A stretch of DNA of 64,000 bases from Salinicoccus carnicancri Crm (GTDB lineage Bacteria; Bacillota; Bacilli; Staphylococcales; Salinicoccaceae): positions 310,001 to 374,000 of the forward strand of contig NZ_ANAM01000006.1 of NCBI RefSeq assembly GCF_000330705.1. The letters run 5' to 3'. The notes under the pieces were generated by a model. That model worked only from the letters and a program-made list of their open reading frames with translations, had not been told where the DNA came from and searched no databases. The translations under genes were made by a program, and so were the position numbers. Shown piece after piece: positions 1 to 64,000 of the stretch (position 1 is its first letter; each line of letters starts with the position of its first letter).

Positions 1-1
1 G

Positions 2-124
2 GACGTGGGGACGCTGCAGAAGATATTCAACCATTCGCATCCTAACGTAACCCTGCAGTACATCGGGATCATCCAGGACGATATCGACACGGCCATGCGG
101 GATTTCAAGTACACATACGACTAA
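2..124 (+). CDS. Tyrosine recombinase/integrase, C-terminal fragment
   Basis: Only the last 40 codons are in the window. They read like the end of a phage-type tyrosine recombinase: a helix beginning VGTLQKIFNHS, then VTLQYIGI, where the Tyr is the expected DNA-cleaving nucleophile, then an acidic helical tail. Many Firmicute prophages carry such a short integrase-like gene just upstream of the packaging genes, sometimes in addition to the real integrase at the other end. So this may not be the enzyme that integrates the element. The start lies upstream of the window. Confidence 0.75.
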   Translation, partial: DVGTLQKIFNHSHPNVTLQYIGIIQDDIDTAMRDFKYTYD

Positions 125-151
125 AAGCATCACTTTAGTCGTATCTCTTTT
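116..151 (+). terminator. Intrinsic terminator after the recombinase gene
   Basis: A 10-bp perfect stem (TACGACTAAA / TTTAGTCGTA, loop of 8) overlaps the stop codon and is followed by a T-rich stretch. Confidence 0.6.
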
Positions 152-292
152 AGCCGTCAGTGATTCATAATGCGACAACGTGTTTCTCATGTTTTGAGGG
201 TATGGGCTCACACCTTATGTATCAAGGCGTTTAAGCGTTATTACCAGAAATACAGAATATAAGATATGTATTACTCAAGGGAGGATAAAGGA

Positions 293-937
293 ATGAATAT
301 AAATTTAAAAGAGTATCCAGTAATAAACTCACTGATAGAGGATGAAGGTTGCAGAATAACTTATGAAGAATCTGGAAGTTTGAAGGGTGATTTTAAAATT
401 AGTTATCGTCTGGAATCATCAAGAGGCCGAAGAATTTCAGATGCATCTTCAATAGTTTCTAAAGAAAAGGCACTCAATTCTTTGGAACAGAGAGTGAGAA
501 AGAAGATGAATGAAGAATATGATGATGCACGTCCATTCGATAATCTCCGAAAAGACATAAGAAGAATTAATTTGCTTCATGAAACAAAGCGTGGAAGTCA
601 TCCACAAGTCGGCGGTTATAGTGACCCAATGACATCGTGGGGAATAAACGAAGTAACAGATGTAGAAGAAACTGATGTAGAAATCAATCTCGGTGGCGCG
701 GGTAACGTCATCATCAAATTTGATGCATTGAAAGATGGTAGCGGAGTATTAGTCAGTTCACAAGGCATCAGCGGTTTCTTCTTGAAGAACAGTATTGGGT
801 TAGTGCTCGAAGCGATAGCCAGTTATTTATATGTAGACAAAGAAATTAGAAAAGCAGAAATGCAGAAGAAGATGGAACAATCAAGAACATATCAAAGACA
901 GTTTAAGAATGCTTTAAAAAAAGCTAAGGGAGAGTGA
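293..937 (+). CDS. Phage protein of unknown function, 214 aa
   Basis: I do not recognise this protein. The ATG at 293 is preceded by GGGAGG at normal spacing, so it is preferred to the ATG at 266. The sequence is mixed, with a charged N-terminal half, a Gly-rich beta-like middle (GGAGNVIIKF) and a Lys/Arg/Gln-rich helical C-terminus. No signal peptide or membrane segment is visible. It is the first of four small plus-strand genes between the recombinase and the packaging module, and its stop lies 5 bases before the next start. Position suggests a late-early phage accessory role; that is inference only. Confidence 0.6.
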   Translation: MNINLKEYPVINSLIEDEGCRITYEESGSLKGDFKISYRLESSRGRRISDASSIVSKEKALNSLEQRVRKKMNEEYDDARPFDNLRKDIRRINLLHETKRGSHPQVGGYSDPMTSWGINEVTDVEETDVEINLGGAGNVIIKFDALKDGSGVLVSSQGISGFFLKNSIGLVLEAIASYLYVDKEIRKAEMQKKMEQSRTYQRQFKNALKKAKGE

Positions 938-942
938 GCAGG

Positions 943-1218
943 ATGCCTAATATAACCCTTAAATTAAGCGAGGAAACATTATTCCAATTACTTCATGCAA
1001 CCGCGCAATCCAGTTGTGGATATTTCACGTCATACGATGATAAGCCAATTCCCTTATCAATGTTACACTGCTGTGATTATAACGAGACGGTACACAAGTT
1101 ATTAGAGCAACTGGCCGATTTAAAATTTGAGGATGAAGATAATAAAGAGTATTACGAGATATTGAAAAAAGAATATGCCGATACGCTTCGGGATTTGAAT
1201 GGGAGTGATTCCGATTGA
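943..1218 (+). CDS. Small acidic phage protein, 91 aa
   Basis: Function not recognised. The ATG at 943 sits 10 bases after AAGGGAG; an in-frame GTG at 934 is too close to that ribosome-binding site. The N-terminus (NITLKLSEETLFQLLHATAQ) is a beta strand followed by a helix, and the rest is rich in Glu and Asp with two Cys. The stop overlaps the TTG start of the next small gene, which implies translational coupling. It is probably part of the same small-gene operon as its neighbours. Confidence 0.55.
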   Translation: MPNITLKLSEETLFQLLHATAQSSCGYFTSYDDKPIPLSMLHCCDYNETVHKLLEQLADLKFEDEDNKEYYEILKKEYADTLRDLNGSDSD

Positions 1219-1376
1219 GGATATTCATCTGCGGAGTAATAGCTGCCCTGATCATCGGATTTGCATGGGGAGTGTTCATACCGGACGACGAATATCTAGA
1301 GTTAGGGAATCAAGCAGTTATTGCAGCATTCATTTGTGGGGCAGCATCACAAGCGATTAAACAATTTAAGGAGTGA
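1215..1376 (+). CDS. Small membrane protein, 53 aa
   Basis: A short frame starting with TTG, overlapping the previous stop (TTGA) and carrying GGGAG nine bases upstream. The N-terminus is a hydrophobic helix (IFICGVIAALIIGFAWGVF). A second moderately hydrophobic segment follows an acidic turn, and the end is basic. This is a two-segment membrane-protein pattern. The stop overlaps the region before the next gene, again suggesting coupled translation. Function unknown. Confidence 0.5.
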   Translation: MRIFICGVIAALIIGFAWGVFIPDDEYLELGNQAVIAAFICGAASQAIKQFKE

Positions 1377-1381
1377 GTAGA

Positions 1382-1723
1382 ATGCAGATAAGAGACATCG
1401 ACTTGATGATTAAGATATTAGATAACCCGATACGATATGAGGGAATACAAGAAGATTGGCATACTTCATACCAGTTATATCTGTTAGCTGATATGGGTTA
1501 CATCGACGCAACGGTAGTAACAGTTGGCAGCGATAAAGAAATCTATTCTAATATTAAAGTCTCGTCAGTTGGTAAAGATTTCGTTTTTTTATTGGGCAAC
1601 CGAAATATTTATAGAGCAGTTGATATAAGATTGAAGAGCAAAGGTTACAGCATTAAAAAAATGAACTTCGACATAATATTGAGGTTGGCAAAGAAAGAAA
1701 TAGAGGAAATATTATATAAATAG
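1382..1723 (+). CDS. DUF2513-like phage protein, 113 aa
   Basis: The start is taken at ATG 1382, eight bases after AAGGAG, not at the GTG nine bases earlier. The protein opens with a short Asp-Leu-Met-Ile helix and has HTSYQLYLLADMGYI near residues 30-45. It then forms a beta-rich middle and ends in a Lys/Glu helix. The pattern resembles the DUF2513 family, small winged-helix-like proteins common in phages and mobile elements. Their function is not established. The assignment is by pattern memory only. It ends just before the oppositely oriented gene. Confidence 0.45.
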   Translation: MQIRDIDLMIKILDNPIRYEGIQEDWHTSYQLYLLADMGYIDATVVTVGSDKEIYSNIKVSSVGKDFVFLLGNRNIYRAVDIRLKSKGYSIKKMNFDIILRLAKKEIEEILYK

Positions 1724-1743
1724 AAACATTAAAGATGAAGAGA

Positions 1744-2538
1744 TTATTTCTCCTCTTCATCTTTATCATATTCTTTAATATATTTTTTTGATGCTTTCCT
1801 TATAGGTTCTTCCCATGTAGAAAATAATAGATAGAAAAGATTTGTATCAGTAACAGATGTGTATATTAATATTCCCATGCTAAAATACAAATATCCTTTA
1901 GAAGCAGCTAATATTAACCAACGTTTAAGCTGATCGATATCAATATACTTATATGTTTCATCATCTAAGTCATCGACTGTTAACATAGATGTTTGGTAAA
2001 TAAAAGTCCTACTCATCATTTCAGAAACATTATACATATCTTTTAGTGCATCGCTGATCGACGTAAGTGCTTTAGTATTCAAATTATTCAATGTTTCTTG
2101 CATTATAGAAGAACTTGATTGAATACGATTAATGAAGTCACTGTCAAATGAGCTTATTGTGGTAAGTGTAGGTGTTAAATTAACGGTTACTCTTTGATAA
2201 GAATTGATAGATGATGCTATTTTACTAAGGTAATCTGTATTAATCGCTTGACTAATAGCTCTCAAGTTTTCCGAATTAATCTTTTGTATATTATCAAAAG
2301 CATCTCTTGCCGCATTGAATGCAGGCATACTTTTTTGCATATTCATAGCAGTACTCATTCTATTCATAAAGGCTTGATTTTCTCTAATACCCTTTTCTAT
2401 ACTTTTGACTGGATTGACGATATTCGGGGTGATTCTTTTAGATATACTTTCTTTTTTAAGAATAGACTTATAGCAAACCAAACGATCTCTTGTCTGTCCA
2501 TCTACCAAATTCCTTATTGGAACTTCAAAGCGCGACAC
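1744..2538 (-). CDS. Leftward accessory protein with C-terminal membrane segment, 264 aa
   Basis: The only leftward gene in this part of the prophage, starting at a GTG eight bases after AAGGAG and with its own promoter upstream. The protein is rich in Ser, Asn, Ile and Met. It has a long helical middle around residues 50-170 and a hydrophobic segment near residues 210-235 (YLYFSMGILIYTS), followed by a short charged tail. I do not recognise the family. Opposite orientation and a private promoter are typical of prophage genes expressed in the lysogen, for example for superinfection exclusion or host defence. That role is inference. Confidence 0.6.
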   Translation of the reverse strand: MSRFEVPIRNLVDGQTRDRLVCYKSILKKESISKRITPNIVNPVKSIEKGIRENQAFMNRMSTAMNMQKSMPAFNAARDAFDNIQKINSENLRAISQAINTDYLSKIASSINSYQRVTVNLTPTLTTISSFDSDFINRIQSSSSIMQETLNNLNTKALTSISDALKDMYNVSEMMSRTFIYQTSMLTVDDLDDETYKYIDIDQLKRWLILAASKGYLYFSMGILIYTSVTDTNLFYLLFSTWEEPIRKASKKYIKEYDKDEEEK

Positions 2539-2565
2539 ATCATCATCTCCTTCATTGTTACCTTA

Positions 2566-2593
2566 ATTATACATGCTAGTTCACCTTCCTCAA
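2566..2593 (-). promoter_or_regulatory. Promoter for the leftward gene at 1744-2538
   Basis: On the minus strand TTGAGG (2593-2588) and TATAAT (2571-2566) are separated by 16 bases, with a TG two bases before the -10 hexamer. Confidence 0.6.
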
Positions 2594-2611
2594 TCATATA
2601 GTGTAAAAACT

Positions 2612-2639
2612 CGGACTTTTCCCGGACTTTCTGCGGACT
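2612..2639. repeat. Three helically phased CGGACT repeats
   Basis: CGGACT occurs at 2612, 2623 and 2634, exactly 11 bases apart, within longer near-repeats of the form CGGACTTT. The spacing puts all three on one face of the helix. They lie about 45 bases upstream of a TATAAT box that has no clear -35 hexamer. An activator site for the late operon is a reasonable reading. Confidence 0.6.
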
Positions 2640-2681
2640 ATTTATGTACTTTAAATGAACACATTGCCGGCGCATACTCTT

Positions 2682-2687
2682 TATAAT
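2682..2687 (+). promoter_or_regulatory. Possible activator-dependent late promoter (-10 box)
   Basis: TATAAT at 2682-2687 with no recognisable -35 hexamer 15-19 bases upstream. The phased repeats at 2612-2639 would lie roughly 55-80 bases upstream of the start point. It would serve HNH and the packaging and structural genes. Confidence 0.35.
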
Positions 2688-2771
2688 AGTAAGTGTAGTT
2701 GTATATCTACAGACCGTCTTGGGTACACTGTCACACACATTGTAAGACCGGGATGATTTCCATACTCACAC

Positions 2772-2798
2772 TGAAGCTCACATGATCTGTGGGCTTCA
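2772..2798 (+). other. Hairpin upstream of the HNH gene
   Basis: An 11-bp stem with one G-T pair (TGAAGCTCACA / TGTGGGCTTCA) and a 5-base loop, not followed by a T run. It could be an mRNA structure or a protein-binding site. It is not a convincing terminator. Confidence 0.45.
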
Positions 2799-2822
2799 TC
2801 ATTAATAGATAGGGTGATGCAT

Positions 2823-3167
2823 ATGTCTAACCGTAGACCACAAGAGTATGACTGGTTCTATCGTAAGCCTGCATGGTTGAAGCTAAGGCAGATGGCATTG
2901 AGTAGGGACAATGGACTGTGTGTCAGATGCTATAAACAGGGCAGGATAAAGAAGGCTGATGTGGTACATCACATCGTCTACCTTACTCAAGATATACAGA
3001 AGGGACTGGACCTGAACAACCTTGAGTGTCTGTGTCATGCTTGCCACAATGAAGAGCATGATGAACGATGGACAGGTAAGAAGTCCAAGTGGAAGAAGAA
3101 CAGACGAAAGGGTTTGATGTTCAATGATGATGGTGACATCGTTGAAGAACATGAAATGATTTATTAA
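2823..3167 (+). CDS. HNH endonuclease
   Basis: A small phage HNH nuclease. It has an N-terminal FYRKPAWLKLRQMAL helix, a zinc-binding CVRC pair, the VVHHIVYL core with the catalytic His pair, a conserved Asn-containing stretch and a second CHACHNEEH cluster. In cos phages an HNH protein next to the terminase stimulates terminase cutting at cos. The start is taken at ATG 2823 (AGGGTG six bases upstream) rather than the in-frame GTG at 2814. The neighbours, TerS and TerL just downstream, support the packaging role. Confidence 0.9.
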   Translation: MSNRRPQEYDWFYRKPAWLKLRQMALSRDNGLCVRCYKQGRIKKADVVHHIVYLTQDIQKGLDLNNLECLCHACHNEEHDERWTGKKSKWKKNRRKGLMFNDDGDIVEEHEMIY

Positions 3168-3188
3168 ATCATAAAAGGAATGATTGAT

Positions 3189-3362
3189 ATGTCTAATCAA
3201 TTGAAATCATTTAATGAGGAAACGAAAGAAGAAATCAAGTTAGATATGTTAAGAAGAACAGATAAGTTGATAAGTCTAATGATCATTAGAGTAAAAAAGT
3301 ATCATGATCCTGAATTAGCTAAAGCAACAGCAAAGCTAATCGAATCAGCAAGCAAACTATAA
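3189..3362 (+). CDS. Small helical phage protein, 57 aa
   Basis: Function not recognised. The ATG at 3189 follows AAGGA by nine bases; an ATG at 3180 lies directly on the ribosome-binding site and is unlikely. The protein is one or two charged helices with DMLRRTDKLISLMI in the middle, and no cysteines or membrane segment. It sits between the HNH gene and the candidate cos region, a place where small packaging accessory proteins are often found. Confidence 0.5.
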   Translation: MSNQLKSFNEETKEEIKLDMLRRTDKLISLMIIRVKKYHDPELAKATAKLIESASKL

Positions 3363-3380
3363 AAAGAAAAGTAAAAGGTA

Positions 3381-3470
3381 CCCCCCAGGTCTGAAAAACA
3401 AATCGAGGTCCGGGGGACCGAGATGGGGGACCATCAGAAAACACAAAGGGTCGCGCATGACCCCCCTCCC
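3381..3470. other. Candidate cos region (packaging site)
   Basis: A GC-rich, non-coding block between the HNH and TerS genes in otherwise AT-rich DNA. It holds two direct GGGGGACC boxes (3412 and 3425), an inverted relative near 3381-3391, a GGTCC-GGG-GGACC hairpin (3407-3419), and GGGTC-GCGCAT-GACCC (3448-3463) running into CCCCCCTCCCC. Clustered repeats beside a dyad in exactly this position fit cosB plus cosN of HNH-carrying phages. The cut point cannot be read from sequence alone. Confidence 0.5.
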
Positions 3471-3543
3471 CAAATTGAGGACGATTCGCCAAATTATGGC
3501 TGGATCGTTCTTTTTATTTTTCCTTGAAAGGTGGTGAGAAGAT

Positions 3544-3927
3544 GTGGTGACAAGAGCTAAAAAGACGAAAGAACAGCGGATTAGAACGGAATACAACCGA
3601 ATAAAGAAAAGTTATAAACCGTTGCCAAAAGAGACACTGAACGTTGTCGAAGGTTTGATGCGCAGGGCGGCTTTTATGCGGGTTTCTCTGGAAGATATGG
3701 AAGAAGACCTCATGGAAAACGGCTCAGTTGAGTTATTTTCACAATCAGAAAGCCAAAAACCCTATGAAAGACAACGCCCGATGGCTCAATTGTATAACTC
3801 AATGAACGCAAACTATCAGAAGATTATCAGAGAGCTATCTTCTCACTTGCCGAAGGAGATTCAAGAGAAAATGGACAGCCCAGAAGACATCATGACGCGC
3901 TTTGCAAACATGCGAGGTGATGATTGA
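3544..3927 (+). CDS. Terminase small subunit, P27 family
   Basis: The DNA-recognition subunit of the packaging motor. The basic N-terminus is followed by a helical body with VVEGLMRRAAFMRVSLEDMEEDL near residues 36-58, and then a NANYQKIIRELSSHL helix typical of P27-type small subunits. The length of 127 aa is normal. The start is GTG 3544, nine bases after AAAGGTGG; the ATG two bases earlier is in another frame and stops at once. Its stop overlaps the start of the large subunit, so the two are translationally coupled. Confidence 0.8.
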   Translation: MVTRAKKTKEQRIRTEYNRIKKSYKPLPKETLNVVEGLMRRAAFMRVSLEDMEEDLMENGSVELFSQSESQKPYERQRPMAQLYNSMNANYQKIIRELSSHLPKEIQEKMDSPEDIMTRFANMRGDD

Positions 3928-5645
3928 TGACCGTTAAAACTAATATCAGTGATGAACTGAAAATATATCCACTCAATTACAATCCTATCCTGGAATATTG
4001 GAAACGGATTGAAAATGATGAAGAAATCGTCGGGGATAAAATCAAACGGCTTTATAAGAAGCTGGTCGATGATACCCATGATACGGATGGTCGATGGATG
4101 TATGATCCTAAACGGGGCAATCATCCGATTGAGTTTATAGAATCATTCTGCCGTCATTCCAAAGGTAAATGGGCCGGACAGAAAATTGAGTTGGAGCTCT
4201 GGCAAAAGGCGGGCATCGCTGCTGCATTTGGATTTGTGGACCGTATTGATAAACGTCGTAAATTCCAGGAAGTATTATGGATTGTTGCCCGTAAAAATGG
4301 AAAATCCACATTGGCCTCCGGTATTGCGCTTTATCTGATGATAGCAGACCAGGAAGGCGGTCCTGAAGTCTATGCTGCGGCAAGTAAAAAGGACCAGGCG
4401 AAGATTGTATGGAATGATGCGAAACGGATGGTTAAAAAATCTCCGTATCTCTCAAAAATTATAAAATCTCGAGTTTCTGATATGATTTCAAACTTCAATG
4501 ACGGTGCATTTGTGCCACTCGGTCGTGATAGTGATACGCTCGATGGTTTGAACGTCCACGGTGCAATGATGGATGAAATTCATGCCTGGAAGATGATGGA
4601 CCTCTACGATGTTATTTATGATGGTACTTCCGCGCGTGATAATCCAATGATTTTTGCAATAACCACCGCAGGTACGATAAGAGAAAGTGTATATGATATC
4701 AAATATGAAGAAGCTGAGAACATCATCAATGGTTTTGGAGATGAAGAAGGATATGAAAATGAGCGCTTCCTCCCCATTATCTACGAGTTGGATGAACGGA
4801 AGGAATGGACGGACCCAGGGGCGCATAAAAAAGCGAATCCAGGTCTCGGTACCATCAAACGTGCAGATCAATTACTCAATAAAATGAATAAAGCCATTAA
4901 TAATCCTTTGTTGGTATCGAATCTACTGACGAAGGATTTTAATATACCAGCCACATCATCTGAAGCATGGCTCACATTTGAGCAGGCGAACAATAAGACG
5001 AAGTACGACATCGAAGAGATCCGTCCTTCTTATGCAATCGGGGGCAGTGACTTATCGAGCAATGTCGACTTGACGGCGGCGTGTGTTTTATTCCGAATAC
5101 CGAATGATGAACACTATTACTTCAAGCATATGTACTGGATGCCGGAGGACCTGGTGGAACAAAGGGTGCGGGAGGACAAGATTCCATATGATAAATGGAT
5201 TGAGCTTGGCTATGTCCGAACAACGCCCGGCAATAAGGTCCATTATGAGCATGTGGCAGACTGGTTTGATGAATTGAAAGAAGAATATGACCTCTACACC
5301 CCTTGGCATGGATATGATGCATGGTCAGCTGAATATTATGTGGAAGACATGAAAATGCGCAATGGTGGAGAGTCCATGGAAAAGGTCATACAAGGCAAAA
5401 AGACATTGAGTGGGCCGATGTTCCAGCTGGGTGCTGATTTGGAAAAGAAATTGATTGTCTACGATAATAATCCGGTAACAAAATGGTGTCTGACGAATAC
5501 TTCAGTAGACATTGATAAAAATGGCAACATCCAACCAGACAAAGGGAAATCTCAGCGCAGGCGGATTGATGGTACTGCTGCAATGTTGAATGCCTATGTC
5601 GTCTATGACAGGCGACAGGAAGAGTATATGAACCTAATTTCCTAG
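3927..5645 (+). CDS. terL: Terminase large subunit
   Basis: The ATPase and nuclease of the DNA packaging motor, 572 aa. The Walker A-like motif ARKNGKST lies near residues 121-128 and the Walker B motif MMDEIH near 214-219. A coupling motif (AITTAG) follows near 248. The C-terminal nuclease half carries acidic residues in GGSDLSS and GYDAWSAEY. The family is the phage Terminase_1 group of HK97-type phages. The start is ATG 3927, sharing one base with the TerS stop. It looks intact. Confidence 0.95.
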   Translation: MTVKTNISDELKIYPLNYNPILEYWKRIENDEEIVGDKIKRLYKKLVDDTHDTDGRWMYDPKRGNHPIEFIESFCRHSKGKWAGQKIELELWQKAGIAAAFGFVDRIDKRRKFQEVLWIVARKNGKSTLASGIALYLMIADQEGGPEVYAAASKKDQAKIVWNDAKRMVKKSPYLSKIIKSRVSDMISNFNDGAFVPLGRDSDTLDGLNVHGAMMDEIHAWKMMDLYDVIYDGTSARDNPMIFAITTAGTIRESVYDIKYEEAENIINGFGDEEGYENERFLPIIYELDERKEWTDPGAHKKANPGLGTIKRADQLLNKMNKAINNPLLVSNLLTKDFNIPATSSEAWLTFEQANNKTKYDIEEIRPSYAIGGSDLSSNVDLTAACVLFRIPNDEHYYFKHMYWMPEDLVEQRVREDKIPYDKWIELGYVRTTPGNKVHYEHVADWFDELKEEYDLYTPWHGYDAWSAEYYVEDMKMRNGGESMEKVIQGKKTLSGPMFQLGADLEKKLIVYDNNPVTKWCLTNTSVDIDKNGNIQPDKGKSQRRRIDGTAAMLNAYVVYDRRQEEYMNLIS

Positions 5646-5659
5646 AAAGGGGTGAAACG

Positions 5660-6925
5660 GTGGGTATTTTCGACAAAATATTTAAAACAGACAAGAAATT
5701 GATTGATAATCATGTGGCTCAAACGCAATTCAAGCTGATGAATGACTTTATTCCAATTTTTAATGAAATTGTGGATCCATACGAGTCGGCAACAGCGAGG
5801 AAAGCCATTCATACGATTGCTACCCATGCTGCCAAACTAAATGGCCGGCATATTCGACAGACGAGTGATGACAAGATTGAGCATAACGATAATTTGACCT
5901 ATCTGCTGGGTGTCCGGCCAAATACATTCATGAGTGCATTTGATATGCAGTACAAAGTAGTTACAACGCTCCTACTGAGAAACAACGCCTTTATATATAT
6001 CGACAGGAACAAAGAAGGGAAAATCATTGGATTTCATCCGGTCAATAATAAGAATTTCGAGATGATGGAATACCAGGGTGAGCTATATATTAAGTTTGAA
6101 TTTCCTAATGGCAATAAATTCACTGCCCATTATGATGATTTCATTCATTTGAGGCGGTATTTTAATGATCATGACTTGCTTGGTTCCAGTAACAAGCCGA
6201 TTCAGAACAAAATCCAAGTGATCCAGACGTCTGATGATTCAGTAGTCAATGCAGTGAAGCAATCCTCATTTCTCAGAGGAATCCTGAAGTACAATACCAT
6301 GTTGAAAGAGGAGGATGTGAAGAAGCATAGGGACACATTCATCCGGGAGTACATGGACATCGAAGATCAGTCCGGTGTGGCCGCCCTCGATGCCAAAGCA
6401 GATTACAAAGAACTCAGTAACGAGCCGAAAATGACTAATGAAGCGCAGATGAAGTTCTTTGAAGAAGACATGCTGTCCTATTTCAATCTGAATACGAGCA
6501 TTGTCAATTCGGACTATACAGAGGACCAGTGGAATGCCTTTTATGAAAGTGTCTTGGAGCCCATTGCGCTTCAGATGTCCCAAGAATTTACGAATAAAGT
6601 ATTTACACGGAATGAGCAGAATTATGGTAATGAAATTTTATTCGATTCAAATAGAATCCAGTATGCATCTGTAAGAACGAAAATCGCACTCGTACAGTAC
6701 ATTTCTCCGTTGGGTGCATTGCGCTTGAACGAAGTAAGAGAGATGTTCAATCTGCCACCGATTGAAGGTGGGGACAAGATACTGCAATCCCTTAACTATG
6801 TGGACGCCACCAAGGCTGAACAGTATCAGAATGTTGATAAAAATGAGAAAGACGACATTAAAGATATGAATGACGATATTGATAATCCTGGAGGGGATCT
6901 AAATGACGACAAAGGAAAAGGTTAA
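5660..6925 (+). CDS. Portal protein, HK97 family
   Basis: Forms the dodecameric ring at the capsid vertex through which DNA enters and leaves. Recognisable stretches are YESATARKAIHTIATH near residues 35-50, the NAFIYIDRNKEG region, and DSVVNAVKQSSFLRG. The length of 421 aa is usual for this family. The start is GTG 5660 with AAAGGGGTG upstream. Its last 23 bases overlap the protease gene, the usual arrangement of portal, protease and capsid. The C-terminus is a disordered Asp/Asn/Gly-rich tail. Confidence 0.92.
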   Translation: MGIFDKIFKTDKKLIDNHVAQTQFKLMNDFIPIFNEIVDPYESATARKAIHTIATHAAKLNGRHIRQTSDDKIEHNDNLTYLLGVRPNTFMSAFDMQYKVVTTLLLRNNAFIYIDRNKEGKIIGFHPVNNKNFEMMEYQGELYIKFEFPNGNKFTAHYDDFIHLRRYFNDHDLLGSSNKPIQNKIQVIQTSDDSVVNAVKQSSFLRGILKYNTMLKEEDVKKHRDTFIREYMDIEDQSGVAALDAKADYKELSNEPKMTNEAQMKFFEEDMLSYFNLNTSIVNSDYTEDQWNAFYESVLEPIALQMSQEFTNKVFTRNEQNYGNEILFDSNRIQYASVRTKIALVQYISPLGALRLNEVREMFNLPPIEGGDKILQSLNYVDATKAEQYQNVDKNEKDDIKDMNDDIDNPGGDLNDDKGKG

Positions 6926-7553
6926 ACGTGAAAAACAGTTAAGACAGATGGAAGTCCGGCTGGCAGATGACGCAGTAGAACAGGATAAGATGATCGTTGA
7001 AGGTTATGCTGTTCGGTTCAATGATCCGGCAGTTCTTTGGACAGATGAATTCGGAAATGAATATAAGGAAATTATCGCCCGAGGCGCATTGGATGGCGCT
7101 GATCTATCTGATGTGCCTTTTAAATATAACCATTCAAACGAGACGATGATCATGGCGCGTACCCGTAATAATACGCTGCAGCTCACAATTGATGAATTTG
7201 GTTTGTTCATCCGCGCCGAGCTCGCAGACACATCTACAGGTAGAGATCTGTACACGTTAATCAAACGGGGCGACATCGATAAGATGAGCTTCGCTTTCAC
7301 TGTGTTGGAGGACACATATGACCGCGATGCGCGTACCCGCACGATTAATAAGATTGACAAGCTGTTTGATGTTGCCGCAGTGGATTTCCCTGCATATGAA
7401 AGCACATCAATCAGTGCTCGAAGTTTCTTCGAACTGGAGAGGGAGAAGGAGGAAGCCCTGGAGAGGGATGCAGAGTCAAAACGTCAATTGGATATTCAAC
7501 AACGCGAAAAACTAAAACTTAAATTAAAACTAGGAGGACTTGAACATGAATAG
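6903..7553 (+). CDS. Prohead protease, HK97 family
   Basis: A serine protease that cleaves the capsid scaffold during head maturation. Visible features are the N-terminal IVEGYAVRFND strand, the VPFKYNHSNETMIMART segment with the catalytic His, and a later DKMSFAFTV segment with the catalytic Ser. AAVDFPAYESTSISAR closes the fold near residue 165. A Lys/Glu-rich tail ends the 216-aa protein. It starts at ATG 6903 inside the end of the portal gene and overlaps the capsid start by 8 bases, so the three genes are tightly coupled. Confidence 0.92.
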   Translation: MTTKEKVKREKQLRQMEVRLADDAVEQDKMIVEGYAVRFNDPAVLWTDEFGNEYKEIIARGALDGADLSDVPFKYNHSNETMIMARTRNNTLQLTIDEFGLFIRAELADTSTGRDLYTLIKRGDIDKMSFAFTVLEDTYDRDARTRTINKIDKLFDVAAVDFPAYESTSISARSFFELEREKEEALERDAESKRQLDIQQREKLKLKLKLGGLEHE

Positions 7554-8796
7554 ACTTAATGAAATTCTAGCACGTAAAAAAGAAATCAGAACGGCGCTTG
7601 ACGGAGAAGAAAAGGTGGACTTTGAGAAATTGAATGCAGAAATCGATGAACTAGATAAAGAGCAACGCTCTATTGAGAAACGCCAGGAGGTGGCAAACCG
7701 TCTGAATAACGAAAATCTTGAAGGACGGAAGATTGTGACACCGGAAAACGATGAAAAAAACCAACGCGGCGGTAATAAGAACGTGATGCAAATGAGATGG
7801 AGCGAAGCAGTAGAATCTCCTGAATATCGCAGTGCCTGGTCAAAAGAAATGATGGGCAATAAGCTCACGAATGAAGAACGTGAATTAATGGATCACGTCA
7901 ATACAGAATACCGTGCGGATTTCACTCACACGACTGAAAACAGTGAAGTGTTGATTCCGAAAACGATTGCTGACGGTATCTGGAAACAGGCTGAGGAAGT
8001 TTCTGCACTCTGGGCGGCAGTCAGAAAGCTACGCGTGCGCGGGAACCTTACTTTGATTACTGGTGAGAAGAGTGACAACGCTCGATTCTACGATGAGAAT
8101 ACGAAAGTTGAAACGGATGAGCTGAAATTCGGCGAGCTTAACTTGACTGGCCACGAGCTTGCGAAAGCCGTCGCCGTTTCCTGGAAACTCAAAAAGATGT
8201 CTGTTGAAGAATTTGTCAACTACATTGTCACTGAAATCGGTACGCGCATGGGTGAGGCGCTGTCCTACTCTGTATATGAAGGTAAAGGGAATGCACCGAC
8301 TGACGGATCTAAACCAGAGCCAACAGGTATTAAAACGGCACTGCTTGCTGAAACTGATACGCCACGTGTCCTGGATGCAGCGACTGCCGGAGAACTGGTT
8401 TACACAGACCTTACTGGACTTCGTGCAGCGGTTAAATCAGTATATGCGCCTGGCTCCACAATCTACGCCAACAGCCTGACTGTATGGAACGTACTTGCAA
8501 ATATCGTTGATGGTGTGGGTCGTCCACTGTTTATGGCTGATGCTATGAATGGTGGCGTTGGTCGCATCCTTGGCGTGTCTGTAGTCGAAGACGCTGGTAT
8601 TCCAGAGGGTGAAATCCTTGTAGGTAATCTACAGCAAGGGTACACAGCAAACATCAACGAGGACATCACAATGTACACTGAAGACCATGTGAGAGAGCGT
8701 ATTACGGATTACATGGGCTATGCCATTGTGGACGGTGCACCAAAGGACACTGAAGCATTCGCTATCCTGCGAGTCGGTGAAGCGCCTGTAGCATAA
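7546..8796 (+). CDS. Major capsid protein, HK97 fold
   Basis: The shell subunit, 416 aa. Residues 1 to about 100 form a charged coiled coil, the delta or scaffold domain removed by the neighbouring protease. The HK97 fold begins around VLIPKTIADGIWKQAEE and continues through the P-domain helix and the A-domain near the C-terminus (GDTEAFAILRVGEAPVA-like end). The start is ATG 7546 with AGGAGG eight bases upstream; a TTG two codons earlier is rejected. A terminator follows, so capsid mRNA can end here. Confidence 0.95.
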   Translation: MNRLNEILARKKEIRTALDGEEKVDFEKLNAEIDELDKEQRSIEKRQEVANRLNNENLEGRKIVTPENDEKNQRGGNKNVMQMRWSEAVESPEYRSAWSKEMMGNKLTNEERELMDHVNTEYRADFTHTTENSEVLIPKTIADGIWKQAEEVSALWAAVRKLRVRGNLTLITGEKSDNARFYDENTKVETDELKFGELNLTGHELAKAVAVSWKLKKMSVEEFVNYIVTEIGTRMGEALSYSVYEGKGNAPTDGSKPEPTGIKTALLAETDTPRVLDAATAGELVYTDLTGLRAAVKSVYAPGSTIYANSLTVWNVLANIVDGVGRPLFMADAMNGGVGRILGVSVVEDAGIPEGEILVGNLQQGYTANINEDITMYTEDHVRERITDYMGYAIVDGAPKDTEAFAILRVGEAPVA

Positions 8797-8799
8797 ATG

Positions 8800-8826
8800 A
8801 GGGCATCCGTGAGGGTGCTCTTTTAT
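8800..8826 (+). terminator. Intrinsic terminator after capsid gene
   Basis: A stem of about 8 bp (GGGCATCC / GGGTGCTC, with G-T pairs and a GTGA loop) followed by TTTTATTTTA. Confidence 0.7.
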
Positions 8827-8916
8827 TTTATAGAAGGGGATGATGGTTCTGTTTAACTATATAGCAGTTAATTGCCGATATGGCAGAAAGGAGCTCTGAT
8901 CCACCTTATCTCGTAT

Positions 8917-8943
8917 GGCACTAACGATAAAGTGCCTTTTATT
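8917..8943 (+). terminator. Second terminator between capsid and connector genes
   Basis: GGCACT / AGTGCC with an 8-base loop and TTTTATT. Only very short frames (for example 19 codons starting near 8840) lie between the two terminators; none is convincing as a gene. Confidence 0.6.
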
Positions 8944-8968
8944 ATCCAAAATTTGAGGAGGAATATAA

Positions 8969-9208
8969 ATGGCTAACGAAAGACAATATGAACGCAGAGT
9001 TGTGAAGGGCTTCCGAGGCAAAGAGGAAAACGAAAAATTGTTTGTTCGCAACTCCAAATTCAGAGGATCTAAAAAGCGTGTAGACGAGCTGACCAAAAAA
9101 GGACATCTCGCTGAAGTGGAAACGGCAGTTCCAAAGAACGACAAAGTGGAGACTGCATCTGCAAAAACTGAAACTAAAAAGGCGGCCAATAAAAAAGAGG
9201 GTGAATAA
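8969..9208 (+). CDS. Small basic head-region protein, 79 aa
   Basis: I do not recognise a named family. The ATG follows GAGGAGG at good spacing. The N-terminal 45 residues are basic (RRVVKGFRGKEENEKLFVRNSKF) and probably folded. The C-terminal half is a low-complexity Lys/Ala/Thr/Glu tail. It is placed between the capsid and the head-tail connector, two bases before the latter. Small proteins here in related phages are often head decoration or connector accessories. That is position-based inference. Confidence 0.6.
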   Translation: MANERQYERRVVKGFRGKEENEKLFVRNSKFRGSKKRVDELTKKGHLAEVETAVPKNDKVETASAKTETKKAANKKEGE

Positions 9209-9210
9209 TC

Positions 9211-9501
9211 ATGAAGGTATCGCTCGAAGAAATGAAAGAGTTTTTACTCATTGACGGTACGCACCAGGATGCTGTTATTACAGGACTGATTGAAGCCTCT
9301 GAAGCCGAATTGTATGGATCTGGAGTAAGAGATATGGCTGAGGGAGATAAACTCTATCCACTGTATAAACTGGCAATTAAAATACTGGTGTCCAGATACT
9401 TCGAGGACCGGGGACAGATGGAGAAAACGAATGTCAACATGGATTATTTGATATCTAAGCTATCCATGTATCGAGGTGAAGAAAGTGCCGATAAACTTTA
9501 A
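9211..9501 (+). CDS. Head-tail connector protein, gp6-like
   Basis: An all-helical adaptor that docks on the portal ring. The 96-aa length and the pattern LEEMKEFLLIDGTHQDAVITGLIEASEAEL, followed by a hydrophobic KLAIKILVSRYFEDRG helix, match gp6-like connectors of HK97-type phages. The family is recognised by this helix order and by its position between capsid and head-closure genes. It overlaps the next gene by 17 bases. Confidence 0.8.
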   Translation: MKVSLEEMKEFLLIDGTHQDAVITGLIEASEAELYGSGVRDMAEGDKLYPLYKLAIKILVSRYFEDRGQMEKTNVNMDYLISKLSMYRGEESADKL

Positions 9502-9841
9502 TGATCTAACCAACCGCGTCACTTTCTATACAACCGATTCCGGTGGATTTCTGCCCAGTGATGGAGAAGAAACGAAATATTATTCATGCTACGCTGCGAT
9601 TGACAATGTATGGCTGAAAGACATTGAAATGGCAAAGTCGAACAATACGCTGAACGATGTAACTGTAAAAATCCGTGAAACGCAAGGTGAGTATGTCATC
9701 ACTGATGAAATGACATTTACCATTGATGGTAGATACTACAGAGATGCCAAAGGGAATCCTAAAAAATTCAACATTAAAAGTGTGCAGCCGGATTATCAGG
9801 ATCATCGCTTTGCAATCATCATCGGGGAGGCGGTCACATGA
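9485..9841 (+). CDS. Head closure / head-tail adaptor protein
   Basis: A beta-rich adaptor that seals the portal after packaging. The NDLTNRVTFYTTDSGG opening, the YYSCYAAIDNVWLKDIE strand region and the C-terminal FNIKSVQPDYQDHRFAIIIGE are typical of the SPP1 gp16-type head-tail joining family. The start is GTG 9485, six bases after GAGGTG, in preference to the in-frame GTG at 9476. It is followed with a 4-base overlap by the gp10-type gene. Confidence 0.8.
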   Translation: MPINFNDLTNRVTFYTTDSGGFLPSDGEETKYYSCYAAIDNVWLKDIEMAKSNNTLNDVTVKIRETQGEYVITDEMTFTIDGRYYRDAKGNPKKFNIKSVQPDYQDHRFAIIIGEAVT

Positions 9842-10233
9842 GCGGGAAAATAACCGGTTTCGATGACATGATGAAGGAAATTGAAATACGTCTGGGCCGT
9901 CCTGCAATGGAAAAGAAGGCGTCTGAAGTATTGCTTCCTGCTGCTGAAATTCCATATAAGAATATGCAGCGCAGCATGGAGAGTTTCAAAGACACCGGGG
10001 CTTCTATTCGAGAGATGAAGATTTCCAGTGTGCAGACAAGCCGTGGAAAGGTGATTGTCCGGATTTACTGGCAAGGGCCCAGGGATCGTTACAAGCTCAT
10101 TCATCTCAACGAGCATGGCTATACCCGAAATGGCAAGCGGTACAGCCCGCCGGGGATCGGAAAGATTGCCGGCGCCATGCGGTCCAGTGAGAAACCATAC
10201 TTTGATGAAGTGCAAAGGGGGCTGAATCGATGA
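9838..10233 (+). CDS. HK97 gp10-like tail-completion protein
   Basis: Belongs by order and pattern to the HK97 gp10 family, which helps join the tail to the head. It has an N-terminal FDDMMKEIEIRLG helix, a KTGASIREMKI-like strand region (here FKDTGASIREMKI) and a conserved LIHLNEHGYTRNGKRYSPPG segment. The 131-aa length is normal. ATG 9838 overlaps the previous stop and the gene itself overlaps the next by 4 bases. Confidence 0.82.
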   Translation: MSGKITGFDDMMKEIEIRLGRPAMEKKASEVLLPAAEIPYKNMQRSMESFKDTGASIREMKISSVQTSRGKVIVRIYWQGPRDRYKLIHLNEHGYTRNGKRYSPPGIGKIAGAMRSSEKPYFDEVQRGLNR

Positions 10234-10625
10234 TTTTTATTTCTGAAATCCAGCAAAGGCTCTTGGAGTCTCCTTTGATTGTTGAAAAGGTGGGACCACG
10301 GATCTATGGATACCGAGCGGGAGAAAACAATGACACCTCTAATTTATATGTAATCATTCGACCTCTTGGGCCTCCGGCTCCTGAAAAGCCTGTGAGCGAT
10401 AATTTCATGGCTGAGAGCCACCTGGTCAAAGTAGACGTGGAAGGCGCAGATCTGTTGGATGTACAGGCTGTACAAAACGAAATACGAAAGATCATGCACT
10501 CATTCGGTCTCAGGCAAATGCCTGATGGTCTGGATGAGTTTTTTGATGCGACAAAACACTATGTGGACAGTCGTAATTACTCGGGTATCCCGAATGAATT
10601 TTATTACAAATCAAAATTGATATAG
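10230..10625 (+). CDS. Tail terminator / tail component protein
   Basis: A 131-aa protein in the slot normally filled by the tail-tube terminator, directly before the major tail protein. Alpha-beta pattern: an N-terminal ISEIQQRLLES helix, a strand region with PLGPPAPEKPVSDN, a LVKVDVEGADLLDVQAVQNEIRKIM strand and helix, and a C-terminal Tyr-rich strand. I base the role mostly on gene order and similar size; the sequence itself is less diagnostic than that of its neighbours. Confidence 0.65.
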   Translation: MIFISEIQQRLLESPLIVEKVGPRIYGYRAGENNDTSNLYVIIRPLGPPAPEKPVSDNFMAESHLVKVDVEGADLLDVQAVQNEIRKIMHSFGLRQMPDGLDEFFDATKHYVDSRNYSGIPNEFYYKSKLI

Positions 10626-10637
10626 GAGGAATTATAT

Positions 10638-11219
10638 ATGACAACAGTAGGATTTGAATCTGTAGAAGTAGGCGTATTTGATGCGTCAGGTGAAAACATC
10701 ACTGAAACATTCGATTGGAGAGATGAGAACGGTGGTACGGTCAACATGACTATTACAGGACTTGAGCCGACAATATCCCGTGTATCCGCATCAAATAAGA
10801 CAGTATGGCAGTCCAAGCGTGGTACTGGTCAGGTGACTAATACATTCGAGGCATTCAACCCGCCTAAAGATGATCTGGATATTGTGCTCGGCAGAGATGT
10901 TGACCTAAATAATTCTGCATGGGTAGGGGAAGATACACAGGCGCCATTTGTGGCCATGATTGCAAAGTCCAGCGATGTGGACGGCAATCCGGTATACTTT
11001 GCACTTACTAAAGGCCTGATGGGCTATAACGAGATCGCACTGACTACCAAAATGCAGGGTGAAGAACAGACACCATCTAATACTGCGTTGACAGGCTCAT
11101 GGCAGGATGCAACTATCGACGGCAAGAGTCGTGTGTTTGGTGTGCATAAAGGCACTGAAGGCTATGATGCATTCCGTCAACTGGTCTTCCCAGGCCTACC
11201 AACTGAACCCGTAGCATAA
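10638..11219 (+). CDS. Major tail protein, phi13 family
   Basis: The tail-tube subunit, 193 aa. The beginning TTVGFESVEVGVFD, a repeated beta-strand pattern, and the central GRDVDLNNSAWVGEDTQAPF followed by FALTKGLMGYNEIAL fit the phi13-type major tail family of staphylococcal and related phages. It has a strong AGGAGG upstream and is followed immediately by a perfect terminator. That fits the high-level separate expression expected of a tube protein. Confidence 0.88.
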   Translation: MTTVGFESVEVGVFDASGENITETFDWRDENGGTVNMTITGLEPTISRVSASNKTVWQSKRGTGQVTNTFEAFNPPKDDLDIVLGRDVDLNNSAWVGEDTQAPFVAMIAKSSDVDGNPVYFALTKGLMGYNEIALTTKMQGEEQTPSNTALTGSWQDATIDGKSRVFGVHKGTEGYDAFRQLVFPGLPTEPVA

Positions 11220-11225
11220 ACGATT

Positions 11226-11250
11226 GAGGCAGCTTGACTGCCTCTTTTTT
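11226..11250 (+). terminator. Terminator after major tail protein
   Basis: Perfect 7-bp stem GAGGCAG / CTGCCTC, a 5-base loop, then six T. Confidence 0.85.
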
Positions 11251-11288
11251 ATTTGCAAATAGAAAACACATAAAAAGGAGATATACAC

Positions 11289-11642
11289 ATGATCGAATTA
11301 GTACTGAAAGATAAAGACGGCAACGAAAAACACATTAAAAGAGAGAAAACGAACCTGATTGAAATGGAAAAATTTCTCGAGCTTAGATCAGAAGTGAATG
11401 AAGATTTTAAAAATGAAAATCATGATGAAATCAAGAATCTGAAAAGACAGGTGGAATTCATTGCATATATTTTCAGAGATCAAAAAGTAACTGAAGAAGA
11501 TTTAATGACAGGAATGGATTCAGATGAATTTGATGATTACTTTGAAAAGCTGTGCAGACAGATATCTCCCAGTCACTTCAAACGATCAGACGAAATCAGA
11601 GAAAGAGCTAAGTCTGCAGGAAATAAAGGAAAATCTAAATAA
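11289..11642 (+). CDS. Tail assembly chaperone, short form (gpG-like)
   Basis: The gene between the major tail protein and the tape measure, 117 aa. It is rich in charged residues, with a predicted helical middle (MEKFLELRSEVNEDF, LKRQVEFIAYIFRD) and the DEFDDYFEKLCRQ helix. These are features of tail assembly chaperones, which bind the tape measure while the tube forms. A second frame, shifted by +1, continues from the overlap with a conserved IRRYCMKQYGW block. The normal arrangement is therefore a short form and a frameshifted long form. Confidence 0.82.
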   Translation: MIELVLKDKDGNEKHIKREKTNLIEMEKFLELRSEVNEDFKNENHDEIKNLKRQVEFIAYIFRDQKVTEEDLMTGMDSDEFDDYFEKLCRQISPSHFKRSDEIRERAKSAGNKGKSK

Positions 11643-11793
11643 TATCCGCCGGTACTGTATGAAGCAGTATGGATGGACGATCCAGGAAGTGGATGGTTCG
11701 CCTTATGAAAAACTACTCACTTTAATTATTGAAAAAGAACAGCAGAAACAGGATGAAGTAATGAACGGTGCTGACTTCATCAATTCCTTGTAA
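11569..11793 (+). CDS. Frameshift extension of the tail assembly chaperone (gpT-like)
   Basis: Open in the +1 frame relative to the upstream gene. It includes NNIRRYCMKQYGWTIQEVD and SPYEKLLTLI, typical of the C-terminal part of the long chaperone. It has no good ribosome-binding site of its own: the first ATG at 11524 lies deep in the upstream gene. The likely route is ribosomal slippage, with CCC-AGT at 11568-11573 the best candidate site (Pro-tRNA slipping from CCC to CCA). The exact junction is inferred. It ends 17 bases before the tape measure. Confidence 0.65.
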   Translation, partial: PVTSNDQTKSEKELSLQEIKENLNNIRRYCMKQYGWTIQEVDGSPYEKLLTLIIEKEQQKQDEVMNGADFINSL

Positions 11794-11810
11794 GAAAGGA
11801 GGGTGAATAA

Positions 11811-14800
11811 ATGGTAGATGAGGTTAGAGGCTTTAATATAGAACTCGGTCTGGATCATGCAGGCGTCGATAAAGGACTTAAGGATCTGCAACGGCAGATG
11901 AAAATCACAAACAGTGAGCTTGATAAGAACCTGTCCGCATTTCAACGTGGCGAGCAGTCTATGGAGCGTTATGAGGCGACGATTGAAGGCCTTAATCGCA
12001 AGATGAATGTGCAGCAGAACATCGTAGAAGAATCCAGACGAAAACTTGACTCGTTGAAGACTGCCTACGATAAACAGAAACAGGCACTGGATCAAGCTGG
12101 GCGTAATGTCGATAACCTAAAACGCAAATACGATACGTTGAATAAAACGTATGGCGAAGGTGCTAAAGAGCTTCGGGAATCTGAAAAAAGATTGAAATCT
12201 GTTGAAGCTGAATTTGATAAACTGTCTACTGCAACGGAGAAAGCTACCAAAGAGTATGAGAAAGTTACTCGGGAATTCGGGGAAGGCTCCAAAGAGTCGC
12301 AAGAAGCCGGCAGAGCTTTGAAAAAGCAAACCGATGAACTCCAAACTTTAACATTTGAAGTTGGCGATGCGCGAAAAGAATATGGCTTACTCAATAAGCA
12401 ATATGGCGAAGGCTCCAAAGAATTAAGGGAGTCTGAAAAAGCACTATCAAGTGCAGAAGGTGAATACGGCAAGCTCAGCAAAGCTGTAGAAAAGACGTCC
12501 AAGGAAATTGACAATTCAGAGTTTTCTCTGAACAAAGCTGAACGTGAGTTGAATAAAATCCGTGGCAGTCTAGATCGTACTACGCAGAATATGCAGGAAT
12601 TCCAACGGGAGCAAGAAGAAAACAATCGCACACTTGTAAAATTTGGCCGTGGGCTGCAGGATGGCGCAGATCATTTGGATAAATTCGGCGACCAGATGGA
12701 CACAGTAGCTGAGAAGTCTGCATTACTCAGTGCTGTAGTGGCCGGTATTGGCATCTTTGCGGGGTCCAGCGCGTTATCAATGGAAAACTCCACAGTAAGG
12801 ATGCAGAACAGCCTGGGGCTTACAGAAGATGCGGCTGCAGATCTCGCAGAAACATCGAAACGTATTTATGAAGACGGTTTCGGAGATTCGCTCGAGGAAG
12901 TGGATAGTGCGCTTTTGCAAGTTCGTCAGAATATCCGCGATCTGAATGATGAAGATTTAGAAAATATCACTCAAAAGGCACTTATCTTATCAAATACTTT
13001 TGATACAGATGTGAATGAAGTGACCAGAGCCGCCAATAACCTGATGGCCGGGTTCGGTATCGAAGCCGATGAAGCTTTTGATTTGATGGCTCATGGCGCT
13101 CAGAATGGTTTGAACTTCTCGAATGAGCTATTCGATAACCTAAGTGAGTATTCCACACTCTTCGGGACCATGGGATATAGTGCTGAGGAATACTTCCAGC
13201 TGCTTCAAGCTGGTCTCGATGCCGGTGCGTACAACTTGGATTACATTAACGATGTGATGAAGGAATTCCAGATTCGCATTAAAGACGGCTCCAAAGGCAC
13301 AAGCGAAGCCATGGCTCAAATGAGCGAAGAAACACAAGGTGTATGGCAGTCCTTCCTTGATGGGGGAGCTACTGTGAAAGATGTTATGGCTGCAGTGACT
13401 GGTGATCTGGAAGGCATGGAAGACCAGACGAAAGCCAATGAGCTTGGTGTTCAGCTCTTTGGAACGAAATTTGAAGATCTCGAAGCCGAAGCAGTATATG
13501 CCCTGGGCAATGTAGACGGTGAACTGGAAGGCGTAAACGGCACGATGGATGAGATGGGAAGGAATATGGAAGAAAGCATCTCTCAACGTGCCCTGAGCTT
13601 ATGGCGTGAAGCGAAAGACACCTTGATGCCACTTGGAGAAACACTGCTTGATGTGGCAGAAGATGCGCTTCCGGCATTCGAAAGAGCCATACAGACTACG
13701 ACAGACACTATTGAAGACATGGAGCCCGAAACGCTCAAGAGTATCGCTGCGCTTGGCGGATTCTTGGTTATTGCTACACCAGTGGCAAAGGCATTCTCTG
13801 TCATCGCTAAAGGTGCTGCGCCTGTTATCAGAGGTGTGGGCAAGGTCACTGAAAAGTTGGGTAAGTTTGATGGCGGTGCTGCAAGAGCAGCAGGCTCTGC
13901 CGGTTTATTGGCAGGTGGTGCCGGAAAACTTGCCGGGGCCGTTGGATTACTGAATAACCCACTCGGATGGGCAGTCGGATTGGTTGCTGCAGTCGGTGGC
14001 GGATTCGCTATTGCCTACGACAAAGTGGACTGGTTCCGCAATAGTGTGGATCTTGCATTTGAAACGATGACTATATTCGCAGAAGGCATCTATGAGATGA
14101 CCGCTCTGCCGTGGTTAGGCGAGCAATTCGGCAACCTGTGGGATAAAACAGAAGGCTTCAGAGAGTCTGTAACACTTACGATGGATGCGGTCGGTGCTGC
14201 TATTGGGGACACTTTCAATGAAAAAATCGTTGAACCATTCGAGAATTTCAAGGCAATGCATCGCGAAGCCGGTGAATCTGTAGATGTATTTGAGGAAGGC
14301 GTTTCAGAGGCAACCACACTCGCACTTGAGGATTACGTCAACTTCTCTGTCAACGCCAAACTTGCGTTGGACGAACTTTATTATGGCCAACAGGAAGTCA
14401 CACAGGCGCAAGTTGAAGATGTCCAGGAGAAATATTCTCTCATGAATGAAGAAGCCCTCCTGAAGCTCCAGGAACGTCGTGAGAACGAATTGGCAGAGCT
14501 TCAATTCCTTTTCGAAGAAACGGGCGTCCTTAATGATATAGAGCGTGAGCGCATCCTTGAAAAGACCAACGCACATTACAATACAGAAGAAGATCAACTC
14601 AATCAGAAGAATGAAAGAATCCAGGAGATTATTGCCCTGGCTATGGAAACAGAAGGCGGATTGCAATCTCATCATTATGAACAGATTGAAATGCTCCAGA
14701 ATGATCATAATGAGCGGACTGTAGAAACCCTGTCTCAAGGCGAAATTGAGCAGCAGGCGATACTCGAAAGAATGCAAACAAACCAACTGGCTACATCAGA

Positions 14801-16649
14801 AGCTACCGTGGAACAGCTCATTGCAGATTCAGAGAAAGCTAAGAATAAAACTGTTAAAGATGCTGCAACCAAACGCGATGAAATCGTAGCTGAAGCGATC
14901 AGACAGAGAGACGAGACTGGAAACTTATCTGAAGAAGAAGCGCAAAAAATCATTGATGAAGCTGAAAAGCAATATAACGAAACAGTTAGAAATGCTGAAA
15001 ACAAACATGCTGATGTCATTTCTGAAGCTGCTGCCCAAGCTGCAGAACATGGTGTCATCGTGGATGGAGAGACTGGAGATATTCTCTCGAAATGGGATGT
15101 ATTTGCCATGACACTTTCCGGCGTGATGAACAACGTCAAAGATAATACGGTTCAGAAATGGAAAGATATGTGGGCAGAGGTCAAAGGCTGGGTTGAAGAT
15201 GGCGTCAATGGCGTCGCGAGACTTTACAACTGGCTTATGGATCAGCTCGGTTTGGATGGCGCGAAACTGAATCCGATAAATATTACAGGGTACTCCTCCA
15301 ATACACAAGGTGGATATACGCGTCTGCCGTCATACGCCACCGGAACAAACTACCACCCAGGTGGTTTGGCACTCGTCAATGATGGCGGCGGCCCTGAAAT
15401 CATTCAGACGCCGGACGGTCAAATGTTCATGACGCATGGAGAAAATGTCTTAACAGACATGCCTGCAGGTTCCACAGTGTACCCGCATACGAAGACAAAA
15501 GAAATTGTGAACAACATGATTCCGAAATATGCTGAAGGTACTGGCGGTTGGTTAGATGAATTAAAGAAGTTAAGGATTGGTATAGGTGCTGCTGCTTCGG
15601 CAACAGGGGACACTCTTGCAGGGAAAGCATCGTCAGCTTGGGATTCAGGAATGAGCAAAGCCGGAGAGGTCCTCGGAAAAGGTGCAGCTACGGCTACAAC
15701 TCTCGTTTCTGACGTGATGTCATACGCAAATAATCCAGGTGCACTTATCGAAAAGATGCTGGGACAATTCGGCGTTGTCAATCCATTGGGCGGACTGCAC
15801 GGCGAAATACTATCTCACATGATAGGAAACTTCACATCTGCACTTACAGATAAAGCCAAAGAGATGTTCGCAGCCACTGCCACACCGGTGCCGGGCATAC
15901 TGGATCCAAGCAACATCAGTTACCATTATGGGCACACAGCGAAGTACACCGCTGAGACCGGACGATACTGGCATAGTGGTGTGGACTTCCCATTTGTGTA
16001 TCAATCAGTACGGACACCGATTGGCGGTACAGTGACGCATCAGCCGTTCGATTCTGATGGGTACGGTAAATGGCTCACATTGAATAACGGTGGCACAAAA
16101 CTCACATTCGCTCACTTATCAGCCTATGGCACCTCAAACGGAGAACAGGTGGGTCCAGGCGATGTTATTGGTACGTCTGGTAATACAGGTTTCTCCACCG
16201 GACCTCACTTGCACTTTGAGTATGCAGATAATGGCAGAACGAAGAACCCAGCGCCATGGCTTGGCAGTTATGAGAATGGCGGTCTGCTGTCACAGCACGG
16301 CTTATACGAAGGCGCAGAAGGCAACAAGATGGAGATGGTTCTACCACTTACCAACAGAAATCGATCCATTGAATTGATGGAACAGGCGAAAGCATTGATG
16401 GGTATGAATAATCATCAGGCTGCTGCAGGTGGAGGAAATTCTGAAATCATCAGCAAACTCGAAGAGCAATTGAAAGTGATGAATGGCAGCCTGAAACATT
16501 ATAAACAGATGGTTGAATTGCTGATATCTATTAATGCCAAAGAATTACACATCGGGGATGACGAAATCGGTCAATCTACTGATAGATATAATCAACGTCA
16601 ATCATCAAAACAAAGAATGAAATCAGGGAGGTTAAACTATGGGCTTTAA
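11811..16649 (+). CDS. Tape measure protein with M23 peptidase domain
   Basis: At 1612 aa this sets tail length. Residues 20-290 are coiled coil with three copies of a repeat of about 43 residues containing YGEGxKELRESEK (near 112, 155 and 197). Then come tape-measure-type helices, hydrophobic stretches near 300-320 and 700-730, and a second coiled coil at 870-1090. Residues about 1373-1483 form an M23 zinc metallopeptidase, with HSGVD near 1388 and HLHFE near 1466. The peptidase would cut peptidoglycan during DNA entry. The start is ATG 11811 with AGGAGGGTG. Confidence 0.95.
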   Translation: MVDEVRGFNIELGLDHAGVDKGLKDLQRQMKITNSELDKNLSAFQRGEQSMERYEATIEGLNRKMNVQQNIVEESRRKLDSLKTAYDKQKQALDQAGRNVDNLKRKYDTLNKTYGEGAKELRESEKRLKSVEAEFDKLSTATEKATKEYEKVTREFGEGSKESQEAGRALKKQTDELQTLTFEVGDARKEYGLLNKQYGEGSKELRESEKALSSAEGEYGKLSKAVEKTSKEIDNSEFSLNKAERELNKIRGSLDRTTQNMQEFQREQEENNRTLVKFGRGLQDGADHLDKFGDQMDTVAEKSALLSAVVAGIGIFAGSSALSMENSTVRMQNSLGLTEDAAADLAETSKRIYEDGFGDSLEEVDSALLQVRQNIRDLNDEDLENITQKALILSNTFDTDVNEVTRAANNLMAGFGIEADEAFDLMAHGAQNGLNFSNELFDNLSEYSTLFGTMGYSAEEYFQLLQAGLDAGAYNLDYINDVMKEFQIRIKDGSKGTSEAMAQMSEETQGVWQSFLDGGATVKDVMAAVTGDLEGMEDQTKANELGVQLFGTKFEDLEAEAVYALGNVDGELEGVNGTMDEMGRNMEESISQRALSLWREAKDTLMPLGETLLDVAEDALPAFERAIQTTTDTIEDMEPETLKSIAALGGFLVIATPVAKAFSVIAKGAAPVIRGVGKVTEKLGKFDGGAARAAGSAGLLAGGAGKLAGAVGLLNNPLGWAVGLVAAVGGGFAIAYDKVDWFRNSVDLAFETMTIFAEGIYEMTALPWLGEQFGNLWDKTEGFRESVTLTMDAVGAAIGDTFNEKIVEPFENFKAMHREAGESVDVFEEGVSEATTLALEDYVNFSVNAKLALDELYYGQQEVTQAQVEDVQEKYSLMNEEALLKLQERRENELAELQFLFEETGVLNDIERERILEKTNAHYNTEEDQLNQKNERIQEIIALAMETEGGLQSHHYEQIEMLQNDHNERTVETLSQGEIEQQAILERMQTNQLATSEATVEQLIADSEKAKNKTVKDAATKRDEIVAEAIRQRDETGNLSEEEAQKIIDEAEKQYNETVRNAENKHADVISEAAAQAAEHGVIVDGETGDILSKWDVFAMTLSGVMNNVKDNTVQKWKDMWAEVKGWVEDGVNGVARLYNWLMDQLGLDGAKLNPINITGYSSNTQGGYTRLPSYATGTNYHPGGLALVNDGGGPEIIQTPDGQMFMTHGENVLTDMPAGSTVYPHTKTKEIVNNMIPKYAEGTGGWLDELKKLRIGIGAAASATGDTLAGKASSAWDSGMSKAGEVLGKGAATATTLVSDVMSYANNPGALIEKMLGQFGVVNPLGGLHGEILSHMIGNFTSALTDKAKEMFAATATPVPGILDPSNISYHYGHTAKYTAETGRYWHSGVDFPFVYQSVRTPIGGTVTHQPFDSDGYGKWLTLNNGGTKLTFAHLSAYGTSNGEQVGPGDVIGTSGNTGFSTGPHLHFEYADNGRTKNPAPWLGSYENGGLLSQHGLYEGAEGNKMEMVLPLTNRNRSIELMEQAKALMGMNNHQAAAGGGNSEIISKLEEQLKVMNGSLKHYKQMVELLISINAKELHIGDDEIGQSTDRYNQRQSSKQRMKSGRLNYGL

Positions 16650-17463
16650 AGTTTATGACAGTGAAATGAATGAAGTGCGCCTCCCTGGTGATACGTATCT
16701 GCATTATGGCTCTTATCCATTGAAACTAGAGATATCCGGATTCGATTATGAAAAGCGTGGAAGAAAAACTGTAGTAACAGGAAGACAAGCGCTTATCCGG
16801 GGTTTTATTATTTCATCCGATCCAATTGATATGGATATGAAAATGAGTAATGTATATGCGTTTTTCAGACGGCTTGGAGAGTTTTATGTAGCGAAAGAAA
16901 GTGAACCATTCAAGCTCTTGAAAGTTGAAGCTAATCAATCATACACATTGGAATCAGAAAACAATGGTGTGCTAACTGAATTCGAAATACCATTGACTGT
17001 TCAAAAGCCATATTTCAAACAATCCCTCCACACCACTTTAGACATCGACTCCGAAGGCATCCGCTTTAACGACAAATGGGGCTACGGTATGGGATTGAGC
17101 AGTGACAGTGGACAGTGGAAATATTCTTTCATCAACACTGATCCTTACTTTTATAATGCCGGCACTGAAGAAGTGAAACTCATTAAGCAAAAAGAAAGTG
17201 AGATTACTTTAATCTTCAATGGCAGTACTTTAAACGGACTAGTTGATATCGATGACGGTATAACTACATTCAAGTTATTTAGGAATGTCGTTGCGGGTGA
17301 TGTATTAAGAATTAAAGGGCATCAGATTACGCTGAATGGCGATAATGTGGCTGGGGATACGAATCGGCAATTCTTGACTGTTAAAAGAGGATGGAATAAC
17401 TGGGATGTCAGAGGGGTAACGGATTTTGAATTTAAGATAGATTACAGGTATTTATATGATTAG
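16639..17463 (+). CDS. Distal tail protein (Dit)
   Basis: Forms the hub ring between the tail tube and the baseplate. The 274-aa length and the N-terminal half with RLPGDTYLHYG-like start (MGFKVYDSEMNEVRLPGDTY), RGFIISSDPIDMDMK and VYAFFRRLGEFYVAKE match the Sipho_tail family. The C-terminal half has the jelly-roll-like strands of the family. It overlaps the tape measure by 11 bases, with AGGGAGG upstream, and is followed by the 31-codon frame at 17475. Confidence 0.85.
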   Translation: MGFKVYDSEMNEVRLPGDTYLHYGSYPLKLEISGFDYEKRGRKTVVTGRQALIRGFIISSDPIDMDMKMSNVYAFFRRLGEFYVAKESEPFKLLKVEANQSYTLESENNGVLTEFEIPLTVQKPYFKQSLHTTLDIDSEGIRFNDKWGYGMGLSSDSGQWKYSFINTDPYFYNAGTEEVKLIKQKESEITLIFNGSTLNGLVDIDDGITTFKLFRNVVAGDVLRIKGHQITLNGDNVAGDTNRQFLTVKRGWNNWDVRGVTDFEFKIDYRYLYD

Positions 17464-17474
17464 GAGGGATATAC

Positions 17475-17570
17475 ATGATAAGGAAATTAATTGAAAAATT
17501 AAGCCCTCGTAGAAAAAAACGAGGACTTAAAATAATTAGACCGGATAGTTATAACAGAATTAATTTTTAA
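17475..17570 (+). CDS. Very small basic protein, 31 aa
   Basis: An ATG seven bases after a strong AGGAGG, 12 bases after the Dit stop, encoding a Lys/Arg/Ile-rich peptide that ends IRPDSYNRINF. An inverted repeat (CCTCGT / ACGAGG) lies inside it and could serve as part of a terminator. The 3' end overlaps the leftward zinc-ribbon gene by 11 bases. I cannot assign a function. The strong ribosome-binding site is the main reason to list it. Confidence 0.4.
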   Translation: MIRKLIEKLSPRRKKRGLKIIRPDSYNRINF

Positions 17571-17820
17571 ACGCATCAAATTTTTGAGCATCGTAAAAAT
17601 CGGTATGACCACATTTAGAGCACTGCAAGGCTAAAAATGGGTAGTGCTTTCCGAATTCTTCCGGTTTCATCTCAGCTGAATCATCAAAAGGCAGCCTGAA
17701 TGTTGAAGGGTTGAATGATTTTTGAATTTGACAGTGCGGACACTTGGGCAGACCGATTTTACTTTCTAATTCAAGGGCAATATCGTCAAACTTTGGATTA
17801 TAATACTGTGACTCTCTCAT
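17560..17820 (-). CDS. Leftward zinc-ribbon protein, 86 aa
   Basis: A leftward gene inserted between Dit and the tail-fibre-like gene. It has two CxxC pairs (CPHC near residue 27 and CSKC near 69), a zinc-ribbon layout, with a Phe/Pro-rich loop between. The ATG at 17820 is preceded by GGAGGTG at the right distance, so the longer ORF starting five codons upstream is not used. It has its own promoter with a dyad across the -10. The role is unknown; a regulator or host-takeover protein would fit but is only inference. Confidence 0.6.
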   Translation of the reverse strand: MRESQYYNPKFDDIALELESKIGLPKCPHCQIQKSFNPSTFRLPFDDSAEMKPEEFGKHYPFLALQCSKCGHTDFYDAQKFDAFKN

Positions 17821-17831
17821 AAGTTTCACCT

Positions 17832-17861
17832 CCAATCTAATTACAGATTATACCAGATTGG
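17832..17861 (-). promoter_or_regulatory. Promoter with dyad operator for the zinc-ribbon gene
   Basis: On the minus strand TATAAT (17852-17847) is preceded by TGG, an extended -10. CCAATCT (17832-17838) and AGATTGG (17855-17861) form an inverted repeat centred on the -10. The upstream arm would not be in the mRNA, so a DNA operator is more likely than an RNA hairpin. Confidence 0.5.
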
Positions 17862-17883
17862 AATTACAATTTTAGAAATATTT

Positions 17884-17913
17884 AGCATCTCACTTTTGTG
17901 AGGTGCTTTTTTA
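17884..17913 (+). terminator. Terminator before the M14 tail protein
   Basis: AGCATCTCAC / GTGAGGTGCT with a TTTT loop, followed by six T. Confidence 0.75.
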
Positions 17914-17935
17914 TTACTCAAAAAGGAGTGAGGAA

Positions 17936-20362
17936 ATGGCTAGAAACGTTATAGGATCAGAGCATGACGACGAAAACCGTAATAAGCATAATGATAACTA
18001 TAAGCAATTGTTTGATTTCATACCGCTAATAAATAATTTGAAAGAGAATTTGAATAACTTCCTGAATGGGACGAACGTTGTAAGCAATGGAATGATCAAA
18101 GACGGCGCCATTACCACAGCAAAGTTAAATAATTTATCGGTATCGACAGAAAAACTCGGAAGTCGCTCGGTGACGAACGAAAAATTGGCAGATGGTGCGG
18201 TAAATAATTATAAGCTTGCTAATAAATCGGTGACGCAATCCAAAATAGATGAAGGCGCGGTTGATTTAACGAAGTTTAGCGCCGAAGTCAATACCTATAT
18301 GGATCAAAAGAGTAATGACGATATTGACGTAGATTTTGAGCTAGGCGGATGGAATACAGGCGGAAGTAAAGTAACTGGAAGTAACCCTGTGAATGTACGC
18401 GCGATTGTGCCTATATTTTTGAGAAAGGGCATGAAGCTGACTCAAACGCCAAATGCTTATTATGAGTATGAACTCATTGAACGCAGTACCAGCGTTGTAG
18501 GCGACGGCTTCTACGTAGATCGTACAGGGTATATTCCATTCGGCACTGACTACACGATAGAGCGGAATAACTTCTACTATCTATTCATCAGACGTAAAGA
18601 CGGTGCAGTAATGACTGCAGATGATGTCGTTACAATAAACGCTCGTTTTAACAATATAGTGATGGATTACTACGCTCTTGTAGGCATTGATCATATAGGA
18701 TTCGAACTCGGCGGATGGAATACGGGCGGGGCGAAAGTGACTGGAGAAAATCCGGTTAATATACGCTCTTCTGAACCCATTTATCTAAGGGCCGGAGAGG
18801 AAATGAAACCGGGACACTCAAATGAATATATGTATGAACTATTAATAAGAGAAACGAACATACCCGCAGATGACAGTTATATAGACAGAACCGGAAAAAT
18901 GAACTTTGATAATGCTTATAAAGCTGATCATGACGGATATCATTATCTTGTCGTTCATAACAATGATAATCGGGCTATGGAATTATCAGATGTGAATACA
19001 ATTGATGATCTGTTTAATAATTACTCTGGAATCGATAAAACATATATCATAAATCTGTTGAATGAGTATGGATTAATTAGAGATGTAGAATTTGCAAAAG
19101 GCGGATGGAATACAGGCGGAACTAGAATAGTTAGTGATGCCCCGATAAACGTGAGTCCGACACAATTGCAAAACGTTCTTCCTGGTCAATCTATAAATTT
19201 CGTTAAAAATACCTCATACGAATATGAGCTGTTCCTGAGAAAAAATGACGCATTCGTTGAAAGAACAGGATACATGCCATTTGGAGATAGTTATGTTTTC
19301 GATGACAAATATGAAATTGCCATAAACGTAAGAAGAGCCGATCAATCGCCAGTTAATAAATCTGATGTCACAGAGGTTTCAACGCATTTCAGTGGTATTA
19401 GTCATAGTAAATCATCGGATAACCAGGAAGTGGTATCAAAATTCAGTGTAGTAGGGAATCTGAACGCTTACAATTCCAACGATATAGATAATTACTTCGC
19501 TCACCCGAATACGATGACTCCACAGGAATTTAATGAGGCGTTTATTTCATTATCTGATGAAAATAACGATATATTCTCTTCTGAGCTTCTAGGGCAAGAT
19601 GATTATGGATATAATATTTATAAATTTGAGACTCATCCGCATGAGATGCTGAAGTCTTCGGCCTGGAATACAGTTCCGACCGAAGAAACAGGAGAACCAT
19701 TGAGTATACCAAAGATAATCATTACAAGCGGGATACACGGCAGAGAAAAAAATGCGAACTACGCCGTGTATTATTTCTTTAAGCAGCTACTTGAAAACAG
19801 AGATGACGAGACGCTGAATACACTGCTCATGAATGTTCAGTTTGTAATCGTTCCTTTAGTGTGTCCTTCTGGTTTCGCTGATGTGACTTATGATAATAGG
19901 AACGGAATAAACTTGAACAGGGACTTTCCACCCTACGGGTCTGCATCCCAACCTGAGACTGTATTGTTAAAACAGGTGCTGGACGGGAATTCAGATGCAG
20001 ACTATCATCTGGACTTCCATAACCATACAGCACACGACACTGTAATAGGCTACTCACTTACCGATGATGATAGCTTGGCCAGACTAACTACTAATGCTTA
20101 TAAATACATTGGCAGACAATGGCAAATTAAAATTCCGGAGTTCCCCCAGGACAGAACTTATCAATGGGCGTACACATCTGGCGCGAATGTGGGTACCGTG
20201 GGTAGATACAGTCAAAGTCAGTTAGGCATTCCTTCATCTATAATTGAAACGGGCGTAGAAAATCCTTGGATTATGGAAGATAAGAATGGTGCGAATGCTA
20301 CACAAATTGGCGTCGATCTCCTGGCCAATACGATAATCGGAATTCTTCAAGCGAGAAGGTGA
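17936..20362 (+). CDS. Tail protein with three tandem repeats and M14 carboxypeptidase domain
   Basis: An 808-aa protein between Dit and Tal. Residues about 50-115 are short repeats of the AITTAKLN / SVTNEKLADGAV kind seen in phage fibres. Three domains of about 115 residues follow, each opening with GGWNTGG (near 136, 258 and 387) and holding a YEYEL strand and a (D/E)RTGxM/IPFG turn. Residues about 590-808 look like an M14 zinc peptidase: IHGREKN (His and Glu metal ligands), NLNRDF, DFHNH (third ligand) and IIETG (catalytic Glu). It probably binds and trims the cell envelope. The start is ATG 17936 after AAGGAG. Confidence 0.8.
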   Translation: MARNVIGSEHDDENRNKHNDNYKQLFDFIPLINNLKENLNNFLNGTNVVSNGMIKDGAITTAKLNNLSVSTEKLGSRSVTNEKLADGAVNNYKLANKSVTQSKIDEGAVDLTKFSAEVNTYMDQKSNDDIDVDFELGGWNTGGSKVTGSNPVNVRAIVPIFLRKGMKLTQTPNAYYEYELIERSTSVVGDGFYVDRTGYIPFGTDYTIERNNFYYLFIRRKDGAVMTADDVVTINARFNNIVMDYYALVGIDHIGFELGGWNTGGAKVTGENPVNIRSSEPIYLRAGEEMKPGHSNEYMYELLIRETNIPADDSYIDRTGKMNFDNAYKADHDGYHYLVVHNNDNRAMELSDVNTIDDLFNNYSGIDKTYIINLLNEYGLIRDVEFAKGGWNTGGTRIVSDAPINVSPTQLQNVLPGQSINFVKNTSYEYELFLRKNDAFVERTGYMPFGDSYVFDDKYEIAINVRRADQSPVNKSDVTEVSTHFSGISHSKSSDNQEVVSKFSVVGNLNAYNSNDIDNYFAHPNTMTPQEFNEAFISLSDENNDIFSSELLGQDDYGYNIYKFETHPHEMLKSSAWNTVPTEETGEPLSIPKIIITSGIHGREKNANYAVYYFFKQLLENRDDETLNTLLMNVQFVIVPLVCPSGFADVTYDNRNGINLNRDFPPYGSASQPETVLLKQVLDGNSDADYHLDFHNHTAHDTVIGYSLTDDDSLARLTTNAYKYIGRQWQIKIPEFPQDRTYQWAYTSGANVGTVGRYSQSQLGIPSSIIETGVENPWIMEDKNGANATQIGVDLLANTIIGILQARR

Positions 20363-20366
20363 TTAG

Positions 20367-22253
20367 ATGCTTTCAGTAAAATCTTTGGACGGGCGATGGT
20401 TTCCCGCAGAGGCACAAGTCCCACGTACCCGGGTAATTGGAGAGCGGGAAATATCGCTCTCTTTTTTACACTCTGAAATCAATGATGTCTTTCTTTCTGA
20501 AATTGAAACCGGATGGATCGCAGAGTTTCAAGGGGATGAATATTGGCTGTACAATCCGCAGGAGGACATACACGGGAATAAATCATTCGAGTGTCTGTTC
20601 GATTTAGTCAGGCAGGGTAATAAGGTATGGCACATCGATGATGTAGAAGATAAGTCGATGACGATTGAAAACAGTATCGGCCCGTTATTCAACGACCTCC
20701 CGGACTACACATTACAGATTATCGATAATTTCTATGCGAATACGATGAATTACTCTAATCGCCAGACAACGACTGAGCGGTTTTTGTATTTCATTGAACG
20801 ACACGAAGCCGAGTTTGAAATCCCCATCGGCAGTAAGACAGTGCAAATCAGGAATGAAGTCGGTACTCGTCGGGATGATCTGATGATTCATGAGGACGAT
20901 AATCTGATTGATTTGCAGTTGAATACACAGGATGACTCATTCTGTACTACGGTTACTGGTTACTACGATTTTGACGATGAAGGGAACCCACAGAAGTCTG
21001 TGATTTACCGAAGCAGCTTGGCTGATAAGTATGGAGATATCCCTGGGGAGCCGATTCTGGATGATCGTTACAACAATAGAGATGCGGTCTATGAAGCTGC
21101 AAGGAAAAGGCAAGAAAGCTCATATCAACTTTCGTTTGAAGTGTCCTCTGAATTATTTGAGACACCCGTGAACGAGGGCGATTACGTGCCTTTGGTTATT
21201 CCTTCGAAATCCATCAATATGCATATCCGTGTAGTGGAAATCAATGAACTATTTGATGAGGACGAAAATCTAATTGAAGCGACTTACAGCTTTGGGAATG
21301 AGAATATCAGTCAGCTCTATAGAAAGGCTCAGTATGATGCGCTGATGGATGTGAATGACATCTTGAGAGGAAAGAAACCACTGCCGCCGTCTGTGCTCCC
21401 TAAAGCGTTCAAGCGAGCATTTGAAGTAATCCGTGGGGATGATGATTCGGTCATTGAATATCGAAAAGATCGTTTAATCGGGCATCACGACAAGAATGCC
21501 GGCAATGCCGTGGAACTGAATGTCAGTGGTCTGCAATTTATCAGGAATGGCAATCCTCGTAGTGCCATCACTTATGAAGGTGTGGTTACTGAAGCATTGA
21601 CTGCAGGCACTATTGATACGAACCGGATTCGCATTGTGGGCGCAGAAGGTTTTTTCTATATCAGTGGCGATGAACTGATTGCACGGGATTATAATAACCC
21701 TGAGAAGTGGACAGAAATCAGACCATCGGGCGTAACGACGAAGGGATCCTTTACGAATCTGCGTCCTGATTACTTTGTAGATTCTAACGGCAAAGAGTGG
21801 GGCAAACAGATGGAGGACGGACTTACAAATAATGACGAAACGATTCAAAGGAATCAATTTATATACCCCGATGTCACATACTTTTCCGGTCAAAGGTATT
21901 ACTTGAATAATGCGATGGTGTCCATAGATTCTAATTACACTATAGAAAACTGCCATTTTACCCACAACAGAAAATTCTTGAAAATCGGAATCGGGATAAA
22001 TATGGAGGGGGATTCGGGTTCAAACAGGGTTTTGATAGATGTCGTAGAGATTTCCACAGGGCAAGTAGTGGAGTCAGTCAATGAATTTATTAGAGCGGCT
22101 GACTCCACAAAATGGTTGAATATCACTTTTGAAATGGGTGTTCCGGATTATGTAACTGAAAAAGCGTATCAGATTAGAATAGGTAGTACACTTCGGACGA
22201 CGACTGGAACATTAATAAGTGCGATTATAAACAGAGTTTCACAGTTCGGTTAA
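20367..22253 (+). CDS. Tail-associated protein (Tal / prophage endopeptidase tail family)
   Basis: A 628-aa baseplate protein. The N-terminal 350 residues follow the prophage-tail hub pattern: an early WFPAEAQ stretch, EREISLSFLHS, and the FFIERHEAEFEI-like region (here LYFIERHEAEFEI). A central DAVYEAARKRQESSYQ helix marks the end of the hub. The C-terminal part is beta-rich and includes GTIDTNRIRIVGAEG, typical of the connection to fibre domains, and a carbohydrate-binding-like end. The gene starts 4 bases after the M14 protein, with AAGGTGAT upstream. Confidence 0.8.
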   Translation: MLSVKSLDGRWFPAEAQVPRTRVIGEREISLSFLHSEINDVFLSEIETGWIAEFQGDEYWLYNPQEDIHGNKSFECLFDLVRQGNKVWHIDDVEDKSMTIENSIGPLFNDLPDYTLQIIDNFYANTMNYSNRQTTTERFLYFIERHEAEFEIPIGSKTVQIRNEVGTRRDDLMIHEDDNLIDLQLNTQDDSFCTTVTGYYDFDDEGNPQKSVIYRSSLADKYGDIPGEPILDDRYNNRDAVYEAARKRQESSYQLSFEVSSELFETPVNEGDYVPLVIPSKSINMHIRVVEINELFDEDENLIEATYSFGNENISQLYRKAQYDALMDVNDILRGKKPLPPSVLPKAFKRAFEVIRGDDDSVIEYRKDRLIGHHDKNAGNAVELNVSGLQFIRNGNPRSAITYEGVVTEALTAGTIDTNRIRIVGAEGFFYISGDELIARDYNNPEKWTEIRPSGVTTKGSFTNLRPDYFVDSNGKEWGKQMEDGLTNNDETIQRNQFIYPDVTYFSGQRYYLNNAMVSIDSNYTIENCHFTHNRKFLKIGIGINMEGDSGSNRVLIDVVEISTGQVVESVNEFIRAADSTKWLNITFEMGVPDYVTEKAYQIRIGSTLRTTTGTLISAIINRVSQFG

Positions 22254-22265
22254 GGAGGCGATTGC

Positions 22266-22556
22266 ATGAGCAAATGGAAAGTATTTTACAGAATTGAAAA
22301 TGGGGTTTATGAACCTAAACGTTCTGGCAAAACGCCTGTCCCCACTGAAAATTACGATAAAGTCATACAGGTGCCGGAAGAAATTGCGATGCAAATTCTA
22401 AAGTTTGATTTCGATGGGGAAAAGCTCACGAGAAAAGAAGGGCACAGGATTTTAACACTTGAAGAACTGCATGAGAAGTATAACCAAGAGAATGTTAATC
22501 AATTACCGAGTGATAACGAATCGGTTAGTAATGACGATATTGAAATCATATTATAA
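22266..22556 (+). CDS. Small tail-region protein, 96 aa
   Basis: A 96-aa protein directly after Tal, with AGGAGG upstream. It begins with WKVFYRIENGVYEPKRSG, a strand pattern of small baseplate accessory proteins. A PEEIAMQILKFDFDGEKL segment follows, and the tail is acidic and Asn-rich. I do not recognise a specific family. A terminator follows immediately, so it closes the tail operon. Confidence 0.55.
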   Translation: MSKWKVFYRIENGVYEPKRSGKTPVPTENYDKVIQVPEEIAMQILKFDFDGEKLTRKEGHRILTLEELHEKYNQENVNQLPSDNESVSNDDIEIIL

Positions 22557-22586
22557 GAGTCTGCTCAATGGAGTAAGACTTTTTAT
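22557..22586 (+). terminator. Terminator after the tail operon
   Basis: A stem containing AGTCT-GCTC / GAG-AGACT around an AATG loop, followed by TTTTTATT. Confidence 0.6.
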
Positions 22587-22614
22587 TATGCAGAAAGGGG
22601 TGTGGTGATGCATT

Positions 22615-22995
22615 TTGGAGACGTTAAATAAGCGTGTCGATTATTTGGAGGAGGATATCCGGGAAATCAACCAAAAATTGAAAGACCAGGAATCGAAATT
22701 AAATGCGAAAATCGACAACAATCACAACGAGATAAAGATGCTAATTAAGGAAACGGAACTCTACAACAGAGAGAAGACGACAAAGCTATTTGACGGACTG
22801 GAGCGTTTGACAGATGCACAGCATAAACAGACGCTGGCCACAAATAATCTTGTTCATGAGACACGAGAAAATAAAAACTCCATCGACGAATTCAAAGATT
22901 CAGATAAGTGGAAAACCCGGACGATTGCCGGTTTTGCGATATCCATCATCCTAATGGTAATCGGCACATTCTGGGGGATGTTTTTCCCAATGTAA
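22615..22995 (+). CDS. XhlA-type hemolysin/holin-accessory membrane protein
   Basis: A 126-aa protein. The first 100 residues are a charged coiled coil (LNKRVDYLEEDIREINQKL) and the C-terminus is one membrane segment (TIAGFAISIILMVIGTFWG), the layout of XhlA, a cell-surface lysis accessory protein. The start appears to be TTG 22615; the better-placed ATG upstream is in another frame and stops quickly. It opens the lysis cassette, followed by two tiny frames, the holin and the endolysin. Confidence 0.7.
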   Translation: METLNKRVDYLEEDIREINQKLKDQESKLNAKIDNNHNEIKMLIKETELYNREKTTKLFDGLERLTDAQHKQTLATNNLVHETRENKNSIDEFKDSDKWKTRTIAGFAISIILMVIGTFWGMFFPM

Positions 22996-23016
22996 ATAAT
23001 GAAGGAGGGGATTCTT

Positions 23017-23061
23017 ATGTGTTTCCTATGCTGTATGTTTTTTAGAAAATGTGGCAGATAA
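23017..23061 (+). CDS. Tiny Cys-rich peptide, 14 aa
   Basis: An ATG behind a strong GAAGGAGGGG encodes a peptide with four Cys and three Phe (MCFLCCMFFRKCGR). It is so short that it may only be a leader or a chance frame. It lies between the XhlA-like gene and the holin. Confidence 0.25.
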   Translation: MCFLCCMFFRKCGR

Positions 23062-23078
23062 TATGCGAGGGGGATTAC

Positions 23079-23162
23079 ATGAATGAGGACATCAAAGAGA
23101 TGCTTTTTAATGTGGGGTTGATTATTGTCATCACTACGATAATGCATATATTCATTTTTTAG
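23079..23162 (+). CDS. Small single-span membrane peptide, 27 aa
   Basis: The ATG follows GAGGGGGATTAC. The peptide has a short acidic start and one hydrophobic segment (VGLIIVITTIMHIFIF). It ends just before the holin ribosome-binding site. Small membrane peptides in lysis cassettes can tune holin timing. Here that is only a suggestion from location and composition. Confidence 0.4.
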   Translation: MNEDIKEMLFNVGLIIVITTIMHIFIF

Positions 23163-23174
23163 GAGGTGTTTAAC

Positions 23175-23474
23175 ATGGATCAAAAACAACACACAGTCAC
23201 AGACCGCAAGATTGAGCAGGAAGTCCGCAATACAGCCACCGGCGACCTCATCAGGCAGATAGGTGCTATTCTATTGGCGCTGTCCTCATTCTTGGCCGTG
23301 ATGGGGTATTCTTTTGAGTGGCTCACGCCGGACAGCATCAATGCGCTGTTGGTCGTTCTCTATGCTGTGGCCGGCTTTGGCTATACGGCGTTTGAGATAT
23401 ACAAGAACCATTTTGCGGGCGTTAAGGCGCAGGAACAGGCAAAAGCGTTGAAAAAGCAAGGATTGAAGAAATAG
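23175..23474 (+). CDS. Phage holin, phi LC3 type
   Basis: A 99-aa lysis protein that makes the membrane permeable so the endolysin can act. It has two hydrophobic segments (IGAILLALSSFLAVMGY near 30-46 and INALLVVLYAVAGFGYTAF near 57-75) and a Lys-rich C-terminal tail. The pattern matches the phi LC3 / Phage_holin_1 group. The start is ATG 23175 after AGGAGGTG, not the in-frame GTG at 23166. A terminator overlaps its stop codon. Confidence 0.85.
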   Translation: MDQKQHTVTDRKIEQEVRNTATGDLIRQIGAILLALSSFLAVMGYSFEWLTPDSINALLVVLYAVAGFGYTAFEIYKNHFAGVKAQEQAKALKKQGLKK

Positions 23475-23498
23475 GTGTCCACTGGATGCCTATTTTTT
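23472..23498 (+). terminator. Terminator between holin and endolysin
   Basis: TAGGTGTCC / GGATGCCTA (two G-T pairs, 3-base loop) followed by TTTTTT. Confidence 0.7.
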
Positions 23499-23524
23499 AT
23501 GAATGAATTTAAGGAGATGTGGAA

Positions 23525-24994
23525 ATGAATTTAATAGAATTCTATGAAAATGACGGCTTCCGCATTACATCAGACCCCCGTAAGTATGCGAGTGGTATAT
23601 TCGGCAAACGGGATTACACTGTCAACGGCCACAATTATGACAGCTTCTGCGGTGGTTACCACAGGGCAGTCGATTTGAGCAATACGCATGGCGCGGATAT
23701 CAGGGCGGCAGACGACGCACTTGTGGCCAACGGCACAAGGGATTATGGCACATTCGGCGGGCAAGCCGTACTCATCTATGAGCGGCTCGGCATACAAGTC
23801 ATTTACGGGCATGTACAACGGCCGGTTAAACTTAAGCCGGGGCAACGGGTCAAAAAGGGCGATGTGATTGCCAAACAAGGCAACAGCCACAATCAGGGCG
23901 CCGGCGTATCAATGGCTTCTCACTTGCATTTACAGGTGCAGCATATTGAAGCACTGAATGAAAAAGACTTTACTTGCAAGGGGATTGATCCATTTAAAAT
24001 TGACATCGATAAACCGGCCAAGAAGGAGAAGCAAACCGTCAAGGTGGATAACAAGGTGCATCTTATCATTGCCGGTCACGGTAATCAGCGCGATGGTTCA
24101 TTCGACCCAGGCGCCACGGGATACATCACAAAAGGTGAACACAAATATGTCAGGGATGACCTGTTCCCGGCCATGAAGAAGTATCTTCCGAAAGGTGCAA
24201 AAGCCGTATTTTACGATGCTTTGAAAGTGTCTAATTACGGTAATCTGTCACAATTGGTTAAAAAGCACAACGCCGACCAGGTAACGGAAATCCATTTTGA
24301 CGCTCACAGAACCGGCTCATCCGCCCGAGGTGGTCACGTCATCATCCACAGTGGTTATGATCCGGATGAATACGACCTAAGACTGCGTGACTCCATACAA
24401 TCGATGGTGGGCGTTCGTTACAGCCATAAGGGGCACAAGGGTATCAGTGGCAGGAATAATCTGTACAACGTCAATGATGCCCGTCAGAATGGTATTGCAT
24501 ATCGCCTGATTGAACTCGGTTTCGGTACGAATAAGATTGATGCCGATATCATGACGAACAGAGTGGATGAGTATGCTGAAACGCTTGTGCAGTCACTATT
24601 CCTGTCCAGTGGCAGCGTGTCGAAAACGACGGTTAAACCAGCAGTACCAGTAATACCAGAAGAACCGAAGAAAGAAACGACAGCAAAGAAAACGCCATAT
24701 ACAGTGGGCGATTGGAAAAAGAATGCACACGGCACTCAATATATACAAGCGGTCGGTACGTTCACAGTCGGTAACACTCGTATAATGAGCCGGGCAAACG
24801 GGCCATTCGTAAGTAATCCTGAGGGCGGATGGTGCTATCCTGGGTACAAGATTAAGTACGCTTACCTGTGCAGACAGGATGACCATGTTTGGATTCAGTA
24901 TGAACAGAACGGAGAATGGTGGTTCCTGCCATATAACACATGGAACAGTAGGACAGGCGCGGTTGGTAAAAATCCGTGGGGAACATTTAGCTAA
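23525..24994 (+). CDS. Endolysin: M23 peptidase + amidase-3 + SH3b
   Basis: A 489-aa cell-wall hydrolase with two catalytic domains. Residues about 20-140 are an M23 endopeptidase (HRAVD near 46-50, HLHLQ near 133). Residues about 178-365 are an N-acetylmuramoyl-L-alanine amidase-3 (AGHG, EIHFDAH, ELGFGTN). A Pro/Lys linker leads to an SH3b wall-binding domain from about 392 to the end (GTFTVGNTRIMSR, VWIQYEQNGEWWFLPY). The start is ATG 23525, eight bases after AAGGAG. Most staphylococcal phage endolysins use CHAP first; here M23 takes that place. Confidence 0.93.
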   Translation: MNLIEFYENDGFRITSDPRKYASGIFGKRDYTVNGHNYDSFCGGYHRAVDLSNTHGADIRAADDALVANGTRDYGTFGGQAVLIYERLGIQVIYGHVQRPVKLKPGQRVKKGDVIAKQGNSHNQGAGVSMASHLHLQVQHIEALNEKDFTCKGIDPFKIDIDKPAKKEKQTVKVDNKVHLIIAGHGNQRDGSFDPGATGYITKGEHKYVRDDLFPAMKKYLPKGAKAVFYDALKVSNYGNLSQLVKKHNADQVTEIHFDAHRTGSSARGGHVIIHSGYDPDEYDLRLRDSIQSMVGVRYSHKGHKGISGRNNLYNVNDARQNGIAYRLIELGFGTNKIDADIMTNRVDEYAETLVQSLFLSSGSVSKTTVKPAVPVIPEEPKKETTAKKTPYTVGDWKKNAHGTQYIQAVGTFTVGNTRIMSRANGPFVSNPEGGWCYPGYKIKYAYLCRQDDHVWIQYEQNGEWWFLPYNTWNSRTGAVGKNPWGTFS

Positions 24995-25022
24995 AGCCAA
25001 TAACGCACACACTAAGGGAATC

Positions 25023-25074
25023 AGCACCCCTTCGTGCTCTTTACACCTCTCCAGGACTTACACACCTGGGGAGG
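25023..25074 (+). terminator. Two hairpins after the endolysin
   Basis: AGCAC / GTGCT (25023-25038) followed by CTTT is a weak terminator. A longer stem CCTCTCCAGG / CCTGGGGAGG (25046-25074, one G-T pair) follows without a T run. The stretch to 25163 shows no other feature. Confidence 0.5.
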
Positions 25075-25163
25075 ATACATAAAAGAATATATGTTCCGGC
25101 TACTAAGTTTTTACGCCCTCTGATAATATTATTACTAATACATATTGAAAGAGGGTAACAAAA

Positions 25164-25460
25164 ATGGATGAGTCTTTAAATCCTAATCAAAGAAACGGTC
25201 AGAAACCAAGAAATTTACCTTTGTCAAAAGATGTTTTCTACGCCAATGGTGTGAATATTGATGTTAACCCCAACGAAATAACACTTACATTCGATCGTTT
25301 AGTACCCGGAGCAGAACCTGTTTCAACAACGGTGGTCATGAATCCTCAAGCGGTATATCAATTAAGAGATGGCTTTGCTCAATTAGCTAAGCAACATGAA
25401 GAATCTCTGAAAAAGATGAAAGAAACTGGATATTATGGCGAACCCCCACAAAATAATTGA
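25164..25460 (+). CDS. DUF3467-like small protein, 98 aa
   Basis: The core reads VFYANGVNIDVNPNEITLTFDRL followed by VSTTVVMNPQAVYQLRDGFAQLAKQHEE. That is the strand-strand-helix arrangement of DUF3467 proteins, whose role is not known. It has a Gln/Asn/Pro-rich N-terminus and a good GAAAGAGGG upstream. It is the first gene after the lysis cassette, in the accessory end of the prophage. Its end overlaps the next frame. Confidence 0.55.
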   Translation: MDESLNPNQRNGQKPRNLPLSKDVFYANGVNIDVNPNEITLTFDRLVPGAEPVSTTVVMNPQAVYQLRDGFAQLAKQHEESLKKMKETGYYGEPPQNN

Positions 25461-25860
25461 TATAGGTGATCACAGGTACGAACATAAAAGAGTGGAAGCC
25501 AGAGGGGATAAGAGTTATAAAACACATCTATCTTTTGCTCATTCATCCAATAACGCTTATAGTTATAGTAGTGGAGGTGGTGGAGACATGGAAAACTATA
25601 TTACACGTCCTGAATTTGAAGAGCATAAAAGGCATTTAGATAGCAGATTTGATGGTATTTCGAAAGACATAACTATAGCTAAAGATCAAATCCTGAGTAA
25701 AATAGCTCAAGATAAAAAAGAAGAAGATAAAGAAAGAGAAAAGGATAGAAAAGAGTCCGAGAAAGAACGTAAAAGTGATAGAAAATGGTTCATCGGATTA
25801 ACAGTAGCAACAAGTATGTCACTATTAGGCATTATCCTACAGGCCTTTAATGTAATATAA
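25435..25860 (+). CDS. Coiled-coil protein with C-terminal membrane anchor
   Basis: The frame is open from ATG 25435 (141 aa), but a much better ribosome-binding site (GGAGGTGGTGGAG) precedes an in-frame ATG at 25588, giving 90 aa; the shorter form may be the real protein. From there it has YITRPEFEEHKRHLDSRFD, a Lys/Glu/Asp-rich coiled coil, and a terminal membrane helix (FIGLTVATSMSLLGIILQAF). This resembles small phage membrane proteins of the DUF1640 or XhlA kind. A perfect terminator follows. Confidence 0.55.
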   Translation: MANPHKIIDIGDHRYEHKRVEARGDKSYKTHLSFAHSSNNAYSYSSGGGGDMENYITRPEFEEHKRHLDSRFDGISKDITIAKDQILSKIAQDKKEEDKEREKDRKESEKERKSDRKWFIGLTVATSMSLLGIILQAFNVI

Positions 25861-25864
25861 TTTA

Positions 25865-25891
25865 ACCACCTCACAGCAGGTGGTCTTTTTT
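25865..25891 (+). terminator. Terminator
   Basis: Perfect 7-bp stem ACCACCT / AGGTGGT, 6-base loop, CTTTTTT. Confidence 0.85.
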
Positions 25892-25894
25892 CAC

Positions 25895-25924
25895 TTTACA
25901 ATACGAACATACGTTCTATATAAT
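25895..25924 (+). promoter_or_regulatory. Promoter overlapped by a LexA (SOS) box
   Basis: TTTACA (25895-25900), 18-base spacer, TATAAT (25919-25924). Inside the spacer CGAACATACGTTCT (25904-25917) differs at one position from the Gram-positive LexA consensus CGAACNNNNGTTCG. LexA bound here would block polymerase. Confidence 0.8.
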
Positions 25925-25947
25925 CATTTGTAAGAGGAGTGATTATC

Positions 25948-26325
25948 ATGAGAGTAAATGAAAAACTCGACTACAGAGAAATGGATCCGTCAGAGTTGGA
26001 TTCCAACATCCCCCGGGGCAGGGGCATGATTAAATGGCAGCCGTTTGCCACTATGCCGGAACAGTATGAGCGTGTGGCCGAGATGATAGAGGAGAATGCC
26101 AAAGTACCTGCACCTACCCACGATAATGAAACACTTGTCAGATTAGAAGAAGAGCTGCGTAGAAGTGTAGGGGAGACGGTCGTGCTTCGTTACTGGAATG
26201 ACGGCTACGAGGTGCAGCTGGAGTGCCGCATCGAGTACATAGCGGATAGAGCAGGTATGGTGGTCGTCAGTAAAGGACGCGAAGTGATTCAAGTGGAGTT
26301 TAAAAACATTTATGAAATTGTATAG
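25948..26325 (+). CDS. YolD-like protein under SOS control
   Basis: A 125-aa protein with the family signature RGRGMIKWQPFATMPEQYERV near residues 24-44. A beta-barrel-like second half follows with VVLRYWNDGYEVQLECRIEYI and a terminal VEFKNIYEIV strand. YolD proteins are usually encoded next to a Y-family DNA polymerase (UvrX/ImuB-like) in SOS operons. Here no polymerase gene follows. The start is ATG 25948, eight bases after AAGAGGAG; a GTG nine bases earlier is rejected. The LexA box is 30 bases upstream. Confidence 0.88.
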   Translation: MRVNEKLDYREMDPSELDSNIPRGRGMIKWQPFATMPEQYERVAEMIEENAKVPAPTHDNETLVRLEEELRRSVGETVVLRYWNDGYEVQLECRIEYIADRAGMVVVSKGREVIQVEFKNIYEIV

Positions 26326-26387
26326 CTTTATTTTTGATTTAAGGCTATACTCAAGAGGAGTTTTCCAGACACTCAAAAGCTTCACTT

Positions 26388-26425
26388 AACCATCTTGTCG
26401 CACAGAAACGGCAGGGTGGTTTTAT
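26388..26425 (+). terminator. Terminator after yolD
   Basis: AACCATCTTG / CAGGGTGGTT (two G-T pairs) with a 14-base loop, followed by TTATG. Weak T run. Confidence 0.5.
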
Positions 26426-26439
26426 GTTATAATAGATAC

Positions 26440-26540
26440 ACTATGTTATGCCCTAATATAGTACTTCTCTGTCTGTTATGTCGTCCGGAAAAACGGCATA
26501 ACAAAAGCCACTTACTAATTAAAGTAGGTGGTTTTTTTAC
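26440..26540 (+). ncRNA. Candidate small RNA with two hairpins
   Basis: TATAAT at 26428-26433 with a TG just before it (extended -10) would start a transcript near 26440. It contains GTTATGTCG / CGGCATAAC (26475-26502) and ends in CCACTTAC / GTAGGTGG followed by seven T and preceded by AAAA. A 61-codon frame across it (26395-26580) has no ribosome-binding site and looks spurious. Together with the yolD terminator this accounts for the gene-free stretch 26326-26627. Confidence 0.5.
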
Positions 26541-26627
26541 TTCCTATTTAATCCCTCTACACTTTCGCTCTCCATTTTGATATATTTAATACAATTAATG
26601 ATTAAGAAAATGATTGGAGGGACGTGC

Positions 26628-27095
26628 ATGACCAATTATAACGATTTATATAATAAGGCAGAGAAGGAAGTAAAGAAAAATTATATTTTCGAGAAAATGA
26701 CTAAAGAGTACTCGAAAGATATATTTGAAGAAATAGTAAGAGAAATTGAAAAAATGAATAAAAGCTTAATAATAAACGGCCACAAAACAGAACTAGATAT
26801 AAATAGTTCTTTCTGTATTCTAAAGGCCAAAAGTCTAGACAATAGAGAGTTTGATCGGATTCTAAAGTATGAAATATATCCGCCATACGAAAGATACAAG
26901 GGTCAACATAAATATATTATAGACGAAACGATTACAACTGAATTGAATGGTGGATTAATTTTAAGGAACAATGTATGGGATGTAACGAAAGAGTATGAAA
27001 CACACTATCTAGTGAGTGAAAGCAAAAAAGATGTAATGACAGTCGAAGAAGTGATGCAGTCGTCTTATGAATCGTTTATACGATACATTATTTAA
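26628..27095 (+). CDS. AT-rich accessory protein, 155 aa
   Basis: Not recognised. ATG 26628 follows TGGAGGG by a normal distance; the longer ORF from 26577 has no such site. The N-terminal 60 residues are helical and Lys/Glu-rich. The rest is mixed, with a Tyr-rich YEIYPPYERYKGQHKYI patch and a LILRNNVWDV strand. It is more AT-rich than the structural genes, and the alpha/beta-hydrolase gene follows 20 bases later on the same strand. The pair behaves like prophage cargo. Confidence 0.6.
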   Translation: MTNYNDLYNKAEKEVKKNYIFEKMTKEYSKDIFEEIVREIEKMNKSLIINGHKTELDINSSFCILKAKSLDNREFDRILKYEIYPPYERYKGQHKYIIDETITTELNGGLILRNNVWDVTKEYETHYLVSESKKDVMTVEEVMQSSYESFIRYII

Positions 27096-27115
27096 TAAAT
27101 ACATTGAGGTGGAAC

Positions 27116-27931
27116 ATGGCGGAGGAATATGTGGAAACAACTTATGAAAGCATGACTATCGACACGCTAAAAAAAGCTGGAGAAAAAATGATAAAAATCA
27201 TTTATAAAGATGAGGATTTTTATTTCAAAACCTTCATCAAAGAGGATTCTAATCAGTTAATAATACATAATAATGGTGCTGTAGACCATACAAAAAGAAA
27301 ACCTCCCGTAGCTCAAAGGTCGAGTTGGTCTGAAGATATTGAAGTAAATTGCATTTTCTTTGATGACAAAACCATTCACTTCAATGATTTGAATACTGGT
27401 TGGGGTGCTGGTAACATAAAACGTTTCTATCTAGAGGATTATTCAGCTATCACGAAGAAGGTACAAGAGTTATTGAGCATTAAATCGAAGAACGTTTTTT
27501 ACTGGGGATCTAGCGCTGGTGGATATATGTCTATCATTTTATCTTCAATGCATCATCAAACATCCGCGATAGTGAACAATCCTCAGACTTTACTTTTAAA
27601 CCATTACAAAGGCAAAATTGATAAGTTATTAAACGCTGCTTTTAATGGAATGTCTAAAGAGGATGCTTTCGGGAAATATCCCGAAAGATTTTCCGTTGTT
27701 GAGGCGATGAAGAAGTACGGGTATGCACCTATCATATATTATTTGCAAAATTATCAATTCGAATTTGATATGGCTAATCATTTTGAACCATTTAGAAAGT
27801 CTCTAAAAGAGGCAGGTATATCTGAAAAAGAAAATTATTATATTCTCTATAATGATTATGAAAGAGGACACTCTCCGCTGTCTAAAGAAGATACCTTGCA
27901 ATATATCCATAAGATTTTAGATATAAAATAG
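27116..27931 (+). CDS. Alpha/beta-hydrolase-like accessory protein, 271 aa
   Basis: A nucleophile elbow GSSAGG (FYWGSSAGGYMSIIL near residues 130-145) follows a strand, with the helix after it as in alpha/beta hydrolases. A late Asp/His pair is plausible at ILYNDYERGHSPL near 250. The overall style recalls hydrolases in capsule and glycosylation clusters (XcbB- or Asp2-like), but I cannot name the substrate. ATG 27116 lies after GAGGTGG. It is AT-rich, coupled with the gene before it, and last before the terminator at the prophage end. Possibly a surface-modifying lysogenic conversion gene (inference). Confidence 0.6.
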   Translation: MAEEYVETTYESMTIDTLKKAGEKMIKIIYKDEDFYFKTFIKEDSNQLIIHNNGAVDHTKRKPPVAQRSSWSEDIEVNCIFFDDKTIHFNDLNTGWGAGNIKRFYLEDYSAITKKVQELLSIKSKNVFYWGSSAGGYMSIILSSMHHQTSAIVNNPQTLLLNHYKGKIDKLLNAAFNGMSKEDAFGKYPERFSVVEAMKKYGYAPIIYYLQNYQFEFDMANHFEPFRKSLKEAGISEKENYYILYNDYERGHSPLSKEDTLQYIHKILDIK

Positions 27932-27959
27932 TTGAATAGAAGAACTCTTCAGTACAAAC

Positions 27960-27994
27960 AAAAAGGCATCCGTGCATTGTGGGATACCTTTTTT
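27960..27994 (+). terminator. Terminator at the prophage right end
   Basis: AAAAGGCATCC / GGGATACCTTTTTT with one mismatch and an 8-9-base loop; A-tract before, T-tract after. Confidence 0.75.
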
Positions 27995-28057
27995 GTGCTG
28001 AGGGTGCAACTCCCTCCTAGATATTGTTAAATGTATTGTATCATCATTCTTTTGTAA

Positions 28058-28147
28058 TGGAATTACTATTTATCAAAAAAGGAGCATCTTAGTGGGTCTG
28101 TTTACTCTGCCAAAATCGTCGAGCAGAACGTCACTGAACTCATCTGA
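28058..28147 (+). pseudogene. DUF2922 gene remnant, 3' end only; candidate attR
   Basis: The last codons of the frame spell GSVYSAKIVEQNVTELI, which matches the usual C-terminus of DUF2922 proteins (a small strand-strand protein). The upstream part is missing and the reading frame is closed at 28055. DUF2922 genes are normally followed by yvrJ, and here yvrJ follows 2 bases after the stop. The break therefore marks where foreign DNA joins the host gene, somewhere about 28080-28100. Confidence 0.55.
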
Positions 28148-28149
28148 CC

Positions 28150-28269
28150 ATGGAATGGGTTACACTGGTCAGCGATGTTGGATTTCCGGCTGCGATCACC
28201 TTCTTCCTCCTGTACAGGATGGAAAGCAAACTGGATGATCTCATAATATCCATCAGAGAGCTGCACTGA
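28150..28269 (+). CDS. YvrJ family protein, 39 aa
   Basis: A short protein with the family pattern SDVGFPAAITFFLLYRMESKLD followed by an amphipathic LIISIREL helix: one membrane segment and a short cytoplasmic tail. The function of YvrJ proteins is unknown. They usually follow DUF1659 and DUF2922 genes. There is no strong ribosome-binding site, so translation probably depends on the upstream DUF2922 frame. If that gene is broken by the prophage, YvrJ expression may be lost. Confidence 0.7.
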   Translation: MEWVTLVSDVGFPAAITFFLLYRMESKLDDLIISIRELH

Positions 28270-28273
28270 ACAG

Positions 28274-28308
28274 AACCGTCCCCGAAATTTACCCGGGGGC
28301 GGTTTTTC
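28274..28308 (+). terminator. Terminator upstream of sbcD
   Basis: ACCGTCCCCG / CGGGGGCGGT (one G-T pair) followed by TTTTT. A TATAAT at 28312-28317 right after it may be the sbcD -10 box. Confidence 0.75.
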
Positions 28309-28336
28309 TAGTATAATCATCTAGTGAGGTGTTGAT

Positions 28337-29455
28337 ATGAAAATTCTACATACTGCCGACTGGCACATCGGCAGAAGGCTCAATGGAACGGACCTGCTTT
28401 CTGATCAGATGCATGTGCTGGATCAGCTGGTCGAATATATAAAGGATGAAGGAATAGACCTCTGTGTAATAGCAGGGGATGTTTTCGACAGGAGCAATCC
28501 GTCGCAGGCGGCACTTGAACTTGTCAACGAGTATCTATACAGGATAAATATCGGGCTCGGCGTGCCTGTGCTTGCCATCAGCGGGAATCATGACTCAAGG
28601 TCCAGGCTGGATTACGGCAGCCGCTGGTTTGAAAAGAGCAATTACCATATGCGCACATCCATCAGGGACATACTGAAGCCGGTAGTCATTGATGACCACC
28701 ATTTCTACATGATCCCCTACATGGATGTTCTGGAAGCGAAGCAGTATTTCATGGATGAATCGATTGTTTCACATCATGATGTCTACCGCAGGGTTACAGC
28801 AGAAATCCGCAATGTGATGGATTACGGCGCCCGCAACATCCTTGTCGGCCATATGTTCATGTCGGATGCAAAGGCGAGCGATTCTGAACGGCCTCTTTCA
28901 ATCGGCCTGTCCGAGGAAGTGGGAACAGACCTTTTCACAGACTTCGACCTGGTCCTTCTCGGCCATCTCCATCATCCATTTGCGATCGCGCATGACTCTA
29001 TTTTCTACAGCGGCTCCCTGCTCAAGTACTCTTTTTCCGAAGTCAGGCAGCCCAAAGGATTCAGAGTGATAGATACCGGGGAGGAGATTGAATGCCGGTT
29101 TGTGGCGACTGAATCGAAGTTTGACCTGGTCCACTACAAAGGCAGCTATGATGAGGTCATAAACGAAAAAGTCACTTTCCGGGACAAAAATGCATATTTC
29201 AAATTTGAACTCACGGGTCTTGAGACCATCAACGATCCGATGGCGAAAATCAAGATGATATATCCAAATACACTGGAGCTCCGGCCGGTGACAGAGGTCC
29301 GGGGAAACAGCATGAGCAAAGTGGATGTCAACCGCTCAAGCGACAGGGAGATATTTGATGCATTCATCGCACAGGTGCACGGGAGTGAACTCACAGAATA
29401 TCAGCAGGGGTTATTCAAACAACTATTCAAAGGTGATATAGATGAAACCGATTAG
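28337..29455 (+). CDS. sbcD: Exonuclease SbcCD subunit D
   Basis: The nuclease subunit of the SbcCD (Mre11-Rad50-like) complex, which opens hairpins and trims DNA ends. The calcineurin-type phosphoesterase motifs are clear: DWHIGR near residue 8, GDVFDRSNP near 47, SGNHDS near 83, VGHMF near 169 and LGHLHHP near 212. The 372-aa length is usual. The start is ATG 28337 with GAGGTG upstream. It overlaps sbcC by 14 bases. This is the first clear host gene to the right of the prophage. Confidence 0.95.
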   Translation: MKILHTADWHIGRRLNGTDLLSDQMHVLDQLVEYIKDEGIDLCVIAGDVFDRSNPSQAALELVNEYLYRINIGLGVPVLAISGNHDSRSRLDYGSRWFEKSNYHMRTSIRDILKPVVIDDHHFYMIPYMDVLEAKQYFMDESIVSHHDVYRRVTAEIRNVMDYGARNILVGHMFMSDAKASDSERPLSIGLSEEVGTDLFTDFDLVLLGHLHHPFAIAHDSIFYSGSLLKYSFSEVRQPKGFRVIDTGEEIECRFVATESKFDLVHYKGSYDEVINEKVTFRDKNAYFKFELTGLETINDPMAKIKMIYPNTLELRPVTEVRGNSMSKVDVNRSSDREIFDAFIAQVHGSELTEYQQGLFKQLFKGDIDETD

Positions 29456-32400
29456 ACTGGACATGAAATACTTCGGACCTTTCGAGGATGAAACCATTGA
29501 TTTCAGTTCCGTAAAAGACAGCATGTTCCTGATCAGCGGGCGGACAGGTTCAGGAAAGACGATGATCTTCGATGCCATCACCTATGCACTTTACGGCACG
29601 TTGTCAACATCCGACAGGATGGAAGGCTCCATCCGCAGCCAGTTTGCAACGGACAGTGACATCAGCAGGGTGAAGCTGACATTTGAAATCCGCGGCAGTC
29701 AGTATACGGTGGAGCGGACACTCAGCTATCAGAAGGAGGGCAGGAAGACTCCTGTCCCCCCGAAAGCCGCCATATATGATCAGGAAGGCGAAGTGCTCGA
29801 TGGCAGCATCAGCGGAGTGAAAGAAAAAGTGATCGGCATCATCGGGCTCGATGCCGATCAGTTCAGGCAGATTCTCATTCTGCCGCAGGGGGAATTCAAG
29901 CGCCTGCTTGTATCCTCAAGTGAAAGTAAACAGGAGATACTCAGGACTTTATTCAGAACGGAGCGGTTTGTCCATTTCGAACTGCAGCTGAATGAACTGA
30001 AGAAGGAAAAACTGAAAAGTATCGAGCTTGTCGAAAGCCGGATTGAAGAACTGTTCAACACCCTGAGCGCAAACGGGGATGCGGAACTGCAGAAGCTGAT
30101 CGATGCTGAATATCCGACGGCGGCTAAGCGTATCGAAGTCATAGAGGAAATCGGTACAACACTCGGTAACAGATATAGGATGCTGGAGGAAGCACTCCAA
30201 AAACTGAAGCAAGAGGCGACATCACTCAGGGAAACCATCAGCCGCAGGGAACGGCATAACGAGCAGGCTCTGAAACTCGCCAGTACGAAACAGGAATTGA
30301 AAGACCATGAAGAAAATGCAGCTGTGATAGAACGTCTGGAAACAGCTGTCAGACAGTACAGGAAAGTGAAGACGGTTGAATACGAACTTCGTTCGGAGCA
30401 GGACCTCATAAAACAGAAAGAGGAACTGGAAACACGGCTGAACACCATCGACACCGGTCTGAAAGAGCTGGAAACATCAGGCGAGGCGCTCCGGCAGACT
30501 CTGGACAAAATCAGCCGTTACAGGGAAGGCTATACGAAACTTGTGAAATGGATCAACAGTACAGAGCGGTTCGTCGAAGATCCGAGATTCAGGGATATGG
30601 ACGGGGTGCTGCAGTCAAAAATGAAAGAACGGCAAAACCTTGCCTCTGATATAAAAGCGCAGGAAGCGAAACTTGCGGAAGCGAGACAGGAGGACGATTC
30701 GATCCATTGGGAACATGCAGAAAGCGAAATCCTGCGTAATGAATTGTCAGCGTCCGTTGCCGAGTGCCGGAAAATGCGTGAATGGATTGAGCGGGAAAAC
30801 AAAAGCGCCGGATATGATGGAAAGAAGCAGGCGCTGGAAAAGGAAATTGTGGAGCTCCGTAAAAAAATGGAAGACACCGAAACAGCCATCAAAAAAATAC
30901 AGGAAGATACTGGAAGCATGTACAGTCCGGAGGATAAAGCGCATATCGAACACCTTACGGGGCATCTGACTGAAGGCGGGGAATGCCCGGTCTGCAGGCA
31001 GACAGTTTCAGTTCTGCCCGGGGCACGGGACTATATGAGCGAGGAGGACGAAGCGAAGCTCACGGCGCTTGAAACAAAAAGACGGAAATGTGGCAATGCG
31101 CTGGAAACGGCGGAGAAGAATCTTGGAATCGTGGACGGCATACTCGGGTCCATGGAAAGGTATGATACTGAAAAACTTGAAAAGGAACTTGAGGCCGAAG
31201 AAAGACACCAGAATGAGGTCCAGAAGAAAATTGATGACAACCATAAAAGGTATGACAGGAAAAAGCAGCTCGATGAGGAAATGCGCAGGCTTGAGAGCAG
31301 CATCAGCGATAACAGGATCCGGATGAACAATGCGGAAAATGCTGTGGAACAGCAGAAATCACTCAAAAAGGAATTCAGTGAACAGACACAGTTTGAAACA
31401 CGTGAGGAATTTCAAAAAGAGTTCCAGGCAAGGCAGCAGAAAGTGACACGCTACGAGAAACAGCAGGAGGAAGCCGAACAGGAGAGGCAGCGTTACCGGG
31501 AGGAGAAATCACGGCTTGAGGAGAACAGGGCAGCAGCCCGCAGACAGCTCTCTGAAATGAGCGGACAGCTGCAGGAGAACACCCACATCATAGATGATTT
31601 CCTGAAAGATAATGAATTTGCCGGCAGGAACGTTCTGTTTTCCATCCTCAAAAATACCGATGTAGATGAAGACGAGGAGAGGATAAGGGCATACCATACT
31701 CAAAAGGACATTTTGAAGAGCCGGATAAACGACCTTGAATCAGTTCTTGAGTCGACAGAAGAGATTCCGGTGGAGGAAGACAGGGAGAAGCTGAGCGTTC
31801 TGGACAAGGAAATAGAGACGAAAACAAATGACAATGCCCGTCTCTATGCCCAGATGCAGCATAATGGAAACATCAGGGAAAAGATCGGTGATTTTGCTGA
31901 GAAACATGAAGCTGAACTCGGTGAGGTCGATGAACTGGTCGAGCTGGTGAATGCTGTGTCCGGAAGGAACGGGCAGAAAGTATCGCTTGAGCGCTTTGTA
32001 TTGACCTACTATCTGGACCGCATCCTGCATATTGCCAATATCAGGCTGCTTGAGATGACCAGCCACCGTTATGAGCTGAGGCGGAGCACAGAGAAAAGCA
32101 ACCGCAAGACCGGTCTTGATATAGAAGTATTCGATTTCTACAATAACCGTGCAAGGCATATTTCCTCGCTTTCCGGAGGGGAGACATTCCAGGCCTCCCT
32201 GACACTTGCACTCGCCCTGAATGAAGCCTTGCAGCAGGAGTCCGGAGGCATCAGCCTTGACACCATGCTGATCGATGAAGGGTTCGGCACGCTCGACCCT
32301 GAAACCCTGGATATGGCAATCAGTACACTGATTGAATTGCAGACCAGCGGAAAGATGGTGGGCATCATCTCCCACGTCGAAGAACTGAAGGAACGGATGG

Positions 32401-32456
32401 AGAACATACTGGAAGTGAAAGCGGTGAACGAAAGAAGCACTGCGAATTTCAAATAG
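29442..32456 (+). CDS. sbcC: Exonuclease SbcCD subunit C (SMC-like ATPase)
   Basis: The Rad50-like ATPase partner of SbcD, 1004 aa. Walker A GRTGSGKT is at residues 33-40. Two long coiled-coil arms flank a zinc hook CPVC at about 515-518. The signature LSGGETFQASL lies near 908, and a Walker B segment MLIDEGFGTLD near 942. The coiled coils explain the Glu/Lys/Arg-rich composition. The start overlaps sbcD, so both are made from one mRNA. A strong terminator follows. Confidence 0.95.
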   Translation: MKPIRLDMKYFGPFEDETIDFSSVKDSMFLISGRTGSGKTMIFDAITYALYGTLSTSDRMEGSIRSQFATDSDISRVKLTFEIRGSQYTVERTLSYQKEGRKTPVPPKAAIYDQEGEVLDGSISGVKEKVIGIIGLDADQFRQILILPQGEFKRLLVSSSESKQEILRTLFRTERFVHFELQLNELKKEKLKSIELVESRIEELFNTLSANGDAELQKLIDAEYPTAAKRIEVIEEIGTTLGNRYRMLEEALQKLKQEATSLRETISRRERHNEQALKLASTKQELKDHEENAAVIERLETAVRQYRKVKTVEYELRSEQDLIKQKEELETRLNTIDTGLKELETSGEALRQTLDKISRYREGYTKLVKWINSTERFVEDPRFRDMDGVLQSKMKERQNLASDIKAQEAKLAEARQEDDSIHWEHAESEILRNELSASVAECRKMREWIERENKSAGYDGKKQALEKEIVELRKKMEDTETAIKKIQEDTGSMYSPEDKAHIEHLTGHLTEGGECPVCRQTVSVLPGARDYMSEEDEAKLTALETKRRKCGNALETAEKNLGIVDGILGSMERYDTEKLEKELEAEERHQNEVQKKIDDNHKRYDRKKQLDEEMRRLESSISDNRIRMNNAENAVEQQKSLKKEFSEQTQFETREEFQKEFQARQQKVTRYEKQQEEAEQERQRYREEKSRLEENRAAARRQLSEMSGQLQENTHIIDDFLKDNEFAGRNVLFSILKNTDVDEDEERIRAYHTQKDILKSRINDLESVLESTEEIPVEEDREKLSVLDKEIETKTNDNARLYAQMQHNGNIREKIGDFAEKHEAELGEVDELVELVNAVSGRNGQKVSLERFVLTYYLDRILHIANIRLLEMTSHRYELRRSTEKSNRKTGLDIEVFDFYNNRARHISSLSGGETFQASLTLALALNEALQQESGGISLDTMLIDEGFGTLDPETLDMAISTLIELQTSGKMVGIISHVEELKERMENILEVKAVNERSTANFK

Positions 32457-32460
32457 ACAC

Positions 32461-32487
32461 AGGGGCGGCACATGCCGCCTCTTTTTA
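32461..32487 (+). terminator. Terminator after sbcDC
   Basis: AGGGGCGGCA / TGCCGCCTCT around a 2-base loop (GGCGGCA/TGCCGCC perfect), then TTTTT. Confidence 0.85.
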
Positions 32488-32550
32488 ACTCCGGGAACTA
32501 AAACGGTTTATATGTGCCACACAGTTTTCACAAAAAGACAAATTTTACGC

Positions 32551-32578
32551 TTGTCCATGGAATTTTATTTGATATAGT
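32551..32578 (+). promoter_or_regulatory. Promoter of the SCO1-like gene
   Basis: TTGTCC (32551-32556), 16-base spacer, TATAGT (32573-32578), 30 bases before the start codon. Confidence 0.6.
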
Positions 32579-32608
32579 AAGATTAGTATTAATACGGAGG
32601 TATGTAAG

Positions 32609-33220
32609 ATGAGAAAGCTTTTGTTCAGTGTTGTTATCCTTTCGATGATTTTGTCTGCATGTAATTCCTCCGGTGTTGAGGTAATGTCGAGATACGGCAA
32701 TGAAATCAACGATTTCGAGGTCACCGATGAAAACGGTGAGACATTTACCCGTGAGGATTTGGAAGGTAAAGTATGGATCCTGGATTTCATCTTTACAAAT
32801 TGTGCAACAGTCTGCCCGCCGATGACCTCCAATATGACACAGGTGGTCAATGAACTTGAATCCAAAGGTATAGAGGATTATGGCATACTCAGTTTCACCG
32901 TGGACCCCGAAACGGATACACCTGAAGTGATGACGGATTATCTGTCCCAATACGAAGTGCCGGAAGGCACGGAGTGGAAACTCCTGAACGGCTACGACTA
33001 CGACTTCATCAGACAGTTCGCAGAGAAGAACTTCAAGACGATTGTAGCGCCGCCGCCCGAAGGCAGCAACCAGGTGACCCACGGCATCAGTTTCTACCTT
33101 ATCGATCAGAATGGCAAAATACTTAAAGACTACTCCGGTGTGGATACCGGTGATACATCATTCCAGCTGGATGAGATCGTGTCGGACGTTGAGACCGTCG
33201 TGGAGGAAGGTCCGCAATAA
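32609..33220 (+). CDS. SCO1/SenC-like copper-binding lipoprotein
   Basis: A 203-aa membrane-anchored thioredoxin-fold protein. The signal peptide ends in a lipobox LSAC (Cys 18). The metal/redox motif is FTNCATVCPPM, CxxxC as in SCO proteins, with the third ligand His in NQVTHGISFYLID near residue 155. SCO proteins deliver copper to the CuA centre of cytochrome c oxidase or act as thiol-disulfide reductases. It stands alone between its own promoter and terminator. Similar to YpmQ of Bacillus. Confidence 0.88.
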   Translation: MRKLLFSVVILSMILSACNSSGVEVMSRYGNEINDFEVTDENGETFTREDLEGKVWILDFIFTNCATVCPPMTSNMTQVVNELESKGIEDYGILSFTVDPETDTPEVMTDYLSQYEVPEGTEWKLLNGYDYDFIRQFAEKNFKTIVAPPPEGSNQVTHGISFYLIDQNGKILKDYSGVDTGDTSFQLDEIVSDVETVVEEGPQ

Positions 33221-33225
33221 TATCA

Positions 33226-33261
33226 GCCGGAGCCCGCAGGACAGTGGGCTCCGGCTTTTTT
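33226..33261 (+). terminator. Terminator
   Basis: Perfect 10-bp stem GCCGGAGCCC / GGGCTCCGGC, 10-base loop, six T. Confidence 0.92.
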
Positions 33262-33319
33262 GTCCCAAATCAGTTTGATTGGTAAAATGGTAAGGAATCT
33301 ATTTTGGGAGGATCATTAT

Positions 33320-34261
33320 ATGGATAAGAGAAAAGTCATTCTGGACTGCGACCCGGGCCATGATGATGCGATTTCGGTCATCATCGCGGCTTCGGGGAGA
33401 AGCCCGCTTGAGATTGTGGGAATTACGACCGTTGCAGGCAATGTGGGAGTGGAGAAGAATACCGTCAATGCGCTGAAAATATGCGAATTGCTGGAACTGG
33501 ATGTTCCCGTATTCCAGGGAGCGGCAGGTCCGATGGTGAAGCCAAGCGAGATAGCCACCGAAATACACGGAGATACAGGGATGGATGGTCCCGTATTGCC
33601 TGAGCCTGTTAAAATCAAAGAAGAGCAGCATGCTGTAGATTTCATAATTGAAAGTGTAAGATCTTCAAAGGGGAAGATGACACTCGTTCCAACCGGCCCG
33701 CTGACTAATATTGCGCTTGCATTGATCAAGGCCCCGGATATTAAAGACAACATAGAGGAGATTGTACTCATGGGCGGCGGTACATTCGGCAACTGGACAC
33801 CTGCTGCGGAATTCAATATATATGTGGATGCGGAAGCGGCAAAGGTCGTTTTCGAAAGCGGTGTACCACTTGCCATGTTCGGACTCGATGTAACCCACCA
33901 GGTGATCGCTGACAAAGATATTCGACAGAGATTCAGCAGGTTGGAAGGTGAAATCGCGATCTTCGTGAATGAACTTCTTGAGTTTTTCGGCCAGGCATAC
34001 AAAGACCATTTCGGTTTTGAAGGCGGGCCGATCCATGATGCCTGTACCACTATGTATCTGCTTCAACCGGACCTCTTCGACATGAAGCATGTAAATGTCA
34101 GCATAGAGACGAAAGGTGAGTTCACCTACGGCATGACCGCAGTGGATCTCCTTGGGACCACCGGACTTGAGCTGAATACGCTGTTTGCAGAATCGGTTGA
34201 TCAGGAGAAGTTCTGGAATCTTTTTGAAGAGATATTGATTTCATACGATGGGGCACTATAA
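33320..34261 (+). CDS. Nucleoside hydrolase, IUNH family
   Basis: Hydrolyses the N-glycosidic bond of ribonucleosides to ribose and base. The calcium-binding DCDPGHDDA motif is near residues 8-16, PTGPLTNIALAL near 120-131, and VLMGGG near 146 with AEFNIYVDAEAA near 158. A GGPIHDACTTMY motif near 235 completes the site. The 313-aa length is normal. The start is ATG 33320 after GGGAGG; the longer frame upstream is in the terminator region. A ribokinase-like pseudogene follows, which suggests a former nucleoside salvage operon. Confidence 0.92.
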   Translation: MDKRKVILDCDPGHDDAISVIIAASGRSPLEIVGITTVAGNVGVEKNTVNALKICELLELDVPVFQGAAGPMVKPSEIATEIHGDTGMDGPVLPEPVKIKEEQHAVDFIIESVRSSKGKMTLVPTGPLTNIALALIKAPDIKDNIEEIVLMGGGTFGNWTPAAEFNIYVDAEAAKVVFESGVPLAMFGLDVTHQVIADKDIRQRFSRLEGEIAIFVNELLEFFGQAYKDHFGFEGGPIHDACTTMYLLQPDLFDMKHVNVSIETKGEFTYGMTAVDLLGTTGLELNTLFAESVDQEKFWNLFEEILISYDGAL

Positions 34262-34301
34262 CATGGATAGATCGAAAATTACAATAACATGAAGCGTAAA
34301 T

Positions 34302-34775
34302 ATGAATTTTGTGACGGTTGCGGATAATATGCCGGCACAGTGTGAGACTATAACCGGAGGACATTGTGAAACACTTCCCGGAGAACAGGTGCCAATCAGG
34401 CTGTTGCTGCGGCACAACTCGGTGCAGTAGGTAATGATGCCTTTGGCAGACTGTTGCTTGAAAATTTTGAAGAACAGAATGTATCGACAAAATTCATTTC
34501 CGAAGCAGCGGGTGTTTCATCAGGACTTGCAAACATTATCGTGTCCGATAAAGATAACAGAATCATCACCGGTTTTGAAAGTCTCGCCGCTCCCGGGACA
34601 TCGCTCATGGCCGGTAGTCCGGAGCAGGTTGTGGAAAAAATCATGTGTCAGCATGAACTTTACGGACATAACAAGGTTCCTCGCACAGATGGGTATCGGC
34701 GGACTGCTTTTTGAAAACGTATCGAAAAACATAGAGATGCTTGCAGCTAAAGTAATGCCGCTGCTTAAAGAATGA
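34302..34775 (+). pseudogene. Chimeric remnant: ribokinase N-part joined to luciferase-type monooxygenase C-part
   Basis: From ATG 34302, NFVTVADNMPAQCETITGG and TLPG resemble the ribokinase N-terminus. A frameshift near 34380 then breaks the frame, and in the shifted frame NQAVAAAQLGAVGNDAFGRLLLENFEEQNV continues the ribokinase pattern with a few codons missing. After NRIIT (about 34565) the sequence changes to a luciferase-like monooxygenase C-terminus (GTSLMAGSPEQVVEKIM), with one more frameshift near 34670 before RFLAQMGIGGLLFENV. Two gene relics appear fused by deletion. Confidence 0.75.
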
Positions 34776-34824
34776 AGCAATTCAAATAACAGAACCATTA
34801 TTTTCAGGTATAGAATATCACAAG

Positions 34825-34856
34825 AACTTCCCGCTATTAACAGCGGGGAGTTTTTT
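34825..34856 (+). terminator. Terminator
   Basis: AACTTCCCGCT / AGCGGGGAGTT (one G-T pair, 6-base loop) followed by six T. Confidence 0.8.
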
Positions 34857-35012
34857 AATTCCTTATAATATTTATCCACTTATAAAAGCAGTCTATATGC
34901 ATACTGACGATTACCTATAATCAATCACATTGCTGCTGGCTATATTCAATGTTATATTTATTCATATACATAAAGCATAGTTTTATAGTAGGATTTATGG
35001 GGAGGAAGATGC

Positions 35013-35798
35013 ATGAAGCGAGTTTTAGGGTTGTTTGTTTTATTAATGATGTTGGCATTATCCGCATGCAGCAACGGCGGCACTGCCGGAGCGGCTGATG
35101 ATGATGTGATTACTGTCGCGACTACCCCGGATGGATATCCGCAAAATTATATGGAAGACGACGAACTGAAAGGGTTCAGTGTGGATGTCTACAAAGCGAT
35201 ATTCGAGGATTTGGGATACGAAATTGAATGGGAGACGACCGACTGGTCGGGTGCGCTTGCTTCCTTTGAAACCGGCAAGGCGGATACGCTGCTCAATTTC
35301 GCAGTGACACCGGAAAGAGCCGAAAAATATGACTACACAGATACTTATTATTTTTCAAGAGCGGGGCTTGGTGTCGCGGAAAATAATACGGAGATAGAAT
35401 CTCTCGAGGATGTCAAAGGCAAAAAGGTGGGAAATGTCACTGGTTCCAATTACGGTGAAGTATTAAAAGAACAGGATTCTGAAGGCGAGATTGAGATCGT
35501 CAATTACGAAGGTGCCGATGTCATTCACCAGGATGTTGCCAATGGTAATGTCGATGCCTATGTGACAGGCAGAGAAATTCTTCTCGCACAGGTTAAGGAC
35601 AAAGACATCCCGTTGAAAGTGGCGGCGGAGGCATTCGGTGAAAAAGAAGTGGCACTGCCTTTCGCAAAAACAGAGGAAAATGCGCAGCTGATTGAAGAGA
35701 TTAACAGTACAATCGTCAAATTCAGGGAAGATGGCACATTGACTGAGATTTCCAATGAGTGGTTTGGCGAGGATGTTACGGTGAGCCAGGAAAATTAA
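35013..35798 (+). CDS. Amino-acid-type ABC transporter substrate-binding lipoprotein
   Basis: A 261-aa SBP_bac_3-family solute-binding protein. The signal peptide ends in the lipobox LSAC (Cys 19). The binding-protein pattern is visible: GYPQNYMEDDELKGFSVDVYKAIFEDLGYEIE near 38-70, the LLNFAVTPERAEKYDYT hinge region, and VKGKKVGNVTGSNY. It probably binds a polar amino acid. No permease or ATPase gene is next to it, so it either uses a distant transporter or is an orphan. The ribosome-binding site is GGGGAGGA. Confidence 0.88.
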   Translation: MKRVLGLFVLLMMLALSACSNGGTAGAADDDVITVATTPDGYPQNYMEDDELKGFSVDVYKAIFEDLGYEIEWETTDWSGALASFETGKADTLLNFAVTPERAEKYDYTDTYYFSRAGLGVAENNTEIESLEDVKGKKVGNVTGSNYGEVLKEQDSEGEIEIVNYEGADVIHQDVANGNVDAYVTGREILLAQVKDKDIPLKVAAEAFGEKEVALPFAKTEENAQLIEEINSTIVKFREDGTLTEISNEWFGEDVTVSQEN

Positions 35799-35825
35799 AG
35801 TTCGTTTTGGAAAGGATTTTGGAAA

Positions 35826-36557
35826 ATGGGCAGAGTTAACGGGAAAGTTGTGATTGTCACTGGCGGCACAGGCGGTATGGGCGCTTCACATGTTAAAAAA
35901 TTTGTTTCGGAAGGGGCGCAGGTTGTTTTTACTGACCTCGACGAAGGAGCGGGCAGGGTGCTGCAGGATGAGATGGGTCCTCAATCTCTATTCATCAAGC
36001 AGGATGTCACTGATTCCGAATCGTGGAATAAAGTGATCGTAGAAACCGAAAAAAATTTGGGGCCTGTCAATGTCCTCGTCAACAATGCAGGCGTCAATTA
36101 CAGTGAGGAAACTGAAGCATTTCCTGAGGATGAATACGATCGGGTGATTGAAGTGAATCAAAAGGCTGTTTTTCTGGGGATGAAAGCAGTGATTCCTTCC
36201 ATGAAAAAAGCAGCGAGCGGTTCGATCATCAATATTTCTTCCATCGGCGGAATCCGGGGAAGGATGGAAAGTGTTGCCTACAGTGCTTCCAAATTTGCAG
36301 TGACCGGCATGACGAAGGTGGGTGCTCTGGAATTGGGAAAGTATGGGATACGGGTCAATTCCGTCCATCCCAGCCTGGTGAATACCGGACTTTTCTCTGA
36401 AAGCACAGGCGGAAAAGCGGTGGCATCCGACCGGCCTCTTGGCAGAGTGCTGACTAAGGAAGAAGTATCTGCTCTTGTGCTTTACCTGGCTTCGGATGAA
36501 TCGAGTTATACAACGGGTGCCGAGCATGTGATTGATGGCGGATTAACTGCGAGATGA
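35826..36557 (+). CDS. Short-chain dehydrogenase/reductase
   Basis: A 243-aa NAD(P)-dependent oxidoreductase. The cofactor motif TGGTGGMGASH is at residues 12-22, NNAGV near 86, the catalytic Ser in NISSIGG near 138, and the YSASK motif near 151-155. The C-terminus ends with a VIDGGLTAR segment. It resembles 3-alpha/20-beta-hydroxysteroid- or 3-oxoacyl-type enzymes; the substrate cannot be read. It runs 15 bases before an amidohydrolase gene and probably forms an operon with it. Confidence 0.9.
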   Translation: MGRVNGKVVIVTGGTGGMGASHVKKFVSEGAQVVFTDLDEGAGRVLQDEMGPQSLFIKQDVTDSESWNKVIVETEKNLGPVNVLVNNAGVNYSEETEAFPEDEYDRVIEVNQKAVFLGMKAVIPSMKKAASGSIINISSIGGIRGRMESVAYSASKFAVTGMTKVGALELGKYGIRVNSVHPSLVNTGLFSESTGGKAVASDRPLGRVLTKEEVSALVLYLASDESSYTTGAEHVIDGGLTAR

Positions 36558-36572
36558 AGGAGAATTGTATAT

Positions 36573-37412
36573 ATGATAATCGATTTTAAGATGAAGGCAC
36601 CCATCCCTGCGTGGGAAGTTTTGTTTGAAGCGGGCAAGACGCCGGTCATTGAGAAATTCAAAGCACTGGAAAATGTGGGTCTGGTACAGGCCCGTTCACT
36701 TGATGATGTTATTGGAGAAATGGACGGGCATGGGATTACCCATTCTGTGATTTTGGGCAGGAATAATGAGCCGGGCAGTTCGAACGCTGAACTTCTGGAG
36801 TTTTTATCGAGCCAAAAAGGAGAACGATTCTTTGGATTCATCGGGATTGAAGATATGACTGTGGAGGAATCGGTTGAAACTATCTATAAGTATGCAGCGA
36901 CCGGTAAATTCCACGGTGTGGCTGCAAATCCGGCCAAGATCCGGCCATTGATGGGTATCGGTGACCCGAGTCTGGACCCGATATTTGAAGCATGCCTGGA
37001 ACATGATCTGCCGTTTTGTATGACGCTGAGCCTGCTGATATCATTAACAAGCGAAAAACCGGATTATGATTATATCCATCCCAGGCAGCTGATCCGGGTT
37101 GCGGAGAAATATCCGGGCTTGAAACTGATCATTTCCCATGCGGCATGGCCGTTTGTACAGGAGTCCATTGCTGTGGCGATCCATTATCCGAACATTTACC
37201 TGTGTCCGGATTTTTATATCTCCTTCCCCGGCGGCTGGCAGTATGCGGAAGCCGCTGAGAGGGGACTCGAAGACCAGCTGATCTATGCCAGCTGCTACCC
37301 GAATGTTCCTTATGATTATGCAATGGAATATTACAGGAAACATGATCTGCCTGAGGACATAATAGAAAAAGTGATGAGCGGGAATGCGAAAAGGATATTG
37401 GGCATTGATTAG
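36573..37412 (+). CDS. Amidohydrolase-like TIM-barrel protein lacking the HxH metal motif
   Basis: A 279-aa protein of the Amidohydro_2 group. Typical segments are FFGFIGIEDM, a YKYAATGKFHGVAANPA stretch, and LKLIISHAAWPF with a conserved His. The N-terminal HxH metal site is replaced by DFKMKAP, and the usual late Asp is a Cys in YASCYPNVP. Related proteins with a DFRxRPP-like start are known to me in this family, so it may be a distinct subfamily. It may not bind a metal in the usual way. It lies downstream of the SDR gene, with GAAGGAGAA as ribosome-binding site. Confidence 0.8.
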   Translation: MIIDFKMKAPIPAWEVLFEAGKTPVIEKFKALENVGLVQARSLDDVIGEMDGHGITHSVILGRNNEPGSSNAELLEFLSSQKGERFFGFIGIEDMTVEESVETIYKYAATGKFHGVAANPAKIRPLMGIGDPSLDPIFEACLEHDLPFCMTLSLLISLTSEKPDYDYIHPRQLIRVAEKYPGLKLIISHAAWPFVQESIAVAIHYPNIYLCPDFYISFPGGWQYAEAAERGLEDQLIYASCYPNVPYDYAMEYYRKHDLPEDIIEKVMSGNAKRILGID

Positions 37413-37441
37413 ACAGTACACATTTGTGTGCTGTTTTTTTA
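37413..37441 (+). terminator. Terminator after the amidohydrolase gene
   Basis: ACAGTACACA / TGTGCTGT stem followed by seven T; begins right after the stop codon. Confidence 0.75.
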
Positions 37442-37455
37442 TACAGGCACAGATA

Positions 37456-37484
37456 TTGTCTATTAATAAGAAATCTGTTAGAAT
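37456..37484 (+). promoter_or_regulatory. Promoter of the Rrf2-type regulator gene
   Basis: TTGTCT (37456-37461), 17-base spacer, TAGAAT (37479-37484). Confidence 0.6.
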
Positions 37485-37496
37485 TACTTATAAATT

Positions 37497-37511
37497 GGAT
37501 AATCATTATCC
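37497..37511. promoter_or_regulatory. Fur-like 7-1-7 palindrome
   Basis: GGATAAT-C-ATTATCC is a perfect inverted repeat with the 7-1-7 layout of Fur-family boxes, differing from the TGATAATNATTATCA Fur consensus only in the outer base of each arm. It covers the expected transcription start and lies 35 bases before the regulator gene. Confidence 0.6.
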
Positions 37512-37546
37512 GGTTTAACTATGATTAATGAGAAGCGGTGAATGAG

Positions 37547-38029
37547 ATGCAGATGAAGACAGGTGTCGAACAGTCGGTATATGCCGTTCTTCTACTGAAC
37601 ATGCTGCCGGATAAGGCGGTGCTGCACAGTGAAGTGATCAGCGGACAGATTGGAGCGTCACCCACATATTTTCAAAAGCTATTGAGGAAATTGGTGAGTG
37701 CCGACCTGATTACTTCCGTACCCGGGGTGAAGGGTGGATTCAGGCTGAAAAAGGATCCTGAAGATATCCGGGTATATGATATTTATGTTGCAATCGAAGG
37801 GCAGCAGTCGCTGTACAGCCCGAGTGGCATCTTGAGTGATGTACTTGAACTGGAGTATGACGACCGGTGCTGTGTACTGGGTGAGCTGATGGAAGAAGCG
37901 GAGGAGTCATGGAAAGCGGTGCTGAAGAGGGAAACGATCGCCTCACTTGCTGAACAGGTGGAATCGGATCGTTTTGTGAACCATGTGACCGATCTGAAAA
38001 AATGGGTGGAAGAGAACATGGTGGTCTGA
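37547..38029 (+). CDS. Rrf2-family transcriptional regulator
   Basis: A 160-aa regulator with an N-terminal winged helix: VEQSVYAVLLLNML, then SGQIGASPTYFQKLLRKLVSADLITSVPGVKGGFRL near residues 30-65. That is the characteristic Rrf2 recognition helix plus the GxxGG wing. The cysteine pair CC near 106 is the only Cys group, so it lacks the usual three-Cys iron-sulfur site and may sense thiol state or another signal. ATG 37547 is preferred to the GTG nine bases upstream. It is followed by a luciferase-like oxidoreductase. Confidence 0.82.
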   Translation: MQMKTGVEQSVYAVLLLNMLPDKAVLHSEVISGQIGASPTYFQKLLRKLVSADLITSVPGVKGGFRLKKDPEDIRVYDIYVAIEGQQSLYSPSGILSDVLELEYDDRCCVLGELMEEAEESWKAVLKRETIASLAEQVESDRFVNHVTDLKKWVEENMVV

Positions 38030-38044
38030 TGAATATGGAATCGG

Positions 38045-39025
38045 GTGAGAGAATTGAAAAAGTTTGAATCACATAGAGGCTTTAACAGGACATTCAGGGA
38101 AGGAAGAATGACCCTTGGTCTCGGCTTTCCTCTTGAAGCATATACGGGCAGTTTTCCTGAGATGAATCTTGAGGAACAGATGAAGCATGCCAGGCGTGCT
38201 GAAGATTATGGGTTTGCCTCTTTGTCAGTAAGAGATGCACCCTTATATGACCCTGATTTCGGGGATGTCGGCGGGCTGTATGATCCATTCATGTTCCTGA
38301 CGTATGTTGCAGCACATACCAGGGAAATAGCCCTGGTGACAGGCAGCATCGTGACTACATTGAGGAACCCCATCCATACGGCAAAGTCCGCAGCGACTTT
38401 GGAGAGTCTGTCAGGACAGCGGTTTTTATTCGGTGCAGCAAGCGGAGACCGCCCGGTGGAGTTTCCGGCCTTCAAAACGGATATTGATGACAAAGGAAAG
38501 CTTTTCAGGGAATCCCTTCAGGCCATGAGAAGGTTGTGGAGTGAAGAGTTTCCTAAAATCCAGACAGATCGCCTGAATTTGACGCACGGCGATGTGGTGC
38601 CAAAGCCGGAGCTGTCGGATATCCCTGTTTTCGGTACAGGGTACGGCGGGCAGACACTGGAATGGCTTGCAGAAAACACCGATGGCTGGTTTTTTTATCC
38701 CCAGGATTTACAGGGGCAAAAAGCACTGGTAGCAAAATGGCGGCAGGCAACAACAGAATTCAAACCTTTTGCACAGTCTCTGGCTGTCGACCTGTCGGAA
38801 CGTCCGGGGGAAGCGCCAAAGAAGAAGCCCGTCGGTTTCCGTGCGGGGAGAAACTTTCTGATCGATTATCTCAATGCATATCAGGAAGCAGGGGTCAACC
38901 ATGTGATGATCAGCCTGAAGGAAAGCAGCCGGCCGGCCGAAGAGGTCATACAGGAACTTGGTGAATATGTTGTACCTAAGTTCCCGGCCATCAGCAAACC
39001 AAAATTTACGTTTTTTAATAAATGA
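38045..39025 (+). CDS. LLM-class flavin-dependent oxidoreductase
   Basis: A 326-aa luciferase-like monooxygenase. The TIM-barrel pattern shows GLGFPLEAYTG, MKHARRAEDYGFASLSVRDAP and LVTGSIVTTLRNPIHTAKSAATLESLSGQRFLFGAASGDRP. The last stretch is the FMN/phosphate-binding core of the family. It would use reduced flavin to oxidise an unknown small substrate. The start at GTG 38045 is uncertain: a TTG at 38054 is also in frame, and neither has a strong ribosome-binding site. It follows the Rrf2 gene and precedes DUF896. Confidence 0.85.
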   Translation: MRELKKFESHRGFNRTFREGRMTLGLGFPLEAYTGSFPEMNLEEQMKHARRAEDYGFASLSVRDAPLYDPDFGDVGGLYDPFMFLTYVAAHTREIALVTGSIVTTLRNPIHTAKSAATLESLSGQRFLFGAASGDRPVEFPAFKTDIDDKGKLFRESLQAMRRLWSEEFPKIQTDRLNLTHGDVVPKPELSDIPVFGTGYGGQTLEWLAENTDGWFFYPQDLQGQKALVAKWRQATTEFKPFAQSLAVDLSERPGEAPKKKPVGFRAGRNFLIDYLNAYQEAGVNHVMISLKESSRPAEEVIQELGEYVVPKFPAISKPKFTFFNK

Positions 39026-39042
39026 AAGGAAGAAGATAGAAA

Positions 39043-39276
39043 ATGATCGCAGGATTGGACAGGATTAATGAACTTGCAAATAAACAGAAAACTGACGGAC
39101 TGACGGAGACAGAAAGAGCAGAACAGAAAAAATTGAGAGAGGACTACCTGAAACAGATAAGAGGGCAGGTGCTTGATTCCTTTTCAGGATTGACAGTAGT
39201 CGATCCACTTGGCAATGATGTGACACCTGAAAAACTGAAAAGAGAACAGGAACTCACCAAGTCACTCGATATATGA
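39043..39276 (+). CDS. DUF896 (YnzC-like) protein
   Basis: A 77-aa protein of two helices: LDRINELANKQKTDGLTETERAEQKKLREDYLK, followed by a short VVDPLGNDVTPEKLK segment. This matches the DUF896/YnzC family of small Firmicute proteins, one member of which is SOS-induced in Bacillus. There is no LexA box here. The ribosome-binding site is GAAAGGAAG. It lies between two luciferase-like genes, an unusual place for it. Confidence 0.88.
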   Translation: MIAGLDRINELANKQKTDGLTETERAEQKKLREDYLKQIRGQVLDSFSGLTVVDPLGNDVTPEKLKREQELTKSLDI

Positions 39277-39297
39277 CGAAGAAAAGGATGATATTTA

Positions 39298-40290
39298 ATG
39301 AGACTAAGTGTGCTGGATCAGGCGCCCGTCACAAAAGGAAACAATGCAGCAGATGCTTTGAAAAAAGCGGAGAAACTTGCAATACTTGCCGATGAACTCG
39401 GGTATCACCGCATGTGGATGGCGGAACACCACAGTCTGCCGTCACACGTCAGTTCAGCGCCCGAAGTCACAGCGACAAGACTGGCTGCGAAAACAGAGGA
39501 TATCCGCATCGGCACGGGTGGTGTAATGATGATGCATTATTCGCCGCTGAAGATGGCTGAAGTGTTCAAGACGCTCAGTGCCTTTTCACCGGGAAGGATA
39601 GATTTCGGCGTCGGAAGAGCCCCCGGCGGAGATGGTCAAAGTATTTATGCATTGTCTGAGGGCAGACGGCCGCAGATGGACAATATGTATGAAAAATTCG
39701 CGATTGCGATGCAGTACATCAATGATGAAACACCTGATGGTAAACTGTACGGTTCTGTCAGGGCGACGCCGGGAAACGTCACTTTGCCGCAAGCCTGGAT
39801 GCTGGGTTCCAGCGGTAACAGTGCAATCGCCACCGCAAGGCTCGGTGCCGGCTATTCATTTGCCCAATTTTTCAATGGAGACCTATCCAAAGGCATCCTT
39901 GATGCATACAAGGAAAATTTCGAACCCTCCGCGTTCATGGAAAAACCGGAGATCAATGTATGCTATATGGTCACTGCCGCAGAAACGAAGGAAGAAGCAG
40001 AATTCCAGGCACTGCCGCAGGACATCGCGAGCCTCAAGCTCATGAACGGACAGATTACACAGGCCATGACACCGGAAGAAGCGGCGGAGTACCCGTTGAC
40101 TGAAATGGACAAGATGCGGATCCAGGATAGAAGGCACCTCCATATTGTCGGTTCGGCCGGAGACGTAGCAAAGCAACTGAGAGACGAACAGGAAATGTAC
40201 GGTTTCGACGAAGCGATGATCTGCAGCATTCCACATTCACAGGAGAGGCGGCTGGATGTCTACAGGCTGCTTGCGAAAGAACTTTTTTAA
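39298..40290 (+). CDS. LLM-class flavin-dependent oxidoreductase
   Basis: A second luciferase-like monooxygenase, 330 aa. Clear segments are DQAPVTKGNNAADALKKA near the start, GYHRMWMAEHHSLP near 36-48, DIRIGTGGVMMMHYSPLKMAEVFKTLSAF near 66-95, and GRIDFGVGRAPGGD near 98. These are the classic motifs of the alkanal-monooxygenase-like subgroup without a luciferase beta partner. Substrate unknown. It closes the Rrf2-LLM-DUF896-LLM run and is followed by a perfect terminator. Confidence 0.9.
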   Translation: MRLSVLDQAPVTKGNNAADALKKAEKLAILADELGYHRMWMAEHHSLPSHVSSAPEVTATRLAAKTEDIRIGTGGVMMMHYSPLKMAEVFKTLSAFSPGRIDFGVGRAPGGDGQSIYALSEGRRPQMDNMYEKFAIAMQYINDETPDGKLYGSVRATPGNVTLPQAWMLGSSGNSAIATARLGAGYSFAQFFNGDLSKGILDAYKENFEPSAFMEKPEINVCYMVTAAETKEEAEFQALPQDIASLKLMNGQITQAMTPEEAAEYPLTEMDKMRIQDRRHLHIVGSAGDVAKQLRDEQEMYGFDEAMICSIPHSQERRLDVYRLLAKELF

Positions 40291-40322
40291 ACAATGGGAG
40301 TATGCTTCAAAAGAACAGATGG

Positions 40323-40366
40323 AAATGACATTCGTTTAGGTTGCCCCTTAGATGAATGTCATTTTT
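40323..40366 (+). terminator. Terminator
   Basis: Perfect 11-bp stem AAATGACATTC / GAATGTCATTT around a 20-base loop, then TT. Confidence 0.75.
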
Positions 40367-40458
40367 AGGATCAGCTGTTATATGCCGGATATATCTGTAT
40401 TGTTTTTACGCTATACTCGGAATGGAAATCTGATATATTATTGAGAGAGGTGAAAGTG

Positions 40459-40929
40459 ATGAAAATATATTTGGGAAGTCCGTTCTTTGACCAGGAACAG
40501 CTGCACAGAGTGAAAAGAGTGGAGAAGGCACTGGAAGAAAATAGTACTGTGACAGAGGTGTTTTCACCGAGACTGCAGCAGGTGGATCATCTGGAGCATG
40601 GCTCCGATGAATGGCGGGAAACTGTATATAATAATGATATCAAGCACGTCGAGTGGTGTGATGCAATAGTGGCTGTGCATGACTATGAGGGGAAGCACGT
40701 CGATCCGGGCACTGCATTTGAAATCGGCTATGCCAAGGCAAAAGGTAAATTCATCGTCCTTTACCAGGAAAAGGATCCCGAACATGAAGCTCCGGTGAAT
40801 TTGATGCTGTCCGATTCTCTGGATGTCTACCTTCAGGATCTTGATGACTTGAAACAATATGATTTCAATGAAAGGAAGCCAATCCGCCTTGAAAAGTATT
40901 TCTTTGATGAAGTGGCAGAGGAAGAGTGA
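40459..40929 (+). CDS. Nucleoside 2-deoxyribosyltransferase
   Basis: A 156-aa enzyme that moves 2-deoxyribose between nucleobases. It begins with KIYLGSPFFDQEQLHRV, the signature substrate-binding strand and helix. It has HVEWCDAIVAVHDYEGKHVDPGTAFEIGYAKAKGKFI in the middle, with the conserved Asp and the catalytic Glu in AFEIG. The start is ATG 40459 after GAGAGGTG rather than the TTG six codons upstream. The stop overlaps the SprT-like gene. Confidence 0.88.
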   Translation: MKIYLGSPFFDQEQLHRVKRVEKALEENSTVTEVFSPRLQQVDHLEHGSDEWRETVYNNDIKHVEWCDAIVAVHDYEGKHVDPGTAFEIGYAKAKGKFIVLYQEKDPEHEAPVNLMLSDSLDVYLQDLDDLKQYDFNERKPIRLEKYFFDEVAEEE

Positions 40930-41408
40930 TGGACTCCGGGACACTTAAAAGACATGCGGATGCGTTTCTTGAAAGAAATTTTGATATGCCGCTCGGCGTT
41001 CCTTTAAGAATTTCAAGCCGCATGAAATCAAGGCTTGGTGCATTCCAGGTAAAGTACATACGAGGCGGGGATGTAAAAACAGAGATAGTGATGTCCCATG
41101 AATTCATTGTCCATAATTCGGAAGAAGCGATCCTTGATGTCCTTTACCATGAATGTGTACATTATGCACTGTACACCCAGGATAAACCTTACAGGGATTC
41201 TGATGCCCTGTTCATCAGCACACTGGACAGGCTGGGGATTTCCAGGACGAGGACCTATGCCTATAAAGGCCGGAGCCACCTTTATGAATGCAGAAGATGC
41301 AGATACCGATTCAGTAAAAATATCAAGGGATATGAAAAAAGGTATATTTGCAGGAAATGCAGGGGAAAGTTCAGCTATGTGGGTGAACTCTCACCGGAGC
41401 ATCTATGA
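40929..41408 (+). CDS. SprT-like zinc metalloprotein
   Basis: A 159-aa protein with the HExxH zinc site HECVHY near residue 75 and a C-terminal zinc ribbon of two CxxC pairs (ECRRC, ICRKC). This is the layout of SprT/YdcK-like proteins, which in eukaryotes (Spartan) act on DNA-protein crosslinks. The bacterial role is not settled. ATG 40929 overlaps the previous stop by one base. A terminator follows. Confidence 0.9.
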   Translation: MDSGTLKRHADAFLERNFDMPLGVPLRISSRMKSRLGAFQVKYIRGGDVKTEIVMSHEFIVHNSEEAILDVLYHECVHYALYTQDKPYRDSDALFISTLDRLGISRTRTYAYKGRSHLYECRRCRYRFSKNIKGYEKRYICRKCRGKFSYVGELSPEHL

Positions 41409-41423
41409 TATATTCTCCCGTCC

Positions 41424-41461
41424 AAACCGGAAACCGATTGAATATCGGATTTCGGTTTTTT
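41424..41461 (+). terminator. Terminator
   Basis: AAACCGGAAACCGAT / ATCGGATTTCGGTTT with one mismatch and a TGAAT loop, then TTT. Confidence 0.85.
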
Positions 41462-41567
41462 AAATGAGAATGAAAAAATTCATCTTTCAATGTCGTCTTT
41501 ACCGCGGAAAAATGAAATAATGAATGTAAGGATGACATTTACACCTTATATACGAAAGGGGAAAACG

Positions 41568-43295
41568 ATGATGAAGCATCTGCTGAGTATGCTTTTTGCT
41601 CTGACAGCGGTTCTGATGCTGTCGCCGGATGCTGATGCGAATGAGATCAGCAATTTGGAAATGGACATAGAAATCAATGAAGACGGTTCTGTAAGCGTGA
41701 CTGAGACACGTGAGGCGAATATGACAGAAGGCACCGAAAATTACATGACCTTCAATGAAGAGGATATGGGTGAAGTTGAAATCACTGATTTTTCAGTTGA
41801 GGGCTATACCGAACAATCCGAGTGGGACCCGGATGCAAATCTGGAAGAAAAGGCCGGAAAATATGGGATGATCGATACAGAAGACGGCACCGAACTCGTG
41901 TGGGGCATCGGCGAGTATGGTGAGCAGACATACGTTGTGCATTACACCCTTGAAAATGTGGTACGGAACCTCGAGGACGGTCAGTCATTGTACTGGAACT
42001 TCGATACATTCAGTGATCTGCCAACAGAGAATTTCACCATGAATGTGACCTCGGACAACCCGTTCGGTGAAGAAATGCAGTTCTGGGGATTCGGTTTTGA
42101 AGGTGATATCAGCCGGTCGGACGGTGGTATTACGTGGGATGCCGAAGAGTCACTGACCGATGCGAATGATGCCGTATTGCTCATGCATTTTCCGACGGGT
42201 ACTTATGATACAGACGTGACTGATGACGGCACATTGGAAGAGGAGGCTGAAGCGGCGAAAAACGGTTCCATCTATGATGACGGCAGTATGAGCGGATTGG
42301 TAATCGGATCGATTGTCGGGGGCATGGTCGCCCTGGGGCTTGCAATGACACTCATCGCAAAGCGTTTTACTTCCAGGATGTCAAAAGCCGGTCATATCGA
42401 TTCGGCAGCCGTTATCAAACGGAGGAATAAAGAAAACAAGACTGCGAATCCTCCACAAATTGACGATTATGCATCTGTTGCCTTTGCCCTCAAGCATCTT
42501 CAAATGGGAGGGTTCGAGGAAATATTCCAGGCTAGCTTGATGAAGTGGACGGATGAAGGGCGCATCACGATTGAAATCGACGGGAAGGACAGTAAAAAAC
42601 TGGATAAGAGTAAATCTGAAATCATCATCCATGATTATCAAAAGGTTGAAACAGATAATTCAGAATCATTCAAAGAACTCAGTAAGAAATTGAAGGATAT
42701 GGAACTTGGGGAAGATGGATACGAACCGATTCTGTGGCGCATGCTTTTGGATGCAGCGGATGATGACGGCCATATCGATGAGAAAAGATTTACGAAATGG
42801 TCGAAGGAAAATGCGAAATCAGTCAGCAAAGTTGCAGATGAAGTGACGAAGTATTCCCTTGAGCGGCTGGAAGCGGAAGAATATATTGAGTTTGATAAAG
42901 AGAAGATATTCGGTATTACAGTGCCAATCACAATACCGACAGAAAAAGGGGAGAGCCTCCTGGATCACCTTGTCCAGTACAGGAATCATCTCAAAGAGAA
43001 CTACAGCCATGTCCTTGAAGATGAAAACTACAGACAGCATATGATCTGGAGCGTTCTCGCCGGCGAAGGTGAGGAAGTCAAGAAACACCTGGCCAAACTT
43101 ACCCCTGAAGACAGTAGTGAAACATATCCGTCATACGTCCACTACTACTACGGGCCACATCTGGCAACCAAGAGCTGGTCGACAGGACTCGGTCAGGGCG
43201 GTTTCAACTCATCCGCAGCCTCCGGCAGTGGCGGCGCAACCGGCGCCGGCGGCGGAGCCGGAGCAGGCGGTGGAGGCGGCGGTGGTGCGAGGTAG
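41568..43295 (+). CDS. DUF2207 membrane protein with Gly-rich C-terminus
   Basis: A 575-aa surface-facing protein. It has a signal peptide (LSMLFALTAVLMLSPDADA) and an acidic beta-rich extracellular domain of about 200 residues with repeated EDGS and TREAN-type turns. One membrane helix near 245-270 (GLVIGSIVGGMVALGLAMTL) follows, then a cytoplasmic helical domain. The end is a Gly/Ala run of about 25 residues. This is the DUF2207 architecture; function unknown. The start is ATG 41568 with GAAAGGGG upstream, which trims 26 residues off the longest ORF. Confidence 0.85.
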   Translation: MMKHLLSMLFALTAVLMLSPDADANEISNLEMDIEINEDGSVSVTETREANMTEGTENYMTFNEEDMGEVEITDFSVEGYTEQSEWDPDANLEEKAGKYGMIDTEDGTELVWGIGEYGEQTYVVHYTLENVVRNLEDGQSLYWNFDTFSDLPTENFTMNVTSDNPFGEEMQFWGFGFEGDISRSDGGITWDAEESLTDANDAVLLMHFPTGTYDTDVTDDGTLEEEAEAAKNGSIYDDGSMSGLVIGSIVGGMVALGLAMTLIAKRFTSRMSKAGHIDSAAVIKRRNKENKTANPPQIDDYASVAFALKHLQMGGFEEIFQASLMKWTDEGRITIEIDGKDSKKLDKSKSEIIIHDYQKVETDNSESFKELSKKLKDMELGEDGYEPILWRMLLDAADDDGHIDEKRFTKWSKENAKSVSKVADEVTKYSLERLEAEEYIEFDKEKIFGITVPITIPTEKGESLLDHLVQYRNHLKENYSHVLEDENYRQHMIWSVLAGEGEEVKKHLAKLTPEDSSETYPSYVHYYYGPHLATKSWSTGLGQGGFNSSAASGSGGATGAGGGAGAGGGGGGGAR

Positions 43296-43332
43296 CGCCA
43301 CCTGGCTGTTGGAATATAAAGAGAGATGTATA

Positions 43333-43359
43333 GAGCTTCGGGAATCCCCGGAGCTTTTT
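43333..43359 (+). terminator. Terminator after DUF2207
   Basis: AGAGCTTCGGG / CCCCGGAGCTT (one G-T pair) with a short loop and five T. Confidence 0.75.
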
Positions 43360-43504
43360 ACTTTGCAGTAGAAAAGGAATTTATATCTAGACAATTATGC
43401 ATGATTTTAATGGTAAGAGTACAAAAACCAGAAATCTGTAATATATTTTTGAACAGATTTCAATTAAACAGACACTGAATAGCCAAGTATCGCATTACTG
43501 TATT

Positions 43505-43533
43505 TTTACAATGCTTGTAAAGGTGGCTATGAT
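43505..43533 (+). promoter_or_regulatory. Promoter of comC-radC
   Basis: TTTACA (43505-43510), 17-base spacer, TATGAT (43528-43533). TTACAA-TGC-TTGTAA overlaps the -35 and could be a repressor site. The stretch 43360-43504 shows no other feature. Confidence 0.6.
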
Positions 43534-43561
43534 AGATATGGAATGATACGGAGGGGATATT

Positions 43562-44278
43562 ATGGTGATATTGGTTTTAACTGGAGGCATGATTGCATCA
43601 TTCATATATGCAGTAACTTCTATGGAAAGTACTAGTTTCATGTATAGAAGGAGCCAGTGTGACAGTTGTAACGGGAATCTAAGATGGCACCATTTGATAC
43701 CGGTCTTAAGCTTTCTATTATTGAAAGGCAAGTGTAGATTTTGCAGGAAGAAAATAGATATCAGCTATCCATTATGTGAGATAATTGTAATCATTCTTTT
43801 TATCCTGCCTTTATTTTTTGAACTGGGGCTTGCAGACTATACCTTATATTATCTGTTTGTTGCACTTTTAGTACCAGTCTCTTTCTATGATTTTAGTACA
43901 TTGACCATACCTAATCATATGAGTTTGCTGTTTTTGTTCACCGGTCTTTATTTGACGGAATTATATTATATAGAACCAATAAGGGATTTTTCCATAATAC
44001 TTCTCTTGCATCTGGTATATTTTCTATTTTCCGGATCTATCGGGTATGGTGATATCAAGCTGTTTACAGTGTTGACTCTGATCAGTCCGGTGAACTTCTT
44101 CATTTATACAGTACTGCTCACTTATATAATTGGTGGTCTTTTTGTCATAGCGATCAATCTTTATAAAGAATACAAAAACCAGAAGATTCCACTTGTCCCC
44201 TTCATTTCCACCGCCGCTGTTCTTTGCTTTTTCCTGTATGAAGAATTCAATCTTATTTATTATGGAGGCTTCCTATGA
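43562..44278 (+). CDS. comC: Type IV prepilin peptidase (ComC-like)
   Basis: A 238-aa membrane protease that cleaves and methylates competence pseudopilins. The cytoplasmic zinc loop has two CxxC pairs (CDSC near 37, CRFC near 62). The catalytic aspartates are in SFYDFSTLTIPN near 117 and the FSGSIGYGDIKLF motif (GxGD) near 160. About eight hydrophobic segments make up the rest. Its stop overlaps radC by four bases. Together they resemble the staphylococcal comC-radC unit next to the mre genes. Confidence 0.92.
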   Translation: MVILVLTGGMIASFIYAVTSMESTSFMYRRSQCDSCNGNLRWHHLIPVLSFLLLKGKCRFCRKKIDISYPLCEIIVIILFILPLFFELGLADYTLYYLFVALLVPVSFYDFSTLTIPNHMSLLFLFTGLYLTELYYIEPIRDFSIILLLHLVYFLFSGSIGYGDIKLFTVLTLISPVNFFIYTVLLTYIIGGLFVIAINLYKEYKNQKIPLVPFISTAAVLCFFLYEEFNLIYYGGFL

Positions 44279-44958
44279 CAATGATGATTAAAGAGATGCA
44301 TACAACGGACAAACCGCGTGAGAGGCTCATGACGTACGGGGCCGATAAGCTTACAAACCAGGAACTGCTTGCCATAATAATAAACACCGGAAGCAGAGAT
44401 GAATCCAGTATTACTGTTGCCAACAGGATCATAAAAGACATGAAGTCCATCCGGGAGCTTCGCAATTTAACATATCAGGAACTTATACAGTTAAAAGGCA
44501 TCGGGGCTGCCAAAGCAATTACCATTCTCGCAGTTATAGAAATTGCGATAAGGATGCATACACACTCACAGGAAGAGGATGTATATATAAAGAGTCCGGA
44601 GGATGTATGTGATCTTCTTATGGAGAAGCTGAGATACTATCAGCAGGAACATTTTGTTGTATTATTTCTTTCCACAAAAAATATGATCATTCACCAGCAG
44701 ACACTGTTCAAAGGATCGTTGAACAGTTCCATTGTACACCCGAGAGAAATATATAAAGAAGCAGTGAAGAGAAGTGCAGCAGCGATCATTTGCGTTCATA
44801 ATCATCCAAGCGGGGATCCCTCCCCATCAAGAGAGGATATTGAAGTAACTAAAAGGCTGCATGAATGTGGTGATATTATCGGTGTTGATTTTCTGGACCA
44901 TATAATCATAGGGTCGGGAAAGTATATCAGCCTGAAGGAAATGAATTACATAAAATAG
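44275..44958 (+). CDS. radC: RadC family JAB-domain protein
   Basis: A 227-aa protein with an N-terminal helix-hairpin-helix (TYQELIQLKGIGAAKAITILAVIEI near 65-90). The C-terminal JAMM metalloprotease-like domain has VVLFLSTKNMIIHQQTLFKGSLNSS and the motif CVHNHPSGDPSPSREDIEVT near 180. RadC was once linked to DNA repair; its true role is unsettled. The start ATG 44275 lies in the end of comC and has GGAGG upstream. Confidence 0.93.
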   Translation: MTMMIKEMHTTDKPRERLMTYGADKLTNQELLAIIINTGSRDESSITVANRIIKDMKSIRELRNLTYQELIQLKGIGAAKAITILAVIEIAIRMHTHSQEEDVYIKSPEDVCDLLMEKLRYYQQEHFVVLFLSTKNMIIHQQTLFKGSLNSSIVHPREIYKEAVKRSAAAIICVHNHPSGDPSPSREDIEVTKRLHECGDIIGVDFLDHIIIGSGKYISLKEMNYIK

Positions 44959-44969
44959 GAGGCATACAA

Positions 44970-45332
44970 ATGGGACTTGATATGTATATTTATCTTGAGG
45001 ACAAGGAAACGAAAGAGGTTATTGAATACAGCTATTACAGGAAGTTCAATGCACTGCAGGGTTATTTCGTTAAGCAATACGAACTTGAAAACTGTGGCAA
45101 AGTGCAACTGACTTATAAAATGATTAATGAGATATATTTGATGCTGAACGAAATACGGCACAACCCTGAAAAAGCGCATCTTCTTTTGCCGACATTTCCT
45201 GGACCATTTTTTGGTTCCTATAAGTATGATCAGATCTATCATGCATATGTCCATCAGGCGGCGGGTGATTTCTATCATGCCAAATTCCTCGATTACGGAA
45301 AATACAATTTGTATTTCACATCAGACTGGTAG
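44970..45332 (+). CDS. Conserved protein of the MGLDMYIY type, 120 aa
   Basis: Begins MGLDMYIYLEDKETKEV, a start seen in a family of uncharacterised bacterial and phage proteins I cannot name. It is rich in Tyr and Leu, with an alternating strand-helix pattern and two short helices (NEIYLMLNEIRHNPEKAHL). No signal peptide. AGGAGG precedes the start by seven bases and radC ends 12 bases upstream, so it probably belongs to that operon. Function unknown. Confidence 0.6.
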   Translation: MGLDMYIYLEDKETKEVIEYSYYRKFNALQGYFVKQYELENCGKVQLTYKMINEIYLMLNEIRHNPEKAHLLLPTFPGPFFGSYKYDQIYHAYVHQAAGDFYHAKFLDYGKYNLYFTSDW

Positions 45333-45420
45333 GGGAACAGGATATCCCTCGCATTCCTTATACCAGTATTGTTATACTTGGCTTTCAAATATTAAAATCT
45401 TTCATCGAAAGGAAGTTCCT

Positions 45421-46035
45421 ATGTTTAAGAAAATGGCTTCGGATGCTCTCGGCTTGTCTGATATCGGCAAGATTATCGACCCGGTTGATTTTGACAAGAC
45501 GGATGCGGATGATTATGTAAGGCATGAAGATGATGAACAGATCTATTTTCTGATCAAGACCAAGATGGACGAGTACTGCTTCACAAACCTGGCAATCATC
45601 CATGTGGATGGCGAGAAGGCGACCTCTTCAAAGCGTACACTGAAACGCTACCCCTATACGCAATATGAAGTGAACGATGTTCTGCTTGAAACAGCGGGCA
45701 CGATTGATATCGACATCCAGATCAAGTTCAACATGGGCAATGTACCGTTTGTCATTGATGTTCAAAAGAATGAAATTGATCGTCTGAAAGATCTGTACAA
45801 AGCATTGCTCTTCATTTCCGAACAGGCATATGAAAACAAAATCGTCAGCAGACATGCTGAACAGAGTATTGACAAAGCGGTCCAGATTCTTCAGAATTCA
45901 CGTCTCGGCGAGGGGGATACTGCCGATCAGTACAAGGCTCTGACTGAATTCAGCTTTGACTGGTACAAGCGGGCCTATGAAAAGTATCAAAAGCAGGACT
46001 ATGGTAAAATCTTCGAAAGATATATCAATAATTAA
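45421..46035 (+). CDS. PH-domain protein, YvbH-like
   Basis: A 204-aa cytoplasmic protein. Residues about 20-130 follow the bacterial PH-domain pattern: a strand pair near VRHEDDEQIYFLIKTKMDEYCFTN, a variable basic loop, then IDIQIKFNMGNVPFVIDV. A helical C-terminal extension follows (RHAEQSIDKAVQIL, WYKRAYEKYQKQD). This layout matches YvbH of Bacillus, whose function is unknown. The start is ATG 45421 after GAAAGGAAG; the longer ORF from 45211 is a frame through the upstream gene. Confidence 0.8.
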   Translation: MFKKMASDALGLSDIGKIIDPVDFDKTDADDYVRHEDDEQIYFLIKTKMDEYCFTNLAIIHVDGEKATSSKRTLKRYPYTQYEVNDVLLETAGTIDIDIQIKFNMGNVPFVIDVQKNEIDRLKDLYKALLFISEQAYENKIVSRHAEQSIDKAVQILQNSRLGEGDTADQYKALTEFSFDWYKRAYEKYQKQDYGKIFERYINN

Positions 46036-46047
46036 AAGCGAGCAGAC

Positions 46048-46088
46048 AGGGCAGCAAGTCTATTTCATAATAGATCTGCTGCCTTTTA
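46048..46088 (+). terminator. Terminator after the PH-domain gene
   Basis: A long imperfect stem GGCAGCAAGTCTAT / ATAGATCTGCTGCC with TTTT after it. Confidence 0.8.
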
Positions 46089-46358
46089 TATTCCGGAAAA
46101 ACCGTTCTGAACCAAGTTGAAAATTTTGACTTTGAGTCCGCTTGTGGGTATATGATGAGTATATGACATCCTGCCCGGGTATGGTACTCTGCAACTGAAA
46201 ATGATTTGTTTGAGGGGCCGGGGGTCAGGTGGCCTCAGATTTTGGGTTGGCTGGGGAATGCCTTATATTGTGTATTATGCGTTTATAAAGCTGTTATACA
46301 GCAGATGTGGTCCATCGGGCATACTAGAGACAGGAAAAAATAGGAAGTGAGGATATTA
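46089..46358. other. Non-coding stretch upstream of the acetyltransferase gene
   Basis: No gene seen. It holds a possible promoter (TTGACT near 46127, TATATG 17 bases later) and a small perfect palindrome GCTGT-TAT-ACAGC near 46290 that could be a regulator site. The middle, around 46210-46250, is unusually G-rich. Confidence 0.4.
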
Positions 46359-46940
46359 ATGGAACTTGAAAAATTATTATCGATAATGGAGGATGAAGGT
46401 GTCCTTCATGCCGGTTCGGAAGCCAACAAAGCAATGAGCGAGGTTTCAGAGCAGACAAGATTTTTATGTGCACAGCTGAATAATGGCGTGTATACGGATG
46501 AAGAGGTCAGAGTTCAGGTTTCAAGGATAATTGGTCAGGAACTGGATGAAGGTTTCTCCTTGTTTTTACCTTTCACTTCCGATTTCGGAAAAAACATTCG
46601 TATGGGGAATAATGTTTTCATTAACTCCGGATGCCGATTCCAGGATCAAGGTGGCATTACTATCGGTGATGAGAGTCTGATAGGACATAATGTCGTTTTC
46701 GCAACCATCAATCATGATCTTGACCCTGAAAACAGGGGCACCATGCATCTGAAGCCGATTGTACTTGAAAAGAGATCGTGGATCGGTTCGCATGCAACGA
46801 TACTTCCAGGGGTAACGATCGGGGAGAATTCTGTTGTTGGCGCAGGTTCTGTCGTGACCAGGGATGTTCCGCCAAATACGATTGTTGCCGGCAATCCTGC
46901 CAAGTTCAGATCGTATTTGGAGGAAAAGGAAGAAAAATGA
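46359..46940 (+). CDS. Maltose/galactoside O-acetyltransferase-type enzyme
   Basis: A 193-aa left-handed beta-helix acetyltransferase using acetyl-CoA. The N-terminal 60 residues are helical. Hexapeptide repeats then run through NNVFINSGCRFQDQGGITIGDESLIGHNVVF, and the catalytic His is in ATINHDLDPENRG near 115. The C-terminal SWIGSHATILPGVTIGENSVVGAGSVVTRDVPPNTI is diagnostic of the MAT/GAT group. The start is ATG 46359 rather than the GTG twelve bases earlier. The substrate sugar is unknown. It ends about 90 bases before the MerR-controlled operon. Confidence 0.88.
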   Translation: MELEKLLSIMEDEGVLHAGSEANKAMSEVSEQTRFLCAQLNNGVYTDEEVRVQVSRIIGQELDEGFSLFLPFTSDFGKNIRMGNNVFINSGCRFQDQGGITIGDESLIGHNVVFATINHDLDPENRGTMHLKPIVLEKRSWIGSHATILPGVTIGENSVVGAGSVVTRDVPPNTIVAGNPAKFRSYLEEKEEK

Positions 46941-46973
46941 ATCAAGATTTGAAGAAGAAGCGGTCAAAATGGT

Positions 46974-47004
46974 TTGCCTTGGAGTTCACTCCAAGGTTTA
47001 TTGT
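46974..47004 (+). promoter_or_regulatory. MerR-type promoter with 19-bp spacer and operator
   Basis: TTGCCT (46974-46979) and TATTGT (46999-47004) are 19 bases apart, the long spacer typical of MerR-activated promoters. The spacer and end of the -35 hold an 8-4-8 palindrome CCTTGGAG-TTCA-CTCCAAGG (46977-46996). It precedes the SDR gene that leads the operon containing the MerR gene. Confidence 0.88.
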
Positions 47005-47034
47005 GTATAGTATACAGAAAGGAGCGAAATAATC

Positions 47035-47781
47035 ATGGCAATTAAAGATAAAGTAATAATCATAACAGGTGCATCATCAGGTATTGGTGAAGAGACAGCG
47101 AAGCTCCTGGCTTCAAAGGGAGCGAAAGTGGTACTGGGTGCCCGTCGTGAAGAAAGGCTTCAGCAAATCAGTGAAGAAATCAAAAGTGACGGCGGAGACT
47201 CTGCGTATAGAGTGACAGATGTTGTAAAACCGGAAGATAACGAAGAGCTTGTCAAGCTTGCGAAGGAGACATACGGTAAAGTTGATGTCATTTTCCTGAA
47301 TGCTGGTTTGATGCCAAACTCACCGTTGTCCGCCCTTAAAGTTGATGAATGGAACGATATGGTTGATGTCAACCTCAAAGGTGTATTAAATGGAATTGCG
47401 GCGGTAATGTCTGTATTCCAGGAGCAAAAATATGGCCAGGTGATTACTACATCATCAGTTGCCGGTTTGAAAAGCTACCCCGGGGGTGCGGTATACGGTG
47501 CGACAAAATGGGCTGTGCGGAATCTGATGGAAGTTTTACGAATGGAATCGGGTCTGGAAGGAAATAATATCCGCACAGCAACAATCTATCCTGCAGCGAT
47601 CAATACTGAATTGCTGGAAACAATTACGGACAAAGAAACACTGGATGGTGCAACTGAAATGTATGACCAGTATGCAATTACGCCGGACCGTATCGCAAAT
47701 GTCGTTGAATTTGCCATCGATCAGCCCGAGGATGTCAATATCAATGAGTTCACTGTAGGTCCGACGGACCAGCCATGGTAA
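47035..47781 (+). CDS. NAD(P)-dependent short-chain dehydrogenase
   Basis: A 248-aa SDR. The cofactor motif TGASSGIGEETA is at residues 12-23, GARREER (NADP preference) near 38, NAGLMPNSPL near 90, the catalytic Ser in TTSSVAGLKSYPGG, and YGATKWAV near 152. The C-terminal NEFTVGPTDQPW is typical of the aldehyde/oxidoreductase-type SDRs in Firmicute MerR operons. It is the first gene behind the MerR-type promoter and probably detoxifies a reactive carbonyl compound. The last part is inference from the regulator type. Confidence 0.9.
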   Translation: MAIKDKVIIITGASSGIGEETAKLLASKGAKVVLGARREERLQQISEEIKSDGGDSAYRVTDVVKPEDNEELVKLAKETYGKVDVIFLNAGLMPNSPLSALKVDEWNDMVDVNLKGVLNGIAAVMSVFQEQKYGQVITTSSVAGLKSYPGGAVYGATKWAVRNLMEVLRMESGLEGNNIRTATIYPAAINTELLETITDKETLDGATEMYDQYAITPDRIANVVEFAIDQPEDVNINEFTVGPTDQPW

Positions 47782-47794
47782 CAGGAGGGGTTGA

Positions 47795-48193
47795 GTGAAT
47801 ATAAAAGAGGTCAGCAATAGTCATAACATCTCTTCGGACACGTTGAGGTATTGGGAACGTGCCGGGGCAATACCACCGGTCAGCAGGGATCGGAATGGCC
47901 ACAGGGATTATGATGCCGAAGATCTGAACTGGGTGCACTTTACCAAATGTATGCGGGATATCGGTGTGTCCATCGAACGGATCATCGAGTATATCTCTCT
48001 TTTCAAACAGGGGGACAGTACAATTCCAATGAGGAAGGAACTATTGATCGACCAGCGGGATGAATTGGCAGAAAAACTCCGTGTATTAAATAGTAACTAT
48101 GAAATGCTCAACCGTAAAATAGACACCTATGACGAACATATGCTTTCCTATGAATGGAAATTGAGGGCATATGAGAAGGAGGGACAGAAATGA
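47795..48193 (+). CDS. MerR-family regulator, AdhR/NmlR-like
   Basis: A 132-aa activator. The winged-helix start IKEVSNSHNISSDTLRYWERAGAIPP leads to RDRNGHRDYDAEDLNW, then a linker helix with Cys 52 in the context TKCMRDIGVS. That Cys corresponds to Cys 52 of AdhR, whose alkylation by aldehydes switches the regulator on. The dimerisation helix fills the C-terminal half. The start is GTG 47795 with AGGAGGGG upstream. Its target is almost certainly the 19-bp-spacer promoter at 46974. Confidence 0.88.
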   Translation: MNIKEVSNSHNISSDTLRYWERAGAIPPVSRDRNGHRDYDAEDLNWVHFTKCMRDIGVSIERIIEYISLFKQGDSTIPMRKELLIDQRDELAEKLRVLNSNYEMLNRKIDTYDEHMLSYEWKLRAYEKEGQK

Positions 48194-48918
48194 ACAGGCC
48201 TTATACAATCATACACACACATACCTCGATTGACGGCAACCTTGATATCATGGGTTTGACTGAATTTGAAGAAGCCAGCCGTCAGTACCAGGAGATGTCA
48301 CTTGATCCAAAAAAACAACAGTTCGGAGTTCAGGCCTACCTGAATGGCAAAACGTCGACAGAAGATAATATTACGCACTATCAGAAACCGGATGTGGACG
48401 AAACGGCTGACACAGTACCCTATGGAGATTACATCGCAGACCCTGATGCTCCGATGTTTTATCTGGCAATGGATACCCGGGGAGAATTGGCCTTTGAAGA
48501 AAATACTTTTGGCTACGGCGGAGTACAGTCCCACATAGTAGTTGTGATAACGGAGCGGGTGCAAAATTCATATAAAGATTTTCTCAGGAAGAAGAACATT
48601 TCATATATCATAGCCGGAGAGGAACAGATCGACTATGATGTGATGTTGGATAAATGCTGTCGCCTTCTTGGTATTCAAAGATTGATGGTCGGCGGGGGAG
48701 GGACAATCAACTGGTCAATGGTTCAAAACAGGCTGGTCGATGAAGTCAGTGTCATACTGGCACCCATTGCAAACGGCGATCCGGATGGAAACCGTTTCTT
48801 TGTCGCGAAATCACCATTTTCAACCGTCGAAGAAACAGCTTTTAAACTGGAATCTGTCAAAGAGTTGGAACACGGGACATTATGGATCCGATATACTGTA
48901 AAAGATGAAATGGGATAA
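48190..48918 (+). CDS. RibD_C / dihydrofolate-reductase-like protein
   Basis: A 242-aa NAD(P)H-dependent reductase-like protein of the RibD C-terminal family. The early HTHTSIDGNLDIMG segment and the late cofactor motif LMVGGGGTINWSMVQNRLVDEV near 175-196 are diagnostic, followed by a FKLESVKELEHGTLWIRY end. Substrate unknown. ATG 48190 overlaps the MerR stop, so the operon is SDR-MerR-RibD_C. A long bidirectional hairpin closes it. Confidence 0.85.
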   Translation: MNRPYTIIHTHTSIDGNLDIMGLTEFEEASRQYQEMSLDPKKQQFGVQAYLNGKTSTEDNITHYQKPDVDETADTVPYGDYIADPDAPMFYLAMDTRGELAFEENTFGYGGVQSHIVVVITERVQNSYKDFLRKKNISYIIAGEEQIDYDVMLDKCCRLLGIQRLMVGGGGTINWSMVQNRLVDEVSVILAPIANGDPDGNRFFVAKSPFSTVEETAFKLESVKELEHGTLWIRYTVKDEMG

Positions 48919-48946
48919 AACAATTGTATGCATTTGAAATGTTCAA

Positions 48947-48979
48947 AAGCGGGTACCGGACAGCTTCCGGTACCCGCTT
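48947..48979 (-). terminator. Terminator between convergent genes
   Basis: Perfect 14-bp stem AAGCGGGTACCGGA / TCCGGTACCCGCTT with a short loop. The T run is on the minus-strand side, so it mainly serves the VOC gene, but it can stop both directions. Confidence 0.85.
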
Positions 48980-48995
48980 AGTGTTAAATTAATCG

Positions 48996-49370
48996 CTACA
49001 TGACAAGCACATTGTACTTGTGACCATCCAGGTCCGTGAACAGGCAACCGTAGTATCCTCTGATTTCAGCAGGGCCTTCCAGTACCCGGCCGCCATTCGA
49101 AGTAATCCTTTTACAGAGGTCATCCACTTCTTTGTTTCTTTCCATGTTGAATGATACTATGAATTCGTTGCCGGCTTTGGTGTCAGTAAGCTCTCCGCCC
49201 ATGAATGACTGGAGAACATCTTCCCTGAAAAGCAATATCGGCTGTTCACCAGCGATAACCTGTGCGAGGGCCTCATCTTCACCCGCATTTACTTCAAAGC
49301 CTATGTGTTTGAAGAAATCCATGGAAGCCCGGACGTCTTTGACAGGAATGTTCAGCCAGTATGATTTCAT
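48996..49370 (-). CDS. VOC (glyoxalase-fold) family protein
   Basis: A 124-aa protein with the paired beta-alpha-beta-beta-beta units of the vicinal oxygen chelate fold. It opens with YWLNIPVKDVRASMDFFKHIGFEV, has an ILLFREDVL strand and the second unit with NGGRVLEGPAEIRGYYGCLFTDLDGHKYNVLVM. Candidate metal ligands are a Glu in the middle and the late His/Asp pair. The substrate is unknown. ATG is preceded by GGGAGGTG. It is convergent with the RibD_C gene. Confidence 0.85.
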   Translation of the reverse strand: MKSYWLNIPVKDVRASMDFFKHIGFEVNAGEDEALAQVIAGEQPILLFREDVLQSFMGGELTDTKAGNEFIVSFNMERNKEVDDLCKRITSNGGRVLEGPAEIRGYYGCLFTDLDGHKYNVLVM

Positions 49371-49557
49371 ATTTTCACCTCCCAGTGTTAATCATATTTA
49401 ACGATTTTATTGCCTGTTCTGTCAAATTAAGCCATCCAGCCTGACCGCTCCCATTCTAGCGACCTAATCATCGCTTTCTTATCATTGATTACTTTCAAGA
49501 TGATTTTTGAAGTTGAAGGCACAGAGATAATTATTACAGGAAGAGAGGAAGGTAGTG

Positions 49558-50853
49558 ATGAAAGAGTTGTTACAACCAGGTAACTGGCTTTCGGGTCTTC
49601 AATGGCTCTTTTTTATTTTTACGAATATTGTTGTGATACCGATTACGGTGGGTGCCGCTTTTGAACTGCCCCAGGAAAGGATTGCCGGCTGACTTCAACT
49701 GTCATTCATTGTAACGGGAATGGCATGCATAGCGCAGGCACTGATGGGCCATAAACGTGCGATAATGGAAGGGCAGTCAGGGCTCTGGTGGGGTGTCATT
49801 CTGATGCTGACAACTACTGCAGCTGCACAGGGAATCCCCCTGGATGTCTTGGGAGGCAGTCTAACCACAGGGGTTATTATCTCGGCTGGATTGACAATAA
49901 TTATTGGTTTGAGCGGGGCAGGACCTTACCTTGCTAAACTGTTTAATCCGGCTGTCATGGGTGTATTCATGTTCTTATTTGGCTGTCAGTTGATCGGCAT
50001 ATTTTTAAAGGGCATGCTGGGCATCCCTTTTGGTAATGATGTGCAAGGTGCAAAAATAGATCTATCCATCTCTCTGTTCTCGATCATTATTGCAGCCATT
50101 GTGGCGATCATCAGTATTAAAGCCCCTTCAAGCGTAAGAAGCTATGGCTTGTTAATCGGTATAGTGATTGGATGGATGGGGTTCAGCCTCATTTTTGAGC
50201 AGCAAGACGCGATGAGCGGGACAGTCACGCCAAGTATGGAATTATTTCCGCTCGGGGATCCGGTGTGGAACACGGGAATAATCATAACGACAGTGCTGAC
50301 GGGGTTATTGAATACGGCCAATACATTCGGTGCACTTAAGGGGACTGATGGTTTGTATCAGACGGAGTCCGGGAAACTTCAAATGCGATCATCCTTTACG
50401 ATCACGGGAATCTTCACCGGTTTGGCGGGCCTGCTTGGACTTGTGCCCTATGCACCTTATGTATCATCAATCGGTTTTCTCAATCAGACTGGGATTATTA
50501 AAAGGCTGCCCTTTGTCCTCGGCGGTTTTATGTTTTTTGTAATGGGAGTGATTCCGCCGATTGGTCATTTTTTCTCTATGCTGCCTCTAAGCGTCGGCAG
50601 TGCGGTATTGTTCGTTGCCTACCTGCAGATGCTCAATTCATCGTTTAGTTTCTTCCGGGAGGTTGAATTTACTACACTCAACATCTATCGTTCAGCCATT
50701 CCACTGTTTGTCGGAATTCTCATTATGACATTTCCCGCCTCCTATTTCGAAAGCCTGCCGGATTTTCTTCAACCATTGATCAGCAGCGGGCTGCTGGTTG
50801 GAATTACGCTGGCACTCATGCTTGAAAATTTAATGGATTGGGACAAAGTCTGA
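49558..50853 (+). pseudogene. NCS2-family purine/pyrimidine permease with in-frame stop
   Basis: From ATG 49558 the frame reads LLQPGNWLSGLQWLFFIFTNIVVIPITVGAAFELPQERIAG and then meets TGA at 49690. The same frame continues without shift to 50853 as a full transporter: GHKRAIMEGQSGLWWG, NPAVMGVFMFLFGCQ and many hydrophobic segments of the xanthine/uracil permease family. Translation from later starts (for example 49720) would drop the first membrane segment. It could be a nonsense mutation or a sequencing error. The ribosome-binding site is GAGGAAGG, and 49371-49557 shows no further feature. Confidence 0.75.
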
Positions 50854-50965
50854 TTGAAAAATAAAAAATGAGTCGATGCATGGCAAACCCTCCAATACAG
50901 CATGGTGGATTTATATAAACGAAGTCCCTGTCAAATCCACAATGTGCCTTGACCATATTGATTCA

Positions 50966-51586
50966 TCAGTAGGTGATGCCGGCCCGCGAATTTACATAAC
51001 TGTCATCTTCGATCTGACTGAACGCAAATTCCGCGGTATCCGGTACAGAGATGCTCTTCCCATTTGCAGGCAGGAAATTCTGTTCTACCCGATATTCTCC
51101 GGTATATTCACCATCAGGAAGATACGTGGGACAGACAATTGTCCAATCGAGTCCTGAACTTTCCAGCATTTCATAGACTTTGTGGTGTTCACGTGCTGCT
51201 CTTGTGGTCCTGCGCTTTGATTCACTCGACTGGTACCTTAGTTTTCCGGGTTCAGAGCGGCTGTCGAGTATTCCGGCTGTGCCGATTGTTATGATGCGTC
51301 CGACTCCTTCCTGCCGCATGGCATCTATGATGGACGGCATGCTCTCCGACAGTGTGGTGCCGCCGTCTGTTCCAAGGGCACTGATGACCAGTTCGGCTTT
51401 TTCCATCGCTTTTCTGATATTTTCATCTTCCAGGACGCTCCCTTGGGTGATGTCCAGTTTTTCATCGCAGATTTTTATCTTATCCGCATTGCGGACAAGT
51501 GCGTTGACATGGTATCCGGCTCCAAGTGAAAGGTTGAGTAGGTGGCTTCCGACGCGTCCGGTGGCGCCGAGCAACAGTATTTTCAT
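50966..51586 (-). CDS. NAD(P)-binding oxidoreductase (atypical SDR/NmrA-like)
   Basis: A 206-aa protein starting KILLLGATGRVGSHLLNLSLGAGYHVNALVRNADK, a Rossmann GATGxVG motif of NAD(P)H-binding atypical SDRs. The middle has LVISALGTDGG and VGRIITIGTAGI. It ends with LDWTIVCPTYLPDGEYTGEYRV, typical of flavin-reductase- or NmrA-like members. ATG at 51586 is preceded by AAAGGAG, so the first ten residues of the longest ORF are dropped. Convergent with the broken permease gene. Confidence 0.87.
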   Translation of the reverse strand: MKILLLGATGRVGSHLLNLSLGAGYHVNALVRNADKIKICDEKLDITQGSVLEDENIRKAMEKAELVISALGTDGGTTLSESMPSIIDAMRQEGVGRIITIGTAGILDSRSEPGKLRYQSSESKRRTTRAAREHHKVYEMLESSGLDWTIVCPTYLPDGEYTGEYRVEQNFLPANGKSISVPDTAEFAFSQIEDDSYVNSRAGITY

Positions 51587-51677
51587 TTTTGGATGCTCCT
51601 TTGCTTCTGGTGTCATTGCAATACAAATGTCCCTTTTGTTTTAAAAAGCCTGTTTGGCCAGGTTTTATATTACAGAA

Positions 51678-51697
51678 ATGTTACATCACCGTAACAT
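51678..51697. promoter_or_regulatory. Inverted repeat upstream of the leader-RNA promoter
   Basis: ATGTTAC-ATCACC-GTAACAT, a perfect 7-bp-arm palindrome ending 12 bases before the -35 hexamer. A possible regulator site. Confidence 0.5.
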
Positions 51698-51709
51698 TTG
51701 TAAAATGTG

Positions 51710-51738
51710 TTGAAAACCGAAATTTATTACGATATGAT
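51710..51738 (+). promoter_or_regulatory. Promoter of the first structured RNA / exporter leader
   Basis: TTGAAA (51710-51715), 17-base spacer, TATGAT (51733-51738). The transcript would start near 51745. Confidence 0.75.
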
Positions 51739-51744
51739 GAACAT

Positions 51745-51925
51745 GTCTTAAAAATAACATATAAAGGAGGACAACCTGATGTTTAACTCAGCTCAAGTCA
51801 TGAACAACAAATTTCATAATGGTGCCTCCTTTGATAGAGCCTGATTATTCATCATAACCTGCTCTAGATATCATATACATTATTATCTTATCTGTATTAG
51901 GGAGGCTAATGCCTCCCTATTTTTA
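51745..51925 (+). ncRNA. Structured RNA, copy A (unknown family)
   Basis: It contains AAAGGAGG (51763-51770) that pairs perfectly with CCTCCTTT (51825-51832), then TGATA-GAGC paired with GCTC-TAGA-TATCA (51832-51873, TAGA bulged) and enclosing TGAT/ATCA. An AT-rich linker follows, then an intrinsic terminator AGGGAGGC-TAAT-GCCTCCCT plus T run (51897-51925). The core TCTAGATATCATATACATTA and the following 13 bases recur almost unchanged at 59611-59643. A function as attenuator or as a trans-acting small RNA is open. Confidence 0.7.
51779..51844 (+). CDS. Leader peptide inside structured RNA copy A, 21 aa
   Basis: An ATG eight bases after AAAGGAGG, encoding MFNSAQVMNNKFHNGASFDRA. The ribosome-binding site is the 5' arm of the first helix of the RNA, so it is hidden when the helix forms. 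The stop lies in the second helix. Ribosome progress on this frame would therefore decide which helices form. Copy B has no equivalent good start, so the peptide itself may not be essential. Confidence 0.45.
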   Translation: MFNSAQVMNNKFHNGASFDRA

Positions 51926-51935
51926 TGCAATTTTT

Positions 51936-51967
51936 CAGTGTGCACAAAAATGGTGCGCACTTTTTTT
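51936..51967 (+). terminator. Second terminator upstream of the exporter genes
   Basis: AGTGTGCAC / GTGCGCACT (one G-T pair, 7-base loop) followed by a run of T. It stands only 11 bases after the terminator of the structured RNA. Confidence 0.75.
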
Positions 51968-52011
51968 GTTGTTATTTTTAAGAAAATTCAGAATTTATGG
52001 GGTGGCGTATT

Positions 52012-52107
52012 ATGTTGAAATCCAAGATGGAAAGGCACTGTGAAAACGTATCTCAAGATTACGGGCAACTGAGAATACCAAGGGGTTTTATCGGAGATAA
52101 CTGTTGA
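52012..52107 (+). CDS. Candidate exporter leader peptide, 31 aa
   Basis: A short frame behind GGGGTGG, ending 35 bases before the exporter start. Just after it CCCTG (52114-52118) can pair with CAGGG (52128-52132), which covers part of the exporter ribosome-binding site GGGTGG. In Bacillus the bmrCD exporter is controlled by a translated leader, bmrB. This frame holds the same place but is shorter. The sequence MLKSKMERHCENVSQDYG is not a known peptide to me. Confidence 0.4.
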   Translation: MLKSKMERHCENVSQDYGQLRIPRGFIGDNC

Positions 52108-52142
52108 TAAAGGCCCTGGTCATGGAACAGGGTGGTTAAATC

Positions 52143-53876
52143 ATGTTTGAATTTCTTATTAGGTTGAAATGGTTTTTTAAAGAGAATAAGTGGCGTTATA
52201 TTTCAATCCTCCTCGTGCTGATCATCGTCAACATACTTGAGGTGATTCCGGCACAGCTGATCGGGCGGGCGATTGATTTCATAAGTACGGGAGAAATCAC
52301 AGGGATGCTGATGTGGCAGCTGATCATCGCATTTGCCGCGGTCATCCTGCTGAGCTACGCCGGCGGATTCCTGTGGCAGTACATGCTTATCGGAGGTGCG
52401 GTGAAGATTGAGAGCATAATCCGGATGAAGCTGATGCGGAAATTCCTCATGATGTCACCGGCCTTTTTCGAGAAGAATAAAACCGGTGATCTGATGGCAC
52501 GGGCGACGAACGATCTCCGGAGTGTCCATCAGGCGACTGCATGGGGTGTGCTCACGCTCATTGATGCGACGACTTTCATGGGAACGATCATCCTTGCGAT
52601 GGGGGTGACGGTGTCATGGGAGCTGACTTTCTATGCACTGCTTCCGCTCCCGCTGCTTGCCCTGATAGAAGCGAGGTTGGGCGGGAAAATCAACGCGGCG
52701 CATAAGGAGAGCCAGGAAGCTTTCAGCGATATGAACAATTCCGTACTGGAAGTGGTCGAAGGTGTGAGGCTTACGCGCAGCTATGTCCAGGAGAAAGACG
52801 AGCGCAGGCGCTTTTTGGCAATGACTGACGGATATCTCGACAGGTTCATGAAAGTGGAGCGGCTAGACGCATTGTTCCAGCCGCTCACGATCCTTGTTAC
52901 CATGGTGAGCTTCATGGTGGCTCTGGGTTACGGTGCAATCCTGGCAAACAGGGGGGTCATCACAATCGGTGACATCGTCACTTTCAACATCTACCTTAAC
53001 ATGCTCGTCTGGCCGATGTTTGCATTGGGCATGTTGTTCAATATTCTGCAGCGTGGCAATGCTTCACTGACCCGCATATACAGAGTGTTGGATACCGATG
53101 ATGATGTGAATGATGACGGCAGTAATGTCATAGGAAGCACTGAAATGAATTTCGATGATGTATCTTTCACATATCCATTGAGCGGAAGAGAGAATCTCAA
53201 ACAGATCAGCATCGAACTCAAATCAGGCCAGACACTCGGCATTGCCGGCAGGACCGGCAGCGGCAAGACGACGCTCATCAAGCAGCTGCTGAAGTATTAT
53301 CCAAAAGCAGAGGGGCGCCTGGTCATAGACGGCAAGGATATCGGGCAGCTCGACAGAAAGGCACTGCGCGCGAAGATCGGATATGTGTCACAGGAAAACA
53401 TCCTGTTCTCAAGGACTGTAAAGGAGAATATCAGGTTCGGCAATCCAGATGCGACGGAGGAGGAACTGCGGAAGGCCATCCACCTGAGCGCGCTGGATTC
53501 CGACCTGGAACGGATGCCGTATGGTCTTGACACGCTGGTCGGCGAAAAGGGGGTTGCCCTCTCCGGCGGTCAGAAACAGAGGATTTCAATAGCGAGAAGT
53601 CTGATAAAGGAGCCTGAAATCCTCATACTGGATGATGCACTCAGTGCAGTCGATGCAAAAACTGAAAAACGGATCATCGATAATATCAGGCGGTCAAGGA
53701 AAAACAAAACGACGGTCATAGTGACGCATCGGTTATCTGCAATTATTCATTCCGACGTCATCATCGTGATGGAGGACGGCCGGATTGTGGAAATGGGCAC
53801 CCACGGTGAACTGGTGGAAAGCGGCGGCTGGTACAGTGAACAGAATGACTATTATCAGACAGGAGGTGCATACTGA
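52143..53876 (+). CDS. Heterodimeric ABC exporter, subunit with degenerate site (BmrC/YheI-like)
   Basis: A 577-aa half-transporter: six membrane helices (residues 1-300) and a C-terminal ATPase. Walker A GRTGSGKTT lies near 372, the signature LSGGQKQRISIARSL near 478, and Walker B ILILDDALSAVDAKTE near 500. The residue after Walker B is Asp, where an active site has Glu. That is the degenerate site typical of one partner in BmrCD-like multidrug exporters. It pairs with the next gene, which has the normal Glu and overlaps it by one base. Confidence 0.92.
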   Translation: MFEFLIRLKWFFKENKWRYISILLVLIIVNILEVIPAQLIGRAIDFISTGEITGMLMWQLIIAFAAVILLSYAGGFLWQYMLIGGAVKIESIIRMKLMRKFLMMSPAFFEKNKTGDLMARATNDLRSVHQATAWGVLTLIDATTFMGTIILAMGVTVSWELTFYALLPLPLLALIEARLGGKINAAHKESQEAFSDMNNSVLEVVEGVRLTRSYVQEKDERRRFLAMTDGYLDRFMKVERLDALFQPLTILVTMVSFMVALGYGAILANRGVITIGDIVTFNIYLNMLVWPMFALGMLFNILQRGNASLTRIYRVLDTDDDVNDDGSNVIGSTEMNFDDVSFTYPLSGRENLKQISIELKSGQTLGIAGRTGSGKTTLIKQLLKYYPKAEGRLVIDGKDIGQLDRKALRAKIGYVSQENILFSRTVKENIRFGNPDATEEELRKAIHLSALDSDLERMPYGLDTLVGEKGVALSGGQKQRISIARSLIKEPEILILDDALSAVDAKTEKRIIDNIRRSRKNKTTVIVTHRLSAIIHSDVIIVMEDGRIVEMGTHGELVESGGWYSEQNDYYQTGGAY

Positions 53877-55618
53877 TGGCGGAAATGAAACGGTTGCTTG
53901 GCTATGCAATGGAATATAAGTGGATGTTTGCATCCGGGGTCATGCTCATGATCCTGATGGTCGGGTTTGAGCTGCTCGGCCCGTTCATCGCCATGATGAT
54001 CCTGGATGATCACATCAAGGTCGGAGGGGGCAGCATTGAACTGGCGCCGATATTCAAGCTGCTGGGGCTTTTCTTTTCCATAAAAGTCCTTCATGCGGTC
54101 TTCAGCTACTTCCAGACGGTGATTCTGCAGAAATCGGGCGGCCTTGTCGTCCGCAAAATGCGGAATGATGTGTTCAGCCATGTGCAGAGGCTGCCAATCC
54201 GCTATTTTGATGATCTGCCTGCAGGCAGGGTGGTGGCCCGGATCACCAATGATACCGAGACAATCCTCGAGATGTTCAGCGTGGTGCTGCCGATGTTCAT
54301 GGTAAGTGCTCTGACTGTCGGGACAATAACCGTCATAATATTCACCATCAATGTATGGACCGGGATCATGATGCTGGTCTTCATCCCTGTGATCATTCTG
54401 TGGATGGTCCTTTACCGGAAATATTCCAACGACTACAATCACAACAAGCGGGAGAGGAACAGCGATATGAACGCGATGATCAATGAATCGATCAACGGCA
54501 TGCCGGTCATCCAGGTCTTCAACCGGGAACGCCAGATCGAAGAGGAATTCGGAAGGTTGAACGATGACTACGTAAAAAATTCGAAGCGGCTGATCAACCT
54601 CGAGAGTGCGACAGGCGAGAATCTGCTAGAGAGCTTCAGATCGCTCATATTCGCCGTCATGGTCTACATCTTTGCATCCGGTTTCCTCAATGATGCGCAG
54701 GCGCTCTCTGTCGGTACGATGTATGTGCTGGTGGATTATATCACGCGATTTTTCAACCCGCTCTACAACATCATCGGACAGTTGAACATATTCGAAGAGG
54801 CGCGGGTAGCCGCGGTGAAGGTCTTCGAACTGCTCGATGCCAGGACGGAGGAACAGGATGAAGGAGAACTCGGGGAGTTTGCCGGTGATATCCGGTTCAG
54901 GGATGTCAGCTTCTCCTATGACGGTGTGGAAAATGTGCTTGCTGATATAAACATTGAAGCGGCTCCAGGGGAGACGGTCGCCCTGGTTGGACATACAGGT
55001 TCCGGGAAGAGTTCCATCATAAACCTGCTGATGCGTTTTTACGACCCGGACGGGGGCCAGATACTCTTTGACGGGCGGGATACGACTGAGATCTCCAAAC
55101 AGTCGCTCCGGCAGAGGATGTCCATTGTCCTGCAGGATCCCTTCATATACAGCGGTTCACTGCTTTATAACATCAGATTGAACAATGATGATATCAGTGT
55201 GGAAAAGGCGACGGATGCACTGGTCAGTGTCGGTGGAGGAGAGCTCCTCGGCAGGATGGATCAGGGCATCCACTCTGAGCTCACGGAAAGGGGTTCGACG
55301 CTTTCTCTCGGGGAACGGCAGCTGATTTCGTTCGCCCGTGCGCTTGCCTTCAATCCGAAAGTGCTCGTACTGGATGAAGCGACCAGCAACATCGATTCTG
55401 AAACAGAACAGATGATACAGCATGCGATGAAAGTCGTGAGCCGTGACCGGACGACATTCATCATTGCGCACAGACTGTCCACCGTGCAGCATTCAGACCA
55501 GATCGTCCTGCTTGAGGACGGCCGGATTGCTGAACAGGGGAATCACGACGCATTGATGAGGAACGGCGGGGAGTATTCACGGATGTATGAAATGCAAGTG
55601 ACGGGAAAACCGGCATAG
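53876..55618 (+). CDS. Heterodimeric ABC exporter, partner subunit (BmrD/YheH-like)
   Basis: A 580-aa half-transporter with six membrane helices and an ATPase. Walker A GHTGSGKSS lies near 372, the signature is LSLGERQLISFARAL (Gly at the third position replaced by Leu, as is common in this partner), and Walker B VLVLDEATSNIDSETE has the catalytic Glu. ATG 53876 overlaps the previous stop. Multidrug export across the membrane is the likely function by family. Confidence 0.92.
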   Translation: MAEMKRLLGYAMEYKWMFASGVMLMILMVGFELLGPFIAMMILDDHIKVGGGSIELAPIFKLLGLFFSIKVLHAVFSYFQTVILQKSGGLVVRKMRNDVFSHVQRLPIRYFDDLPAGRVVARITNDTETILEMFSVVLPMFMVSALTVGTITVIIFTINVWTGIMMLVFIPVIILWMVLYRKYSNDYNHNKRERNSDMNAMINESINGMPVIQVFNRERQIEEEFGRLNDDYVKNSKRLINLESATGENLLESFRSLIFAVMVYIFASGFLNDAQALSVGTMYVLVDYITRFFNPLYNIIGQLNIFEEARVAAVKVFELLDARTEEQDEGELGEFAGDIRFRDVSFSYDGVENVLADINIEAAPGETVALVGHTGSGKSSIINLLMRFYDPDGGQILFDGRDTTEISKQSLRQRMSIVLQDPFIYSGSLLYNIRLNNDDISVEKATDALVSVGGGELLGRMDQGIHSELTERGSTLSLGERQLISFARALAFNPKVLVLDEATSNIDSETEQMIQHAMKVVSRDRTTFIIAHRLSTVQHSDQIVLLEDGRIAEQGNHDALMRNGGEYSRMYEMQVTGKPA

Positions 55619-55622
55619 AGTA

Positions 55623-55651
55623 TTGACTTTGCCGGTCTGTTGTTATAAAGT
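55623..55651 (+). promoter_or_regulatory. Promoter of the methionine-transport operon
   Basis: TTGACT (55623-55628), 17-base spacer, TAAAGT (55646-55651); a TATAAA with a shorter spacer overlaps it. Confidence 0.55.
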
Positions 55652-55671
55652 TGAAAACAATCAAATAATTC

Positions 55672-55815
55672 ATTTATCCAGAGAAGTGGAGGGATCAGGC
55701 CCTGTGAAGCTTCAGCAGCGGACTCGGTTGGGTACTGTGCTAAATCCTGCAGGCAGAGGCCTGGCAGATAGAATCTAAACACCCATCTGCCGATGATCAT
55801 GGCAGATGGGTTTTC
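55672..55815 (+). promoter_or_regulatory. SAM-I riboswitch (S-box) and terminator
   Basis: The aptamer shows the classic order: TTATCCAGAGAAGTGGAGGGA, a GGCCCTGTGAAGC segment, CAGCAGCGGACTC, then GTGCTAAATCCTGCAG, and the closing GCAGATAG strand near 55770. An intrinsic terminator follows: ACCCATCTGCC / GGCAGATGGGT (55781-55811) with TTTT. When S-adenosylmethionine is bound the terminator forms and metNIQ and the aminotransferase are shut off. Confidence 0.93.
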
Positions 55816-55836
55816 TAATGGAAATGGAGTGGTTGA

Positions 55837-56850
55837 ATGGGCATTGAGCTGCGGGGGGTATCTAAAACCTTCGAATTGAAAAACAGGAAAGTGGAGGCAC
55901 TGAAACAGACGGACCTTTCGATAAAGGACGGGGAGATTTTCGGGCTGATCGGCTTCAGCGGGGCAGGTAAAAGTACTCTGCTGAGGGTGATCAACCTGTT
56001 GGAACGGCCGACGTCGGGGAGTGTCATTGTTAATGGCGTTGTTCTCGATAGTCTGACAGAAAAGGAGCTTCGTACGAGGCGGCAGAAGATCGGCATGATT
56101 TTCCAGCAGTTCAACCTGATCGAGTCGAAGACAGTATATGAAAATATAGAGTTCGTGCTTAAGGCGAGTAAACATGACAAGCGTAAAATGGCGGACAGGG
56201 TAAATGAGCTGCTCGAACTTGTGGGGCTCACCGACAAGATGCACTCATGGCCGAAGAACCTCTCAGGCGGCCAGAAACAGCGGGTCGGCATCGCACGTGC
56301 GCTGGCCAATGAGCCCGAGGTCCTGCTCTGTGACGAGGCGACCAGCGCACTGGACCCGGATACGACGAAGAATATACTCAGACTGCTGAAGAAAATCAAC
56401 CATGATCTCGGTATAACAATCGTCCTCATCACACATGAAATGGAAGTCATCAAGGAAGTGGCGGACAGGGTCGGTGTCATGTCGGATGGAGAAATCATCG
56501 AGACGAATGATGTCTACAGCATTTTCAGCCATCCGCAGCATAATGTGACAAGAGGCTTCGTACAGGATATTTATGACTTTGTGATCCCTCCTCACATCAG
56601 AGAGACGGACAGTTCGCAGGTGATTACCATCAAGTTTCTGGATGAAAATGCGGAAGCGAACTATGTGAATCAGCTCTACCGTCATTTTGACCTGGATATC
56701 AGCATACTGAACGGGCGGATCGAATACATAAACGGCATGCCGCTCGGATTCCTGATGCTGCATGTCCAGGGTGATGGCGGTGAGATCGGTAACCTGAAGA
56801 CGTTTATTACCGAATCCAGAGGCATAGAGGAGGCAGAAATATATGAGTAG
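55837..56850 (+). CDS. metN: Methionine ABC transporter ATP-binding protein MetN
   Basis: The ATPase of the D/L-methionine importer, 337 aa. Walker A GFSGAGKST lies near residue 39, Q-loop FQQFNL near 88, signature NLSGGQKQRVGIARAL near 140, and Walker B LLCDEATSALDPDT near 165. A C-terminal NIL domain (residues about 255-337), which binds methionine and slows transport, is present. It is the first gene behind the SAM riboswitch. Its last 8 bases overlap metI. Confidence 0.95.
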   Translation: MGIELRGVSKTFELKNRKVEALKQTDLSIKDGEIFGLIGFSGAGKSTLLRVINLLERPTSGSVIVNGVVLDSLTEKELRTRRQKIGMIFQQFNLIESKTVYENIEFVLKASKHDKRKMADRVNELLELVGLTDKMHSWPKNLSGGQKQRVGIARALANEPEVLLCDEATSALDPDTTKNILRLLKKINHDLGITIVLITHEMEVIKEVADRVGVMSDGEIIETNDVYSIFSHPQHNVTRGFVQDIYDFVIPPHIRETDSSQVITIKFLDENAEANYVNQLYRHFDLDISILNGRIEYINGMPLGFLMLHVQGDGGEIGNLKTFITESRGIEEAEIYE

Positions 56851-57502
56851 ACTGACAGAAATCCTGCCACTTTTGTACAGGGCGTTGCTTGAGACGACGC
56901 TGATGGTTTCCATTTCAATATTTTTCGCGGTGCTTATCGGCCTGCCGCTGGGCATTTTGCTGTACATGACTTCGAACCCGCTGCTCTTTGGGATGAAGCC
57001 GCTCAACGCATTTCTCGGCGCACTTACAAACGTGATCCGTTCATTCCCTTTCATCATACTGATTGTGGCGATAATGCCGCTTGCGACATGGCTGACCAAT
57101 AGCTCGCACGGACCTGTCTTCGCGAGTGTGGCATTGTCCATTGCCTCAATACCTTTATTCGCAAGGCTGGCCGAGACGAGTTTCAATGGCATCGGGAAAG
57201 GGGTGATCGAAGCGAGTATCGCCGGCGGGGCATCATTGTTCCTCATCATTACGGACGTGCTGATTCCCGAAGCCAAACGAGGAATCACACAGGCAATCAC
57301 ACTGACGATCATTTCGGTTGTCGCTTTCAGTGCAACGGCAGGGGTTGTCGGGGGCGGCGGCATCGGCGACCTCGCAATCCGCTACGGATATTACAGGTAT
57401 GATACAGTGACCATGGTGGCAACAGTGGTTGTACTGATCATCATCGTCCAGCTAATTCAGATCATCGGAGACTTTCTGAGTCACAGACAGGAGGGAAGGT
57501 AG
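56843..57502 (+). CDS. metI: Methionine ABC transporter permease MetI
   Basis: A 219-aa membrane protein with five or six hydrophobic helices and the permease EAA-like loop (VIEASIAGGASLFLIITDVLIPEA) near residues 115-140, which docks on MetN. ATG 56843 lies inside the end of metN. It completes the importer channel of the metNIQ operon, and its stop is followed directly by metQ. Confidence 0.94.
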   Translation: MSRLTEILPLLYRALLETTLMVSISIFFAVLIGLPLGILLYMTSNPLLFGMKPLNAFLGALTNVIRSFPFIILIVAIMPLATWLTNSSHGPVFASVALSIASIPLFARLAETSFNGIGKGVIEASIAGGASLFLIITDVLIPEAKRGITQAITLTIISVVAFSATAGVVGGGGIGDLAIRYGYYRYDTVTMVATVVVLIIIVQLIQIIGDFLSHRQEGR

Positions 57503-58306
57503 ATGCGCGGTATACTTACATTTCTAGGGGCGGCACTTCTGGTCATCATAACGACGAGCATACTTCTTTATGAAGACGAGGGCGAGGTTATTACAATCGG
57601 TGCGTCATCCGGACCGTACAGTGACATGGTCAACCTGGCTTTGAAACCGGCGCTTGAAGAACAGGGTTACACGGTGGAAATTGTGGAATACACAGATTAC
57701 ATCCAGCCGAATAATGCGCTGAACAACGGAGATCTGGATGCCAATCTGTATCAGAATGTATCTTTCATGAAAGATTTCAACGAAGAGAATGGCACTGAAC
57801 TCTTGAACCTGATTCAGGTGCCGACAGCACCTATGGGTCTCTATTCCAGCGATTCCGATTCGCTCGAGTCGATCGCAAACGGTAGTGAAGTGGCGCTTCC
57901 GCTGGACCCGGTCAACTCTTCGAGAGGGTACCAGACACTCGAGGACGCCGGCCTGATTGAGATCAGTGAAGATGCCAATATGCTTGCGATTGAACAGGAG
58001 GACATTGTCCAGAACAACAAGAATCTGGAGTTTGTGTTCCAGGATTCCGGCCAGCTGCCGAGAAGCGTGGATCAGATCGGCTTGTCACTTGTGCCCGGCA
58101 ACTATGCGCTGGCAAGCGGCATGGATCTCAACGATGCACTGCAGCTTGAACAGATGAACGAAAATTTCCGCAACCAGATTGTCATAAACGCGGAGGATGA
58201 GGACAGTAGCATGGCTGATGATCTCATCGCAGCTGTTGAATCTGATCATTTCAAACAGACAATCGACGAAGAGTTCAAAGGATTCGATAAACCGGAGGGG
58301 TTTTAA
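57503..58306 (+). CDS. metQ: Methionine-binding protein MetQ, without a lipobox
   Basis: A 267-aa solute-binding protein of the NlpA/MetQ family: TIGASSGPYSDMVNLALKPALEEQGY, the LNNGDLDANLYQNVSFMKDFN segment and ALPLDPVNSSRGYQTLEDAGLI are diagnostic. Most MetQ proteins are lipoproteins. Here the N-terminus is a hydrophobic helix (ILTFLGAALLVIITTSILLY) with no Cys, so it must stay as an uncleaved anchor or be cut by another signal peptidase. It starts right at the metI stop. Confidence 0.93.
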   Translation: MRGILTFLGAALLVIITTSILLYEDEGEVITIGASSGPYSDMVNLALKPALEEQGYTVEIVEYTDYIQPNNALNNGDLDANLYQNVSFMKDFNEENGTELLNLIQVPTAPMGLYSSDSDSLESIANGSEVALPLDPVNSSRGYQTLEDAGLIEISEDANMLAIEQEDIVQNNKNLEFVFQDSGQLPRSVDQIGLSLVPGNYALASGMDLNDALQLEQMNENFRNQIVINAEDEDSSMADDLIAAVESDHFKQTIDEEFKGFDKPEGF

Positions 58307-59461
58307 ATGGCAAATGAAATGCTGAGAAGCATTCCACCGAGTTATTTTGGGAGTGCGATGGCGGGGGAACCCGCAAGAGGTGAACTGCCGCTTTTGAATC
58401 TGGCAGTCGGCATCCCGGACGGGGAGACACCGGATGTTATTAAGAAAGCGGTGGCTGATTCAGTGTATCTGCCTGAAAATCAGAGATATGGGGTATTCCG
58501 TGGAAAGCGCTCTTTTAAAGATGCAATCATAAGGCTTTACAAAAAACATTATGATGTCACCCTGCACGAGGAGAATATTGCGCTCTTGTACGGTACCAAA
58601 AGCGGCCTGGTGCAGTTCCCCATGACTTTCATCGAACCGGGCGAAGGCGTCTATCTGCCGAATCCCGGCTATCCGGATTACATGGCCGGCGTGAAGCTCG
58701 CCAGAGGTGAAATATATGACCTGCCGCTTCTGGCCGGGAATGATTTCCTGCCGGACTTTGATTCTTTGGACAAAGATGAACTTTCGAATGCCAGGCTGAT
58801 CTATCTGAATTATCCCTCAAACCCGCTCGGTGCGGTGGCAACAAAAGAGTTTTTTGATGAAACGGTGGAAAGATTCAGAGGCACCAGGACGAGGATAGTC
58901 CATGATTTCGCCTATGCTGCATTTTCCTTTGACGAAAAACATCCGAGCATCCTATCGAGCGATCCATCGCTTGAGTGCTGCATGGAGATCTATTCGCTGT
59001 CCAAGGGGTTCAACATGTCTGGTTTCAGGGTCGGCTTTGCTGTCGGCAACAAAGAGATGGTCGAATCCATAAATCTGTACCAGGATCATACCCAGACCGG
59101 TATGTGGGGCGTGCTGCAGGATGCGTCGGTGGCAGCGCTCGAGCATGAGGAGGAAATACTCTCCATGCAACATGTAAAATTTCAAAAAAGGCGGGATTTT
59201 TTTGAAAAGGCCGTGATAGAATCGGGTATACCGCTGAACCCCCTGAAAGGTGGAATCTTCGGCTGGATCGCTGTGCCAAAGGGGTATGACGGTGAGAGCT
59301 TCGCCGACTTCCTTATCAGGGAAAAGTCGATTCTTGTCACGCCAGGCAGGCCTTTTGGCTCACGTGGGAAAAATTATATACGTATTTCTCTCGCAGTGGA
59401 TGATGCGGTTCTGGATGCTGTCATAGAGCGTTTAGACACCATCAAAGAAATGTGGCGGTGA
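58307..59461 (+). CDS. Class I/II PLP aminotransferase in the met operon
   Basis: A 384-aa fold-type I aminotransferase. The PLP-binding Lys is in SLSKGFNMSGFRVGFAVGN near residue 232. NPGYPDYMAGVKLARGE near 124 and YLNYPSNPLG near 167 are the substrate and cofactor segments, and the Arg of NYIRISLAV near 364 binds the carboxylate. Its place behind metNIQ under the SAM riboswitch suggests conversion between methionine or aromatic amino acids and keto acids, perhaps the last step of methionine salvage. The start follows the metQ stop directly. Confidence 0.9.
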   Translation: MANEMLRSIPPSYFGSAMAGEPARGELPLLNLAVGIPDGETPDVIKKAVADSVYLPENQRYGVFRGKRSFKDAIIRLYKKHYDVTLHEENIALLYGTKSGLVQFPMTFIEPGEGVYLPNPGYPDYMAGVKLARGEIYDLPLLAGNDFLPDFDSLDKDELSNARLIYLNYPSNPLGAVATKEFFDETVERFRGTRTRIVHDFAYAAFSFDEKHPSILSSDPSLECCMEIYSLSKGFNMSGFRVGFAVGNKEMVESINLYQDHTQTGMWGVLQDASVAALEHEEEILSMQHVKFQKRRDFFEKAVIESGIPLNPLKGGIFGWIAVPKGYDGESFADFLIREKSILVTPGRPFGSRGKNYIRISLAVDDAVLDAVIERLDTIKEMWR

Positions 59462-59540
59462 TTTTTCCGTAAACTTTTCGCAAATTGCCCTTGAAACATC
59501 ATCCACTAACATGTACCATTATAAATGTAACGAAATCGAC

Positions 59541-59674
59541 ATAAAAAGGTAGATTTTCCGACTCATCATCGTTGAATCATACCTTTGATAGAATCTGGTT
59601 TGAAACCTGTTCTAGATATCATATATATTATTATCTTATCTGTGATAGGGGGGCTTTTGCCCCTCTATTTTTTT
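59541..59674 (+). ncRNA. Structured RNA, copy B (unknown family)
   Basis: AAAGGT (59545-59550) pairs with ACCTTT (59581-59586). TGATA-GAA pairs with TTC-TAGA-TATCA (59586-59621, TAGA bulged) around a small GGT/ACC hairpin. The near-invariant core follows, then terminator AGGGGGGC-TTTT-GCCCCTCT and a T run (59645-59674). Each helix matches copy A in place but differs in sequence at paired positions. It lies between the met operon and mreC. The frame running through it (from TTG 59585) has no ribosome-binding site. Confidence 0.7.
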
Positions 59675-59749
59675 GTATATGCTTTAAAAAAATCATGCGG
59701 ATGTGGTATTCTTTTAAGCAGATATAATGGATTATGGAGGCGCCTTACT

Positions 59750-60598
59750 GTGAATAAGCTTTTCAACCGAAATAAGATGCTGATGATACTCTTTGGCATC
59801 ATAGTACTCATTCTACTGATCGGATTTTCGATGGCTGACAGGGATTCGACGACCAAAGCTGAACAGTTCACCGCGGATGCGACAGCAGGTACCCAGACAG
59901 TGATCGGTGCCCCACTGAATTTTGTCGGCAATATTTTCTCGACCATATCAAAAAGTTTCGGTGCACTCGAGGAAAACGAAAAACTGCGGGCGAAGCTCGA
60001 TATGCTGCCCCAGATGGAAGCGGATATAGAGCGCCTGGAGGCTGAGAATGAAGAGCTGCGCAATGCGCTCGATGTCAGCTCCAAAAGGGAGTATGATACG
60101 ACGGCGGCCCGCGTGATTTCACGCTCACCCGACCAGTGGCTCGACAGTTTCACCATTGACAAAGGGAAGTCTGACGGCCTCACAGAAGGCATGGCTGTGA
60201 TGACCACCGAAGGTCTGATAGGTACGGTCAGACGCGCAAACGGCGGAAGCAGCTACATAGAAATGCTCACGACTTCCGTTTCACAGAACAACCTGTCTGT
60301 GGAAATCATGCATGATGATGAACCGGTGTATGGAAATATCAGCAGGTACGACAATGAACGCAATCTGCTCGTCGTGGAGAATATCAAGAACCGGAGCGGT
60401 CTTGAAAAAGGAGACGAGGTGTTCACGAGCGGTCTGGTCGGTGATTTCCCGGAAGGGCTCATCATCGGCACGGTAGTGGAAGTCGAGAATGATGAATACG
60501 GACTGAGCCAGAATGCCTATGTCCAGCTGAAGAGCAATGTGGATGATATCGATACGGTATTCGTCCTGAACAGAAGTCCGGAATCGATGGAGGATTAG
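59750..60598 (+). CDS. mreC: Rod shape-determining protein MreC
   Basis: A 282-aa cell-elongation scaffold protein. It has one N-terminal membrane helix (MLMILFGIIVLILLIGFSM) and a coiled coil near residues 55-110. A two-lobed beta domain follows with RVISRSPDQWLDSFTIDKGKSDGLTEGMAVMTTEGLIGTV, the MreC signature. The start is GTG 59750 with ATGGAGG nine bases upstream; the longer ORF upstream runs through the structured RNA. A TATAAT box at 59723-59728 may be its -10. mreD follows directly. Confidence 0.93.
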   Translation: MNKLFNRNKMLMILFGIIVLILLIGFSMADRDSTTKAEQFTADATAGTQTVIGAPLNFVGNIFSTISKSFGALEENEKLRAKLDMLPQMEADIERLEAENEELRNALDVSSKREYDTTAARVISRSPDQWLDSFTIDKGKSDGLTEGMAVMTTEGLIGTVRRANGGSSYIEMLTTSVSQNNLSVEIMHDDEPVYGNISRYDNERNLLVVENIKNRSGLEKGDEVFTSGLVGDFPEGLIIGTVVEVENDEYGLSQNAYVQLKSNVDDIDTVFVLNRSPESMED

Positions 60599-60599
60599 T

Positions 60600-61118
60600 A
60601 TGAAGGCGATCATCATCTTCCTGTTCTCGCTCCTGTTCATGTACCTCGATTTTTTATTCGCGGAATTCAGTCCTGTAATGGTCAGCGGCCTTGAAGTCTA
60701 TTTTGTGCCGCGGCTGCTGCTGATGTATGTGCTGCTGATTTCTATCTATGTGAGTCCGTCAATGAGCGCATTCATCGGGATTGTCACCGGCCTGATGCTC
60801 GATGTATACATCGGTTCTGTATACGGTGTCCACGCATTCGGCATGGTGGCGTTCGTTGCCTTCATGCATACGGCATTCCGTGTGTTCTATAAGGATTTTG
60901 TTGCGATGGCCTTCGTCATCCTGCTGCTCACTTTCCTGTATGAAACGTACATCTATTTCATTTACAGGGTGCTCGATCTCGTCTACATGCCGATTTTCGA
61001 TTATCTGGCGCTGAGGGCGGCGCCCAGTCTGCTCCTCAATGCCCTCCTGTTTTTCTTTGTCTTTGTCATTGCGCTCAAGACATCGAAAGTCAGGAACAAC
61101 CTGCGATCCAGACATTGA
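60600..61118 (+). CDS. mreD: Rod shape-determining protein MreD
   Basis: A 172-aa integral membrane protein of about five helices (for example AIIIFLFSLLFMYLDFLFAEF and LLNALLFFFVFVIAL). The conserved middle FIGIVTGLMLDVYIGSVYGVHAFGMV is typical of MreD, the partner of MreC in the elongation complex. It starts one base after the mreC stop. The -35 of the ribosomal-protein promoter overlaps its end. Confidence 0.92.
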   Translation: MKAIIIFLFSLLFMYLDFLFAEFSPVMVSGLEVYFVPRLLLMYVLLISIYVSPSMSAFIGIVTGLMLDVYIGSVYGVHAFGMVAFVAFMHTAFRVFYKDFVAMAFVILLLTFLYETYIYFIYRVLDLVYMPIFDYLALRAAPSLLLNALLFFFVFVIALKTSKVRNNLRSRH

Positions 61119-61143
61119 CAGGCACCGGGGCAGTTGGTATAAT
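61115..61143 (+). promoter_or_regulatory. Strong consensus promoter of the rplU operon
   Basis: TTGACA (61115-61120), 17-base spacer, TATAAT (61138-61143): a perfect sigma-A promoter, its -35 overlapping the mreD stop. Confidence 0.92.
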
Positions 61144-61149
61144 GCAGTA

Positions 61150-61240
61150 GTTGGTGAATCTGTAGACATCAACCGCACAATTATGGGTCAAAGTGACATC
61201 TGTCCACCTGTAGATGGCGTGTCTTATTAAATCAGGAGGT
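61150..61240 (+). promoter_or_regulatory. L21 leader RNA
   Basis: Between the promoter and rplU lie two hairpins: GTTG...CAAC near 61151-61175 and GACATC...GATGGCGTGTC near 61195-61223. This placement and form fit the L21 leader of Firmicutes, which is thought to control the operon by binding a ribosomal protein. The class is given by position as much as by sequence. Confidence 0.7.
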
Positions 61241-61246
61241 GTAAGT

Positions 61247-61555
61247 ATGTTTGCAATCATCGAAACTGGTGGTAAACAGCTGAAAGTTGAAGAAGGCCAA
61301 ACAATCTACGTTGAAAAATTGAACGCAGAGGCAGGCGATTCATTCACTTTCGACAAAGTACTGTTTGTCGGCGGCGATTCCGTTAAAGTGGGTGCTCCGA
61401 CTGTGGAAGGTGCAACTGTTTCCGCTAAAGTTGAAAAACATGGCCGTGGCAGGAAAATCAATGTTGTCAAGTTCAAGCGCAGGAAGAATTATTCCCGCAA
61501 GCAGGGACATCGCCAGCCATACACGAAGCTCACAATCGGAAAGATTGAAGCGTAA
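61247..61555 (+). CDS. rplU: 50S ribosomal protein L21 (bL21)
   Basis: A 102-aa ribosomal protein: [19 protein letters not shown], a [21 protein letters not shown] middle and the basic [18 protein letters not shown] end are diagnostic. The start is ATG 61247 after AGGAGGTG; the ORF upstream of it is the leader. The stop overlaps prp. Highly expressed. Confidence 0.98.
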
Positions 61556-61875
61556 TGATCAATGTATCCATAAATATCAACGACGAAGGCCGGGTTGAAT
61601 CCTTCGACATGTCGGGTCACGCCCTGTTCGATGAACATGGCAGGGACATCGTCTGTGCAGGCGCTTCGGCAGTTGTGTTTGGATCTGTAAATGCAATCAT
61701 CAATATGACTGAATCCGCCCCCTCCATCCAGATGGATGAAGATACAGGCTATTTCAGTTTCACGGCGCCTGATGCACCGGATGAGAAAATGCAGGTTCTT
61801 CTGGAAGGCATGATCATATCATTGAAAACGATCGAAGAAGAATACGGTGAACATATCAGACTTGTATATAAGTGA
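61555..61875 (+). CDS. prp: Ribosomal-processing cysteine protease Prp (YsxB)
   Basis: A 106-aa cysteine protease that removes the N-terminal extension of L27. The catalytic His is in [20 protein letters not shown], and the Cys 12 residues further in the same stretch. ATG 61555 overlaps the rplU stop. The next gene is its substrate, L27. Together they mark Firmicutes and related phyla that process L27. Confidence 0.95.
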
Positions 61876-61885
61876 GGTGAAAGCA

Positions 61886-62170
61886 ATGCTTAAACTCAAT
61901 CTTCAGTTTTTCGCATCCAAAAAGGGTGTTGGTTCCACAAGGAACGGACGTGATTCCGTATCCAAACGCCTCGGTGTTAAAAGGCAGGACGGCCAGTTCG
62001 TAACAGGCGGTTCAATCCTTTTCCGTCAGCGTGGTACTAAAATCCACCCGGGCGAAAACGTAGGACGCGGCGGCGATGATACATTATTCGCCAAAATCGA
62101 TGGTGTTGTCAAATTCGAACGCATCGGCAGGGATAAAAAACGTGTTTCCGTCTATCAGGAAGCTAAATAA
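61886..62170 (+). CDS. rpmA: 50S ribosomal protein L27 (bL27)
   Basis: A 94-aa protein near the peptidyl-transferase centre. It begins [23 protein letters not shown], in which the LNLQFF segment is the extension cut by Prp after FA. It continues with the typical [30 protein letters not shown]. The start is ATG 61886 after AGGTGA. A terminator follows. Confidence 0.97.
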
Positions 62171-62180
62171 TTTATCTAAC

Positions 62181-62209
62181 GGGCATCAGCTTCTGCTGAT
62201 GTCCTTTTT
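62181..62209 (+). terminator. Terminator after rpmA
   Basis: GGGCATCAGC / GCTGATGTCC (one G-T pair, TTCT loop) followed by TTTTT. Confidence 0.9.
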
Positions 62210-62232
62210 CATTAAAGCAGTCATAGGGATTA

Positions 62233-62241
62233 TGATATAAT
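62233..62241 (+). promoter_or_regulatory. Extended -10 promoter of obgE
   Basis: TGA immediately before TATAAT (62236-62241), 22 bases before the obgE start; no good -35 hexamer is visible. Confidence 0.55.
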
Positions 62242-62254
62242 ACGAAGGAATTGA

Positions 62255-63544
<1,290 letters not shown>

Positions 63545-63554
63545 TGGTGATTTC

Positions 63555-64000
63555 ATGTATCAGTATATAAAAGGTGTACTCAAGGAAGTGACACCGCAGT
63601 ATATAACACTCGAGTCGGGCGGTATCGGCTATCTGATCCATGTGCCGAACCCGTTCAGGTTCGAATCATTGCTTGACAGCGAAGTGGCGATCTTCACCGA
63701 TCTGATTGTGCGGGAGGACAGCCATACGCTGTACGGCTTCAAGGACATGGAAGAGAAGACACTTTTCCAGTCCCTCCTCAAAGTGACAGGAATCGGCCCG
63801 AAGAGCGCCATGGCAATACTTGCGGCTTCCACACCTGCAGGTGTCATCAATGCGATAGAAAATGAAGACCAGGCATATATGCAGAAGTTTCCCGGAGTCG
63901 GCAAAAAGACGGCAAGCCAGATTATACTGGATCTCAAGGGGAAACTGACACAGGGAGAAGCCCGGGAGGCAGAAGAGCAGAAAGACACGAATGAACATTA
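63555..64000 (+). CDS. ruvA: Holliday junction helicase subunit RuvA, 3' end cut off
   Basis: The first 148 codons of RuvA, the protein that binds Holliday junctions and recruits the RuvB motor. The OB-fold domain I ([29 protein letters not shown]) is followed by the tandem helix-hairpin-helix domain II ([18 protein letters not shown] near 78-95 and [20 protein letters not shown] near 114-133). Domain III lies beyond the window. ATG 63555 is 10 bases after the obgE stop. Confidence 0.95.

Follow-up and report, generated by a model that had tools for sequence, protein, structure and literature searches.

A protein encoded in the tail module of a Salinicoccus carnicancri Crm prophage carries three tandem GGWNTGG repeats ahead of a C-terminal M14 zinc carboxypeptidase domain, and we somewhat favour the view that it acts as a tail-tip fibre with a terminal enzyme, in which the stem would be fixed to the baseplate, the repeats would bind a polymer and the M14 domain would trim the outer envelope. 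The gene, its place, its repeats, its M14 fold and its zinc site are established from sequence and prediction within a stretch of 64,000 nucleotides (contig NZ_ANAM01000006.1, positions 310,001 to 374,000; this whole stretch is hereafter called the window). Judged by sequence, the protein belongs to a widespread, existing class of phage zinc carboxypeptidases. Such genes were already known through their annotation as zinc carboxypeptidase or M14 peptidase, while the GGWNTGG repeats, by their sequence, are new and a tyrosine at a conserved arginine column is unusual.

Features of the M14 tail gene and its neighbourhood; positions are those of the window and residue numbers those of the protein read from the ATG.
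Feature	Position	Strand	Basis or remark
Tape measure protein with M23 peptidase domain	11811..16649	+	Pfam
Dit, distal tail protein	16639..17463	+	PHROG 33 E 1.6e-17; Pfam Sipho_tail below its cut-off
Small Zn-ribbon-like ORF in the gap between Dit and the M14 gene	17560..17835	-	Two Pfam matches, both below cut-off
Terminator-like hairpin and T run, directly 5′ of the M14 gene	17884..17907	+	
GGAG, likely ribosome binding site before the ATG	17925..17928	+	
Tail protein: stem, three GGWNTGG repeats, C-terminal M14 domain	17936..20362	+	808 aa, ATG start
N-terminal region, tail-fibre stem (suggested)	17936..18316	+	PHROG 892
GGWNTGG repeat 1	18317..18679	+	Motif at 18344
GGWNTGG repeat 2	18683..19054	+	Motif at 18710
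GGWNTGG repeat 3	19061..19435	+	Motif at 19100
M14 zinc carboxypeptidase domain	19451..20359	+	Pfam, predicted fold
H601-x-x-E604, first two zinc ligands	19736..19747	+	Alignment
Tyr652 at the usual Arg column, Arg655 three residues on	19889..19891	+	Alignment
N661-R662	19916..19921	+	Alignment
H695 in DFHNH, third zinc ligand	20018..20020	+	Alignment
E771 in IETG, general base, Glu270 equivalent	20246..20248	+	Alignment
Tal, Prophage_tail domain	20367..22253	+	Pfam Prophage_tail E 2.2e-13
Endolysin: M23 and Amidase_3 catalytic domains, SH3_5 binding domain	23519-24994		Pfam

The genome carrying the window comprises 2.67 Mb in 12 contigs, with a completeness of 99.98%. The M14 gene is also found, at 100% identity, on a 39,685-base IMG/VR contig, and the part of the window that holds it is a prophage. 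This prophage may end near position 28269, before sbcD; match coordinates place the end of the IMG/VR prophage contig at about 28269 in the window, and sbcD starts at 28337. A preliminary description, made from the letters of this DNA, had placed the gene between Dit and Tal, and both neighbours were identified as such by Pfam/PHROG. Downstream of Tal lie two holin-like ORFs and the endolysin. Lying in the Dit-M14 gap, the small Zn-ribbon-like ORF looks like an inserted extra gene. Terminator-like hairpins flank this ORF (17499-17530 on the minus strand, 17884-17907 on the plus strand); the number of terminator-like sites in the region (six) is near chance, compared with 4.3 (sd 2.1) in shuffled sequence. 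A SAM riboswitch (55671-55774) and a ribosomal protein L21 leader (61161-61234) were seen in the chromosomal part of the window.

An alternative GTG start at 17903 would extend the protein to 819 residues. Residues 44-127 match the tail-fibre family PHROG 892 (E 3.1e-17), which suggests that they form a fibre stem; no Pfam match to the N-terminal region was found up to E 0.01. The C-terminal domain matches Pfam Peptidase_M14 (PF00246) with an E value of 6.7e-11 (42.8 bits against a cut-off of 21.6), and a match to AstE_AspA (E 2.2e-7) likewise stands above its cut-off; residues 523-667 match PHROG 4722, a family of phage zinc carboxypeptidases (E 1.8e-14). Structure prediction from an alignment with 24 relatives from viral contigs gave a model of the M14 domain with pLDDT 85.7 and pTM 0.88, for which Foldseek returned 256 PDB matches at E 0.001 or better. 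The top match in VIA-align was procarboxypeptidase B1 (7eqx_C; Z 27.6, rmsd 2.5, 248 residues). A profile of the domain matched digestive-type carboxypeptidases at 1.6e-25 and the murein peptide amidase MpaA (5hxd) at E 2e-15. The structure comparison with M14 peptidases proposed in the preliminary description thus yields a carboxypeptidase fold with the zinc ligands kept, and together with the tail-module setting it supports the reading as a phage tail protein with an M14 carboxypeptidase domain. The kinship with DUF2817-like proteins raised in the same place did not emerge, as DUF2817 (PF10994) was absent among the Pfam matches of the protein up to E 1; one relative (L013) matches this family at E 0.0021, below cut-off.

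The expected M14 active-site set (HxxE, NR, the histidine of DFHNH and the late glutamate of IETG) is fully present by alignment, and all 25 aligned rows, the protein's own among them, share H601, E604, N661, R662, H695 and E771. In carboxypeptidase A numbering N661-R662 are by alignment the equivalents of Asn144-Arg145, the two residues with which M14 enzymes bind the C-terminal carboxylate. An arginine nine residues before this Asn-Arg pair is kept in most rows, and here its place is held by Tyr652. Among the viral rows, read by motif (the best 80 of 122, the window's own included), this column is arginine in 78/80 and tyrosine in 2/80, with lysine in YPHTV-1. Alignments to carboxypeptidase B chains put the column at Arg127, and by the row of an insect carboxypeptidase A it would lie three residues earlier; Tyr652 probably occupies the Arg127 position of carboxypeptidase A, an equivalence that is likely rather than certain because the alignments to solved chains differ by these three residues. 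Unless Arg655 takes over its role, the domain may have a changed activity on peptides, or none. With this caution over Tyr652, the M14 site is probably active. Deacylation of N-acyl amino acids may also be an option, given the AstE_AspA match.

GGWNTGG begins at residues 137, 259 and 389 of the 808-residue protein, and neither the motif nor near forms of it had a further match in the three forward frames of the window; none of 10,000 shuffles of the protein contained even one copy. The three tandem domains, first described as about 115 residues long, measure about 120, repeats 2 and 3 being 43% and 32% identical to repeat 1. Conservation extends well beyond the motif, with most of the 26 invariant columns outside GGWNTGG and some well away from it. 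The profile search proposed for this domain returned no sequence relative in the collections covered: the repeat occurred in IMG/VR at its own locus alone, in 0/156 other genomes of the order and in 0/397 others of the class sample; the 50,697 phage records gave no hit up to E 1, and profile-profile comparison with the repeats of the relatives (NLF/NIF type) gave no match. A weak partial match in one relative (L015; E 0.0014 among 80 M14 proteins, E 0.067 among 3,879 ORFs) was taken as chance.

Modelled from the three repeats alone, the domain is beta-rich at medium confidence (pLDDT 68.5). Six BFVD entries matched the model at E 0.001 or better, two of them nameless and four named as phage proteins, including Orf92 of Lactobacillus phage LP65. 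These best matches carry no tail-protein name, while some weaker ones do: a protein of phage Page matched at E 7.6e-3, and names of tail fibre or minor tail proteins appeared at E 0.028 and above. The Page entry is probably the tail protein encoded four genes before the Page M14 gene, because both are 730 residues long. No significant match was found among solved structures in the PDB (best Foldseek E 0.052, best Z 5.1). CBM chains reached Z 3.5-4.2 at most against this model of pLDDT 68.5, and no CBM family was among the Pfam matches of the protein. We infer that the repeat, new by sequence and in its model loosely resembling parts of other phage proteins, has diverged from a type of beta domain that many phage tail proteins share, and it is probably a binding module, which may act on the envelope as the preliminary description proposed.

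Relatives of the protein are numerous in phages. With the whole protein as query and the best place under 60% identity taken in each record, tblastn found matches in 34 of 50,697 phage records, several of which duplicate a single phage across GenBank and RefSeq; 31 matched through the M14 part and three, those of Synechococcus S-CBP3, through the stem alone. Annotation names a carboxypeptidase or M14 peptidase in 29 of the 31. In IMG/VR, 122 stretches encode a relative, the window's own included, of which we retained the best 80. Counting as C-terminal any M14 domain whose motif lies no more than 230 residues from the end of the protein gives 26 such cases among the 80, a number that includes the own copy, one copy cut by a contig end (L017) and a shortened one of staphylococcal type (L038). 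Around 29 of the best 80 loci, 114 neighbouring ORFs of 150 to 1,299 aa were scanned, with Pfam matches to Prophage_tail (11) and Sipho_tail (8) and PHROG matches to Dit (10) and a tape measure family (11). Among loci chosen for a suggestive ORF layout and checked by PHROG, the order Dit-M14-Tal was seen again in L003 (YPHTV-1), L013, L014 and L023, L013 and L023 being close kin. The idea that M14 is unusual as a tail lysin was not borne out in view of the many phage relatives in or beside tail genes. As to whether many characterised tail proteins of this kind were already described, those that we found were annotated records and not characterised proteins.

In a tree of 103 M14 domains, 41 viral and three genome rows formed one group with the protein inside it (support 99/97), and the remaining 59 genome rows fell outside these 44; the outgroup was made up mostly of cellular M14 enzymes among the matches listed, and the comparison holds for that sample only. 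The tree was built from 142 domain sequences, thinned to 103 at 90% similarity, without domains under 180 aa, masked stretches or other copies of the window gene. The viral label requires three changes on it, and the viral M14 domains may have a single origin. The genome rows inside the group are L091, L098 and L133, L098 sitting on long branches. The L098 gene (5866-6780) is a short M14 gene of Acinetobacter puyangensis that by eye lies beside surface-polysaccharide-like genes. Of the 33 genomes of the host's own family, one besides that of the host encodes a relative of fibre-like architecture, whose two repeats differ in sequence. The enzyme thus stays as the modules before M14 change.

Several named phages have comparable genes. 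In the Staphylococcus phages StB12, StB20, StB27, S-CoN_Ph18-25 and IME1323_01 the M14 gene likewise neighbours Dit and Tal; for StB20 and StB27 the records label it a tail protein with PF00246. These M14 domains are 26-33% identical to ours over part of the domain, but they lie in the first half of the protein and are followed by a C-terminal region, whereas the M14 domain here is itself C-terminal; StB20 and StB27 also differ in gene order, with Dit-Tal-M14 instead of Dit-M14-Tal. The zinc carboxypeptidase of Halomonas phage YPHTV-1 (UUG68604.1) likewise has repeats, two in number, before a C-terminal M14 domain, and its gene stands directly after Dit and before a gene annotated as prophage endopeptidase tail. 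It is 25.7% identical over residues 463-771, with repeats of another sequence type. Genes of Wzy_C type (O-antigen ligase family) and for an acyltransferase lie between M14 and Tal in this phage (L003, 7190-9518), a difference from our locus that hints at a surface polysaccharide theme and no more than that. These genes look as if they altered the lysogen surface. The Bacillus phages Page and Moonbeam also have a carboxypeptidase gene amid those for tail spike and tail proteins, with M14 in the N-terminal half and without GGWNTGG repeats; Pony, Pavlov, Pookie and poppyseed have similar carboxypeptidase genes by annotation only.

More distant comparisons come from published reports. According to the legend of a figure in a 2018 review, phages rarely produce carboxypeptidases (PMC6116005). 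A zinc carboxypeptidase domain of Clostridium phage phiCP24R, compared here by its entry in a review table, is listed there as a lytic-type domain previously unreported in viruses (PMC9234517). The clostridial bacteriocin Bcn5 has a predicted M14 domain that was likened to MpaA and suggested to aid wall passage (PMC9527704); it is an antibacterial protein and not a phage tail protein, and is compared here by its description. PghP and PghL (PF05908, MEROPS M86) are described as zinc enzymes with a carboxypeptidase-like fold and a surface polymer as substrate (PMC6506827), but they form a sequence family different from our M14 domain, and PF05908 is unmatched here. Mentions of carboxypeptidases in the phage JBD30 and DLP4 papers concern other matters and not tail M14 enzymes. 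No assay of a tail M14 enzyme was found in the accessible parts of the literature searched, a search with the original StB12/20/27 and phiCP24R reports outside its scope.

The preliminary description had included polyglutamate among possible substrates, and the M14 domain might cut gamma-linked polyglutamate of a capsule and so open a path to the cell, as thought for PghP of phage NIT1; we regard this as improbable. PgsB is found in 4/4 Staphylococcus genomes with a tail-type M14 gene and in 54/80 of the rest, in 2/2 against 2/8 genomes of a further family (f33), and in 3/4 against 41/394 genomes of the class sample, own genome included (P 0.005). In that sample the cut for tail type (E 1e-50) was set after seeing a gap from 1.4e-52 to 1.5e-20, and of its 53 genomes with an M14 match the 49 below the gap were counted as non-tail-type by E alone; in the host's own family one genome (G012) was left out of the tail type, as its M14 ORF has 372 residues, its neighbours are by eye non-phage and its tree place is among cellular rows. 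The tail-type match of another genome (L182 in G192) has an in-frame TGA stop, and this copy looks broken. Page and Moonbeam infect B. megaterium, which makes polyglutamate. However, the host genome lacks PgsB, as do all 11 further genomes searched in its genus (0/12), the gene is present in 0/2 tail-M14 genomes against 3/31 others of the host's family, and PF05908 is absent among the Pfam matches of the protein up to E 1. The class-sample figure rests on two genera, and stratification over three disjoint groups (own family, Staphylococcus and f33) gave P 0.06. In StB20 a separate annotated poly-gamma-glutamate hydrolase gene lies two genes after M14 (L005, 9644-10270), and because they are separate genes in one tail module, the two enzymes appear to be distinct tools. 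For a host without PgsB and a protein without a PF05908 match, polyglutamate is thus disfavoured as the substrate, although a link between polyglutamate and tail M14 genes outside the host's own family is no more than suggestive.

Action on the cell wall itself deserves more weight, even if we consider it rather unlikely: a stem-peptide carboxypeptidase could trim the C-terminus of uncross-linked stems or cut after D-Glu, thereby aiding local opening of the wall. The profile match to MpaA agrees with such a role, as does the wall-passage aid suggested for the MpaA-like domain of Bcn5, but the matches to digestive-type carboxypeptidases are stronger. Moreover, the wall is already covered by the M23 domain of the tape measure protein and by the M23 and amidase domains of the endolysin, and trimming of a free stem end alone would presumably leave the wall unopened. 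Loss of catalysis, with a weak or dead M14 fold retained as a binding domain, would account for a tyrosine at a near-invariant arginine column; the conservation of the zinc ligands, the Asn-Arg pair and the general base in every aligned row speaks against it, making this the least probable of the explanations considered. As a substrate, polyglutamate is less likely than a wall stem peptide or a glycopolymer decorated with amino acids.

For the tail-tip fibre with a terminal enzyme, which we prefer, we infer presence in the virion, trimer formation, repeat binding, catalysis and an order of action. The protein, probably a trimer, would be anchored to the Dit/Tal baseplate by its N-terminal stem, and the three beta-rich repeats would bind a surface polymer. 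M14 enzymes of the carboxypeptidase type remove a C-terminal residue, so an exo mode would be expected, directed at the end of a peptide or at an amino-acyl end; the terminal zinc enzyme may take off a residue whose carboxylate is free, either from a peptide or from an amino-acyl group of the outer envelope. With M23 in the tape measure protein and a separate endolysin, the M14 domain would be free for another layer, and its action could loosen or unmask the outer layer before the tape measure M23 domain opens the wall. Tyr652, the medium confidence of the repeat model and the AstE_AspA match count against this tail-tip enzyme, and the terminator-like hairpin before the gene puts a caution on shared expression with the tail genes.

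On a broader view, put forward tentatively, the phage M14 group would be a distinct class of tail depolymerase that acts in exo fashion, stripping amino acids or terminal residues from amino-acid-decorated glycopolymers and so altering the receptor layer, not cutting chains; swappable repeats would set host range, GGWNTGG being one specificity cassette. The comparisons above assemble a group of considerable size: M14 genes lying in phage tail modules, in which the parts preceding the enzyme differ greatly. Knowledge of the M14 substrate may point to an envelope barrier faced by phages of Staphylococcus, Bacillus, Stenotrophomonas and other hosts, and this is directly testable.
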